A DNA stretch of 44,740 nt. Origin: Patescibacteria group bacterium (lineage in GTDB: Bacteria; Patescibacteriota; Minisyncoccia; Minisyncoccales; Staskawiczbacteraceae). A program made the position numbers and the translations under genes. The number at the start of each line of letters is the position of its first letter. Within the stretch, counting starts at the first letter, position 1. Positions 1 to 44,740 of this stretch are shown here, piece by piece. The DNA is taken from NCBI GenBank assembly GCA_018895235.1, contig JAHIOM010000015.1, positions 1 to 44,740 of the forward strand. The letters are read 5' to 3'. The notes under the pieces are model-generated. The model was not told where the DNA came from and made no database searches. It saw only the letters and a program-made list of their open reading frames with translations.

Positions 1-803
1 CCCACTTCTACTGCTTTTTTCTCTTCAAAATCGGTTGAACCGCATTTTTCCTCAGGACAAGCTGTCATTTGGCTTTTTATCTCTTTATTAATTGCAGCAC
101 CGCATTTCTTACATATATATATGATATCTTCACCCGACTCGGTTATTGTCTGATATTCGTGGGAATATTTTGAAAAACTTCCGCCAGAAGCCCAGGTTTT
201 AAAAGTAAATCTATTTTTACCCTTTGTTAAAATACCGCATTCTTTAAAGATTTTAAAGTAGACCTCGCTTACTTTATCATAATAATTATCCAAGTCCTCC
301 TGGCTGACGTGGAAAGAGTAAAGGTCCTTCATTATAAACTCTCTTGTGCGCATTAAACCCGATTTAGCCCTTGCTTCGTTGCGGAACTTTGTCTGAATTT
401 GGAAAAGATATAAAGGAAGATCTTTATAGGAAGAAATTATCTTTTTTGCCAAGGGCACAATAACTTCTTCATGGGTGGCGGCCAAAGCATAATCTTTGTC
501 TCCCTGACCTTTTAATTTAAAGAGGGCTTCAAAATTATTCCAGCGGCCGGTTTTAAGCCAATTTTCTTTTGGAGTTAAAGCCGGCATCAGTATTTCTTGG
601 CCGGAAACCGGGGATAGAATCATATTTCTGCGGATAATATTTTCTATTTTTTTAATTACTCTGTGGCCGAGCGGCAAAAAACTATAAGCGCCGGCCATCA
701 ATTGGTCAATGAACCCGGCTCGCAAAAGAAGCTTATGGGAAATGGCCTCTGCTTCTCTCGGTGTTTCTTTTGTGGTTTTATAAAATAATTTAGATTGCAG
801 CAT
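1..803 (-). CDS. proS: Prolyl-tRNA synthetase, N-terminal 267 codons (3' end outside window)
   Basis: Class II aminoacyl-tRNA synthetase that charges tRNA-Pro. The N-terminus MLQSKLFYKTTKE, a THEEV motif and a SGGSFSKYSHEY segment fit bacterial ProRS. After SGED comes a short Cys-containing stretch (CKKCG ... CPEEKC), then KKAVEVG at the window edge. That last string matches the segment that normally follows the roughly 180-residue INS editing domain, so INS appears to be absent. An in-frame ATG nine codons upstream (830) is possible, but family alignment favours 803. It is the last visible gene of the murA-mreB-holB-frr-rseP unit. No Shine-Dalgarno is visible. Confidence 0.93.
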   Translation of the reverse strand, partial: MLQSKLFYKTTKETPREAEAISHKLLLRAGFIDQLMAGAYSFLPLGHRVIKKIENIIRRNMILSPVSGQEILMPALTPKENWLKTGRWNNFEALFKLKGQGDKDYALAATHEEVIVPLAKKIISSYKDLPLYLFQIQTKFRNEARAKSGLMRTREFIMKDLYSFHVSQEDLDNYYDKVSEVYFKIFKECGILTKGKNRFTFKTWASGGSFSKYSHEYQTITESGEDIIYICKKCGAAINKEIKSQMTACPEEKCGSTDFEEKKAVEV

Positions 804-834
804 ATTGTTATATATTTTTTTAAAAACCATCTTT

Positions 835-886
835 TATAAGCATAGCTTTTAATGTCCGATTATAAGCATAGCTTTTAATGTCCGAT
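835..886. repeat. 26-bp tandem direct repeat (2 copies) across the rseP stop codon
   Basis: Two identical 26-bp units (835-860 and 861-886) lie back to back between proS and rseP. The rseP stop codon (875-877) is inside the unit nearer the gene, and the second unit carries a spare copy of the same stop and last codons. It looks like a recent local duplication. Confidence 0.85.
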
Positions 887-1990
887 TATAAACTCCGAAA
901 ATTTTGGTATGTCAAACTTAATTGTAACAAAAATTGATAGGGTGATTAGCATAAAAAAGAAAATAACGGTTATTGTCTGTTCGATTTTAGGAGAAATAGA
1001 TTTTCCTTTTATTTTTTCAATCGCCAAAAATAACAATTTCCCTCCGTCTAGGGCCGGAATAGGTAAAAGATTGAAAATAGCCAGCAAGACAGAAATTGCG
1101 CCGATAAAGTATAAAAAGAATCCTATACCCAATTCAGCTGCTCTAGCCAGATAAACAGTAATACCTATCGGGCCTGCCGGTTCAGCTCCAGCCGGAACCC
1201 CCTTGCCCGTGATAAGATCGCTTAAAATTCCGACTAAGCCTCCTATAGCCTTAACGCTTATTTCGCCACAATAAACCAACCCTTTAATCGGAGTCTGATA
1301 CCAGGGATATTTTTCAATAAGAGTGGCTGTTCTTTGCAGCTGGACGCCGATTAAACCCTCGTTTTGAGGCGGCGAAACCCGCGGGACCAAAGAAATATTT
1401 AAAGATTGATTTCCCCTTTGAATAATAAAATAGACCTTTTTCCCTTTGTTGACTTCAATAAAATCCTGAAAGTCGTTTATTCTGCTCGCTATTATTTTAT
1501 CCGACCCTTCAACCCATAATTCTTTAATGATATCTCCTCTTTTTATCCCCGATATTTCAGCCGGAGAATCCTGGTGAACATTCAAAACTTGGATTTTTGC
1601 GCCAGTCAATAAAGGATCATCTTCATCGCTAATCGGTATTTCTACCCCAATATTAAAAACAACCGTAAAAATAATAATGGCAGCAACCCAAAAACTGATT
1701 ATCCCGCCAAGAACAATGAAAACTTTCTTTGGCATTGATAAGCCGCTGAAACTATGGCGATCCTCTATCCCGCCAATCTCGCCAGGTATTTTTACAAAAG
1801 CGCCGAAAGGGAAAAGATTTAAAGAATAAAGGGTTTTCCCAATCTTCTTGCCACAAATTCTGGGGGGATATCCTATGCCAAACTCTTCAACATTAAGACC
1901 GCTTTTCTTGGCTGCAATAAAATGCCCAAATTCATGGATAATCATTAAAAAAATAACGCTGAAAAATGCAATAATAATGGCTAAAATCAT
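875..1990 (-). CDS. rseP: RseP-like site-2 intramembrane zinc metalloprotease (M50B)
   Basis: Polytopic membrane protease of the S2P family. RseP homologues cut transmembrane anti-sigma factors and cleared signal peptides. HEFGH at residues 19-23 is the zinc site, inside the first membrane segment. A second hydrophobic segment lies around 88-112. A PDZ domain follows at about 130-215, with GIKRGDII as its ligand-loop region. NLLPIPALDGGK near 310-318 holds the third zinc ligand. At 371 aa it is slightly short because there is one PDZ rather than two. Its last codons (IIGH) sit in the tandem repeat at 835-886. It lies 25 nt after frr, inside the murA operon. Confidence 0.94.
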   Translation of the reverse strand: MILAIIIAFFSVIFLMIIHEFGHFIAAKKSGLNVEEFGIGYPPRICGKKIGKTLYSLNLFPFGAFVKIPGEIGGIEDRHSFSGLSMPKKVFIVLGGIISFWVAAIIIFTVVFNIGVEIPISDEDDPLLTGAKIQVLNVHQDSPAEISGIKRGDIIKELWVEGSDKIIASRINDFQDFIEVNKGKKVYFIIQRGNQSLNISLVPRVSPPQNEGLIGVQLQRTATLIEKYPWYQTPIKGLVYCGEISVKAIGGLVGILSDLITGKGVPAGAEPAGPIGITVYLARAAELGIGFFLYFIGAISVLLAIFNLLPIPALDGGKLLFLAIEKIKGKSISPKIEQTITVIFFFMLITLSIFVTIKFDIPKFSEFIIGH

Positions 1991-2015
1991 ATTTCTTACT
2001 TAAATTATTAAGATA

Positions 2016-2573
2016 TTAAGACAATTCTCTTTTTTTCTTTTCAGACAATTCCTTAATTTTCTCGTTTTGTTTGTCAACTAATTTCTGCAGCTCGTCTTTG
2101 CCCCGGAATTTCTCGTCTTCTGTAATTTTCTTTTCTTTGAATGACTCCTGAAGATTTTCCCAGGCGACTTCGCGCCAGTGCCTTATCGTCCGTCTGGCCT
2201 GTTCTGCCTTTTCATTAAGGTTTTTCACCAAAATCTGCCGGTACTCTTCAGTAAGTAAAGGCAAACCCAGCCGAATGATATTTTTGTCTACTGTAGCTGA
2301 CATTCCCAATCCGGACTGAGCAATCGCCTTTTCTATCGGCTCGATGTAGGATTTATCCCAGGGTTGAATAACAATTTGATTAGATTGAGGACAGGAAATC
2401 GCCCCTAATTGCTTCAAGGGAAATTTGCTGCCAAAACAATTAACCTCTATGTCTTCAACCAAAGATGGAGAGGCTCTTGATGTCCTAAGTTTTTGCAATT
2501 CCCCTTCAAAAAACTGAATAACTTTATCGAATTCTGGTTTAATTTTTTCAATAATTTCTTTATAATTTTCCAT
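2016..2573 (-). CDS. frr: Ribosome recycling factor
   Basis: RRF splits post-termination ribosomes together with EF-G. The 185-aa length is normal. The N-terminal helix with ELQKLRTSRASPSLVEDI, the middle beta domain (PWDKSYIEPIEKAI) and the C-terminal helix ending in KLVDKQNEKIKELSEKK are all in family order. It sits 5 nt after holB and before rseP. No Shine-Dalgarno precedes the ATG. Confidence 0.97.
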   Translation of the reverse strand: MENYKEIIEKIKPEFDKVIQFFEGELQKLRTSRASPSLVEDIEVNCFGSKFPLKQLGAISCPQSNQIVIQPWDKSYIEPIEKAIAQSGLGMSATVDKNIIRLGLPLLTEEYRQILVKNLNEKAEQARRTIRHWREVAWENLQESFKEKKITEDEKFRGKDELQKLVDKQNEKIKELSEKKKRELS

Positions 2574-2578
2574 GTTGT

Positions 2579-3523
2579 TTAAATTTCCAATAATAACACT
2601 TCTAAGGCCAACTTTGGGTTGGCATTTGTTGTTGTAATGCGAAAATCAATCAGATCAGCCAGCCTTATAATCTCTTTTATTTTCGTTAAGGAATATGATT
2701 TCATTTTTTCTGAAGGCGGGGGGAAATAATTAAAATCTATGAAATTATTTATCCCTATTTTAAAAAACAGGAGCTGCCTGAAATATCTTTTAAAAAGTTC
2801 TATTATATTGTTAAAATTGGGGGCTTCGAGATTTTTAACATACTGAAATTTTAAGGCAAGGTCTGAATCGCAAATTGCCAAAATTTTATCAAGGATTTTC
2901 TTTTCTTTTTCTATTTTGTCCGGCTCTAAGAGAAACTTTATTGCTCTTCCTGGTTTGCCATCGGATACATTGGCCAACATCTCTGCTTTTTTTGGAGGCA
3001 GTTTGTTTTCTATAAGATAATTTTTAATCTCTGACAAGCCGACAATAAAAAATTTAAGCATCTGGCAGCGAGACAGAATTGTTGGAAGCAGCATTTCCGG
3101 CTTTGAAGATATCAAAATAAGGATAGTTTGGCCTTTCGGCTCTTCCAGTGTTTTTAAAAAACAACTTTGGGCGTCTTTGCCCATTTTCTCCGCTTGGTCA
3201 ATAATCACTGCTTTAAAGGGGCTGTAATACGGTTTCAATTTCAAAAACTGCTGAACCTCTCTTATTTTGGAAATCTGGATTTCAGAATCATTCTTGGGAC
3301 TTATTACTAAAAGGTCTGGATGCCCTCCTTTCTCTATTAGTTTACAACTCTGGCATTTTTCTTCTTTGTTTGCGTTTTCGCTCATAATCAGTTTTACAAA
3401 CTCCAGGGCGAATGTTCTTTTGCCAATCTCCTCAGTCCCACTGAACAGGTAAGCGTGGGAAAGCTGGTTTAACTCAAATTTCCTTTTAAGAAAATTCCAC
3501 TGTTTTTGATGACCGATTAGCAT
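2579..3523 (-). CDS. holB: DNA polymerase III delta'-type clamp-loader ATPase
   Basis: AAA+ clamp-loader subunit used to load the sliding clamp. A P-loop-like GTEEIGKR lies at residues 29-36. A Zn-module remnant CQSC is at 57-60, with GHPD following. FLKTLEEP at the sensor/SRC region (near 142-149) and SRCQ near 171-174 are diagnostic of delta'/gamma. The C-terminal helical collar is weakly conserved. It is 314 aa and lies between mreB (5-nt gap) and frr. The delta' name is preferred over gamma/tau because of the short length and the incomplete P-loop. Confidence 0.88.
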   Translation of the reverse strand: MLIGHQKQWNFLKRKFELNQLSHAYLFSGTEEIGKRTFALEFVKLIMSENANKEEKCQSCKLIEKGGHPDLLVISPKNDSEIQISKIREVQQFLKLKPYYSPFKAVIIDQAEKMGKDAQSCFLKTLEEPKGQTILILISSKPEMLLPTILSRCQMLKFFIVGLSEIKNYLIENKLPPKKAEMLANVSDGKPGRAIKFLLEPDKIEKEKKILDKILAICDSDLALKFQYVKNLEAPNFNNIIELFKRYFRQLLFFKIGINNFIDFNYFPPPSEKMKSYSLTKIKEIIRLADLIDFRITTTNANPKLALEVLLLEI

Positions 3524-3528
3524 AAAAT

Positions 3529-4536
3529 TTACCTTTTTGACATTATAACCTTTTTGTACTCGTCTAAGTGTTCAAGCACTAAACCCGTTCCTTTAACCAC
3601 GCAAAAAAGCGGCTCTTCAGCAACGAAACAGGGAACGCCGGTACTCTGGGCTATTAGTTCATTGAATTTTGGAAGCAAGGCCCCGCCGCCGGCCATCACC
3701 ATGCCTTTATTCATAATATCGGCTGACAGTTCGGGCGGTGTTTCCGAAAGAACATTTTTTATCACTTGTATAATTTCTCCCAAAACATCAGAAATCGCTT
3801 CGCAGACTTCGTTGTTTGATATTTTTATATTTCTTGGCAGTCCTAATATTAAATCTCTTCCCTGAATTTCTAAAAACTTTAGTTCTTTTTGAAGTAAAGC
3901 GGCGCCTATTTTAATTTTTATCTCCTCGGCCGACTGGCTTCCTATCGCCAGGTTATATTTCTTTTTAATATACTCTGTGATCGCAGTATCAATCCTATCG
4001 CCAGCCACTCTTACGGAATGGGTGGTTACAATACTACCGAGAGAAATTACCGCCACCTCTGACGTTCCTCCGCCGATATCAATAATCATGTGGCCAGAAC
4101 AAGAGTTAATCGGGACGCCAGCCCCAATCGCAGCTAAAATAGGTTCTTTAGCAACAAATGCCTGCCTCGCACCCGCTCCCAAAGCCGCTTCAATTACCGC
4201 CCTTCGTTCTGTGCTGGTGATACAAGCCGGTACCGAAATTACCAGTTCTGGCCTCAAAAACCGTAAGAATCTGGTGGTTTTGCGGATAAAATATTTAATC
4301 ATTGCCTGTGTTACCCTGTAATCGGCAATAACCCCGTCTTTTAAGGGCCTGTAAACTTTAATATCATCGGGCGTTCGGCCAATCATTTCTTTTGCTTCCT
4401 CCCCTACTGCTAAAATCTTTTTATCAGAAAGCGAAACCGCCACCACCGAAGGCTCGTTTAAAACTATTCCCTTTCCCAAAACATAAACAAGAGAGTTGCA
4501 AGTACCAAGATCAATTGCGATTTTTGGTCGAAACAT
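3529..4536 (-). CDS. mreB: Rod-shape-determining actin homologue MreB
   Basis: Actin-fold filament protein that guides lateral cell-wall synthesis at the inner membrane face. Visible actin motifs are the phosphate-1 loop IDLGTCNSLVYV near residues 8-19, phosphate-2 IDIGGGTSEVAVIS near 153-166, and an adenosine motif GMVMAGGGALLP near 279-290. It is 335 aa, the usual length. It lies directly downstream of murA (11-nt gap), which ties it to peptidoglycan synthesis. Confidence 0.97.
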   Translation of the reverse strand: MFRPKIAIDLGTCNSLVYVLGKGIVLNEPSVVAVSLSDKKILAVGEEAKEMIGRTPDDIKVYRPLKDGVIADYRVTQAMIKYFIRKTTRFLRFLRPELVISVPACITSTERRAVIEAALGAGARQAFVAKEPILAAIGAGVPINSCSGHMIIDIGGGTSEVAVISLGSIVTTHSVRVAGDRIDTAITEYIKKKYNLAIGSQSAEEIKIKIGAALLQKELKFLEIQGRDLILGLPRNIKISNNEVCEAISDVLGEIIQVIKNVLSETPPELSADIMNKGMVMAGGGALLPKFNELIAQSTGVPCFVAEEPLFCVVKGTGLVLEHLDEYKKVIMSKR

Positions 4537-4547
4537 AATAACGGCTT

Positions 4548-5807
4548 TTAATTTTTAACTCTTTTAATATCCGCGCCCAATTTCTGCAAACGTTCTTCTA
4601 TTTTTTCATATCCTCTATCAATCTGAAAAATATTTTCAATGGTGGTTTTCCCTTTTGCCATTAACCCCGCAACTATCAAACAGGCACCGGCCCTGATATC
4701 CCATGATTCAATTTTCAAACCGGAAAGCTCTGCGGGACCGAAAATAAAAGTTCTGTGCGGGTCAACCATTTCAATATCAGCTCCCATCTTTCGGAGTTCC
4801 TGAACATAATTGAACCGATTTTCATATAACGGATCGTGAACCAAACTCTTCCCCTGGGCTTTAATCAAAAGAGGAATTATTATTGGCAGAAGATCGGTTG
4901 GAAAACCGGGATAAGGCAGCGCCTGAATCTTAGTCGCTAAAAGCTTAGAAGATTTAAAAACAGTAACAGAATTTTTGTCTTTTTTGAAGTTTACGCCTAT
5001 TTCTTTAAGTTTTTTAAGAAACAGATCCAAGTGGTCGCAATTAACATTTTTTACTTTAACCCTATCTCCTGCTACCGCCGCAGCAACTATAAAAGTCCCA
5101 GCTTCAATGGGGTCAAAAATAATGCGGTGAGAAGCCCCTTTCAGTTTTTTAACCCCGTCTATTTCAATAGTGTGAGTGCCAAGTCCTTTTATTTTCGCTC
5201 CCATCTTTAAAAGCATTTCGCCCAAATCCTGAATATGGGGTTCTGAAGCTGCGGCCTTAATAATTGTTTTGCCTTTTGCCAAAACAGCAGCCAACATCAA
5301 AGTTTCCGTGGCAGTCACGCTAAATTCCTCTAAAACTATTTCTTTGCCTATTAATTCCTGCCTCTCCACTTTGTAAAAATCACTCGATCTCCATATCTTA
5401 GCCCCCATTTCTTCAAGAGCGTTAAGATGAATAGAAATTGGCCTTACGCCAATTCTATCTCCGCCAGGCGGGGGCATTTTAAAACTCTTAAATCTGGCCA
5501 GAAGGGAACCGAATAAGAGAACAGAAATTCTGGCCTTGGAAACCTTGTCAAAATCAATTTTTTCTGGATCCAAGGAGTTGCTTTTTATTTTTATCTTTCT
5601 TTCAGAAACCTGCTCAACTTTAACTCCCAAACTTTTCAACACTTCTATCATATTAAAAATATCCTCCACTTGAGGTAGGTTATCAATTGTACATTCTTCA
5701 TTGGTAAGCAGGGTGGCGGCAAGTATCGGACCGGCAGCATTTTTGCAACCGCCTACGCTTATTTCTCCTTTAAGATTTTTTTGTCCGTGAATAACGAATT
5801 TGTCCAT
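4548..5807 (-). CDS. murA: UDP-N-acetylglucosamine 1-carboxyvinyltransferase, Asp-type active site
   Basis: Catalyses the first committed step of peptidoglycan synthesis, PEP transfer to UDP-GlcNAc. It is an EPSP-synthase-like double domain of 419 aa. CKNAA at 21-25 gives the conserved Lys22/Asn23. The catalytic loop reads PPPGGDRIG at 112-120, with Asp117 (codon GAT) where most MurA have the Cys that fosfomycin alkylates. DHLDLFLKKL and FPTDLLPI also match the family. First gene of its operon, under the promoter at 5831-5859. Leader about 17 nt, no Shine-Dalgarno. Confidence 0.97.
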   Translation of the reverse strand: MDKFVIHGQKNLKGEISVGGCKNAAGPILAATLLTNEECTIDNLPQVEDIFNMIEVLKSLGVKVEQVSERKIKIKSNSLDPEKIDFDKVSKARISVLLFGSLLARFKSFKMPPPGGDRIGVRPISIHLNALEEMGAKIWRSSDFYKVERQELIGKEIVLEEFSVTATETLMLAAVLAKGKTIIKAAASEPHIQDLGEMLLKMGAKIKGLGTHTIEIDGVKKLKGASHRIIFDPIEAGTFIVAAAVAGDRVKVKNVNCDHLDLFLKKLKEIGVNFKKDKNSVTVFKSSKLLATKIQALPYPGFPTDLLPIIIPLLIKAQGKSLVHDPLYENRFNYVQELRKMGADIEMVDPHRTFIFGPAELSGLKIESWDIRAGACLIVAGLMAKGKTTIENIFQIDRGYEKIEERLQKLGADIKRVKN

Positions 5808-5830
5808 AGATAAAATTACAAGATATTTCT

Positions 5831-5859
5831 ATATTAATCTGATTTTTCAGATTTGGCAA
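5831..5859 (-). promoter_or_regulatory. Promoter for murA operon with dyad in the spacer
   Basis: On the minus strand TTGCCA, a 17-nt spacer and TAATAT. The spacer is itself a dyad, AATCTGA-AAAA-TCAGATT, which could be an operator. The -35 overlaps the -35 of the divergent plus-strand promoter. Confidence 0.7.
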
Positions 5860-5881
5860 GTAATCAATTTTAGTTTAGAAT
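5853..5881 (+). promoter_or_regulatory. Divergent promoter for the PEGA-domain gene
   Basis: TTGGCA, 17 nt, then TAGAAT. The -35 shares TTTGGCAA with the murA -35 on the other strand, so the two promoters probably compete for polymerase. Predicted start near 5888. Confidence 0.6.
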
Positions 5882-5930
5882 AATAAGAGTGTGGGATTCG
5901 AGCCCTGCACCCCAGTACATTCAACTGATT

Positions 5931-7052
5931 ATGAACAGAAAAATCCGACTCATCTTATTTTCTTTTTTTGTCTTTTTATATCTACTCGTCGCTCCTGTTT
6001 TAATCGTTTATTCCCTTGGTTACCGGGTTGATTTTGAAAACAAAAAATTGGTGAGCACTGGCGGCCTGTATATGAAGATATGGCCCCAGGAAACTGAAAT
6101 TCTGATTGACGACAAAATAGAGAAAAAAACCGGTCTTTTCTCTAACCAGATATTGATTCAAGGTCTTTTTCCCAAAAAACACAGTATTTCAGTCAATAAA
6201 GACGGATATTACCCCTGGCAGAAAACCTTAGAAATAAAAGATAAAGAAGTCACCAGAGTAGAAAACATTACCTTGATAAAAAAAGAAATATTTTTTGAAA
6301 TATCAAAAGAAAAAATCAACAATTTTTATTTTTCCCCCAATCGAAATTTAATTTTATTGTTAGATTCCAGCCAGCATTTTTCTTTGGTCAACAGCCAAAC
6401 AAAAATAGAAGAAAATTCTTTCTCCCTTCCCAAGGTTATTAAAAATGACGTTGATGTTTTTTCCTGGGATGAAAACGAAAAAATAATCACCCTAGAAACA
6501 GGAGATGATTATTTTTCAGTAGATTATAATAAAACGGGCCTTATTGAGCCAAAAGAAATATCATTAGAAAACAGCGATAAATTGGTTTCTGCCGCCAAAT
6601 TAACTTTTAAGAAAGAGGGGGCCTATATTTATTTGCTTGATTCTGAAACAAATAACTTTGACGAATTCTACCAGGCAAAAGATATAATATTTTCTCCGGA
6701 TAAATCAAAGTTTTTGTTCTTCAACGACCACGAGATTCTTTTTGCAGAATTAAAAACACCCGACCAAAAAAACTTCTTAATGCGCTTTTCAGAGAAAATT
6801 AATAACTGCTTTTGGCTGAATAATTACTATATAATTTTCGATGTTGCCGACTCCGTAAAAATATCAGAAATCGATACTAGGGATAAAATAAATATGGTTG
6901 ATATGGAAACAAAAATAAATCTTATTGATAATAGTTTTGTGGAATTAAAAAATCCTAAAATATTCTTTGACGAAATTAACAAAAAACTCTACATTTTAAA
7001 CAAGAATACTCTTTTTGTTTCCAAGCCGCTCACCGACAAAAACAATAAATAA
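5931..7052 (+). CDS. Membrane-anchored PEGA-domain protein
   Basis: Function unknown. An N-terminal membrane segment (IRLILFSFFVFLYLLVAPVL) is followed by a PEGA-like beta domain (GGLYMKIWPQETEILIDDKI ... GLFPKKHSISVNKDGYYPWQ). PEGA domains are found in cell-surface proteins. The remaining ~250 residues look like short beta strands (SPNRNLILLLDSSQHFS, FSPDKSKFLFFNDHEILFA), perhaps a propeller. The frame is open from a GTG at 5889, but the predicted transcript starts near 5888 and the membrane helix begins after the ATG at 5931, so 5931 is chosen. One of four plus-strand genes here. Confidence 0.82.
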   Translation: MNRKIRLILFSFFVFLYLLVAPVLIVYSLGYRVDFENKKLVSTGGLYMKIWPQETEILIDDKIEKKTGLFSNQILIQGLFPKKHSISVNKDGYYPWQKTLEIKDKEVTRVENITLIKKEIFFEISKEKINNFYFSPNRNLILLLDSSQHFSLVNSQTKIEENSFSLPKVIKNDVDVFSWDENEKIITLETGDDYFSVDYNKTGLIEPKEISLENSDKLVSAAKLTFKKEGAYIYLLDSETNNFDEFYQAKDIIFSPDKSKFLFFNDHEILFAELKTPDQKNFLMRFSEKINNCFWLNNYYIIFDVADSVKISEIDTRDKINMVDMETKINLIDNSFVELKNPKIFFDEINKKLYILNKNTLFVSKPLTDKNNK

Positions 7053-7059
7053 TACACTC

Positions 7060-7085
7060 AAAAACCGCCCAAGAGGCGGTTTTTT
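7060..7085. terminator. Bidirectional terminator between PEGA gene and Cas4-like gene
   Basis: AAAACCGCC-caaga-GGCGGTTTT, with A-rich and T-rich flanks on both strands, placed between two converging genes. A typical shared intrinsic terminator. Confidence 0.88.
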
Positions 7086-7086
7086 G

Positions 7087-7788
7087 TTATTCTTTTTTAC
7101 CGTTTAATCCTTCTATCTTCTCTTTTAACTCTTCCCACTTCATTTCTTCTGCTTCGCCTAATTTGCAAACCTCCAAATATTGGCAATATTGGCATTGCCA
7201 ATATGAGGGGTATCCCGGAATCCTGGCTGGCACGGCATTATCTGTAATTTGTTTTTTTAGGATAGTAAGACCGGATATCAATTGTTCTGCTACTGCCGGA
7301 TTATAATTAACCAAAAATTCTTTTAATCCTAACCTGTCTTTATCTACATAAAGCAATATGCCTTTTGGAATTTTAAAAAAGTGCAGATAAAGCTGTAATT
7401 GCAGAACGTTTTCTTCTTTGGGCTCTTTTAGGTTCCGGAAAATCATACTGTTCATGCTTTTAATATCCAAAACAAATAATTCTTTGCCGTCTGATAAAAC
7501 TGCATCTGCCCTTCCTCTCACTATTTCTTGCGGAGGTATGTTAACCTCTGAAGCCACTACATGAATGTCGCGGGTAGAAAGAAGGGGTTTCATTATCAAT
7601 TTGTGCATATTCTCTCCGTGGTCAAATAATCTTAAAAATGCTGCCTCTAAATCTTTCTTGGGCGCATTTTTAAACTTCAAGAAAATCTGGCGGGGACACT
7701 TACCAGCTTCTGAAATATAAAAACTGGTTTGTCCCTTTCTGAACTTCTCTTTATCCAAATAAAATTTATCAATAATTTCTTTAAGCAT
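7087..7788 (-). CDS. RecB/Cas4-family PD-(D/E)XK nuclease with four-Cys Fe-S site
   Basis: Probable DNA exonuclease. Nuclease motifs: GRAD with Asp95, DIKS with Asp108 and Lys110, then QLQLY (Q130, Y134) as the QxxxY motif. Cys31 near the N-terminus and Cys199, Cys202, Cys208 at the C-terminus match the Cas4/AddB-type iron-sulfur cluster. 233 aa. No CRISPR array or other cas gene is in the window, so a general repair role fits better than spacer acquisition. The predicted promoter (7797-7825) is so close that the mRNA should be leaderless or nearly so. Confidence 0.85.
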   Translation of the reverse strand: MLKEIIDKFYLDKEKFRKGQTSFYISEAGKCPRQIFLKFKNAPKKDLEAAFLRLFDHGENMHKLIMKPLLSTRDIHVVASEVNIPPQEIVRGRADAVLSDGKELFVLDIKSMNSMIFRNLKEPKEENVLQLQLYLHFFKIPKGILLYVDKDRLGLKEFLVNYNPAVAEQLISGLTILKKQITDNAVPARIPGYPSYWQCQYCQYLEVCKLGEAEEMKWEELKEKIEGLNGKKE

Positions 7789-7796
7789 ATGGAGTC

Positions 7797-7825
7797 ATTT
7801 TATCACCTTGCAAAAATTGACGCAA
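7797..7825 (-). promoter_or_regulatory. Promoter for Cas4-like nuclease gene
   Basis: TTGCGT, 17 nt, TAAAAT on the minus strand. The ATG is 8 nt after the -10 hexamer, so the start of transcription should coincide almost exactly with the start codon. Confidence 0.68.
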
Positions 7826-7832
7826 GTAAAAT

Positions 7833-7858
7833 AAAAATCCGGCCGAAGCCGGATTTTC
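7833..7858 (-). terminator. Intrinsic terminator after rpsI
   Basis: AAAATCCGGC-ttcg-GCCGGATTTT on the minus strand, followed by a T-rich run. It ends the infA-to-rpsI operon and overlaps the upstream flank of the next promoter. Confidence 0.9.
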
Positions 7859-7868
7859 ATTGTTTATA

Positions 7869-8408
7869 TTATCGTTTTGACCACTGCGGAGCGCGTCTTG
7901 CTCTTTTTAAACCAAACTTTTTCCTTTCTCTCATTCTCGGGTCGCGGGTCAAATATCCTGCCTTTCTAAGGCGTTTTCTAAAGTTGGGATTAAACCCAAC
8001 AAGAACTCTGGCCGTGCCGTGTCTTATGGCTTCTGCCTGGGCTTTTAAACCCCCTCCCGTTACTCTGACTAAAACTCTGAACTTATCAAGACACTTCATT
8101 TTTTTCAATGAAGCAATAGCGGTTTCTTGAAGCCCGGGATGCGAAAAGTATTCTTGATATGGCTTATTATTAATTAAAAACTCTTTTTCCCCGCGGGTAT
8201 AGAATCTTACTCTGGCCACAGCTGTCTTTCTTCTGCCTATTGCTTCGTGATATCTGTCTGATTTTAAATCTTTATCAGAAAGGATAATAAAATCTTCGGA
8301 AGAAACTCTTTCTTCTTCAATTTTCTCGGTCTTCAACTCCTTAATTATTTCCACCGGTTTTTTTTTCTTTTCCTCTTTTTTTGTTTTTGTAGCCTTTTTT
8401 TCTACCAT
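7869..8408 (-). CDS. rpsI: Ribosomal protein uS9 with long N-terminal extension
   Basis: 30S head protein whose C-terminal tail reaches the P site. The S9 core starts near residue 53 (YHEAIGRRKTAVARVRFYT) and ends with the conserved SKR tail. Upstream are about 50 residues rich in Lys and Glu (KKATKTKKEEKKKKPVE), so the protein is 179 aa against about 130 normally. It follows rplM after the Y1 repeat and precedes a terminator, so it is the last gene of the operon. Confidence 0.97.
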   Translation of the reverse strand: MVEKKATKTKKEEKKKKPVEIIKELKTEKIEEERVSSEDFIILSDKDLKSDRYHEAIGRRKTAVARVRFYTRGEKEFLINNKPYQEYFSHPGLQETAIASLKKMKCLDKFRVLVRVTGGGLKAQAEAIRHGTARVLVGFNPNFRKRLRKAGYLTRDPRMRERKKFGLKRARRAPQWSKR

Positions 8409-8410
8409 GA

Positions 8411-8486
8411 TTATTTATCCTGTTAAATAGCCCGTCGGGCTAATCCCGCCTAGGCGGGATTATTTAACTGGATGAAAATTTTAATC
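8411..8486. repeat. Y-family three-way-junction element, copy Y1
   Basis: Outer stem ATCC(T)GTTAAAT / ATTTAAC(T)GGAT (8417-8428 and 8462-8473) encloses two hairpins: AGCCC-gtc-GGGCT and AATCCCGCC-ta-GGCGGGATT. The conserved block runs into rplM, supplying its last codons and stop. Near-identical to Y2 at 12101-12175. Confidence 0.88.
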
Positions 8487-8856
8487 TTTTTATCTGCTTT
8501 GCTCTTAATTTGTTTTTTGGAAGCATACCGAATACCGCTTTTTTTAAAACTTCGGCTGGATTTTCTACAATAAGGGTTTTTAAAGATTTTGCCTTTAATC
8601 CTCCTAAATAACCCGTATGATGGTAATATTTTTTTTGTTCAATCTTTCTGCCCGTTATTTTAATTTTGCCGACATTTGCTACTATCACGAAATCGCCAAT
8701 ATCTTTATTCGGTAAAAAACCAATTTTATTTTTTCCCCTTAGTAAAACTGCAATTTCAGCAGCCAAACGGCCCAATATTTTATCGGTTGCATCAATTTTA
8801 TGCTTTTCTCTGCTCACCGCGGTTTTAGCGGAAACAGGTCTTTTTGTTTGTTTCAT
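8464..8856 (-). CDS. rplM: Ribosomal protein uL13, C-terminus replaced by repeat sequence
   Basis: 50S protein. It has the family block DATDKILGRLAAEIAVLLRG, then NKDIGDFVIVANVGKIKITGRK, GYLGGLKAKSL and AVFGMLPKNKLRAKQIKRL. Bacterial L13 usually continues with a His-rich segment of about 12-15 residues. Here it stops at LKFSSS, and those codons and the stop lie in the Y1 repeat. 130 aa instead of about 142. It starts 1 nt after rplQ; no Shine-Dalgarno. Confidence 0.96.
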   Translation of the reverse strand: MKQTKRPVSAKTAVSREKHKIDATDKILGRLAAEIAVLLRGKNKIGFLPNKDIGDFVIVANVGKIKITGRKIEQKKYYHHTGYLGGLKAKSLKTLIVENPAEVLKKAVFGMLPKNKLRAKQIKRLKFSSS

Positions 8857-8857
8857 A

Positions 8858-9211
8858 TTATTGTTCCACTAATTCAAAAATCACCATTTGCGCGCTATCT
8901 GCTTGGCGTTGGCCCAATCTAATAATTCTGGTGTATCCGCCTTTTCTTTCTTTATATTTTGGCGCAATTTCATTTATTAATTTTTTAACCACAACAGGAG
9001 ATAAATAACCCGCCAGCAACCTGGTGCTAGACAAATCTCCTTTTTTAGCTTTGGTTATCAATTTTTCAACTAATATTTTCGCCTCTTTGGCTTTTGCTTC
9101 GGTGGTTTTAATTTTTTCACGTAAAAAAAGATTATGGGCTAATGATTTTAATAAAGCCTTGCGCTGGTCTTTTTTTCTCCCAAATTTTCTGCCTTTATTT
9201 CTTTTACGCAT
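8858..9211 (-). CDS. rplQ: Ribosomal protein bL17
   Basis: 50S protein near the exit tunnel. It shows the L17 signature: RKFGRKKDQRKALLKSLAHNLF at the N-terminus, KIKTTEAKAKEAKILVEKLIT in the middle and YTRIIRLGQRQADSAQMVIFELVE at the end. 117 aa, normal length. Follows rpoA by 21 nt, as in the standard alpha operon. No Shine-Dalgarno; the leader is A-rich. Confidence 0.97.
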   Translation of the reverse strand: MRKRNKGRKFGRKKDQRKALLKSLAHNLFLREKIKTTEAKAKEAKILVEKLITKAKKGDLSSTRLLAGYLSPVVVKKLINEIAPKYKERKGGYTRIIRLGQRQADSAQMVIFELVEQ

Positions 9212-9232
9212 ATTAATATACTTCTTTTTTTT

Positions 9233-10036
9233 CTAATTCTTTTTTGTTTTTTTCTTTGATTTTGGCTTTACCTTTTTTTGCGCTTTTTTGGCTTTCTTTT
9301 TCCCGATTTCTTCCGGCACTAACTTTTCTGAAGACAGCGCTGGTGCTTCTAAAAATAAGGAAAAGTGTTTGATAAGAATCTGGCAGGCCTCTAAAAACGC
9401 TTCCTCCGGCGTTATCGTCCCGTCGGTTTCAATCTCAAGGTTTAATTTGTCATAATCGGTTCTGTCTCCCACCCGCATGTTTTCTATTTGAAAACTAACG
9501 CTTCTAATCGGCGTAAAAATAGCATCCAGCGAAATTGTTCCTATTTCCGATTTTTTTCTCTTCCTTTGATCTTTCGTCTCATAGCCGGTTCCTTTTTCAA
9601 TTTGAACTTCTATTTCAATCTCGGCTTTGCTATTGGTTAAAGTGGCAATATGACAATCGGGATTAAAAAGCTTAATTTGGCTCGGCATTTTAAAATCAGA
9701 GCCCTTTATTTCTTTTTCTCCCTTTACTTTCAGTTGGGCTTTTTGCATATCCCCTTCAAATACCTTAAAACGGAGATTTTTCAAGTTTTGTATTATCATA
9801 ATCACATCTTCTAAAACCCCAGGGATTGTTGAAAATTCGTGCTGGACGCCTTTAATTTTTACTTCCGTTACTGCAGCCCCGGAAAGAGAAGAAAGCAAAA
9901 CTCTTCTCAGCGTATTTCCAATAGTTACTCCGTATCCTGGATACAAAGATTCTATTTGGAAAATAGCCTGATTTTTTTTGTGTAAGAATAGTGGACTTTT
10001 CTGAATTACTTTTGGAGTTAAAGGAAGTGAAATCAT
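9233..10036 (-). CDS. rpoA: RNA polymerase alpha subunit lacking the C-terminal domain
   Basis: Alpha dimer platform for RNA polymerase assembly. The N-terminal domain is complete: YPGYGVTIGNTLRRVLLSSLSGAAVTEV, HEFSTIPGVLEDVIMIIQNLK, and EEAFLEACQILIKHF closing the dimer helix near residue 225. The protein then ends in a Lys-rich tail (KKKAKKAQKKVKPKSKKKTK) at 267 aa, where about 310-330 is usual. The alpha-CTD, which binds UP elements and activators, is missing. No frameshift remnant of a CTD is visible between the stop and rplQ. A hairpin sits just before the ATG. Confidence 0.96.
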   Translation of the reverse strand: MISLPLTPKVIQKSPLFLHKKNQAIFQIESLYPGYGVTIGNTLRRVLLSSLSGAAVTEVKIKGVQHEFSTIPGVLEDVIMIIQNLKNLRFKVFEGDMQKAQLKVKGEKEIKGSDFKMPSQIKLFNPDCHIATLTNSKAEIEIEVQIEKGTGYETKDQRKRKKSEIGTISLDAIFTPIRSVSFQIENMRVGDRTDYDKLNLEIETDGTITPEEAFLEACQILIKHFSLFLEAPALSSEKLVPEEIGKKKAKKAQKKVKPKSKKKTKKN

Positions 10037-10042
10037 ATGTTT

Positions 10043-10081
10043 TACCCACCGAAATTTTTAATTGAAAGATTCGGACGGGTG
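10043..10081. repeat. Imperfect hairpin immediately before the rpoA start codon
   Basis: ACCC-a-CCGAA ... TTCGG-ac-GGGT. On the minus strand it ends in GGTGGGTAAAACAT directly before the ATG. A similar arrangement (GGCGGGTAAACAC then ATG) precedes rpsE at 20953-20989. The two may be related. Confidence 0.6.
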
Positions 10082-10094
10082 AATTTATTAATTT

Positions 10095-10724
10095 TTAGCG
10101 TGAATAAAATTCGAAGATAACCGAAATTTCAGCAGGAGGTGAAACTTCTGCCAATGACGGCTCTTCTTTAATTTTTGCGACTAATTGATCTGCGTCAATT
10201 TCTAACCAATGGGGCAATTCCTTTTTTTTAATTTGAGCGGCTATTTCACGAAATATATTTCTTTTTTTCTTTGTTTCCTTCACCGCCACTATATCTCCTT
10301 TTTTTGTTTCAAAGGAGGGAACATCAACGGGTTTATTATTCACTAAAAAATAGCCGTGGGAAACAAGCTGCCTTGCCTGGGTGCGCGATTTGGCCAAACC
10401 AAGATTAAAGATAACGCTGTCTAATCTTTTCTCTAATTTTTTTATAAGTTCTTCTGCAATATCCGGCACTTTCCCGCGTTTTTCCAGGGTTTTTTTGACA
10501 TATTTTTTAAATTGGCGTTCCGATAATCCGTACCAATTTCTTAACTTCTGTTTTTCATTCAATGCCTTTTTATATCCGGAAGGAGCGCCTGATTTTCTTT
10601 TTTTCTCAAGACCCGGCGGATAAGCCCTTTTAACCATGGCGCATTTAGGAGATAAGCATCTTTCCCCTTTCAAAAACAGTTTCTGGCCAGCTCTTCGGCA
10701 AATTTTACATTTATCTTTGATCAT
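10095..10724 (-). CDS. rpsD: Ribosomal protein uS4, zinc-binding form
   Basis: 16S rRNA primary binder that nucleates 30S assembly. Cys6, Cys9, Cys23 and Cys28 form the C+ zinc motif. KQKLRNWYGLSERQFKKYV and the S4 RNA-binding domain (LEKRLDSVIFNLGLAKSRTQ, then ARQLVSHGYFLVNNKPVDVPS) follow. 209 aa, normal. Between rpsK and rpoA as in most bacteria. Confidence 0.97.
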   Translation of the reverse strand: MIKDKCKICRRAGQKLFLKGERCLSPKCAMVKRAYPPGLEKKRKSGAPSGYKKALNEKQKLRNWYGLSERQFKKYVKKTLEKRGKVPDIAEELIKKLEKRLDSVIFNLGLAKSRTQARQLVSHGYFLVNNKPVDVPSFETKKGDIVAVKETKKKRNIFREIAAQIKKKELPHWLEIDADQLVAKIKEEPSLAEVSPPAEISVIFEFYSR

Positions 10725-10757
10725 ATTTCAAAATTTATATAAATAACAAGGTTATTT

Positions 10758-11213
10758 TTACACTCTCCTTGTTTTCCTCGGCCTGCAGCCATTATGAGGA
10801 ATCGGTGTTATGTCCTTAATTGTAATGATATTCAATCCGTGGGTCATTAATGATCTCACGGCCGAATCACGACCGGGGCCTATTCCCTTTACAAAAACAT
10901 GGATTTTCTCAATTCCCATCTTAAGAATAATATTAGAAATAGTTTCCCCAACTTTTGAAGCCGCAAAGGCAGTCCCCTTCTTTGTTCCTTTAAACCCTAC
11001 TGAACCGGCGCTCTTCCATGTTAAAGCTTTCCCGATTAAATCTGTCAGGGTAATTATTGTATTGTTATAAGAAGAAGAGATATAAACTTTTGCCTCTGAA
11101 ATTCTTTGAGCGGTTGCCTTGATTTTCGGCTCTTTTTTTAATCCTGCCTCTATTTTATCCGTTTCTTTTATAACCTCTTCTTCCGATTTTTTGATGACGT
11201 GTTTTTTTCCCAT
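10758..11213 (-). CDS. rpsK: Ribosomal protein uS11
   Basis: 30S platform protein that contacts the mRNA exit. It contains VYISSSYNNTIITLTDLIGK, SAGSVGFKGTKKGTAFAAS, VFVKGIGPGRDSAVRSL and the terminal DITPIPHNGCRPRKTRRV. 151 aa, about 25 longer than usual because of a Lys/Glu-rich N-terminus (KKSEEEVIKETDKIEAGLKK). Between rpsM and rpsD. Confidence 0.97.
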   Translation of the reverse strand: MGKKHVIKKSEEEVIKETDKIEAGLKKEPKIKATAQRISEAKVYISSSYNNTIITLTDLIGKALTWKSAGSVGFKGTKKGTAFAASKVGETISNIILKMGIEKIHVFVKGIGPGRDSAVRSLMTHGLNIITIKDITPIPHNGCRPRKTRRV

Positions 11214-11248
11214 GCTTTTTTAAAATAATGTTTTGAACTTAATCGATT

Positions 11249-11638
11249 TTATGTCGGCATTGACGGCGGTTTCCTGCCAGAACCCACTGTTTTCCGGACA
11301 TTTCCGCGAACTGTTCTTGTGTTGGTTCTTGTCCTCTGCCCTCTAACCGGAAGCTTTTTTATATGGCGAAAACCTCTCCAGGATCCGATATCTTTCAATC
11401 TTTTAACATTAATCATTATCTGCCGCCTGAGGTCTCCTTCAATTTTATATTTTTTTTCAAGAATTTCTCTTAACTGATTAATTTCTTGAGTGGTTAGATC
11501 TTTCGCTTTTTTGGTTGGGTCAATTTTTGTTTCAATTAAAATTTTTCTACTCAAAGATTCGCCCACTCCGTAAATGTAGGTTAGTGCTACTCCTATTATT
11601 TTATTATCGGGAATATTAACCCCTGAAATTCTTGGCAT
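11249..11638 (-). CDS. rpsM: Ribosomal protein uS13
   Basis: 30S head protein that bridges to the 50S. It has PRISGVNIPDNKIIGVALTY at the start, the GVGESLSRKI helix-hairpin-helix, GSWRGFRHIKKLPVRGQRT and the basic tail RTRTNTRTVRGNVRKTVG. 129 aa. Ten nt downstream of rpmJ, the usual order. Confidence 0.97.
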   Translation of the reverse strand: MPRISGVNIPDNKIIGVALTYIYGVGESLSRKILIETKIDPTKKAKDLTTQEINQLREILEKKYKIEGDLRRQIMINVKRLKDIGSWRGFRHIKKLPVRGQRTRTNTRTVRGNVRKTVGSGRKPPSMPT

Positions 11639-11647
11639 AATAGAAAA

Positions 11648-11761
11648 CTATCCTTGCCTTTGCTTGTGCTTAGGATTTTCACAAATGACATAAACTCGTC
11701 TTTTTCTTCTGACGATTTTACACTTATCACAAATTTTTTTAACTGAAGGTCTTACTTTCAT
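11648..11761 (-). CDS. rpmJ: Ribosomal protein bL36
   Basis: 37-aa 50S protein. The reading frame gives [20 protein letters not shown] and ends NPKHKQRQG. Cys11, Cys14, Cys27 and His32 form the zinc ribbon of the C+ type. It sits between infA and rpsM, where bacterial rpmJ belongs. Confidence 0.97.
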
Positions 11762-11776
11762 TTTAAATAAAAAACT

Positions 11777-11800
11777 AAAAATCTAAGTGCTTAGATTTTT
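11777..11800 (-). terminator. Weak terminator-like hairpin between infA and rpmJ
   Basis: AAAAATCTAAG-tg-CTTAGATTTTT, followed on the minus strand by TTAGTTTTTTATTT. A/T-rich and short, so it might attenuate transcription between infA and rpmJ rather than end it. Confidence 0.45.
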
Positions 11801-11817
11801 AAATAACCTCGCGATTT

Positions 11818-12045
11818 TTATCTCAGCCTATAAACAATTCTTCCTTTTTTATCGTCATAGGGAGTCATTTCTACAGTAACTCTGTCGCCGGGAAGAATTT
11901 TAATTCTATGAAGCCTCATTTTTCCGGAAAGAACGGCCAAAACTTCGTTCCCATCGTCTAATTTTACCTTAAAAAAAGTACTGGGCAGAGCTTCAATAAC
12001 TTGTCCTTCTTTTTTAAAGGTTTTTTTTGTTGGGCTAGTATTCAT
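11818..12045 (-). CDS. infA: Translation initiation factor IF-1
   Basis: OB-fold factor that binds the 30S A site during initiation. [40 protein letters not shown] and the terminal KGRIVYRLR are all characteristic. 75 aa with a short polar N-terminal extension ([10 protein letters not shown]). First gene of the infA-to-rpsI operon. Its promoter at 12060-12088 leaves a leader of only about 8 nt. Confidence 0.97.
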
Positions 12046-12059
12046 CTATTATGGTGTTG

Positions 12060-12088
12060 ATGATAACAAGTTCTTAAAAATAAGTCAA
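12060..12088 (-). promoter_or_regulatory. Promoter for infA operon
   Basis: TTGACT, 17 nt, TATCAT on the minus strand. Predicted transcription start near 12053, about 8 nt before the infA ATG. Confidence 0.75.
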
Positions 12089-12100
12089 TAATAATTCTTA

Positions 12101-12175
12101 TTATTTATCCTGTTAAATAGCCCTCGGGCTAATCCCGCCCAAGCGGGATTATTTAACTGGATGAAAATTTTAATC
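12101..12175. repeat. Y-family three-way-junction element, copy Y2
   Basis: Same organisation as Y1: outer stem at 12107-12118 and 12151-12162, hairpins AGCC-ctcg-GGCT and AATCCCGC-ccaa-GCGGGATT. The conserved block enters the 3' end of the upstream gene and encodes its LKFSSS-stop, exactly as Y1 does in rplM. Confidence 0.88.
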
Positions 12176-13445
12176 GGACATTTATTTTGCTCTGGTCGTT
12201 CGGCGCTTTTTTCACCCAAAACGGCCAAAAATCTATCTTAATTTCAGAAACTTCCTGGCCAATTTTGCTGTAAATAATGTCGCTGATTTGACTGGAGTTT
12301 TTCCCCATAAAAGACAGAGATATCTCTTGGGTATTAATAGCGGGATATATTTTGGCTGATATTTCTGAATTAAGGGTTATACTTCCTAGCTTTAAATCTA
12401 TTAACTCTGGATTATATACTAAAACTAAAGTTTCTTCAAGTATTGTTTTTTGCTCTGGAACTTGGGAAATAATATAGTTTTTGGCTATTTTTTTTAGATC
12501 TGCTTCCTTAGCAACCAGCGCGCTTATTTTTACTTTTGCCGTACAATTAAACTTATCTATCTCTGCTCCAGCCTTAACCGAACAGGAACTCTCTATAGTG
12601 CTTTTGTCGAGAGCATTATTAAATAAAACCAAATTTGAAGATGCGACTCTATTTTTCAAGGCCTCTTCAGTATCATCAAAAAGTTTCTGAAGTAATCCGT
12701 CTTTTGCACCATCAATATCATCTGAAGTTACCACCTTTAATTCTGATTCATAGCCACCGGTCATGCTTTCAGTTGATTCGGCATAAACACTATAATAATA
12801 AGCTGTTCCAGAAAGACCAGGGATTGAAAAACTAGCAGAACCGATATTATACGCTTCCCCCGATTCAACTGCTGTGACCTTAATATCAACCCAACTTGGA
12901 ACAACTTTCCCGTTTTTTATTTGGGCGGCAGGAAGATTAATTTTAGACACCGAACGAAACAACTTTCCCGAATCTGATAAAAAGCGGGTTTTAGCTACAA
13001 GAGTAACGGGAGCAACCGGACTATATTTGTTATAAACCCGGATGGTGCCCTGAGCTATCCCCTCTTTTGACCCCGAACCGGTTGCAGGAAACTCCTGCCA
13101 ACCCTCTTTTTCTTCTTCAATAAATTGCGCCGGAATCTTATTATTTTCCAAATCAACCTCTTCTAATGCCTTTTCTATTGTTATTTTCTGTTTAAAACTT
13201 ACAACTTCTGTCACGGGCCAAATTTCAACATTCAAAGACGCTAACCTGAAATATAAATAAATAGCCGCTAAAAGAAGAAAGACGCCTGAAAAAACCAAAA
13301 CTCCAGCCAACAGACGGGGTTTTTTTCCCCCGCCCTCTTTTCTTATTTTTTTCTTTGTTTTTTTTCCTCCTACAAGATTTTTAATTTTATTCTCCATATC
13401 AGACGCTAAATTGGGAGGAATAATATCAAATATTTTTTTGGGCAT
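12153..13445 (-). CDS. Membrane-anchored baseplate-J-like protein
   Basis: Cellular role unknown. A basic N-terminus (GGKKTKKKIRKEGGGKK) precedes one membrane segment (LLAGVLVFSGVFLLLAAIYLY, about 46-66). The exterior part has a region resembling the baseplate J/gp47 fold (TLVAKTRFLSDSGKLFRS, then SWVDIKVTAVESGEAYNIG), a family annotated in many CPR genomes. The last residues, LKFSSS, come from repeat Y2. It appears monocistronic, between alaS and infA. The similarity is by eye and moderate. Confidence 0.75.
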   Translation of the reverse strand: MPKKIFDIIPPNLASDMENKIKNLVGGKKTKKKIRKEGGGKKPRLLAGVLVFSGVFLLLAAIYLYFRLASLNVEIWPVTEVVSFKQKITIEKALEEVDLENNKIPAQFIEEEKEGWQEFPATGSGSKEGIAQGTIRVYNKYSPVAPVTLVAKTRFLSDSGKLFRSVSKINLPAAQIKNGKVVPSWVDIKVTAVESGEAYNIGSASFSIPGLSGTAYYYSVYAESTESMTGGYESELKVVTSDDIDGAKDGLLQKLFDDTEEALKNRVASSNLVLFNNALDKSTIESSCSVKAGAEIDKFNCTAKVKISALVAKEADLKKIAKNYIISQVPEQKTILEETLVLVYNPELIDLKLGSITLNSEISAKIYPAINTQEISLSFMGKNSSQISDIIYSKIGQEVSEIKIDFWPFWVKKAPNDQSKINVRLKFSSS

Positions 13446-13508
13446 AGTTTTATTTTATAATTTTCAATTTTTAATTTCTAATTTCTAAACCTTTAAAATA
13501 ATAGCAAA

Positions 13509-13646
13509 GCGAGGCATTAGTTCCAAAAGTAAATTTCGCAGGCAGAAAAGCACGGTTTTGCGAAGCAAATTTTCTGCCGAGAACTTAGGGCGCGTCCCGC
13601 CGCTGGGCGGGACGACGCGCGGTACTTTTGGGGCTAATGCCGAGCG
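13509..13646 (+). repeat. E-family structured element, long copy E1
   Basis: Plus-strand fold. Base GC-GA-GG / CC-GA-GC; outer stem 13513-13531 with 13623-13641, where the only non-Watson-Crick pairs are two U-G. Hairpin 1 has an 8-nt internal loop GCACGGTT (13550-13557). Hairpin 2 has a bulged A and a C(GCTG)G cap at 13601-13606. AAACC at 13487-13491 could pair with the GGTTT of the loop. It abuts the alaS stop codon. Confidence 0.85.
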
Positions 13647-15425
13647 TTACTCTAAAACTGCTTTTATTCTTCTAACACCTGCACTTGACGATTCTTCTTT
13701 TTGTATTTTGAAACACCCCAAAATTCCTGTTTTTTCAACATGAGGCCCTCCGCAAATTTCTCTGCTTAATATTTCATCGCCTTCGCTTATAATATAAACT
13801 TTAACGGCTTGGCCGTATTTTGAATCAAAAACACCCATGGCACCGATTTCTTTTGCCCTATATAGGGTCATTTCTTCATATTTGACCGACAAATCTTTTT
13901 TAATCGCCTCATTAACAAAGTCCTCCACTTTTTTAATTTGTTCGGGAGTCATTTTTTCTTTATAAGAAAAGTCAAATCTCAATCTTTCGGCTGTAATATT
14001 GCTGCCTTTCTGGATTACATCTTCGCCTAAAACCTTTCTTAACCCGGCCAGCATTAAATGGGCTGCGGTATGAAGTTTGGTTGTTTCAAGGCCCGCATCA
14101 GCCATCCCTCCCTTAAAGACGCCTGCCGTAGCGGTACGAGAAAGATTTTGGTGTTTTTCCAGTTCTTTTTTAAATCCATCTAGGTCAACTTCTAGATTTT
14201 TCTCCTTTGCCAATTCTTCGGTCATCTCTATCGGGAAACCGTAGGTCTGATAAAGATTGAAAGAATCCTGACCAGATATAACGCCAGAAGTTTGGATATT
14301 TTCAAATTCTTTTAATCCCCTCTCCAGTGTTTTATTAAACTTTTCTTCTTCTCTAACTAACTGCTCTTCAATAAAATCCTTGTTCTTTTTTAATTCGGGA
14401 TAAATATCTTTGTATATATCAATTACGGGCTCTACAATTTTAAAGGTAAAAACATTTTTAATTCCTATTTTCCTCCCGTGCCTTATGGCTCTACGAATCA
14501 ATCGCCTTAAAACATAACCTCGTTCAATATTAGATGGCTCTATATTTTCACTTAAAATAAAAGTGGCTGCTTTTAGGTGATCTGCAATTACTCTATAATT
14601 CAGGGGCTGGGATTGATATTTTATTTCAGCCAATTCCTCTATTTTTTTTATTATCGGCAGAAACAATTCTGTTTCATAAATATTATTGTGGCCATTTAAA
14701 ACCGCTGTTGTTCTTTCTACTCCCATTCCGGTATCTACGTTTTTTTGTTTTAGGGGCTCGTATTTTCCTTCTTTGGTTTTATTAAACTCCATAAAAACAT
14801 CATTCCAAATTTCCGCATATTTACCGCAACTGCATCCTGGCCGGCAGCTCAAATCGCATTTTTCTTTACCCGTATCATAAAATATTTCAGTGCAAGGACC
14901 GCAGGGACCGGTCTGGCCAGCTGGACCCCACCAGTTATCTTCTTTTGGCAAAAAATAAATTCTTTCGTCCGGAATTCCCAATTGTTGCCAAATCGCGGTT
15001 GATTCTTCGTCTTTTGGAGCGTCGCTATCGCCAGCGAAAATTGTTATGTTTAATTTTTCAATCGGGATATTTAGATATTTTCTCCCGGTTAAAAATTCAA
15101 AACTCCAGTTGATTGCTTCTTTTTTCCAATAATCACCTAAAGACCAATTACCCAACATCTCAAAAAAAGTTAAATGCCAAGAGTCGCCAACGCTGTCAAT
15201 GTCGCCGGTTCTAATACATTTTTGAACATCAGCTAACCTCTTCCCGCTAGGGTGCTTTTCTCCTATCAAAAAGGGTACTAACGGATGCATGCCGGCAGTG
15301 GTAAACAGAACCGTTGGGTCATTTACTGGAATTAAAGAAGCGCCGGGGATAATAACATGTCCGTTTGCTTTAAAAAAATCTAAAAACTTTTTCCTCAATC
15401 CAGAAGACTTCATTTTTAAGCTCAT
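13647..15425 (-). CDS. alaS: Alanyl-tRNA synthetase, short form ending after the editing domain
   Basis: Charges tRNA-Ala and edits mischarged products. The catalytic core (VNDPTVLFTTAGMHPLVPFL, GDIDSVGDSWHLTFFEMLGN) is followed by a Cys-rich CDLSCRPGCSCGKYAEIWND. The editing domain has zinc ligands His452, His456, Cys558 and His562 (HTAAH ... CGGPH). The protein ends at residue 592; typical enzymes are about 870 aa, so the DHHA1/C-Ala oligomerisation region is gone. Predicted mRNA start is 3 nt before the ATG at 15425; MKSSGLRKK (15413) is an alternative start. Element E1 lies at its 3' end. Confidence 0.96.
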   Translation of the reverse strand: MSLKMKSSGLRKKFLDFFKANGHVIIPGASLIPVNDPTVLFTTAGMHPLVPFLIGEKHPSGKRLADVQKCIRTGDIDSVGDSWHLTFFEMLGNWSLGDYWKKEAINWSFEFLTGRKYLNIPIEKLNITIFAGDSDAPKDEESTAIWQQLGIPDERIYFLPKEDNWWGPAGQTGPCGPCTEIFYDTGKEKCDLSCRPGCSCGKYAEIWNDVFMEFNKTKEGKYEPLKQKNVDTGMGVERTTAVLNGHNNIYETELFLPIIKKIEELAEIKYQSQPLNYRVIADHLKAATFILSENIEPSNIERGYVLRRLIRRAIRHGRKIGIKNVFTFKIVEPVIDIYKDIYPELKKNKDFIEEQLVREEEKFNKTLERGLKEFENIQTSGVISGQDSFNLYQTYGFPIEMTEELAKEKNLEVDLDGFKKELEKHQNLSRTATAGVFKGGMADAGLETTKLHTAAHLMLAGLRKVLGEDVIQKGSNITAERLRFDFSYKEKMTPEQIKKVEDFVNEAIKKDLSVKYEEMTLYRAKEIGAMGVFDSKYGQAVKVYIISEGDEILSREICGGPHVEKTGILGCFKIQKEESSSAGVRRIKAVLE

Positions 15426-15434
15426 TATTCAATT

Positions 15435-15463
15435 ATTTTACTCTATCAGAAAATTATATGCAA
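15435..15463 (-). promoter_or_regulatory. Promoter for alaS
   Basis: TTGCAT, 17 nt, TAAAAT on the minus strand. Predicted start near 15428, so the leader is about 3 nt if the first ATG is used. Confidence 0.7.
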
Positions 15464-15464
15464 A

Positions 15465-15484
15465 TAGCCGCCTCTCAGCGGCTA
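15465..15484 (-). terminator. Terminator-like hairpin after the ykuK-like gene
   Basis: TAGCCGC-6 nt-GCGGCTA. The downstream run on the minus strand is only TTTGCAT, which overlaps the alaS -35. A partial terminator at best. Confidence 0.5.
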
Positions 15485-15505
15485 AATTTTGAATTTTGAA
15501 TTTTT

Positions 15506-16024
15506 CTAAGTATATCTGTCTGCCACCACCGAAGCGGCAAACGACTCTGGCTTTATTTTTGCTTCAAATCCATTACTCTTAATAAGTCCGACTATTTCTT
15601 TTACCATATCTCTTGTTTGGCCTTGCTCGCCGACATCTGCGTGGATATAGCGAAATTGATAATTGGTTAAATTAGAATGGTTAGCCAACTCTTTTGCTAA
15701 AGCTTCTTTCAAAAATAGGGCTAAATCGCAGGATAACAAAACTTCTTCTAAAATCCGTTGGTGCCAGTTAGAGAATTTTTTACTCAAATTATCGGGATAA
15801 CTTATCTTTTTAATAAAAAACCTTCCTCCTTCGCCCACTCGCAAAACAACTATAACTACCGGGAAAAAAACTTTTTCAGCAGACGGAGAATCGCATCCGA
15901 CAATAATATCATAAAAACTTTGCGGTTTTTCTCGGATATAGCTAAAAATCTCTTTAATTACTCCATTAAAATTCAAGTTTCCTTTGCTGGGATTATAAAA
16001 ATAACCGTCTTCAAATTTACTCAT
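15506..16024 (-). CDS. YkuK-like ribonuclease H-fold protein (DUF458)
   Basis: Matches the YkuK/DUF458 family, which has an RNase H-like fold and is linked to sporulation in Bacillus; its role here is unknown. IIVGCDSPSAE near residue 41 holds the first acidic residue. HADVGEQGQTRDMVKEIVGL near 129-148 and IKPESFAASVVADRYT at the C-terminus are the other family blocks. 172 aa. It seems to be transcribed alone, with a leader of about 6 nt. Confidence 0.82.
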   Translation of the reverse strand: MSKFEDGYFYNPSKGNLNFNGVIKEIFSYIREKPQSFYDIIVGCDSPSAEKVFFPVVIVVLRVGEGGRFFIKKISYPDNLSKKFSNWHQRILEEVLLSCDLALFLKEALAKELANHSNLTNYQFRYIHADVGEQGQTRDMVKEIVGLIKSNGFEAKIKPESFAASVVADRYT

Positions 16025-16036
16025 AATAGATACTTT

Positions 16037-16064
16037 ATCCTATAGAATTAATGTTTTTTGTCAA
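16037..16064 (-). promoter_or_regulatory. Promoter for ykuK-like gene
   Basis: Perfect -35 TTGACA, 16 nt, then TAGGAT on the minus strand. Predicted start near 16030, only about 6 nt from the ATG. Confidence 0.6.
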
Positions 16065-16070
16065 TAAAAA

Positions 16071-16263
16071 GCGAGGGAATTGATTTTCGGAACCACTTAA
16101 TTTAATAAGCAAGGCAATAACTCTTGAAAGTAACTTTCGCAGGCAGTTGAGCATGGTTCCCGCCGCAGCGGGATCAACTGCCGAGAATGTAGATAGCCCT
16201 GAGGCGCTGGCCGAAGGGACTATCGGTACTTTCAGGAGTTGTTGCCGAACGCAGTTCCCGAGC
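16071..16263 (+). repeat. E-family structured element, long copy E2, nested in an outer GA-motif stem
   Basis: Inner element 16109-16250: outer stem GGCAATAACTCTTGAAAGTA with its partner, two U-G wobbles on the plus strand; hairpin 1 loop GCATGGTT at 16151-16158; hairpin 2 with bulged A and CGCTGG at 16205-16210. It lies inside a further stem, GC-GA-GGGAATTG (16071-16082) with CAGTTCCC-GA-GC (16252-16263), again with one U-G. The linker GGAACCA (16089-16095) is complementary to TGGTTCC (16154-16160). Ends 1 nt before the tpiA stop. Confidence 0.85.
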
Positions 16264-16264
16264 G

Positions 16265-17002
16265 CTATATTGATGATTTCACGATTTTTACAAACTCCTC
16301 TGTTTTAAGAGAAGCACCGCCAACTAAAAGGCCGCTAGCTCCCGCTTCTTTAATGTAGGAATTGGAATTTTCTCCTTTAACGCTGCCGCCATAAATAACT
16401 CTGGTCTTATCTGCAACCGCCCTGTTATAAAGGTTATTAAGCGTCTGTTTGATAAATAAAATAGAGGTCATTGTTTCATCAACCGAACAGTTGTTTCCCG
16501 TGCCAATAGCCCAAATCGGCTCATAAGCAATAGTAATGTTTTTTGTTTCCGCTTTAGAAATTCCCTCTAGTCCTTCCTTCAGTTGGTTTTTAATAATATT
16601 GGTTTTATTTCCCTCATCACGCTCCTGGCTGGTTTCGCCTACGCAAAAAATAACTTTTAACCCGGCTGATATAGCTCTTTTTATTTTTTTATTTATCTCT
16701 TCATTTGTTTCTTTAAAATATTTCCTCCTTTCTGAATGGCCGATGATAACATAATCAATTCCCATATTTTTCAGTATTAAAGCTGAAATTTCACCCGTAA
16801 AAGCCCCTTTTTCTTCAAAGTAGCAATTCTGAGCGCCCAGGGTTAAACCTTTTAATATAGACAAATAAACAAAAGGCGGACAGATTACAACTTCTGCGTT
16901 TTTTATATTTTTAACTCTTTTTTTAATCCCTTCAAAAAGAGTTTTGGCTTCTTTTTGACTTGTTGGGTTGCACTTCCAGTTAGCTGCAATTAATGGTTTC
17001 AT
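16265..17002 (-). CDS. tpiA: Triosephosphate isomerase
   Basis: Interconverts DHAP and glyceraldehyde-3-phosphate in glycolysis. AANWKCNP at residues 5-12 carries the catalytic Asn and Lys. IIGHSERRKYF holds the catalytic His. IAYEPIWAIGTG is the Glu signature with loop 6. YGGSVKGENS and GLLVGGASLK bind phosphate. 245 aa, usual length. Apparently a single-gene unit between map and the ykuK-like gene. Confidence 0.97.
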   Translation of the reverse strand: MKPLIAANWKCNPTSQKEAKTLFEGIKKRVKNIKNAEVVICPPFVYLSILKGLTLGAQNCYFEEKGAFTGEISALILKNMGIDYVIIGHSERRKYFKETNEEINKKIKRAISAGLKVIFCVGETSQERDEGNKTNIIKNQLKEGLEGISKAETKNITIAYEPIWAIGTGNNCSVDETMTSILFIKQTLNNLYNRAVADKTRVIYGGSVKGENSNSYIKEAGASGLLVGGASLKTEEFVKIVKSSI

Positions 17003-17025
17003 ATTTTTTGTAATTAATTATTTCT

Positions 17026-17034
17026 ATTTTAGCA
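17026..17034 (-). promoter_or_regulatory. Extended -10 promoter for tpiA
   Basis: TGC-TAAAAT on the minus strand, an extended -10, with no good -35 (TTTTTT at 17 nt). Predicted leader about 17 nt. Confidence 0.5.
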
Positions 17035-17137
17035 TAAAACTAAGGAACAAAAAACCAAGCGTAAAAATTAATAAAAAAACCGCATCAATTCAAATATTGT
17101 ACGGCTACGACAGCATAAACTCTCTTTATTTTGTCAA

Positions 17138-17217
17138 CCCTTCACCCTTCCAAAACATAATCTATGCAAAATTAGCAACAGTTAAAATTAAAAATCACTT
17201 TCCGAAGGGTGAAGGGT
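17138..17217. repeat. 14-bp inverted repeat overlapping the map stop region
   Basis: ACCCTTCACCCTTC at 17138-17151 and its exact complement GAAGGGTGAAGGGT at 17204-17217, about 52 nt apart. The right arm lies in the last codons of map (TLHPSE). Could terminate or stabilise the map mRNA; no U-run follows. Confidence 0.65.
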
Positions 17218-17952
17218 CAACACCTCTGACCCGTCTTTTGTCACCGCAATTGTGTGTTCAAAATGAGCAGCCAAAGAATTATCTTTGGTTTGAAATCCAT
17301 AATTATCTTTTGCTTTTTTTATATGCCAATCACCAATTGTTACCATTGGCTCTAAACATATTATCATTCCCTCTTTTAAAATTGCTCCTTGCCGACTATC
17401 TCTGTAATTTGGGATTTGAGGGTCTTCATGAATATTTTTGCCAATTCCGTGTCCGCATAATTCTCTCACAACTCCAAATCCTTTTTTTTCTATAAATTTT
17501 TCAATTAAACCGCCAACCTCGTTTGTGTTAATACCCGGTTTTATCTTTTTAATGACAAAATCAAGAGTTTCTCGGGTTGTTTTAATCAGTTCTCTTGCCT
17601 TTTTTGAAATTTTGCCGATCCCAACGGTTATAGCCATATCTGTATGAAATCCCTTGTAAAGGGCACCTAAATCTAAACTGACAATGTCGCCCTCTTCTAA
17701 AACTCTATCAGAGGGTATAACGTGCACTATTTCTTCGTTCACTGAGGTACATAAAGAGGAGGGAAAACCTTTATAGCCCTTGAAAGATGGTTTTGCCCCG
17801 TGTTTCAAAATAAGGGCTTCTGCAGCCCCGTCTAATTCTTTTGTGGTAATACCTGGTTTAGCCATCTTTTCAAGTTCTCGCATAATCTTAGCTAAAATTT
17901 TACCACCCTCTTTTATTATTTCTATTTCTTCTTTTGTTTTTATGCTAATCAT
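17188..17952 (-). CDS. map: Methionine aminopeptidase type I
   Basis: Removes N-terminal Met from nascent proteins. Metal ligands are visible in family order: DLGALYKGFHTDMAI (two Asp), HGIGKNIHEDP (His), MIICLEPM (Glu) and the final FEHTIAVT (Glu). 254 aa. Overlaps adk by 4 nt, so the two are translationally coupled. The final residues TLHPSESDF lie in one arm of an inverted repeat. Confidence 0.97.
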   Translation of the reverse strand: MISIKTKEEIEIIKEGGKILAKIMRELEKMAKPGITTKELDGAAEALILKHGAKPSFKGYKGFPSSLCTSVNEEIVHVIPSDRVLEEGDIVSLDLGALYKGFHTDMAITVGIGKISKKARELIKTTRETLDFVIKKIKPGINTNEVGGLIEKFIEKKGFGVVRELCGHGIGKNIHEDPQIPNYRDSRQGAILKEGMIICLEPMVTIGDWHIKKAKDNYGFQTKDNSLAAHFEHTIAVTKDGSEVLTLHPSESDF

Positions 17953-18656
17953 CTAATAATCGCTAATATATCTTTGAATACATTAGAGATAGACTGTTCG
18001 CCTTTTATTTTATTTACTACAATGTTTCTTTTCTTGTAAACATCTATTATAGGATATGTCCTGTCTTGAAATTCTTTTATTCTTACTTTAATTGTTTCTG
18101 GCGTATCTAATTCGCGTTTTAATAGTTTTGACCCGTCTAATGGACAAATAGTTAAATCTTTTGTTTCTTTATCAAACAAAATAGAATGACGCATTAATTC
18201 ACAAATCTTTCTATTGGAATTCCTATATATTGTTTGCTCAGGACTAATTTCAATATAGAAAACCTTGATATTTTCTTTGCCATAAAGTTTTTCTAATAAG
18301 GGCAGCTCTTCTTCTGCTTCGTAAATTGTTCTAGGAGAGCCAGAAAAAATAATATTTTCTCCCTCTTCATAAAGCTTTCTGATTTTTTCTTTTATTAAAA
18401 GGGTCACAAATGGCGGACTGCAAAGCTTGCCGTCAAGCCATAATTGCTTTTCTTTAAGTACATCAAATTTCTCTCCCGCAACCTCAACAAATCTTTTGAG
18501 AGAATCTTCTTTGAGTTTTTGTATTTCTTTGAATTTTTCCTCTAAAATCTTTGAGGTTTCAAAGTTAAATAGGTTAAGTTTTTCTGATAATAATTCTGCT
18601 TGAGTCCCCTTGCCAGCGCCCGGTGGACCGAATAGTATAACAATTTGTCTGTTCAT
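17949..18656 (-). CDS. adk: Adenylate kinase
   Basis: Phosphate transfer between ATP and AMP. P-loop GPPGAGKGTQAE at residues 10-21. The NMP-binding part is shifted (FETSKILEEKF). FSGSPRTIYEAE corresponds to the usual GFPRT segment. The lid is unusual, with CPLDGSKLLKRELDTPETIK where most enzymes have a compact zinc or polar lid. 235 aa. Between secY and map as in the classical spc operon. Confidence 0.9.
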   Translation of the reverse strand: MNRQIVILFGPPGAGKGTQAELLSEKLNLFNFETSKILEEKFKEIQKLKEDSLKRFVEVAGEKFDVLKEKQLWLDGKLCSPPFVTLLIKEKIRKLYEEGENIIFSGSPRTIYEAEEELPLLEKLYGKENIKVFYIEISPEQTIYRNSNRKICELMRHSILFDKETKDLTICPLDGSKLLKRELDTPETIKVRIKEFQDRTYPIIDVYKKRNIVVNKIKGEQSISNVFKDILAIIR

Positions 18657-18685
18657 TTTATTTATTATGATTTTGTTTTTTATTA

Positions 18686-19978
18686 TTAAAATGTATCATA
18701 TTCTCTCATTTCAAGCTGGGCGTTCACTTGGCGCATAGTGTCTAAAACCACGCTGACCACGATCAATAAACTTGTTCCTCCTATCAAAAAAGCAAAACCC
18801 TGAACGCCTGTCATACCGCTGACAATTGAAGGCAAAACAGCAATCAACCCCAAAAATATCGCTCCGGTAAATAAAACCCGGTTTAAAATAGTGCGAATAA
18901 AAGAAGCAGTTGAATCGCCTGGTCTTACCCCCGGAATAAATCCTCCCATTTTTTGTAGATTAGAAGAAATATTTTTGGGGTCGAAAGTAACCATTGTATA
19001 AAAATAAGTGAAGACGATAACCAGCGCGAAATAGAAAATTCCATGAACCCAAATATTTGAAAAGAAAGAACCTATGCTTTGGGCAACAGCACCTATTGAT
19101 CCTCCGGCCGTTCCAAGAAAATTTGCCACCATCCCGGGAAATAACAAAACAGAAAGCGCAAAAATAATTGGAATAACGCCGGCCGGGTTAACGTTTAATG
19201 GCAGATAAGTTGAAACCCCGCCATACATTTTATTTCCTCTAACTCTTTTAGCATAAGAAACAGGTATATTCCTTCTTGCTTCTGTAATTAAAACAACCCC
19301 GGCGATTATTATTACCGCCAAAACAAAAAACATAACATAGGAAGGGATTTTTGAAGGATCCCAAGTGCTGAAGGTTTCAAAAATAGACATTGGCAGACGG
19401 GCAACGATACCGGCAAATATTAAAAGGGAAATACCGTTTCCCAGCCCCTTTTCTGAAATTAATTCTCCAATCCACATCAAAAACATCGCTCCGGCCGTAA
19501 TAGTAAGGATAGAGCTTAATAAAACAAGCGGCGAAAGATTTCCTAAAAGCCCCTGTCTTTGAAAAAGGGTTATCATTCCATATCCCTCAAAAATAGCCAA
19601 CGGGATTGTTAATAACCTACCATATTGATTGAATTTCTGCCGGCCGGCTTCGCCTTCTTCTTTGTATAATTTCTCTAGGGCGGGGAAAATCATCGTCAGA
19701 AGCTGTAGGATAATTGTTGCGGTAATATATGGCCCCAAACCAAGCATAACAATTGAAAAGTTGCTTAGCGCTCCCCCCGTAAAAATGTTTAAAAGTCCGA
19801 AAACCTGATTGGTTTCAAAAAACTGGCGCAGGTTTTCAGTGCTAACCCCGGGAATGGGAACGTTTGCCGCTATTCTAAAAACAATAAAAAGAGACAGAAT
19901 AAAAATAATTTTGCCCCGGAGTTCCTTGTTTTTAAAAAGGAAAGTTATTTTTTGATACCACATAGATAAAGTTCCCAA
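18686..19978 (-). CDS. secY: Preprotein translocase channel SecY
   Basis: Central membrane channel of the Sec translocon. About ten membrane segments. Family blocks: FRIAANVPIPGVSTENLRQF near the N-terminus, FNQYGRLLTIPLAIFEGYGM, SEKGLGNGISLLIFAGIVA, the cytosolic loop NPAGVIPIIFALSVLLFPGM, and FIPGVRPGDSTASFI. 430 aa. Twenty-two nt downstream of rplO. Confidence 0.97.
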   Translation of the reverse strand: MGTLSMWYQKITFLFKNKELRGKIIFILSLFIVFRIAANVPIPGVSTENLRQFFETNQVFGLLNIFTGGALSNFSIVMLGLGPYITATIILQLLTMIFPALEKLYKEEGEAGRQKFNQYGRLLTIPLAIFEGYGMITLFQRQGLLGNLSPLVLLSSILTITAGAMFLMWIGELISEKGLGNGISLLIFAGIVARLPMSIFETFSTWDPSKIPSYVMFFVLAVIIIAGVVLITEARRNIPVSYAKRVRGNKMYGGVSTYLPLNVNPAGVIPIIFALSVLLFPGMVANFLGTAGGSIGAVAQSIGSFFSNIWVHGIFYFALVIVFTYFYTMVTFDPKNISSNLQKMGGFIPGVRPGDSTASFIRTILNRVLFTGAIFLGLIAVLPSIVSGMTGVQGFAFLIGGTSLLIVVSVVLDTMRQVNAQLEMREYDTF

Positions 19979-20000
19979 TTCCTAATGACTAATGCCAATT

Positions 20001-20468
20001 TTAAGGCTTGGGGGTTGGGGTTTGATTGATTATTGGGTTTTTAACGGTGCCGCCTGCTTTTTCAATTTTTGTCCTTGCTTCCTTTGAAATTAAACAATTT
20101 TCGATAATTAATGATTTCTTTAATTCCCCTCCGCTCAAGATTTTCACTTTAGGCATCTTTCCTTTTATATTATGAATAATTCCCTTTTTAAGCAAATTTT
20201 GGGGATTAACAGTTTCTCCTGTTTCAAATCCTTTTTCTAAAATATTAAGGTTGAGCACAATTAAATTTTTGGCGATCTCACCCTGACGATATCCTCTTAA
20301 TTTAGGGTATCTTTTAATCATTCCTCGGATAGCGGGCACCATTTTTCTTCCTGCTCTTGATTTTTGTCCTTTGACTCCCCGGCCGGAATAAGTTCCTCTT
20401 TTTCCCCCTCGTCCCACTCTTTTCTTTTTTTTTGCCTTATGGGTTGGCTTTAATTCGTGTAATTGCAT
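20001..20468 (-). CDS. rplO: Ribosomal protein uL15
   Basis: 50S assembly protein. The basic glycine-rich N-terminus (KRVGRGGKRGTYSGRGVKGQ, KSRAGRK) and VKILSGGELKKSLIIENCLI near the end are typical. 155 aa. It follows rpsE with a 1-nt gap; the gene usually between them, rpmD (uL30), is absent. Confidence 0.96.
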   Translation of the reverse strand: MQLHELKPTHKAKKKKRVGRGGKRGTYSGRGVKGQKSRAGRKMVPAIRGMIKRYPKLRGYRQGEIAKNLIVLNLNILEKGFETGETVNPQNLLKKGIIHNIKGKMPKVKILSGGELKKSLIIENCLISKEARTKIEKAGGTVKNPIINQTPTPKP

Positions 20469-20469
20469 A

Positions 20470-20946
20470 TTAAATCTTTAGCTTTTTTAACGCAGCTATT
20501 GTAGCCCTTGCATTATTAATCTTATTTTTTGACCTTGATAGGATTTTTGAGGAAATATCCTTGATACCGGCTAATTCGCAGATGGTTCTCACCACTCCGC
20601 CAGCCACCAAACCCCTACCTTTTATCTGGGGTTTTAATAATATTTTTGCCGGCCCAAATTTTGCCCATACCTCATGGGGTATCGTATTTTCTTTGATTAC
20701 CACTGTAATTAAATCTTTTTTGGCTCTTCTTGTTGCCTTTTCCACTGCCTGAGAAACATCTTTTCCCTTATCAATTCCAAGACCTATTCTGCCTTTTTTG
20801 TCCCCGACAACCATAAGAACCCTAAAACGAAGACGCTTTCCGCCGCCAGTCACCCTGGTAACTCTGGTTAAATCCAAAAGCTTTGAATCAAATTCATCTT
20901 TTGGTCTTAAATCTCTTCTTTCTCTATTTTTGCGAATAAAAATCAT
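20470..20946 (-). CDS. rpsE: Ribosomal protein uS5
   Basis: 30S protein involved in decoding accuracy and mRNA entry. LLDLTRVTRVTGGGKRLRFR and VVGDKKGRIGLGIDKGKDVS give the double-stranded-RNA-binding fold. GRGLVAGGVVRTICELAGIK and NNARATIAALKKL complete it. 158 aa. A strong hairpin ends 6 nt before the ATG, where a Shine-Dalgarno would normally lie. Confidence 0.97.
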   Translation of the reverse strand: MIFIRKNRERRDLRPKDEFDSKLLDLTRVTRVTGGGKRLRFRVLMVVGDKKGRIGLGIDKGKDVSQAVEKATRRAKKDLITVVIKENTIPHEVWAKFGPAKILLKPQIKGRGLVAGGVVRTICELAGIKDISSKILSRSKNKINNARATIAALKKLKI

Positions 20947-20952
20947 GTGTTT

Positions 20953-20989
20953 ACCCGCCTAAATTTTACTCTGTAAAATTTTGGCGGGT
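20953..20989 (-). repeat. Strong hairpin directly upstream of rpsE start
   Basis: ACCCGCC-n-AAATTTTAC-tct-GTAAAATTT-n-GGCGGGT, about 16 pairs with one mismatch. On the minus strand its 3' arm ends 6 nt before the ATG. It could block or position initiation, or act as a processing site. Confidence 0.8.
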
Positions 20990-20992
20990 TAA

Positions 20993-21355
20993 TTAAAAAT
21001 TTAGTCCTCCATCTCGCGCCCCTTGGGCCAACGCCTTAATTTTTCCCTGGAAAATAAAACCTCCGCGATCAAAAACCACTTTTGTTATCTTTGCTTTTTT
21101 TGCTTTTTCCGCTATTAGCTTCCCGACTTCATGGGCAGCAGTGGTTTTTCCTTTCTGTCCTTTTTTCTGTTTGTTTATTTCCAAATCGTTAGCAGCTGCT
21201 AAAACTTTTCCGTTTTCATCATCAATCAGTTGAGCATAAATATGGTTTGAAGATTTAAAAACGCAAAGTCTGGGACGTTCTTTATCGCCTTTTATTTTTG
21301 CTCTCACCTTTTTGTGTCGCCTTATTCTTGATTGATATTTATCCCCTGTTTTCAT
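20993..21355 (-). CDS. rplR: Ribosomal protein uL18
   Basis: 5S rRNA-binding protein of the central protuberance. RIRRHKKVRAKIKGDKERPR, LCVFKSSNHIYAQLIDDENG, and the terminal VVFDRGGFIFQGKIKALAQG with ARDGGLNF. 120 aa, normal. Between rplF and rpsE. Confidence 0.97.
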   Translation of the reverse strand: MKTGDKYQSRIRRHKKVRAKIKGDKERPRLCVFKSSNHIYAQLIDDENGKVLAAANDLEINKQKKGQKGKTTAAHEVGKLIAEKAKKAKITKVVFDRGGFIFQGKIKALAQGARDGGLNF

Positions 21356-21385
21356 TATTTAAATTATATGAATGGTTTATTATTT

Positions 21386-21937
21386 TTAAGTTTTGGCGGA
21401 AATTACTTTCTTTCCTTCTTTTCTCCTTATTTTTTCACCCACATATTTTATTCCCTTTCCCTTATACGGCTCTGCCTTTTTAACTTTCTTTATTATCGCC
21501 GCAATCTGCCCCACTTTTTCCTTATCAACACCTGAAACAGTAATAATATTCTTTTCAACTAAGAGTTTAATGTCTGGGGGACATTTTATTTTGACTGGAG
21601 ATGTAAACCCGACACTCAAAACAAGATCTGCGCCCTCAAGCGCTGCCTTATATCCTATACCTTCTATTTGTAATTTTTTTTCAAAACCCTTTGTTACACC
21701 TATAACCATGTTTGCTAAAATGGCGCGGGATAATCCCCAAATTGCTCCTATTTTTTTTGAATATTCTTTTTGGCGGGGCAAAAGCAAAATCTGCCCGTCT
21801 TTAATTTCCATTTTTATGGCTAGGTCAATTTTCCTGGTTAATTCTCCAAGCGGTCCTGAGACTTTTACTTCCTGCTCTTTTATGTCTATTTTCGCATCTG
21901 CCGGTATTAAAATTGCTTTTTTACCTATACGACTCAT
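21386..21937 (-). CDS. rplF: Ribosomal protein uL6
   Basis: 50S protein near the sarcin-ricin loop. It starts SRIGKKAILIPADAKIDIKE, has the two repeated L6 folds, GFEKKLQIEGIGYKAALEGA in the middle and the signature PYKGKGIKYVGEKIRRKEGK at the end. 183 aa. A short GA-motif hairpin separates it from rpsH. Confidence 0.97.
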   Translation of the reverse strand: MSRIGKKAILIPADAKIDIKEQEVKVSGPLGELTRKIDLAIKMEIKDGQILLLPRQKEYSKKIGAIWGLSRAILANMVIGVTKGFEKKLQIEGIGYKAALEGADLVLSVGFTSPVKIKCPPDIKLLVEKNIITVSGVDKEKVGQIAAIIKKVKKAEPYKGKGIKYVGEKIRRKEGKKVISAKT

Positions 21938-21974
21938 AAATAATTTTTAATTTTTTAACTTATAAAATATTAAA

Positions 21975-22000
21975 ACGAGGCAATAATTATTGCCGAGCGT
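21975..22000 (+). repeat. S-type short hairpin with GA-motif base, rpsH-rplF gap
   Basis: ACGAGGCAATAAT-TATTGCCGAGCGT: the minimal form of the E-family base (GA opposite GA, then GGCA/TGCC). It begins 2 nt after the rpsH stop on the minus strand. Confidence 0.7.
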
Positions 22001-22001
22001 C

Positions 22002-22391
22002 TTACCATACTTCGCAAATCACCTCTCCACCTAATCTTTCTTTTCTCGCTTTTTTATTTGTCATTAATCCTTTTGACGTTGAAATTATTGTTATTCCTCG
22101 GCCTCCCCTAACTGCCCTGATGTCGGATGTTTGGATATAAACCTTATTGCCCGGTTTGGATATTCTTTTTAAGGAGGATATGGCGGGAGCATCCTGATTA
22201 TATTTTAAAGCAATTTTCAATATTCTATCATCTTTTTTAGGGGTTTTCTTTATGTCGCCAAGAAATCCTTCTTCAACTAAAATCTTGGCAATTTCTTGCT
22301 TTAATCGCGAAAACGGTATGAAAACCTCTGTTTTCGCTACGGCCTGAGCATTCCTTATTTGATTTAACATATCTGTAATTGGATCTGACAT
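22002..22391 (-). CDS. rpsH: Ribosomal protein uS8
   Basis: 16S central-domain binder. SDPITDMLNQIRNAQAVAKT at the start, VYIQTSDIRAVRGGRGITII and STSKGLMTNKKARKERLGGE, VICEVW at the end. 129 aa. Four nt after rpsN. Confidence 0.97.
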   Translation of the reverse strand: MSDPITDMLNQIRNAQAVAKTEVFIPFSRLKQEIAKILVEEGFLGDIKKTPKKDDRILKIALKYNQDAPAISSLKRISKPGNKVYIQTSDIRAVRGGRGITIISTSKGLMTNKKARKERLGGEVICEVW

Positions 22392-22395
22392 GTTT

Positions 22396-22581
22396 TTACC
22401 AACTTGATTTTTTTATTCCAGGAATTTCGCCTCTATTGGCCAGTTCCCGAAAACAAATTCTACAGAGGCCGAATTTTCTCAAAAATCCCCTTCTTCTGCC
22501 GCACCTGAAACAGCGCCGGATAATTCGCGTGCTGAATTTCGGCTTCTTTTTCGACTTTGCCATTTGTGCTTTTGTCGTCAT
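22396..22581 (-). CDS. rpsN: Ribosomal protein uS14, zinc form (type Z)
   Basis: 61-aa short uS14. Cys24, Cys27, Cys40 and Cys43 form the zinc site. [20 protein letters not shown] and [16 protein letters not shown] match type Z S14. A slightly extended N-terminus ([15 protein letters not shown]). Between rplE and rpsH. Confidence 0.97.
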
Positions 22582-22595
22582 GAAATAGTTAAATA

Positions 22596-23165
22596 TTATT
22601 TTTTCTTTTTTTCTTCCTTAAAAGGAAACCCCATTAATTTAAATAATCCTAATCCTTCTTCTTTGCTTTTAGCATTTATTGCTATTGTAACCTCAAGACC
22701 AAAAATAGTTTTTTCCTTTTCGGCGACAATCTCGGGAAAAGCGATATCCTCCCGGAACCCAATAGTTAAATTTCCCTTTTTATCAATCGACTTTGCATTA
22801 AGACCCCTGAAGTCCCTTAATCTTGGCAAGGTTAAATAGACAAGTTTTTCCAAAAAATCATACATCTTGTTTTTTCTTAGGGTCACAACGGCAGCAATTT
22901 CGATTCCGCTTCTTAATTTAAATCCCGAAACTGATTTTTTTGCTTTAACGACTTTTGGTTTTTGGCCCGAAATAGCTACTAAATCCTGGCTAATATTCTT
23001 AATAACCTTTTCTCTTTCCTGACCGGTTTTATTGACAACTTCTTTGCCAAAACAGGAGTTCAAAACAACTTTCTTAATCTTGGGTACCGCCATTACATTT
23101 TTATAGCCGAATTTTTCCATCATCTGCGGTATAACTTCTTTTTGATATTTATCTTTTAAATTCAT
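22596..23165 (-). CDS. rplE: Ribosomal protein uL5
   Basis: 5S rRNA-binding protein contacting the P-site t[37 protein letters not shown], the [20 protein letters not shown] block and [20 protein letters not shown] are diagnostic. 189 aa. Ends in a Lys-rich tail. Confidence 0.97.
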
Positions 23166-23201
23166 ATTATTTTAAGTTTCGTTGGTTTTGCCGAACCATT
23201 A

Positions 23202-23507
23202 TTAAATCTCCTGACTGCATTTTTTACAAAAACGGTATTTTTTGTTTTTTTCTGTCTTATAACCAACTCTTGCGGCCTTACTGCATTTTGGGCAAACCAG
23301 TTTAACATTTGAAGCGTGTACGGGGGCGGGCACTTGGACAATCTGCCCCTTTTCGCCCGATTTCTTCGGCCGAAGATGCTTTTTCTTTAAATTAATCCCC
23401 TCAACTAAAACGGTCTCTTCTTTAGGAAAAACATTTAAAACCTTCCCCGTCTTTGCGCGGTCTTTACCCGAAATGATTAAAATTGTATCGCCTTTTCTTA
23501 TTTTCAT
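23202..23507 (-). CDS. rplX: Ribosomal protein uL24 with C-terminal zinc ribbon
   Basis: Early 50S assembly protein. A KOW motif at the start (RKGDTILIISGKDRAKTGKV), then EGINLKKKHLRPKKSGEKGQ. The C-terminus has Cys72, Cys75, Cys94 and Cys97 in CPKC ... CKKC, a zinc ribbon seen in many bacterial uL24. 101 aa. Between rplN and rplE. Confidence 0.96.
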   Translation of the reverse strand: MKIRKGDTILIISGKDRAKTGKVLNVFPKEETVLVEGINLKKKHLRPKKSGEKGQIVQVPAPVHASNVKLVCPKCSKAARVGYKTEKNKKYRFCKKCSQEI

Positions 23508-23545
23508 ATTTTCCTACTTATAAATTAAGCAAAATTTTGGGCGGT

Positions 23546-23914
23546 TTATACCAATTCTGGCGCCAGAGCCGCTACTTCGTTAAAACCTTTTTCTTTTATC
23601 TCTTTTGCCATGGGGCCAAAAACTCTACCTCCCCTTGGTTTGTTATCAGCGTCTATAACCACCGCTGCGTTATCATCAAAACGAACGTAAGAACCGTCCG
23701 GTCTTTTGTATTCTCTTCTTTGCCGAATAATCAGGGCTCTGACTATCTCGTGTTTCTTTATTAATTTTCTTGGCTCAGCCTTTTTTACGGCTCCGACTAT
23801 TATATCTCCTAATTGGGCAAAACGATGACGCGTTCCGCCCAAAACAGTAATGCACTGCACAATCTTTGCGCCCGTATTATCAGCGATTTTTATTATTGTC
23901 CTTGGTTGAATCAT
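23546..23914 (-). CDS. rplN: Ribosomal protein uL14
   Basis: 50S intersubunit protein. MIQPRTIIKIADNTGAKIVQ at the start, GDIIVGAVKKAEPRKLIKKH, YVRFDDNAAVVIDADNKPRG and RVFGPMAKEIKEKGFNEVAA. 122 aa, exactly the usual length. An H-family hairpin lies directly before its start. Confidence 0.98.
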   Translation of the reverse strand: MIQPRTIIKIADNTGAKIVQCITVLGGTRHRFAQLGDIIVGAVKKAEPRKLIKKHEIVRALIIRQRREYKRPDGSYVRFDDNAAVVIDADNKPRGGRVFGPMAKEIKEKGFNEVAALAPELV

Positions 23915-23925
23915 GATGATTTTAT

Positions 23926-23995
23926 GAATGAAATGAATAATATCATCACCCCGCCCTCTAAGCGTTAATCTCTACTAATGCATAGAGGGCGGGGT
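23926..23995. repeat. H-family GC hairpin, copy Ha (rpsQ-rplN gap)
   Basis: ACCCCGCCCTCTA ... TAGAGGGCGGGGT at 23948-23995 with the inner helix GCGTTA/TAATGC (one G-U on the plus strand). On the minus strand it is followed by a conserved ATTATTCATTTCATTCAT stretch leading to the rplN ATG. Confidence 0.85.
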
Positions 23996-24015
23996 CTTCG
24001 GCAAGTTTTATCCGT

Positions 24016-24249
24016 TCAAAACTTACCTACGACTTTCCATTTTTTACCCTTACTAATCGGCTTACATTCTTCTATAATAACCTCGTCTCCCGCCTTATAC
24101 TCTCCTTTTTCATCATGGGCCTTATATTTTTTGTGAACCTTATATCTCCTCCCGTATTTTGGGTGTTGTTTTATCCTTTCTACTAAAACTACTACGGTTT
24201 TTTGCATTTTATCGGAAATAACTTTTCCGGTTAATTTTTTTCTTGACAT
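24016..24249 (-). CDS. rpsQ: Ribosomal protein uS17
   Basis: 16S-binding OB-fold protein. KKLTGKVISDKMQKTVVVLV, ERIKQHPKYGRRYKVHKKYK and GDEVIIEECKPISKGKKWKV are the family blocks. 77 aa. Between rpmC and rplN. Confidence 0.97.
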   Translation of the reverse strand: MSRKKLTGKVISDKMQKTVVVLVERIKQHPKYGRRYKVHKKYKAHDEKGEYKAGDEVIIEECKPISKGKKWKVVGKF

Positions 24250-24259
24250 AATAGTTTGT

Positions 24260-24340
24260 GAGCGAAGCGAATAATATCATCCCCCTCTAATCGTTAACCT
24301 CTATTAATGCATATAGAGCTGGATAAGATCGCTGTTGCTC
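24260..24340. repeat. H-family hairpin, copy Hb (rpmC-rpsQ gap)
   Basis: Outer helices GAGC/GCTC and GCGA/TCGC enclose a degenerate H core (CCTCTAA ... TATAGAG) with TTAACCTCTATTAATGCA inside. The flank 'gcgagcaacagcga' recurs in copy Hd. Confidence 0.7.
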
Positions 24341-24342
24341 GC

Positions 24343-24525
24343 TTATTTTTCTTTAATTACTGTAAGGATTCTCGCAATATCTTTTTTTATATTCCTTATT
24401 TCTTTCACGTTTTTTAGTTTGTTGGCAGCAAGCTTGAAAAAAAGCTTGCTTAAACTCTCCCGTAACTCCTGTATATTTCTCTGAAGCTCTTCTTTGCTTT
24501 TTTTCCTAAGATCAACTGTTTTCAT
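24343..24525 (-). CDS. rpmC: Ribosomal protein uL29
   Basis: 60-aa helical-hairpin protein at the tunnel exit. VDLRKKSKEELQRNIQELRE, then LRESLSKLFFKLAANKLKN and IRNIKKDIARILTVIKEK match uL29. Between rplP and rpsQ. Confidence 0.95.
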   Translation of the reverse strand: MKTVDLRKKSKEELQRNIQELRESLSKLFFKLAANKLKNVKEIRNIKKDIARILTVIKEK

Positions 24526-24549
24526 AATTGTTTTTAATAATACAGAAAG

Positions 24550-24963
24550 CTATGCTTTCTTTATAAATTTAGTTTTAATCGGTAATTTACCCCCGGCCAT
24601 CTTAAAAGCTTCTCTGGCTATTTCTTCCTTAACGCCGTCAAGCTCAAAAATTATCCTTCCAGGTTTAATGGGATAAACATAGTGGTCAACACCTCCTTTG
24701 CCTCCACCCATCGGAACTTCATTGCCTTTGAAGGTTACGGGTTTGTCGGGAAAAATACGAATCCAAAGCTTTCCTCCTTTTTTAAGATAACGGATTATAA
24801 CACGCCTGGCGGCTTCGATTTGACGGGCAGTAATCCATTTGGTATCCATAGATTTCAATCCAAAACTGCCAAAATTAAGCTCGGTAGCGCGAGTTTCAAC
24901 GCCTTTTGAATGACCTCTGTGCCATTTTCTGTGTTTTACTTTTTTGGGCATTAATATGCTCAT
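24550..24963 (-). CDS. rplP: Ribosomal protein uL16
   Basis: 50S protein at the A-site tRNA elbow. MPKKVKHRKWHRGHSKGVET, FGSFGLKSMDTKWITARQIE, ARRVIIRYLKKGGKLWIRIF and PVTFKGNEVPMGGGKGGVDH are all canonical. 137 aa; the start could be four codons later at MPKK. An H-family hairpin precedes it. Confidence 0.97.
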   Translation of the reverse strand: MSILMPKKVKHRKWHRGHSKGVETRATELNFGSFGLKSMDTKWITARQIEAARRVIIRYLKKGGKLWIRIFPDKPVTFKGNEVPMGGGKGGVDHYVYPIKPGRIIFELDGVKEEIAREAFKMAGGKLPIKTKFIKKA

Positions 24964-24968
24964 ATTAT

Positions 24969-25039
24969 GAATGAAATGAATAATATGCTCACCCCGCCCT
25001 CTGAGCTCTATGAAATTTATACAACATAGAGGGCGGGGT
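24969..25039. repeat. H-family GC hairpin, copy Hc (rpsC-rplP gap)
   Basis: ACCCCGCCCTCT ... AGAGGGCGGGGT at 24991-25039 with a different loop from Ha and Hd. The 3' flank on the minus strand again contains ATTATTCATTTCATTCATAA before rplP. Confidence 0.82.
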
Positions 25040-25047
25040 TCTCGTTG

Positions 25048-25701
25048 CTACTCGAATTTTTCTCCTTTATATATCCAAACCTTAATACCTATAACTCCGT
25101 AAGTGCAATATGCTTGAGCCTCGGCATAATCAATGTCTGCTCTTATCGTCTGGAGAGGAAGACGGCCCTGCCTCAACCACTCTTTTCTGGAGATCTCAAT
25201 TCCGTTTAATCTTCCCGCAACTTCAATCTTTGCTCCCTTAGCTTCTTTATTGGCGATAACCCTCCCCATGGTTCTTTTTAAAACCCACCTGAATGGCACC
25301 CTTTTTTCTATCTGCTGGGCTATCAACTGGCTAACCAGCACAGCTGAAAGCCAAGGATTTTTTACTTCTCTTATTTCTATTTTAATCTCTTTTTTCGCCG
25401 AATCTTCCTTGCCAAGATTCATTCTTTTTTGGACAATCCCTTTTATCTTCTCTATCCCTTCACCACCCCGGCCAATAATAAGACCGGGTCTTGCCGTATA
25501 GATAATAATATTTATTTTATTCGCCGAGCGCTCAATCTCAATATTAGCAACCGAGGCCTCGGCTAATTTCTTTTTTAAAAATTCTCTAACTAAAAAATCT
25601 TCCTCAAAGTTTTTGGCTATTTTTTTACCATAAAAACCGCGGATATGCCAATCGTTTATCCCTTTGATTCTATATGATTTTGGGTGAACCTTATGTGACA
25701 T
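25048..25701 (-). CDS. rpsC: Ribosomal protein uS3
   Basis: mRNA-entry helicase component of the 30S. SHKVHPKSYRIKGINDWHIR, the KH-domain motif IIYTARPGLIIGRGGEGIEK, and AKGAKIEVAGRLNGIEISRK with GVIGIKVWIYKGE. 217 aa. Between rplV and rplP. Confidence 0.97.
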   Translation of the reverse strand: MSHKVHPKSYRIKGINDWHIRGFYGKKIAKNFEEDFLVREFLKKKLAEASVANIEIERSANKINIIIYTARPGLIIGRGGEGIEKIKGIVQKRMNLGKEDSAKKEIKIEIREVKNPWLSAVLVSQLIAQQIEKRVPFRWVLKRTMGRVIANKEAKGAKIEVAGRLNGIEISRKEWLRQGRLPLQTIRADIDYAEAQAYCTYGVIGIKVWIYKGEKFE

Positions 25702-25709
25702 AATTATGA

Positions 25710-25742
25710 ATGAGGGAGTCCCGCTAAGCGGGACGACCGAAA
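25710..25742 (+). repeat. S-type short hairpin, rplV-rpsC gap
   Basis: GAGG-GA-GTCCCGC-taa-GCGGGAC-GA-CCGA: two successive GA/GA mismatch sites flanking GG/CC. It precedes the rpsC start. Confidence 0.65.
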
Positions 25743-25746
25743 GAGT

Positions 25747-25775
25747 AATTATATAGACCTTCGGTCTATATAATT
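25747..25775. repeat. T-family ATATAGA hairpin after rplV
   Basis: AATTATATAGACC-ttc-GGTCTATATAATT, a perfect 13-bp hairpin that starts 5 nt after the rplV stop. Related hairpins lie at 26380, 27694 and 31767. Confidence 0.75.
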
Positions 25776-25780
25776 TAATA

Positions 25781-26326
25781 TTAAAATGCCTTTCTCCTAA
25801 ATATTCTTTTTAATCCCCTTAAGCTTCCCTGTTTTTTAGATTCTTCTATTTTGAATTTGGGCTGTGTTGGCTTTTCTTTTTTGGGCTGTGATTCTGTTTT
25901 TTCTTCGGAAATTTTAGCTTCTTCTATTTTTGTCGGTTCTTCTTTTTTGATTTTTTCTTCTGTTTTTTTCTTGGTCTTTTTCTTGGAAGTCGGTTTAACC
26001 TCGGCTAAAACCAGAGTAATATGGGACGCTCTTTTCCAAAGCGGATGAGCACTCCCGCGCGAAACGGGCATCCATCTTTTTAATTTCGGCCCTTCGTCAA
26101 CAAAAATTTTTGAAATGTAAAGGTTGGACGGCTCTAATTGAAAACTATTCTTGGCGGATGTAACCGCGCTTCTTAAAAGCTTCAACACTGATTTGGCCGG
26201 CCTATTAGCTGAAAATTCAAGAAGGGCTTCGGCTTCTTCGACCTTCTTCCCTCGCACCAAATTCACAGCTTGTCTGGTTTTCCTTGGTGTTATTCTTAAA
26301 TAATTTAATTCAACTTTAATTTCCAT
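25781..26326 (-). CDS. rplV: Ribosomal protein uL22 with long charged C-terminal tail
   Basis: 23S-binding protein lining the exit tunnel. The uL22 core is residues 1-110: LNYLRITPRKTRQAVNLVRG, then ISKIFVDEGPKLKRWMPVSR, SAHPLWKRASHITLVLAE. About 70 extra residues follow, dominated by Lys, Glu, Thr and Pro, ending in a basic GSLRGLKRIFRRKAF. 181 aa against about 112 normally. Between rpsS and rpsC. Confidence 0.96.
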   Translation of the reverse strand: MEIKVELNYLRITPRKTRQAVNLVRGKKVEEAEALLEFSANRPAKSVLKLLRSAVTSAKNSFQLEPSNLYISKIFVDEGPKLKRWMPVSRGSAHPLWKRASHITLVLAEVKPTSKKKTKKKTEEKIKKEEPTKIEEAKISEEKTESQPKKEKPTQPKFKIEESKKQGSLRGLKRIFRRKAF

Positions 26327-26334
26327 AATTATGA

Positions 26335-26374
26335 GTGAAGAAGAAATGAGAGCTTGCTTTCATTTCGACCGAAC
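26335..26374 (+). repeat. S-type short hairpin, rpsS-rplV gap
   Basis: GTGAAG-aa-GAAATGA ... TCATTTC-ga-CCGAAC. The base pair next to the GA motif is T-A here where most copies have C-G. Leads into the rplV start. Confidence 0.6.
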
Positions 26375-26379
26375 GATTA

Positions 26380-26409
26380 ATTATATAGACAATTTATTGT
26401 CTCTATAAT
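26380..26409 (-). repeat. T-family ATATAGA hairpin after rpsS
   Basis: ATTATATAGACAA-4 nt-TTGTCTCTATAAT. The one mismatch becomes G-U on the minus (sense) strand. Lies 16 nt after the rpsS stop. Confidence 0.7.
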
Positions 26410-26424
26410 ATTCAACCTTTATAT

Positions 26425-26763
26425 TTAAGCGATTTTCTTGGTATCATCGGCAGCAGCAATTTTTGCTGTCTCTTTATCAACTACCCCCTGCTCTAATTCT
26501 CTCTGCATCCTGCCTCCGTGCCTTTGAAATTTGGTAGAAGGAGCGAACTCTCCTAATTTATGTCCCACCATATCTTCGGTGATATAAACGGGAACATGTT
26601 CTTTGCCGTTATGGACTCCAAAAGTAAAACCCACCATTTCAGGCGCAATACTACAATCTCTGGACCAGGTTTTAATAATTGCCTGATCTTCTTTTTTTAA
26701 CTTCGCTATCTTTTTTAATAATTTTTGGTCGATATAAGGACCTTTTTTAAGACTTCTAGACAT
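26425..26763 (-). CDS. rpsS: Ribosomal protein uS19
   Basis: 30S head protein. [60 protein letters not shown] and [15 protein letters not shown]. 112 aa, about 20 longer than usual at the C-terminus. Between rplB and rplV. Confidence 0.97.
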
Positions 26764-26777
26764 AATTATAATTGTAA

Positions 26778-26821
26778 GTGAGGAAGAAAAACAAAAATAA
26801 ATTTTTGTTTTTCGACCGAAC
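26778..26821 (+). repeat. S-type short hairpin, rplB-rpsS gap
   Basis: GTGAGG-aa-GAAAAACAAAAAT ... ATTTTTGTTTTTC-ga-CCGAAC. The pair outside the GA motif is T-A instead of the C-G found in GCGAGG/CCGAGC copies, a compensatory change. Confidence 0.72.
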
Positions 26822-26848
26822 GCGCAAATATGCAGACGCTTGACGTTT

Positions 26849-27679
26849 TCACTTATTTTTTATTCTTCTTTTAATGATGAACTTATTTGACATCTTTTTC
26901 CTTGATCTAGTTTTAACTCCCAAAGCTGGCTTACCCCAAGGAGTTTTAGGGTGTTTTAAACCAATCGGTTGTCTGCCTTCGCCACCGCCATGAGGATGAT
27001 CAACGGGATTCATCGCAGATCCCCTAACTGTTGGCCGCCTTCCCATTAAACGGGACCTTCCCGCCTTACCAATATTAACAAAACGATGCTCTGAATTTGA
27101 AACTGTTCCGATAGAAGCGAAGCACTCGTTTTTAATTCGCCTAATCTCGGTTGACGGCATTTTAAGTTGGGCATATCCTTCTTCTTGAGCCAATACCTGG
27201 GCGGTTGTTCCTGCTCCGCGGACCATCATCCCGCCTTTGCCGGGCTCCATTTCAATATTATAAACCATAGTACCTACGGGCACATTCTTTAATTTTGTTC
27301 TATTACCTGGTTTCAAAGGACTTTTTTCCGAACATATCATTTCGTCGCCAACCTTTAATCCCTGAGAAGCTAGGATATAAGATTTTGTATTATCTTGATA
27401 TTGAATCAGGGCAATAAACGATGTCCTATTTGGATCATACTCTAAGGCAATTACCTTAGCCACCATATCTAATTTCGGCTGTCCGAATTCAATAATCCTA
27501 TAAAGTCTCTTTCTCCCGCCGCCCTTGTGACGAGTTGTAATTCTGCCGTTTTGAGCTCTGCCCATTCTTTTTTTGTTTGCCCTTAAAAGAGTCTTTTCCG
27601 GCTCTTTTTTAGTAAGGACTGAATAATCTATTCCTGTCATTCCTCTTCTTCCTGGTGTAGTTGGTTTGTATATTTTCAT
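26849..27679 (-). CDS. rplB: Ribosomal protein uL2
   Basis: Peptidyl-transferase-proximal 50S protein. [60 protein letters not shown] and [20 protein letters not shown] (with the essential His) are present. 276 aa, normal. Between rplW and rpsS. Confidence 0.98.
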
Positions 27680-27693
27680 GGTTAAATTTATTT

Positions 27694-27737
27694 ATTATAT
27701 AGATTTTATGGCGACAGCTATAAAATCTCTATATAAT
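27694..27737 (-). repeat. T-family ATATAGA hairpin overlapping the rplW stop
   Basis: ATTATATAGATTTTAT ... ATAAAATCTCTATATAAT around a 10-nt loop. The rplW stop codon (27729-27731) and its last two codons lie inside one arm. Confidence 0.75.
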
Positions 27738-28172
27738 CTCTATCTTTTGACCTTCTTTTATTTTTACTATTGCCTTTTTATAACCTTGTTTTAAACCTAT
27801 TGTTTTTCCTAAACGTCTTTTTTTGGCGGGAATGGTGATAATATTAACCGTTAAAACCTTCACCCCATAAATAGATTCAATTGTTTTTTTAATTTCAACT
27901 TTGTTCGCGCGAGAAAAAACCTTAAAAACATACCGGTTAATTGCTCCGAGGTCCGTTGCTTTTTCTGAAATATGGGGCGCTTTAACAACGCCGTAAATAA
28001 CAGCGCCTTTTTTACGTCTTGGCACTTCCTGTGTGCGAACAGTGGAATTTTTTTCTACTGGCTTTTTTTCTTTCTCTTCTCCCTTCTTTCCTACTGCTTC
28101 TTCTTTTTTCTTGGCTGGAGCTTTTTTAGGAGAAGGTTTCCTTTTCTTTTTAAAAATATTTAAAAGTGACAT
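27729..28172 (-). CDS. rplW: Ribosomal protein uL23 with N-terminal extension
   Basis: Exit-tunnel protein that docks SRP and trigger factor. The uL23 core begins near VVKAPHISEKATDLGAINRY and includes KVFSRANKVEIKKTIESIYG and VLTVNIITIPAKKRRLGKTI. Before it lie about 55 Lys/Glu/Pro-rich residues (SLLNIFKKKRKPSPKKAPAK). The frame is open to an ATG at 28229, inside rplD, but 28172 is chosen because it begins 4 nt after the rplD stop. Confidence 0.93.
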   Translation of the reverse strand: MSLLNIFKKKRKPSPKKAPAKKKEEAVGKKGEEKEKKPVEKNSTVRTQEVPRRKKGAVIYGVVKAPHISEKATDLGAINRYVFKVFSRANKVEIKKTIESIYGVKVLTVNIITIPAKKRRLGKTIGLKQGYKKAIVKIKEGQKIEII

Positions 28173-28176
28173 ATTT

Positions 28177-28845
28177 TTACTTTTTGTTCTCAGTTTTCTG
28201 AGGAACCTCTTCCGGTGATTTATCTGCAAATGTTTCTTTGATTGATTTGATTGTGTTTTTAGGCATCAGCAAATATCGGGAAGAAAGCGCGTCTAAGGCG
28301 TTTAAATTTCTAGCGTCCATCGTGACGATTTTGGGAATATTTCTTGCTGATAATATGACTTTTTTATCGTAAGTTGGCAAAAGTATTAAACAATTCTTCT
28401 TACAAGGGAGTTTTTGCAGGATACTTATCATCTCTTTTGTTTTTGCTTTATCTATTTTTAATTCATCTAAAACTACTAAGAGATTTTTTCTGACTTTCTC
28501 TGATAAAACCATAAATAAGGCTTTTTTTCTTATTTTGTTCGGAACTTCCTTTTTAAATATTTTGTCTTTTCTCGGACCAAAAGTCACTCCGCCTCCTCTC
28601 CATAAAGGAGACCTAATAGAACCTGCTCTTGCCCTGCCAGTTCCTTTTTGACGCCAAGGTTTCCTTCCTCCTCCCCTTACTTCGGACCTATCTTTTGTGT
28701 GGGCTGTTATTTGCCTTCTGTTAGCCATTTGAGAAACTACTACTTGATGAACCAAATCAGAGTTCATCTTTACGTCAAAAATTTCCTTCGGCAATAAAGT
28801 ATTCCCTACCTCCTTTCCTTCTATATTATATACTGTAATTTTCAT
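28177..28845 (-). CDS. rplD: Ribosomal protein uL4
   Basis: Exit-tunnel protein. MKITVYNIEGKEVGNTLLPK, RQITAHTKDRSEVRGGGRKP and WRQKGTGRARAGSIRSPLWR form the tunnel loop; ARNLNALDALSSRYLLMPKN is the C-terminal Rossmann-like part. 222 aa. Separated from rplC by the 132-nt element E3. Confidence 0.97.
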   Translation of the reverse strand: MKITVYNIEGKEVGNTLLPKEIFDVKMNSDLVHQVVVSQMANRRQITAHTKDRSEVRGGGRKPWRQKGTGRARAGSIRSPLWRGGGVTFGPRKDKIFKKEVPNKIRKKALFMVLSEKVRKNLLVVLDELKIDKAKTKEMISILQKLPCKKNCLILLPTYDKKVILSARNIPKIVTMDARNLNALDALSSRYLLMPKNTIKSIKETFADKSPEEVPQKTENKK

Positions 28846-28939
28846 TTGATTTCTAAACTTTTAAAATAAACAAGGCGTTGGCCTAAAAACAGTTTAGCGA
28901 GGCAATAAAGTTTTCTGAACCACTCGCAAAACCCCAAGA

Positions 28940-29071
28940 GCGAGGGAATATAGTTTTCAGTGTAATGCGGAGCGATTTTGATTGGTTCGCCAAAGGCGAA
29001 AAATCGCGAGTAGATTAGCGAGTTTTTTCGCTGGAAAAAAACTCGCGGCAATGAAAACTATGTTCCCGAGC
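28940..29071 (+). repeat. E-family structured element, long copy E3
   Basis: Outer stem GGGAATATAGTTTTCA (28944-28959) with TGAAAACTATGTTCCC (29052-29067), one U-G on the plus strand, and GC-GA base. Hairpin 1 loop GATTGGTT at 28980-28987 above CGCC/GGCG. Hairpin 2 cap CGCTGG at 29029-29034. GAACCA in the 5' linker (28917-28922) is complementary to the loop. A partial second left end, GCGAGGCAATAAAG, lies just upstream at 28897. The right end includes the rplC stop. Confidence 0.82.
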
Positions 29072-29660
29072 GTATTTCTAATAATGTCCCTTTCCTCCCC
29101 GGCACCGCCCCTTTAACTATTAATAAATTATTATCTATATCTGTTTTCACTATTTTCAGATTTTTAACTGTTGTTCTTTCGCCACCCATCCTGCCTGGCA
29201 TTTTTTTACCCGGCACCACTCTCTGTGGGAAACGCGAACCGATAGAGCCCAAGGTCCTATGTTCGTGCTTTACTCCATGCGAGCTGGATTTACCGGCAAA
29301 ACCCCATCTCTTCACCGATCCTTGAAATCCTTTTCCTTTTGAAATTCCTGAAATCGCAACAATATCTCCTTCTTTAAATAATGACAGATCAATTTTGTCG
29401 CCCACTTTGTTTTGCTCGTCATCTTTTACCCTTTCTTCTCTTATATACCGATATTCTTTTCCTTTTGCTGATTTTTTTATTTTCTTTTCTTTGGTGATTT
29501 TATCAAAACCTACCTGAAACGCTTGATAGCCATCTTTTTCTTTGGTTTTTTGCTGCAAAACGTAACAAGGACCAGCCTCGATTAAGGTTACCGGTATTAA
29601 TACGCCCCCTTGACTGAAAAACTGCGACATTCCAATTTTTTTACCAATAATAAATTTCAT
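29058..29660 (-). CDS. rplC: Ribosomal protein uL3
   Basis: Early-assembly 50S protein reaching the peptidyl-transferase centre. MKFIIGKKIGMSQFFSQGGV, VAISGISKGKGFQGSVKRWG, HGVKHEHRTLGSIGSRFPQR and VVPGKKMPGRMGGERTTVKN. 200 aa. Its last codons (RSGT-stop) lie in the right end of element E3. Confidence 0.97.
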   Translation of the reverse strand: MKFIIGKKIGMSQFFSQGGVLIPVTLIEAGPCYVLQQKTKEKDGYQAFQVGFDKITKEKKIKKSAKGKEYRYIREERVKDDEQNKVGDKIDLSLFKEGDIVAISGISKGKGFQGSVKRWGFAGKSSSHGVKHEHRTLGSIGSRFPQRVVPGKKMPGRMGGERTTVKNLKIVKTDIDNNLLIVKGAVPGRKGTLLEIRSGT

Positions 29661-29668
29661 GGTAATTA

Positions 29669-29757
29669 TGAACGAAGTGAATAATATAATGACCCCGCCC
29701 TCTAAGCGTTAATCTCTACTAATGCATAGAGGGCGGGGTAAGCTCGCTGTTGCTCGC
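29669..29757. repeat. H-family GC hairpin, copy Hd (rpsJ-rplC gap)
   Basis: ACCCCGCCCTCTA ... TAGAGGGCGGGGT (29692-29739) with GCGTTA/TAATGC inside, core identical to Ha. Flanks gaacgaagtga / tcgctgttgctc can pair as an outer helix with wobbles on the plus strand. Confidence 0.85.
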
Positions 29758-29768
29758 CTAACTAAACA

Positions 29769-29785
29769 CCGGACTTTAAGTCCGG
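29769..29785. repeat. Small palindrome in rpsJ-rplC gap
   Basis: CCGGACTT-T-AAGTCCGG, in the 284-nt gap between rplC and rpsJ. The gap also holds Hd, Y3 and the partial Y4. No other coding potential is seen there. Confidence 0.6.
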
Positions 29786-29792
29786 CATTTTC

Positions 29793-29850
29793 ACCCGGTT
29801 AAATGGCCTGTCGGGCCAATTTCGCCAAAAGCGAAATTATTTAACTGGGT
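29793..29850. repeat. Y-family three-way-junction element, copy Y3
   Basis: Outer stem ACCCGGTTAAAT / ATTTAACTGGGT with hairpins GGCC/GGCC and AATTTCGC-caaaa-GCGAAATT. Against Y1 and Y2, the second hairpin changes both strands (CCCGC to TTCGC, GCGGG to GCGAA), which keeps the pairing. Confidence 0.78.
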
Positions 29851-29879
29851 AAAAAAAATTAAACACTGGGACTTAAGAC

Positions 29880-29905
29880 GGCTAATCCCGCCTTGGCGGG
29901 GTTAC
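29880..29905. repeat. Partial Y element (second hairpin only), Y4
   Basis: GGCTAATCCCGCC-tt-GGCGGGGTTA, matching the second hairpin of Y1, with no matching outer stem. Probably a fragment, upstream of the 3' end of rpsJ. Confidence 0.55.
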
Positions 29906-29944
29906 CATAATAGTATCCTATTATTGTTTCTATTAAATATACTA

Positions 29945-30331
29945 CTAAATCTTCACGGTAATGTCAACGCCTGCCGGCAGATTTATATCTCGTAATGCTT
30001 CAAGAATATCGGAGTTGGGATTTAAGATATCAATTATCCTTTTATGGACTCTCATTTCAAACTGTTCTCTTGCGTCTTTATGGATAAAGCTTGACCTATT
30101 AACGGTAAATTTTAATATCTCTGTCGGCAATGGGATAGGACCCACTACCTCGGCACCATAACGTGTAGCAATATCAATAATCTGCCGAGAGCTGTTATCA
30201 ATAATCTTGTGATCGTAGGCTCGCAGCTTAATCCGAAGCTGAGGTTTTACCTGTTCAGCAACCTTTTCTTCTATTTTCTTCTTTTTATCAGTGGATATAA
30301 CTTTTTTCTTTACAGTTTTCTTTACTGGCAT
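29945..30331 (-). CDS. rpsJ: Ribosomal protein uS10 with N-terminal extension
   Basis: 30S head protein, also the antitermination factor NusE. The core LRIKLRAYDHKIIDNSSRQI, VVGPIPLPTEILKFTVNRSS and FEMRVHKRIIDILNPN is canonical. About 27 extra Lys-rich residues precede it (PVKKTVKKKVISTDKKKKIE). 128 aa instead of about 103. First gene of the S10 block, after tuf. Confidence 0.96.
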   Translation of the reverse strand: MPVKKTVKKKVISTDKKKKIEEKVAEQVKPQLRIKLRAYDHKIIDNSSRQIIDIATRYGAEVVGPIPLPTEILKFTVNRSSFIHKDAREQFEMRVHKRIIDILNPNSDILEALRDINLPAGVDITVKI

Positions 30332-30343
30332 TTGATAATGTTA

Positions 30344-30465
30344 TGAACGAAGTGAATAATATTATCACCCTGCCCTCTATGCTGTCGGAAAATTATTTTT
30401 GCATATTCTTTGGAAATTACCCATTAATCTCTTTTGTGAAATTCCAACGGCTTAGAGGGCTGGGT
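30344..30465. repeat. H-family hairpin with enlarged loop, copy He (tuf-rpsJ gap)
   Basis: ACCCTGCCCTCTA ... TAGAGGGCTGGGT at 30367-30465 keeps the H stem with a compensatory C-to-T/G change, but the loop is about 70 nt. It has the same gaacgaagtgaataatatt flank before rpsJ. Confidence 0.78.
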
Positions 30466-30491
30466 AAAGTCCTTTGTTATCACAAAGTCCT

Positions 30492-31685
30492 TTACTTTAT
30501 TATCTTTGTCACTACTCCAGCTCCCACGGTTTTTCCACCTTCTCTGATGGCAAATCTTTGCTTCTCTTCAAGCGCAACCGGAGCGATTAACTTTACTTTC
30601 AAATTAGCTGTATCGCCGGGCATAACCATTTCTATCCCTTCGGGCAAAGTTACTTCCCCGGTAATATCGGTTGTTCGAATGTAAAGCTGGGGCTTATACC
30701 CTGCAAAAAATGGAGTATGACGGCCACCTTCTTCTTTGGCTAAGATATAAACTTCACCCTCAAATTCAGTATGAGGGGTAATAGACCCGGACTTAGCCAA
30801 TACCTGGCCCCTTTCAATATCTTCTTTTTTTATTCCCCTTAACAAAATGCCCACGTTATCACCTGCTCTTCCCTCGTCTAATGATTTATTAAACATTTCA
30901 ACCGAGACCACAACTGTTTTTTGGGTTGGTTTTATACCAATTATTTCCACCTCTTCGTTGGACTTAATTATACCCCTCTCAATTCTGCCGGTAGCAACCG
31001 TTCCTCTACCCTCAATCGAAAAAACATCTTCCACGGCCATAATGAACGGCTTATCCAGTTCGCGCTTCGGTTCTGTAATATAATTATCAACAGCGTCAAG
31101 CAGTTCTACAATACATTTTGCTTTTTCATCTTCTGAAGAAGTGGCTTCCAGCGCTTTTAAAGCCGAACCCCTGATAATAGGGATCTCATCACCCGGATAT
31201 TTGTATTTCTTTAACAACTCTCTTACCTCTGATTCTACCAATTCCAGGATTTCAGGGTCATCGACTTGGTCTACTTTGTTCAAAAATACAACCAGGGTCG
31301 GCAATCCTACCTGACGGGCAAGTAAAACATGCTCTTTTGTTTGAGGCATCGGACCATCTGGAGCCGAAACCAACAGAATGGCGCCATCCATCTGGGCTGC
31401 GCCGGTAATCATATTCTTAATATAATCGGCGTGCCCCGGGCAATCAATTAAAGCATAGTGGCGTTTTGCCGTTTCAAATTCCAAGTGGGAAATTGAAATC
31501 GTTACGCCCCTTGCTTTTTCTTCGGGAGCTGAATCAATTTGATCAACGCCTTTTTCAGATGCTTTAAGACCGCGCAATTTTGAAAGTTTAAGTATTGCGG
31601 CTGATAAAGTGGTTTTCCCATGGTCAACGTGGCCGATGGTACCAATATTAACGTGAGGTTTTGTTCTCTCAAATTTTTCTGCCAT
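30492..31685 (-). CDS. tuf: Elongation factor Tu
   Basis: GTPase that delivers aminoacyl-tRNA. G1 GHVDHGKT at 18-25, G2 region [13 protein letters not shown]3 DCPGHADY, G4 NKVD and G5 GSALKALE. Domains 2 and 3 are complete ([29 protein letters not shown]). 397 aa, normal. It has its own predicted promoter (31818-31846) downstream of element E4, with a long structured leader of about 125 nt. Confidence 0.98.
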
Positions 31686-31716
31686 GTTTTTTTATATTGT
31701 TTTTTAATAATTGCAA

Positions 31717-31760
31717 GCGAGGAAAAAGTGGAAAAACTTGTTTTTACACTTTAACCGAGC
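31717..31760 (+). repeat. S-type short hairpin in the tuf leader
   Basis: GC-GA-GG ... CC-GA-GC enclosing AAGTGGAAAAAC-tt-GTTTTTACACTT. The GA base is identical to the long E copies. Confidence 0.72.
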
Positions 31761-31766
31761 GCCGCA

Positions 31767-31796
31767 AATATATAGATTATTTATAATCTCTATTTT
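31767..31796 (-). repeat. T-family ATATAGA hairpin in the tuf leader
   Basis: AAATATATAGATTA-4 nt-TAATCTCTATTTT; the mismatch becomes G-U on the minus strand. The 340-nt fusA-tuf gap holds this hairpin, an S hairpin, the tuf promoter and element E4, and no gene. Confidence 0.65.
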
Positions 31797-31817
31797 AAAT
31801 TTTTTAAAACTATTACC

Positions 31818-31846
31818 ATAATACGATAAATCCTTGTCAAGGTCAA
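31818..31846 (-). promoter_or_regulatory. Promoter for tuf
   Basis: TTGACC, 17 nt, TATTAT on the minus strand. It lies between E4 and tuf, so tuf can be transcribed separately from fusA. Confidence 0.72.
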
Positions 31847-31875
31847 GAGGAAAAGTTGAACCACGTAATAATCAA

Positions 31876-32011
31876 GCAAGGCATTAGTCCTAAAAGTAAA
31901 TCTCGCAGGCGATTTTGCATGGTTCGCCTTCGGCGAAAAATCGCCGAGAGCTTAAGACGCGAAACCACGCTGGGGTTTCGACGTGTGGTACTTTTGGGAC
32001 TAATGCCGAGC
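31876..32011 (+). repeat. E-family structured element, long copy E4 (clearest copy)
   Basis: Outer stem GGCATTAGTCCTAAAAGTA with TACTTTTGGGACTAATGCC, one U-G on the plus strand. Hairpin 1: CTC/GAG, bulged GCA, GGCGATTTT/AAAATCGCC, loop GCATGGTT opposite a single A, then CGCC-ttc-GGCG. Hairpin 2: CGAAACC/GGTTTCG with bulged A and CGCTGG at 31968-31973. Linker GAACCA (31858-31863) complements TGGTTC (31920-31925). Downstream of fusA. Confidence 0.88.
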
Positions 32012-32025
32012 GCAATTCCCGAACG

Positions 32026-34101
32026 CTATTTCCTCTTTCCCTCCATAATCTCCCTTGCTATATTCTCTGGCACTTTTCCATAATGGTCAAATTCCATAGT
32101 AAATGTTGCTCGGCCTTCAGTTAAAGAGCGGAGGCCGGTTGCATAGCCGAACATTTCAGCCAAAGGTACCTGGGAATCAATCACTTTCATACCCACTCTT
32201 TCTTTTGTCTCTAATATTTTACCCCGCCTTGAATTCAAATCAGATATTACCTGGCCGAAGAAATCTTCCGGGCTCACAATCTCTGTTTTCATAATAGGTT
32301 CCAATAAAACTGTCTTTGCCCTTTTGACAGCGGATTGAAAAGCCATAGAGCCGGCAATCTTAAAAGCAAATTCTGAAGAATCAACTTCGTGAAAACTTCC
32401 ATCGTACAAAGTAACCTTAACATCTACAAAAGGATAACCGGCCAACACGCCTTTATCTGCCGCCTCTTTTATGCCTTTTTGGACTGCTGGAATGAATTCT
32501 TTAGGAATAATTCCTCCTTTTATCTCGTCAACAAATTCAAAACCAGTCCCCCTTTCCTTCGGTTCAACCCTAAGCCAAACATGGCCATATTGCCCCTTGC
32601 CTCCCGACTGTCTCACATATTTTCCTTCTGCTTCGGCTTCGCCTAAAATGGTTTCTTTATAAGCAACTTGGGGTCTGCCGTAATTGGCGTCTACTTTGAA
32701 TTCCCTTCTAAGCCTGTCGGCAATAATATCTAGGTGCAACTCCCCCATCCCGGATATAATTGTTTCTCCTGTTTCCTGGTCTTCTTTTATTCTGAATGTC
32801 GGATCTTCATCAGATAATTTTCTCAAAGAAACAATCAATTTTTCCTGGTCTGCTGTTGTTTTTGGTTCAACCCTAATCCCAATTACTGGTTCTGGGAACA
32901 CAATCTTTTCTAAAACTATGGGATTGTCCTTGTCACAAAGAGTATTGCCTGTGCCTGTATTTTTCAGGCCGACAGTTGCTCCTATTTCCCCAGTATATAA
33001 TACATCTAATTCCTGGCGCGAATTCGCATGCATTCTTAAAATTCTGCTGATTCTCTCCTGCTCGCCGGTAGTTGAGTTTAAAACATAAGATCCTTTGTTT
33101 AAAACGCCGGAGTAAATTCTAAAATAAGTTAGAGTTCCTACATAAGGATCGGAGGCAACTTTAAAAACCAAAGCTGAAAACGGTTCTTTATCATCCGGTT
33201 TTCTGGTAATTGCTTTGCCGGTTTTCATATCTGTCCCATCAACCGGAGGCAAATCTACGGGTGAAGGCAAATAATCAACAATCGCGTCAAGAACCGGCTG
33301 CACCCCTTTATTTTTTAAAGCTGAACCGCAAAAAACCGGCACCAGCTTATATTCAAGGCAGCCTTTTCTTAGTGCGTTTTTTAATTCCTGAACAGTAATT
33401 TCCTTTTTTTCTAAAAACTTTTCTACCAGTATATGGTCTTCGCCAGCTATTTTTTCTACTAATTTTTGGCGATAAGTTTCCGCTTTTTCTTTAAATTCTG
33501 CCGGAATGTCTTTTAAAACAACTTTCTCGCCCTTATCTCCCTCAAAATAAACTGCCTTCATTTCGAATAAATCAATAACGCCCTGAAATTTGTCTTCTTC
33601 CCCCATTGATAATTGAACCGGCACAGCATAGGGGGTAAGTTTGTCATAAATTGATTGAAGGCTATTTTCAAAAGAGGCTCCCATTCTATCCAGTTTATTT
33701 ATAAAACAAACCCTGGGAATTTTGTAACGATCCGCCTGCCGCCAGACGGTTTCTGATTGGGGTTCTACTCCGGCAACACCGTCGAAAACAACAACCGCTC
33801 CGTCTAAAACCCTTAAAGATCTTTGAACTTCGGCGGTGAAATCAATGTGGCCGGGCGTATCAATAAGATTTATTTGATGATCTCTCCAGAAAAGGGTTGT
33901 CGCAGCCGAGGTAATGGTTATACCTCTTTCTTTTTCCTGGTCCATCCAATCCATTACTGCCTCTCCTTCATGAACCTCACCTATTTTGTGGGAAATTCCT
34001 GTATAAAAAAGCAGCCGCTCGCTTACAGTGGTTTTGCCTGCATCAATATGGGCAATAATGCCTATATTTCTAAGTTTTTCAACAAGATAAGGTCTGGTCA
34101 T
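32026..34101 (-). CDS. fusA: Elongation factor G
   Basis: Translocase GTPase that also works with RRF in recycling. G1 AHIDAGKT at 17-24, G3 DTPGHIDF, G4 NKLD, then domains II-V with [20 protein letters not shown] and [16 protein letters not shown] at the end. 691 aa, normal. Twelve nt after rpsG, in the standard str order. Element E4 lies just past its stop. Confidence 0.98.
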
Positions 34102-34112
34102 ATTTTTACAAT

Positions 34113-34574
34113 CTAACGGGCGAAACGAGCAAAAGCCTTGTTTGCTTCCGCCATTCTATGCGTATCGTTTTTCTTTTTAATTGCTACGCCAGTGTTATTA
34201 GCCGCATCAATAATTTCCTGGCTTAGTTTCTCTGACATTGGTTTTCCTTTTTTTGCTCTAGCCCCATTAAGTATCCATCTTATAGCTAAAGCTAATTTCT
34301 TTTCCCCCTTGATCTCAACTGGAACTTGATAGGTGGCCCCGCCTATCCTTTTTGGACGCACCTCTAAAAGCGGCGAAGCATTGTCTATCGCTTGTCTGAA
34401 AACTTCTAAGGGTTCTTTTTTTGTTTTTTCTTTTATAATATCAAAAGCGTTGTAAACTAATTTTTGGGCAATAAGTTTTTTGCCTTTCTTCATTACTTTG
34501 TTTATAAATTGAGCAACAACCACGTCATTATACAATCTGTCCGGTTCAATTATATGTTTTTTAAATCTTTTCAT
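34113..34574 (-). CDS. rpsG: Ribosomal protein uS7
   Basis: 30S head assembly protein and str-operon regulator in other bacteria. [40 protein letters not shown], and [18 protein letters not shown] at the end. 153 aa. Separated from rpsL by element E5 rather than the usual short gap. Confidence 0.97.
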
Positions 34575-34624
34575 CGAAATTTAAAATAATAAATTTAAAA
34601 TTATTTAGTTCGTTATTATATAAA

Positions 34625-34760
34625 GTGAGGCAACATATCTTTCGTTGTAATTCGGAACGAATTTGCTTGGTTTCTGCTCGAGGCGGAAAAATTCGCGAGT
34701 ACATTAGCGAGTTTTATCGCTGGAGGAAAACTCGCGGCAACGAAAGATATGTTGCCGAGC
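34625..34760 (+). repeat. E-family structured element, long copy E5
   Basis: Outer stem GGCAACATATCTTTCGTTG with its perfect complement (34629-34647, 34738-34756), base GT-GA / GA-GC. Hairpin 1 loop GCTTGGTT at 34665-34672 over TCTGC/GCGGA (one U-G on the plus strand). Hairpin 2 GAGTTTT ... AAAACTC with CGCTGG at 34718-34723. It shares CGAGTA-n-ATTAG between hairpins with E3. No linker complementary to the loop is seen. Two nt after the rpsL stop. Confidence 0.84.
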
Positions 34761-34762
34761 AA

Positions 34763-35179
34763 TTACTTTTTCTCTTTCTTTGTGCCGTATTTGCTTCTTC
34801 CTCTTTTTCTTCCCTCTACGCCGCCTGTATCTAAAACCCCCCTTACAATGTGATATCTTACGCCGGGCAAATCTTTAACTCTGCCGCCGCGGATTAAAAC
34901 TACGGAGTGTTCTTGCAAATTATGTCCTTCACCGGGGATATAAGCGGTTACTTCCATGCCGTTGGAAAGTTTAACTCTGGCGACTTTTCTTAAAGCAGAA
35001 TTCGGCTTTTTAGGAGTAGTGGTAAAAACCTTAACGCAAACTCCTCTTTTAAATGGCGCAGGATAGTAGGTCGGCCGGTTTTTTAAAACATTGAAACCAA
35101 ACTCAAGCGCCGGCATCTTTGTGCGCTTTTTTGATTTCTTTCTTGGTTTTTTAATAAGTTGATGGATAGTCGGACACAT
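34763..35179 (-). CDS. rpsL: Ribosomal protein uS12
   Basis: Decoding-centre protein. [60 protein letters not shown] and [20 protein letters not shown]. Both Lys residues linked to streptomycin response (in KKPNSA and RVKDLPG) are wild-type. 138 aa. First gene of the str operon, with a promoter at 35208-35236. Confidence 0.98.
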
Positions 35180-35207
35180 AATTTAAAATTTTGCGAATAC
35201 AAAAAGT

Positions 35208-35236
35208 ATTTTAACAAATAGATTATAAATCGTCAA
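35208..35236 (-). promoter_or_regulatory. Promoter for the rpsL (str) operon
   Basis: TTGACG, 17 nt, TAAAAT on the minus strand. Predicted start near 35201, about 22 nt before the rpsL ATG. Probably the main promoter of the block. Confidence 0.78.
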
Positions 35237-35267
35237 TAGAATGTGGGCGCTGGATTCGAATCATAGC

Positions 35268-35882
35268 TTAAAACGGAGGCTGCGTTCCAGTGAACAAAAC
35301 ATAAAGCGGCCCGACTATAAATTGAAAACCGACAAAACTCATAAAAAGAATCACGGCAAATATTAATAAAAGGCTATTCTTAAGAAAGATTGTTTTAAAT
35401 TTTTCCAGGCGGGGAAAAGAGAAAAGGATGTGTGAACCATCAAGAGGAGGAATGGGCATCAAGTTAAATACGCCAAGAATAAGATTTATCCAGACAAAAA
35501 AACTGAGAAAAAAAAGCAGGCCAAAATTAGTAATCACAAAAAACCGCAGGAAAAGTCCAACTATTAAAGCAACAACAAAATTGGAGCCTGGCCCGGCAAG
35601 AGCAACCAATAATTCTCCCCTTCTTCGGTTTTTAAGATTATAGGGATTAAAAGGAACGGGCTTGCCCCAGCCAATGCCGATAAAAAAAAGCAAAAGCGTT
35701 CCAACAGGGTCAAGGTGAGCAAACGGATTAATAGTCAAACGCCCCTGGTTTTTAGCAGTAGGGTCTCCTAAAGAATAAGCCATCTGAGCATGGGAATATT
35801 CGTGAATACCCAAAGCCAGCAGAATTGAAACCACCACTATTAAAAACAATAACGGGTCTGAAAAAAGTAATTGGACGAGCAT
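35268..35882 (-). CDS. Small site-2 protease family protein (M50)
   Basis: Integral membrane zinc protease of the minimal S2P type with no PDZ. HEYSH at residues 27-31 is the zinc site, in a hydrophobic N-terminal helix. GDPTAKNQGRLTINPFAHLD and GWGKPVPFNP are family loops. NLMPIPPLDGSHIL near 143-156 holds the third ligand. 204 aa, about five to six membrane segments. Substrate unknown. Confidence 0.92.
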   Translation of the reverse strand: MLVQLLFSDPLLFLIVVVSILLALGIHEYSHAQMAYSLGDPTAKNQGRLTINPFAHLDPVGTLLLFFIGIGWGKPVPFNPYNLKNRRRGELLVALAGPGSNFVVALIVGLFLRFFVITNFGLLFFLSFFVWINLILGVFNLMPIPPLDGSHILFSFPRLEKFKTIFLKNSLLLIFAVILFMSFVGFQFIVGPLYVLFTGTQPPF

Positions 35883-35936
35883 AATAGAATTTTTAAAACC
35901 GTCAATAATGTTTTAATATTTCCAGTATACATAATA

Positions 35937-35965
35937 TTGCAAAAAAATGAAAGTTGGTTTAGAAT
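35937..35965 (+). promoter_or_regulatory. Promoter for rpmB
   Basis: TTGCAA, 17 nt, TAGAAT on the plus strand. Predicted start near 35972, leader about 21 nt. It may also serve the tRNA-Pro gene downstream. Confidence 0.65.
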
Positions 35966-35992
35966 GAGTATTATACAAAAAAATAAACTTTT

Positions 35993-36217
35993 ATGGCAAA
36001 AACTTGTACTATTTGCAACAAAACATCAACAGTGGTCTGGAAATTAAGAAAACTCCGCGGTAAATATAATCCAACTACAAAAAAAAGAAAATATCCCAAT
36101 CTGCAATGGGTAGTTATCCCTATTGGAATAAAATATCCAAAAAAAGCTAAACCCTTCCGCGGCAAGCGCGTTTTAGCTTGTACAAAATGTATAAAAGCCC
36201 TTGCTAAGAATAAATAA
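35993..36217 (+). CDS. rpmB: Ribosomal protein bL28
   Basis: 50S protein. MAKTCTICNKTSTVVWKLRK at the start with Cys5/Cys8, and GKRVLACTKCIKALAKNK at the end with Cys63/Cys66, giving a zinc-binding bL28. KKRKYPNLQWVVIPIG corresponds to the usual RRxxPNLQ segment. 74 aa. Directly upstream of tRNA-Pro, 3-nt gap. Confidence 0.93.
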   Translation: MAKTCTICNKTSTVVWKLRKLRGKYNPTTKKRKYPNLQWVVIPIGIKYPKKAKPFRGKRVLACTKCIKALAKNK

Positions 36218-36220
36218 TCG

Positions 36221-36301
36221 CGGGGTGTGGCCTAGTGGTTTAGGGCGCCAGCATGGGGTGCTGGAGACATTTCGCGGGTTCGAATCCCGCCACCCCGACC
36301 A
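36221..36301 (+). tRNA. tRNA-Pro(GGG), CCA encoded
   Basis: Acceptor CGGGGTG (36221-36227) pairs with CACCCCG (36291-36297); C1-G72 is typical of bacterial tRNA-Pro. Anticodon stem CCAGC/GCTGG, loop ATGGGGT with anticodon GGG at 36255-36257. T arm GCGGG-TTCGAAT-CCCGC. The variable region is 9 nt, longer than the usual 5. Discriminator A and CCA are encoded (36298-36301). Confidence 0.95.
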
Positions 36302-36306
36302 AATTT

Positions 36307-37176
36307 ATGCGCTTAATTAAAATTACCTGCGTTTATTGTGGTAAAAAATTCTTCAGAGAATTTGGTCGAGTAAATGAAGCCAATAAGTTTAGTTGGAACC
36401 AATATTGTTCCAAAGAATGCCAAAATCAAGCCAAAGTTACAAGAATTGAACAGATATGCGCGAATCCTAATTGCAATAAAAAAGTATCTCGGCTATTAAA
36501 CCAATTTAAAAAATCCAAATCAGGCCATATTTTTTGTTCATCTTTTTGTGCAGCCGCTGTTAATAATTTGTCCAGACGTAAAACTAAAACTTGTTTTATT
36601 TGTAAAAAACAATTTTACGGCAAGACAAAATATTGCTCAAAATTTTGCTACCATAACTGGTTGAAATCCAAACCGAGAACAATAAGAATTACTAAGATTA
36701 AGATAATTAGCAGAATAAAAGAATTTTGCAGAAGAGAAGGGAGAATTCCTTTTAAAGAGGAGTTTCCGCATTATAATACGGCACAAAAACGATTCGGCTC
36801 TTGGAACAAAGCAATCGAGGCGGCGGGGTTTAAAACAAACCCAGTTCTGTTTGCTAAAAAACATATTGCTAACGACGGACACAAGTGCGACTCTCTTGCT
36901 GAAAAAATCATTGATGATTGGCTTAGTGCAAGAAGAATCAAACATAAAAGAGGAACACCATACCCGGAAAACAAAAAATTAACAGCTGATTTTGTTTTAA
37001 AAAATAATTGGGTAGAATTTTTCGGTTTAGCTGGTAAATTAAAAGAGTATGATAAACTTGTAAGGAGAAAACAAATACTATCTAAGAAACATAATCTTCA
37101 ATTGATAGAAATTTATCCGAAAGACTTGTTTCCACGGAATCGACTTTCCGAAATTATAAGAATTAAGAAAATATAA
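36307..37176 (+). CDS. Probable homing-type endonuclease: zinc fingers, HNH-repeat, PD-(D/E)XK-like domain
   Basis: Probable mobile-element nuclease of 289 aa. Three treble-clef-like zinc fingers: Cys8/11/34/38, Cys51/56/77/81 and Cys96/99/110/114. Next is a homing-endonuclease-associated repeat (IKEFCRREGRIPFKEEFPHY, then AQKRFGSWNKAIEAAGF). The C-terminus has an acidic catalytic pattern like DUF559/EDxHD/Vsr-type nucleases: SLAEKIIDDWL, TADFVL, WVEFFG. It starts 5 nt after the tRNA-Pro CCA; an in-frame ATG lies 54 nt upstream inside the tRNA, so 36307 is preferred. A 10-bp copy of the tRNA end follows the gene. Confidence 0.78.
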   Translation: MRLIKITCVYCGKKFFREFGRVNEANKFSWNQYCSKECQNQAKVTRIEQICANPNCNKKVSRLLNQFKKSKSGHIFCSSFCAAAVNNLSRRKTKTCFICKKQFYGKTKYCSKFCYHNWLKSKPRTIRITKIKIISRIKEFCRREGRIPFKEEFPHYNTAQKRFGSWNKAIEAAGFKTNPVLFAKKHIANDGHKCDSLAEKIIDDWLSARRIKHKRGTPYPENKKLTADFVLKNNWVEFFGLAGKLKEYDKLVRRKQILSKKHNLQLIEIYPKDLFPRNRLSEIIRIKKI

Positions 37177-37200
37177 AAATTGGGATACAACTCCCAGCAG

Positions 37201-37210
37201 CCCGACCAAA
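37201..37210 (+). repeat. 10-bp repeat of the tRNA-Pro 3' end
   Basis: CCCGACCAAA at 37201-37210 repeats 36294-36303, the last acceptor bases, CCA and the next two bases of tRNA-Pro. The two copies bracket the endonuclease gene, as attachment sites would. Short enough to be chance. Confidence 0.45.
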
Positions 37211-37247
37211 ATCAAAAACTCGCTTCAGTAAGCGAGTTTTTGATTTT
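37208..37247. terminator. Long bidirectional terminator
   Basis: AAAATCAAAAACTCGCTT-cagt-AAGCGAGTTTTTGATTTT, an 18-bp perfect stem between converging genes. Serves the endonuclease gene (+) and the small membrane protein gene (-). Confidence 0.88.
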
Positions 37248-37311
37248 TAAGTTGTTCAACCTTGCACAGCCGTTTTCTTTAATCAACCGACTGCAAAAAA
37301 CCAGCTATCAC

Positions 37312-37674
37312 CTAATAGGCAATCTTGTTAACCAGCAGTTCAAGGAGGTTCTTAACCTCTTCTTGGGCCTGGGCTTCGGTCTTGGATTCGGTGAACTTAT
37401 TCCATTGGTCAAGGATGTCTTCGTTGTTAATGTCTCTGACTGCGTTCTCAAGTTGGAGGCGGTCTTCAAAGGAAACCTCGGTTTCTGCTTTTAAGACCTT
37501 CCCAATGAATAGTTTGGTGAAACTGAGTACTTTCTCATTTTGTTGGTAAGTTCGAAGCAGGGACTCTGCAGCTTTGAGGTTCTGCAAAGAGACATAACAC
37601 TGGCTGGCAGAAAGAACGAGGCCGGCAGCTAAAACAACGATAATAATGATGGTGATGGTGCGTTGGTTGAACAT
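37312..37674 (-). CDS. Small membrane-anchored helical protein
   Basis: Not recognised. 120 aa with one N-terminal membrane segment (ITIIIIVVLAAGLVLSAS, about 7-24) and a mostly helical, charged exterior or periplasmic part (LRTYQQNEKVLSFTKLFIGK, DQWNKFTESKTEAQAQEEVK). It follows the large surface protein gene by 37 nt and probably shares its transcript, so it may work with that protein. Confidence 0.75.
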   Translation of the reverse strand: MFNQRTITIIIIVVLAAGLVLSASQCYVSLQNLKAAESLLRTYQQNEKVLSFTKLFIGKVLKAETEVSFEDRLQLENAVRDINNEDILDQWNKFTESKTEAQAQEEVKNLLELLVNKIAY

Positions 37675-37711
37675 ATTATTTTTAAATTTTAAATTTTAAT
37701 AAATTCTTTGG

Positions 37712-40123
37712 CTAAGCCAAGTTTTCTGTCAATTTTTTTGTTTTGAAATCACGATAAAAATTAAAGACGAGCAAAAGAATAACTATAGCCAAAAGGGCGG
37801 TTTTCCAATCAACGATTTTCAACCACCAATATTTTGTTTTTAACTCAATATTAACATGGACTCCCGAACCCTCTTTCACCTGGAACGGTTTTCCGTCGTA
37901 AATAAGATAGCCCGGCGCGATTACTCTAAGGTAATAATGGCCTTCTGGCACCAAGAACGAATAAACGCCTCTAACATCGGTTGTTTGGGGATTTTCCTGG
38001 TTATATTCTTTTGCCGACCACAATTCGTATTGTTTGGTCTCGGTGTTAAGCCAGTAAAGAGAAACAATCGCACCGTTAATGCGGGTTTCTTTGTCGCCGT
38101 CTTTTTCATAAATATATCCTTCAGGGTCAACGATAGTAATCATTCTGATGGCCTTAGGGTTTTCTGCTTCATCTTTATAATATATTACCGTAATAACCTC
38201 GTATTCCCCGTCAACCACGGGAGCTATAATACTGGCGGTGTAAATTCCGTCTCCATCCGGGTCTTTATATTCAAACTCCATTAGTACTAATTTATTTTCA
38301 ATTTCAATTGGTTTTTCTTGGGGACTTGCCCCCACACCAAAATTTGGTGTGGGGGTGAAAGCTAAATTTGGGTTGGCAAAAACCAAAGAAGCGGTTAATG
38401 ATTCAAGAGGAAGGTTAAAAGACAATGGTTTGGCTTTTTTAGATTTAAAAACGACATAACCTTTTATTAAAATTACCGGCCTGTCTGGTTTTACCACTAA
38501 TTCTAGGAGTTTCCCAGCAATAGTTGTAATTATTTGTTCTGGCTGACCTTTTTCAGTTAAAGAAAGTGTTATATTATAGTCAATCAACCCTCCCCCGCTT
38601 TTGGCAAAAACGATTTCAGTTGGAATTCTTGCTTTGGCTTGAGCCGTCAATCTGGCAATAGGAATACCCTTTGGCAAAGAAAATCTGCCCGGCTCAACTT
38701 CTGCTTCCGGCAATCCGACAACCTCAGTCAATCCCGGCAAAGTTATTTTAGTCCCTTTTAACTTCCCAATATCAGTAATCTTTGTAATGCCGACTTTTTC
38801 AAAGGTTCTTTCTAACTGAGGGAATTTTTTAGCTAAGGCCCTAATTTCTGTTGGCAGAGGTTCTAAAACAAAACTTTCAAGTTGTTTTTGTGGTAAAATT
38901 TTCCATTCTCCTTTAAGGGGTGACGGCGCCTTTTCTGGCACGGTGACAATCACTTCTGGGGTTGGAGTTTCGGGTAAGAAAATTTTAGGAATAAACGGTT
39001 TAAAAACCGTTTTCAGCCGGTCAATAACTTGGGTTATGGGAGGAGCGGGCGGTGTTGGTACTGCCTCAATTATTAAATCAATTGTTAGGGTTTTACCGAC
39101 ATTGCCCATTGCGTCCTCCGGGGTTAGGCGCAATTGATACGTGCCGCCGGAAAGTTTTCCTAAATTAATCCACCATTTTCCTTGTTCGTCCGTATAACCC
39201 AAACCATATTTATCTACCCAGTACAAAACAATCTTGGAATTCGGCTCGCAGACACCGGAAAGAATAATATCTTCATCAAAGTTATAGGAAGTTTTGGCGC
39301 CTGTTATTTCGATTACAGGCGGTTGGTTGTCAAAGATAATTGAACTGGAAAGAACTTCTGACGCTTGGCCGTATTGAGTATAAAACTTAACATAAACCCT
39401 CAAAGAAAGACCTATTGAGGGGAATATAAGATTTTTACAAATCTCTTCCTGACGACCGCATAGATCCCAGGGTTTTTGAGGATGGTAATCCTCTTGGACA
39501 GCGTCTTTAAAATCTGCTGTATTGGAAATCGCTATTCTTGCCGTATTATTGCCAACGTTAAACTTCAAAGTAACTATCTGGCTATTTGTAGTTGCTGCCC
39601 CGTTATTTATTAAAATTCTAAAAGGAGGGGTTGGCGCGCTGTAGGCCCCTGATGGCAGTCCTCCTCCGCCTCTGATGCTCACTGGTCGCCAATCGGTTTT
39701 AACTTCGCAGCCGCTGCAGTTAAAATTAATAGTGCCCACAACATCTCCTGTGGCTGCTCCGGTAAACTGGCCTTCGGAATTAATTGTTACCCCGCTGAAA
39801 TTTATCCATCCCGTGTTCTCGCCCCAAGCATAGCCGGAAAGCGTGCCTTCATTATTATTTGCCACTCCGCTGGTTGAAGGGTTTAAGTTTATCCAGCCGT
39901 AATTATCATTCCAAACATAACCGGTTAAAGCAGAATCAGTAATATGAACACTGCTTTGACCTGTATAAAAATTTATCCAGCCGATATTATCTGACCAAGC
40001 ATATTTATAATCATTATTAATAATGCCGTCGCTAGCAGATGCAAAAACAAAACCAGCTGTAGCCAATAAAATTATTGAAGTAAATAAAATTATACCTACT
40101 TTTGTGCCTACCTTAGCCATCAT
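37712..40123 (-). CDS. Large surface protein with GWIN repeats, Ig-like domain and C-terminal anchor
   Basis: Signal peptide-like N-terminus (VGIILFTSIILLATAGFVFASA). Three short repeats between residues 39 and 110: YAWSDNIGWINF, YVWNDNYGWINL, YAWGENTGWINF. An Ig-like domain with PPVIEITGAKTSYNFDEDII lies about 268-345. Then a Pro-rich linker and beta-rich domains. Near 680-765 is a carboxypeptidase-regulatory-like fold (GAIVSLYWLNTETKQYELWS; DVRGVYSFLVPEGHYYLRVI). A membrane helix (TALLAIVILLLVFNF) and a basic tail end it. 803 aa. Probably displayed on the cell surface; ligand unknown. Confidence 0.82.
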   Translation of the reverse strand: MMAKVGTKVGIILFTSIILLATAGFVFASASDGIINNDYKYAWSDNIGWINFYTGQSSVHITDSALTGYVWNDNYGWINLNPSTSGVANNNEGTLSGYAWGENTGWINFSGVTINSEGQFTGAATGDVVGTINFNCSGCEVKTDWRPVSIRGGGGLPSGAYSAPTPPFRILINNGAATTNSQIVTLKFNVGNNTARIAISNTADFKDAVQEDYHPQKPWDLCGRQEEICKNLIFPSIGLSLRVYVKFYTQYGQASEVLSSSIIFDNQPPVIEITGAKTSYNFDEDIILSGVCEPNSKIVLYWVDKYGLGYTDEQGKWWINLGKLSGGTYQLRLTPEDAMGNVGKTLTIDLIIEAVPTPPAPPITQVIDRLKTVFKPFIPKIFLPETPTPEVIVTVPEKAPSPLKGEWKILPQKQLESFVLEPLPTEIRALAKKFPQLERTFEKVGITKITDIGKLKGTKITLPGLTEVVGLPEAEVEPGRFSLPKGIPIARLTAQAKARIPTEIVFAKSGGGLIDYNITLSLTEKGQPEQIITTIAGKLLELVVKPDRPVILIKGYVVFKSKKAKPLSFNLPLESLTASLVFANPNLAFTPTPNFGVGASPQEKPIEIENKLVLMEFEYKDPDGDGIYTASIIAPVVDGEYEVITVIYYKDEAENPKAIRMITIVDPEGYIYEKDGDKETRINGAIVSLYWLNTETKQYELWSAKEYNQENPQTTDVRGVYSFLVPEGHYYLRVIAPGYLIYDGKPFQVKEGSGVHVNIELKTKYWWLKIVDWKTALLAIVILLLVFNFYRDFKTKKLTENLA

Positions 40124-40137
40124 TTATATTATTTCTT

Positions 40138-40158
40138 AGGGGACACCCTGTGTCCCCT
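40138..40158. repeat. Perfect 9-bp hairpin between the Wzy-like and surface-protein genes
   Basis: AGGGGACAC-cct-GTGTCCCCT. A T-run follows only on the plus strand, so it is not a normal terminator for the minus-strand genes. Possibly a processing or stability hairpin. Confidence 0.6.
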
Positions 40159-40162
40159 ATTT

Positions 40163-42469
40163 TTATTGTGGATTTTCTTCGATCGGCGCCTGCTGACCAA
40201 TTCCTTCTAATGGTTTCTTGCCGGCTTTAAGATTCGCTAAAACCTTCGCGACTGTTTCGTTATCTGGGTTAATCTCCAAAACTTTTTTGATTTTCTCAAT
40301 CGCCTTATTTGTTTGTCCTTGTTCATAATAAGTCAAACCCGAGAAATACAAGGCGTTAGAATAATTTGGCGAAATCCCGATTGCTCTTTCAAATTCTCCT
40401 TGGGCTGATTTCCAATCTTTTTTCTGGTAATAAAGTATCCCCAATTGGAAGGCCAAACCAATGTCATTCGGCGCATATTGTTTTGTATCTTCCAACCCTT
40501 TAATTGCTTCGTCTGTCTTACCCTCTGCTTGAGAAACCATAGCCATCTGGAAGCGGGCTGGCGCGTAATCTGATTTTAATTGAATCGCTTTATCTAATTG
40601 CTCTTTTGCTTGCGATAGAATCTGGGGTTTGTCCCCTTCTTTTTCTTCGGTTAATGCAGCGGCCCGTATCAAATATACTATTCCTTTCTGAGCTGGGTAA
40701 TAAGGGTTGTTCGGATCTAGTTTTTCAGCGCTCTCGTACGAATTTATCGCCCAATCTTCCACTCCCGGCACCACTCCTATCAAATTCTGGTAAATCAGAC
40801 CTCTTACCGACCAATTAGCTATATTTTTAGGATTAACATCGCTGGCTATTTTTGCGGCGTTTATTGAATCACCTACCAGCAATTGTATATTTTTGCTTAT
40901 TTCTTCCTGGGATATATCTGTCCTGGCCGCTTCCTGCCCTATTTTTGCAAGATAAATCTGCGATAATTGCCTTAAATACAAATCCGAACTCGGATTCAAC
41001 CCGACTGCTTTTTCTATGCTTCTAATTCCTGCGTCACTCTCCCCTTTTTGTAATTGCACCAATCCTTGGTTGTAATTTATTTCAGCAACATATTTTTGGC
41101 CGATTAAAATCAAAAGTCCCAAACCGAATATAAAACAGAGGGTAAAAGCAAAGGTAACGCCAAGAGTTATTAGAGAAGATGGTTCAAGCAGATACTTTTT
41201 TCTTTCCTCGGAAATCAAGCCGATAAGGGCGGCGATTAAAAAGAAATAAAGAAAATCCAGCGTTAAACCGCCGTTGTTCAAAAAGAAACCGATGCTTAAA
41301 ACAATAAAGCCGATAAAAACGCCAAGCGTTATATTCCAATAATCATCGCTGAATTTATTAATAAAAAAGAATTTAATTCCGCAAAAAGCAACATAAATCA
41401 TTAAAGCCAAAAATGCTAAAACTCCCAAAATGCCGGTAGTTCCTAAAACCGTCAAAACCTTTGAAGTTGCGCCGCCGAATGAGAAATTCCAGAATATGCT
41501 TTTATTAAAATCAATGTTTTTATACTTTGCGAAATCATAACTGAAAGTGCCGGGGCCCGAACCCAGAATTGGATTTTGTTTCAAGGTTTGCCAATCTATG
41601 TTTAAACTTGTTTTCTGGCTCAGAGAAAATTCAATAGGCGCCGTTGGAAGCAAACCGATTGATGGTTTTAAAATAATAAAAAACAAGGAAAGGGCTAAAA
41701 AGAACATCGGTAAAATAAGCCAGCGGCTGTCAAACAAATCTCTTCTTTGAATTCCAAAAATCATAAGCAAAGCGCACCCCAATATCACCAGCCACCACAA
41801 AATATGGTAATTAAGCGTTAATAATAAAACAACGGTGAAAATTACTGCCCAAATCAAAGTTATCCCTAATGATTTCTTTCGCGTTAATAATGAAAAAATA
41901 AGGGGGAGCAAAACAACAATAAAAAATCCTAAAGTTCCCGCTGTCCCTATTGTGTTAAAAAGCGTGGTTTTGGCAAAATTAAAAGGAAGCAGGAATAGGC
42001 CGACAATCTGGAAAAATCCGATTATTAAAGATAAAAAAGCGGAAAATGCTAAGGTAAGAGTTAATTGAAAAATCTCCTTTTTATTAAACAAATTACTTAC
42101 CAGAAAATAAAAAACAGAGAGGCCGAGCAAGGTAATTAAACTTTCTGAAACATTTTGCGGCCAACCCCAAAAGCTTCCATATCGCCACAAAGAGAATATT
42201 GTTGAAAAAAGATAAACAATAAATAAAACCGCGACAATTATATTAGTTTTATTTAAATTGATACTCAATTCTCTTGAAATAAGAACTTTCAACATCCAAG
42301 CGAAAAGGGAAATAAACACCAAAAATAATAGAAGCGTCTGTTTGTTGAAGTCAAGAACATCTGAAGTCCAAGGCAGAAAGAATATGGGCAATAAAAAAAC
42401 CAGCGCATAAATGCTGTATTTTGAAATAAAATCGCAAACTTTTAAAAAAAAAGAATTTTCTTTGGGCAT
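40163..42469 (-). CDS. O-antigen ligase/polymerase-like membrane protein with C-terminal TPRs
   Basis: The N-terminal ~450 residues are a run of about 12 membrane segments (IYALVFLLPIFFLPW, LLLFLVFISLFAWML, TLNYHILWWLVILGCALLMI). The loop LKQNPILGSGPGTFSYDFAK is the conserved Wzy_C/WaaL periplasmic block. Residues about 480-755 carry several TPR motifs (GLVQLQKGESDAGIRSIEKA; ALYFSGLTYYEQGQTNKAIE). This layout occurs in enzymes that join or polymerise lipid-linked glycans, so a role in surface polysaccharide or glycoprotein is likely. 768 aa. Confidence 0.85.
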   Translation of the reverse strand: MPKENSFFLKVCDFISKYSIYALVFLLPIFFLPWTSDVLDFNKQTLLLFLVFISLFAWMLKVLISRELSINLNKTNIIVAVLFIVYLFSTIFSLWRYGSFWGWPQNVSESLITLLGLSVFYFLVSNLFNKKEIFQLTLTLAFSAFLSLIIGFFQIVGLFLLPFNFAKTTLFNTIGTAGTLGFFIVVLLPLIFSLLTRKKSLGITLIWAVIFTVVLLLTLNYHILWWLVILGCALLMIFGIQRRDLFDSRWLILPMFFLALSLFFIILKPSIGLLPTAPIEFSLSQKTSLNIDWQTLKQNPILGSGPGTFSYDFAKYKNIDFNKSIFWNFSFGGATSKVLTVLGTTGILGVLAFLALMIYVAFCGIKFFFINKFSDDYWNITLGVFIGFIVLSIGFFLNNGGLTLDFLYFFLIAALIGLISEERKKYLLEPSSLITLGVTFAFTLCFIFGLGLLILIGQKYVAEINYNQGLVQLQKGESDAGIRSIEKAVGLNPSSDLYLRQLSQIYLAKIGQEAARTDISQEEISKNIQLLVGDSINAAKIASDVNPKNIANWSVRGLIYQNLIGVVPGVEDWAINSYESAEKLDPNNPYYPAQKGIVYLIRAAALTEEKEGDKPQILSQAKEQLDKAIQLKSDYAPARFQMAMVSQAEGKTDEAIKGLEDTKQYAPNDIGLAFQLGILYYQKKDWKSAQGEFERAIGISPNYSNALYFSGLTYYEQGQTNKAIEKIKKVLEINPDNETVAKVLANLKAGKKPLEGIGQQAPIEENPQ

Positions 42470-42470
42470 A

Positions 42471-42601
42471 CCTCGTTAGAAGTCCTTGAAGAAAAAATTT
42501 ATAAATAAATTTTTTCTATCGGTAGGACAAAGTATTAATAATATGAATATTTTCTTGCCTCATTAGTTGTTCATTTGGTTAAAAACAGACTTCTAACGGG
42601 G
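42471..42601. repeat. 131-bp intergenic element with 14-bp inverted ends before the Wzy-like gene
   Basis: CCTCGTTAGAAGTC (42471-42484) and GACTTCTAACGGGG (42588-42601) pair along 14 positions, one as U-G on the plus strand. Inside is an A/T hairpin GAAAAAATTT ... AAATTTTTTC. The element touches the start codon of the Wzy-like gene. A single copy is seen here. Confidence 0.65.
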
Positions 42602-42636
42602 CATAATATAATTTTTAATTTTGAATTAAAAAATAG

Positions 42637-43062
42637 TTAAAATAATGATTTTTGGGATTTTAAAAACTTCTCTGCGTCTTTAATAACATCTCTGATGAAA
42701 TCCAAATATTCTTCTGCTTCTTTATTTGAAATTATCGTTCCGCCATCATACAAATCAAGGTTTCTTTTCTTCCTCATCGCCTCACCCATTATTTTTATGC
42801 TTTTGTTATCCAAAATTTGTGATAATTTTTCTAAAATCTTTATGTGATGCCCTTGTCTACTCTTTGTCCTATAACCATAAGAAGATACTAAGGCAAGTCC
42901 TGTTTTAATCAAAGAATCATAAGAAAATTTAAAGATTACTTCTGGGTGATGATTATCTGCGGCAATTTTGAAATCTCTTATCGCACCATTAAAATATTTA
43001 TCAATAGCCTTTTTATCAATCTTCCGCTTTTCAAAAAAGTTTGATTCAAAAGATATTTTCAT
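42637..43062 (-). CDS. HEPN-domain protein
   Basis: 141-aa all-helical HEPN-type protein. Helices: IDKKAIDKYFNGAIRDFKIA, FKFSYDSLIKTGLALVSSYG, HHIKILEKLSQIL, and a final EAEEYLDFIRDVIKDAEKFL. The HEPN active-site position has RNLDLY (R100-Y105), so the usual R-x4-6-H motif is altered. It overlaps the upstream nucleotidyltransferase gene by 4 nt. Such pairs include type VII HepT/MntA toxin-antitoxin modules; an antitoxin/toxin role here is inference. Confidence 0.8.
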   Translation of the reverse strand: MKISFESNFFEKRKIDKKAIDKYFNGAIRDFKIAADNHHPEVIFKFSYDSLIKTGLALVSSYGYRTKSRQGHHIKILEKLSQILDNKSIKIMGEAMRKKRNLDLYDGGTIISNKEAEEYLDFIRDVIKDAEKFLKSQKSLF

Positions 43063-43634
43063 ATAATTTTTACATTCTTTCCTGTAAAAATATCTTTAAG
43101 CAGGGGGTCTTTTTCTTTCACTCTTTTTTCAAAATCTTTTTCTGATAATTCAATAGAATTTATTTCTTTGCCCGATGAACGTTGAATATCCAAAAGCACT
43201 TTTTGTAATTCAATCGTCTTAAAATTCCCCACAACTAAAATATCTATATCGCTTTCAGAAGTCATTTTATTCCTGGCGTAAGAGCCAAAAATATAAACGG
43301 ATTTGATGCCTTTTATCGGTTCTAATTTTTGTTTTAAAATTTTCTCAAAACCGATATCTTTTAATACAATATTTTTATATTCCTTTAAAAAACGATATTT
43401 TTTATTTATAAAAAAATATCTTTCCTTGCCTTGAAAATCGTCCGAAATAATTCCTTCTTTTTTTAGCTCAAGCAATTTTTTATATACATTGGACGGATCT
43501 TCATCTATTATTTTTGCCAGCTCGTTGACATAAAAACGCCCCTTTTCGTTTAAAAGAAACAGATTAAGAATTTTCTGGATTATTTTTGACTTTAACGATA
43601 TCATTTGTGTATATTTATGGTTAATTATTACCAT
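43059..43634 (-). CDS. Winged-helix protein fused to a minimal nucleotidyltransferase (MNT)
   Basis: N-terminal winged helix-turn-helix about residues 15-80 (RFYVNELAKIIDEDPSNVYK, KLLELKKEGIISDDFQGKER). C-terminal MNT with GS-x10-DxD: Gly117-Ser118 and Asp129/Asp131 (FGSYARNKMTSESDIDILVV). 191 aa. In MntA enzymes this fold AMPylates the partner HEPN toxin. The extra DNA-binding domain suggests it can also repress its own promoter. Confidence 0.85.
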   Translation of the reverse strand: MVIINHKYTQMISLKSKIIQKILNLFLLNEKGRFYVNELAKIIDEDPSNVYKKLLELKKEGIISDDFQGKERYFFINKKYRFLKEYKNIVLKDIGFEKILKQKLEPIKGIKSVYIFGSYARNKMTSESDIDILVVGNFKTIELQKVLLDIQRSSGKEINSIELSEKDFEKRVKEKDPLLKDIFTGKNVKII

Positions 43635-43635
43635 A

Positions 43636-43664
43636 ATTATAGTATAATCTTACAATAAAAACAA
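43636..43664 (-). promoter_or_regulatory. Promoter for the MNT-HEPN pair
   Basis: TTGTTT, 17 nt, perfect TATAAT on the minus strand. An imperfect dyad ATGGT-N8-ACCAT lies at 43617-43634, around the transcription start and start codon, a possible operator. Confidence 0.65.
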
Positions 43665-43736
43665 CCTTCGGTAAACTCCGGGCGTTGATCCGAAATAAAT
43701 TTTGTTTTTGAATAATTTTTCATTGCCGTCTAATTT

Positions 43737-44740
43737 TTAAAAGAGCTTCCACCACAATCCCTTAATATACTCCCCTGCTTTTTTTATCGGTTCCACAGGG
43801 TTCAAATACTCCCCCACTTTCTTTGCCGGCTCTACTGGATTTATATACTCCAAAACTTTCTTCGTTGATTCTATCAACTTTGCTGGATTTATAAACTTTC
43901 TCGTTTTCTCTAATACGCTGGATGTTGTTGAGGTGGTTGATTCTTTTATAGTCGGTGTTAATTTCTTAACAGAATCCAATGTTTTCTGCAATAACCCGGC
44001 CGATGATTCCTCTTTAATGGTCGGCACCAGTTTCTTTATAAAGTTCCACATCTTTTGCAGCAAACCAGCTGGCATTGCCTCTTCTAATGTCGGGACAACC
44101 TCTGGTTGAACCTCTTCTACTGGCTGGATTTCCGGCTCTGGGGTTACTTCCGGCTGAATTTCTTCTGCCGGTTTGGACATTTGAGACACTTGTTCTTTAA
44201 CCTCCTTTAGTTCTTGTTTTAAATCGCTCACCGTGCCGGCAGTTTTTGTCGCTTCTTTTTTGACTTCGGTTTTTATTTGTCCACTCAACTCTTGTTTAAC
44301 CTCCTGTTTTAATTCACTCTTTAATTCTTGTTTCACTTCTTCTTTAACTTCTTGTTTTATTTTTTCTGTTGAGGTTTCCGGCTGGGGCGTTATTTCTGGT
44401 GTTGGGGTCGGAGTCGGCGTTGGCGTAGAAGTCGGTGTTGGAACAGCTTGAGGCGTTGGAGTGCTTACTACCGCGATTCCCGCGACAGCGCATTCTCCTT
44501 TTGTTTTTACCCATTCGCCGTTTTCAATCCAGGTGCACCAAACTTCTCCAGTTGCCGAATCAACCATTTCCATTTTCTCCATTCTGGCGGTTTTAGCGCT
44601 AAACTTATCAACAACTATTTCTTTAAGAGTGGCAATGCCATTAACCAAGGTCATACCGAGGTCGGTAAGCGATTGCCCTAAGGAAACGCTGGTAATTCCA
44701 GAAACTTGACCCGTCCCAATTGTCCCTGTAGCGCTAATTC
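43737..44740 (-). CDS. C-terminal part of a large surface protein (5' end outside window)
   Basis: The frame is open to the window edge with no stop, so the ATG at 44654 is internal. The first part (SLGQSLTDLGMTLVNGIATL; EIVVDKFSAKTARMEKMEMV; TGEVWCTWIENGEWVKTKGE) resembles the end of long repetitive surface proteins in Parcubacteria. Next is a PT-rich linker (PTPTSTPTPTPTPTPEI), a Lys/Glu coiled-coil (KQEVKEEVKQELKSELKQEV) and repeats such as INPVEPAKKVGEYLNPVEP. No sorting motif or C-terminal membrane helix is visible. Confidence 0.78.
   Translation of the reverse strand, partial: ISATGTIGTGQVSGITSVSLGQSLTDLGMTLVNGIATLKEIVVDKFSAKTARMEKMEMVDSATGEVWCTWIENGEWVKTKGECAVAGIAVVSTPTPQAVPTPTSTPTPTPTPTPEITPQPETSTEKIKQEVKEEVKQELKSELKQEVKQELSGQIKTEVKKEATKTAGTVSDLKQELKEVKEQVSQMSKPAEEIQPEVTPEPEIQPVEEVQPEVVPTLEEAMPAGLLQKMWNFIKKLVPTIKEESSAGLLQKTLDSVKKLTPTIKESTTSTTSSVLEKTRKFINPAKLIESTKKVLEYINPVEPAKKVGEYLNPVEPIKKAGEYIKGLWWKLF

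Follow-up and report, generated by a model that had tools for sequence, protein, structure and literature searches.

The element described here, E, is a large undescribed family of DNA repeats of about 140 bases, dispersed through the genomes of Patescibacteria: a real, widespread and unusually well conserved structure, and not a single-locus RNA gene. In our judgement it is probably a non-autonomous repeat of the mobile type, whose folded strand, most likely as single-stranded DNA (ssDNA), would be read by a trans-acting enzyme. Its structure recurs across the phylum, with exceptionally clear covariation and loops that hardly vary, and no Rfam model matches it. It sits at the 3' ends of core operons of the Patescibacteria, a genome-reduced and genetically poorly known group, and so bears on evolution and regulation in these bacteria. 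The literature search retrieved no paper joining REPs with Patescibacteria and no description of the family.

The window, i.e. the whole stretch of 44,740 nucleotides under analysis, is contig C12 of an 837-kb genome of Patescibacteria type in 40 contigs (the own genome, G000). An earlier sequence-only reading had claimed five copies in it; all were confirmed at their coordinates, on the + strand, and the genes of the window are nearly all on the - strand. E1 (13509–13646, 146.8 bits) lies immediately past the stop codon of the alanyl-tRNA synthetase (AlaRS) gene (13647–15425, -), and E2 (16109–16250, 132.4 bits) past that of the triosephosphate isomerase (TIM) gene (16265–17002, -). E3 (28940–29071, 113.1 bits) reaches into the 3' end of the ribosomal protein L3 gene, so that the L3 stop codon (29058–29060) falls within the element. 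E4 (31876–32011, 146.1 bits) follows the stop codon of the EF-G gene (32026–34101, -) and E5 (34625–34760, 113.2 bits) that of the ribosomal protein S12 gene (34763–35179, -). The copies had been placed 'between translation genes': this description fits AlaRS, L3, EF-G and S12 and fails for E2, which follows triosephosphate isomerase.

E folds into a three-way junction made of a long outer stem (15–20 bp in E1–E5) and two hairpins, with conserved termini (AAGCGAGG/CCGAGCG). The base of the outer stem carries a GA-rich internal loop in E1–E5; the GA/GA mismatch proposed for it was found in E1, E3 and E5, and E2 and E4 have AA/GA instead. In E4 (+ strand throughout), the 5' side of this terminal internal loop is AA at 31878–31879, where most copies have GA, opposite GA at 32008–32009, and the outer stem pairs 31880–31898 with 31989–32007. 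Hairpin 1 (31902–31950) has at its base a GNA/GA internal loop, formed by GCA at 31905–31907 and GA at 31946–31947, with a family-wide conservation of 93% (G), 90% (A), 85% (G) and 82% (A). Higher up lies the most conserved part of the family, an asymmetric 8-nt loop which in E4 is GCATGGTT (31917–31924), opposite A31936. In the order E1–E5 the loops are GCACGGTT, GCATGGTT, GATTGGTT, GCATGGTT and GCTTGGTT, so that the G(C/A)N(T/C)GGTT loop facing a single A is present in all five, as had been claimed. Hairpin 2 (31957–31984 in E4) ends in a GCTG cap (31969–31972) and has a bulged A (A31981); here too the reading was exact, with a C(GCTG)G cap in 5/5 copies and the bulged A in E1, E2 and E4. 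In an alignment of 103 copies from related genomes, the hairpin 1 loop (GCATGGT) is conserved at G97, C96, A77, T80, G97, G99 and T97%, and the hairpin 2 cap at G99, C98, T91 and G100%. The bulged A is found in 98% of the copies with a letter at that column, and one A of the junction is invariant (103/103). The unpaired columns are the best conserved; in the paired ones the commonest letter averages 61%.

The stems covary extensively. Two-sided changes were found at all 50 modelled pairs of the 103-copy alignment, which leans to the structure of the covariance model: paired cells amounted to 93.8%, versus 60.4% after shuffling and 32–48% when the partners were slid, and two-sided changes to 1649 versus 470. 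The covariation score, 0.796 against 0.06–0.114 with slid partners, exceeds the largest control value, so that the covariation beyond chance on which the sequence-only reading had staked its claim was indeed observed. In a MAFFT alignment of E1–E5 alone, which does not lean to the model, 33 of the 49 predicted pairs already showed two-sided changes. When the hairpin 1 pattern was scanned for by itself, every genuine match fell in a full element, and there was one chance match, in a Spirochaetaceae locus. A chance origin of the fold is excluded, and the notion of a single, complex fold that is conserved, its unpaired bases fixed and its stems covarying, is upheld by the 103-copy statistics.

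Nesting is frequent, E2 and E4 each lying within a second stem with the same termini. The stem enclosing E2 (16071–16263, +; GCGAGGGAATTG ... CAGTTCCCGAGCG) has the termini of E and its right end adjoins a TAG stop. The one enclosing E4 is probable (about 31847–32025, +; GAGGAAAAGTTG ... CAATTCCCGAACG): its right end adjoins the EF-G stop and the flanks of E4 share a 9-nt inverted match. This further stem around E2 and E4 explains the wider interval, 31858–32024, first given for E4. Short palindromes with the termini of E but no inner hairpins also adjoin stop codons: a minimal relative of this kind (21971–22001, +; CGAGGCAATAATTATTGCCGAGCGTC) lies directly past the stop of the gene at 22002–22391 (-). 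A short hairpin with the termini GCGAGG ... CCGAGCG, as in E, is found upstream of EF-Tu (31717–31761, +). This gives E the look of a module within a larger system of palindromes. At the EF-G and S12 stops of the relatives there are other palindromes, several with CGCTCGG...CCTCGCT termini and different interiors. The window also holds a second repeat family (23922–23995, 24251–24324, 24965–25038, 29666–29739 and 30330–30396), which consists of TTATGAAYGAARTGAATAATAT, whose reverse complement immediately precedes start codons, and, after it, strong CCCCGCCCTCTA...TAGAGGGCGGGG hairpins. Two 55-nt hairpin repeats (8432–8486 and 12121–12175; GGGCTAATCCCGCC...GGCGGGATTATTTAACTGGATGA), 95% identical, each lie directly past a stop codon.

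A covariance model built from seven copies detected nine in the own genome and, among 58 related genomes, the 103 copies mentioned above, distributed patchily over 29 of them (0–11 per genome); many further copies in CPR genomes had been named as something that would support novelty. E was found in at least 32 of 380 genomes in a phylum-wide scan, a lower bound since few candidates were scored per genome. Model-confirmed matches of a GTDB pattern scan came only from records named as Patescibacteria (Staskawicz-, Nealson-, Wildermuth-, Parcubacteria and others) and from one titled only 'bacterium'. None of the scan matches outside the phylum was confirmed by the model, nor was any of 32 pattern matches in viral contigs. 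Rfam, searched at the gathering threshold with the window and ten loci, gave no match at any element; nor did relaxed searches with E up to 10 on E4 and up to 5 on one Unc1 copy (see below). That no described RNA class had been recognized in E is in line with these searches.

The placement of E relative to genes follows a simple pattern. For 93 of 101 copies the neighbouring gene on the 3' side runs on the opposite strand, with the stop codon at a median distance of 6 nt, so that the folded strand is the template strand of the adjoining genes. These are conserved core genes, typically highly expressed, and the same ones recur across different families: L3 five times, and S7, S8, S9, EF-G, GroES, enolase and PGK three times each. 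TAG stops are enriched among them (41/94 versus 80/424). The nearest neighbour of a copy belongs to the same genome in 53 of 93 cases, versus 5 with shuffled labels, and copies that share a host gene but not a genome are no more similar than an average pair. Since copies cluster by genome and not by host gene, similar sites must have been occupied repeatedly and independently. The stop adjacency is weak evidence of targeting, because other hairpins of this compact genome also start right behind stops.

Such a position calls to mind what was proposed for some REPs, namely that the reverse complement of E acts in the 3'-UTR of mRNAs, protecting or terminating the transcripts of highly expressed genes. 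The short distance to the stop, the recurrence of the core genes and the excess of TAG stops all speak for it. However, of the two strands E is the better folder, by RNA energies in 95/103 copies and by DNA energies in 94/103, which leaves the mRNA-sense strand as the worse one in 95 of 103 copies. E1–E5 have no following U tract, and in the genome G370 most copies are not adjacent to a stop and their orientation ignores the genes. With the stop adjacency shared by other hairpins of the window, and possibly reflecting nothing else than compact gene ends, we hold a role in the 3'-UTR to be decidedly unlikely.

The E strand itself could also be transcribed, into a cis-acting or small non-coding RNA spread by duplication, the loops of which would bind a protein or a ligand. 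Covariation and near-invariant unpaired bases are of riboswitch- or ribozyme-like quality, and G.T pairs outnumber A.C ones on the E strand (177 versus 81). Against this, the E strand runs antisense to the upstream gene in 93 of 101 copies and would need its own head-on promoter, and the left flanks show no obvious conserved one. The copies are specific to their genome, with no link to orthologous genes, and they lack an Rfam match. The loops are of a DNA type: the top of hairpin 1 is a 3-nt loop in 65 of 103 copies, with C(GNA)G in 46 versus C(TNC)G in 9, and GCGAAGC, an extra-stable DNA mini-hairpin, occurs in 13 copies versus 4 for its complement GCTTCGC. An RNA would prefer UUCG or GNRA tetraloops. 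Unlike GCGAAGC, the CCGAAGG sequence (18 copies) can be read either way, since its complement is a UUCG loop. Moreover, the share of G-U is low, 3.6% of cells in E versus 6.6% in the tRNA stems of the same DNA. Altogether a functional RNA seems unlikely. A plain functional RNA between translation genes does not agree with an element that is dispersed, grouped by genome, antisense to the flanking genes and, in Unc1, bordered by target duplications. 'A functional RNA or a structured single-stranded DNA' had been the initial alternative, and its second half fares better: loop types and non-Watson-Crick pairs, judged from the letters of the copies, suggest that E acts as ssDNA on the E strand. The DNA-type loops make E a test case for telling ssDNA from RNA structure by sequence alone.

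Direct traces of transposition were found in one subfamily. The Nealsonbacteria genome Unc1 has six E copies, each in the middle of a 233-bp unit with inverted ends (GGGTAAAGT/ACTTTACCC); the units are 97–100% identical. They are flanked by a 7-bp target duplication of AT-rich sequence, perfect in five cases and 6/7 in the sixth, and never 7/7 in 30 cross pairs. These hallmarks of MITEs (terminal inverted repeats and target duplication) were not seen at the other 103 copies, whose flanks had direct or inverted repeats no more often than expected by chance. A clear match to a transposon family would have refuted the sequence-only reading, and this came about in part: there is a transposon footprint around E in this one genome, but no known family matches. 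The Unc1-type left end gave seven matches, none seen with a transposase; the seventh lies at a contig edge (G432:C14:33-56), and these ends turned up on no autonomous transposon. In Unc1, an ordinary miniature transposon may be carrying E along as a passenger. To extend this to the whole family, as a passenger of DDE-type miniature transposons with neither mobility nor function of its own, is very improbable: the Unc1 units, with E in their middle, are what such a passenger would look like, but no such ends surround the other 103 copies and a passenger would not preserve its fold and loops across a phylum. That old, diverged copies still pair almost perfectly points to selection on each of them, more than inert mobile debris would show, and this counts against the mobile reading of E. 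In other genomes, G370 contains a young E family with conserved flanks, E3 is an insertion into a gene end, and the EF-G site of G010 is without E, a tuf promoter-like sequence (read by eye) beginning 3 nt past the EF-G stop. Two candidates were discarded: a coding region within the G370 units, where the short open frames belong to the repeat and form no gene, and an autonomous form made of half-elements flanking a gene, since the genuine hairpin 1 matches are all in full elements.

G370 also separates gene direction from replication strand. It is a single contig of 998 kb, 960 kb of which were read (G370:C1:1-960000), and its GC skew is negative (about -0.1 to -0.4) over all 960 kb, with no reversal, as if replication were one-directional. 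This single-skew pattern was reported earlier in some Microgenomates, and replication direction is uncertain in such genomes (PMC7143001). All 15 E matches of G370 are on the C-rich strand, with the right-hand gene on the + strand in 10 cases and on the - strand in 5; E and the rRNA genes are on opposite strands. Elsewhere, 95 of 103 copies have a C-rich E strand, but gene direction and skew coincide in those genomes; the Unc1 copies depart from the orientation rule. As a rule, the C-rich strand is the leading-strand template, the G-rich strand being the leading one; the E strand is probably, then, the leading-strand template. IS200/IS605 elements use the lagging-strand template (PMC6006769), which would make the E strand the opposite one. 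A possible simple reason for the orientation is that copies with their better-folding strand on the exposed lagging-strand template were lost.

These observations are consistent with the reading given at the outset, that of a mobile-type repeat read in trans. The E strand would fold into the three-way junction, and fold and fixed unpaired bases would together form the recognition site, leaving the stem sequences free to change. The folded strand, most likely as ssDNA, would be read by a putative enzyme supplied in trans, and new copies would spread within the genome. Most of those kept would stand a few bases behind the stops of conserved genes, as a rule strongly expressed ones, and have their E strand on the C-rich strand. 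The invariant loops provide a concrete bait for the enzyme.

One weakly supported candidate for this enzyme is an ssDNA transposase of the Y1/HUH type. Y1_Tnp and E are both present in 24 genomes, E only in 5 (no Y1_Tnp match), Y1 only in 10 and neither in 19 (Fisher p = 4e-4, ignoring phylogeny), an association that may reflect mobile-element load only. As a linked mobiliser Y1_Tnp was rejected: it is associated by presence, but Y1 genes have other ends. In the flanks that were read, Y1 genes have short palindromes of their own, none of the Y1 loci tested is flanked by E (one Y1 gene of G009 has an E about 1.1 kb away), and no transposase or recombinase gene with E at its ends was found. The single Y1_Tnp of the own genome, an IS200-like TnpA (contig C11, L006:1456-1905), lies between its own G+C-rich hairpins and not E. 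RAYT-like Y1 genes of the relatives have short gene-specific flanking palindromes, several with a GACGTC core, of the terminal-repeat and not the REP type.

Several known systems share traits with E. The REP/REPIN (BIME) sequences and their RAYT (TnpA-REP) resemble it in behaviour: they too are dispersed, mostly downstream of genes, grouped by genome and recognized as a folded single strand, and hairpin 2 of E follows a short conserved tag (NNAG). REPs, however, are 20–40 bp long with a GTAG/GTGG (or CGTC) tag, and E has about 140 nt, three helices and Y1 genes that it does not flank. The 4 nt before hairpin 2 are TGAG in 36 copies, GCAG in 24, TTAG in 11, GTAG in 8 and GGAG in 6 (n = 103). 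A canonical REP of the GTAG superfamily was rejected on the rarity of GTAG (8/103), the AAGCGAGG/CCGAGCG ends and the lack of an E-flanked RAYT among the Y1 loci tested. IS200/IS605 and their non-autonomous derivatives also have structured ends read as ssDNA, a replication-tied orientation and usually no target duplication; unlike them, E folds as one closed unit and probably lies on the opposite strand, and no tnpA shares its ends. YPAL/RU-2 (Yersinia palindromic sequences), ERIC, Correia/NEMIS, RPE and RUP are likewise imperfect palindromes of 100–170 nt with long stem loops, some near or inside genes and with empty sites, but they are sequence-conserved and clade-restricted, whereas E keeps fold and loops phylum-wide with free stems.

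A similar geometry is that of integron attC sites, tens to about 140 nt long, in which a folded template strand carries fixed unpaired bases. Like them, E lies past a stop codon, with the template strand folded, free stems and fixed extrahelical bases. That it is an attC-like site, its folded bottom strand being read by a tyrosine recombinase, is nevertheless extremely improbable: its ends are AAGCGAGG/CCGAGCG and not the core sites RYYYAAC/GTTRRRY, and its hosts are housekeeping genes in conserved operons, with no cassettes or cassette arrays. Tentatively, E could belong to a new class of mobile or recombination elements, distinct from REP, MITE and attC, in which a folded, replication-oriented strand would be read by a dedicated Patescibacteria enzyme through the invariant unpaired bases, and the palindromes with shared termini would be members of one modular system. 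Falling under neither definition, E appears by analogy to resemble REPs and attC sites in its possible mode of working.
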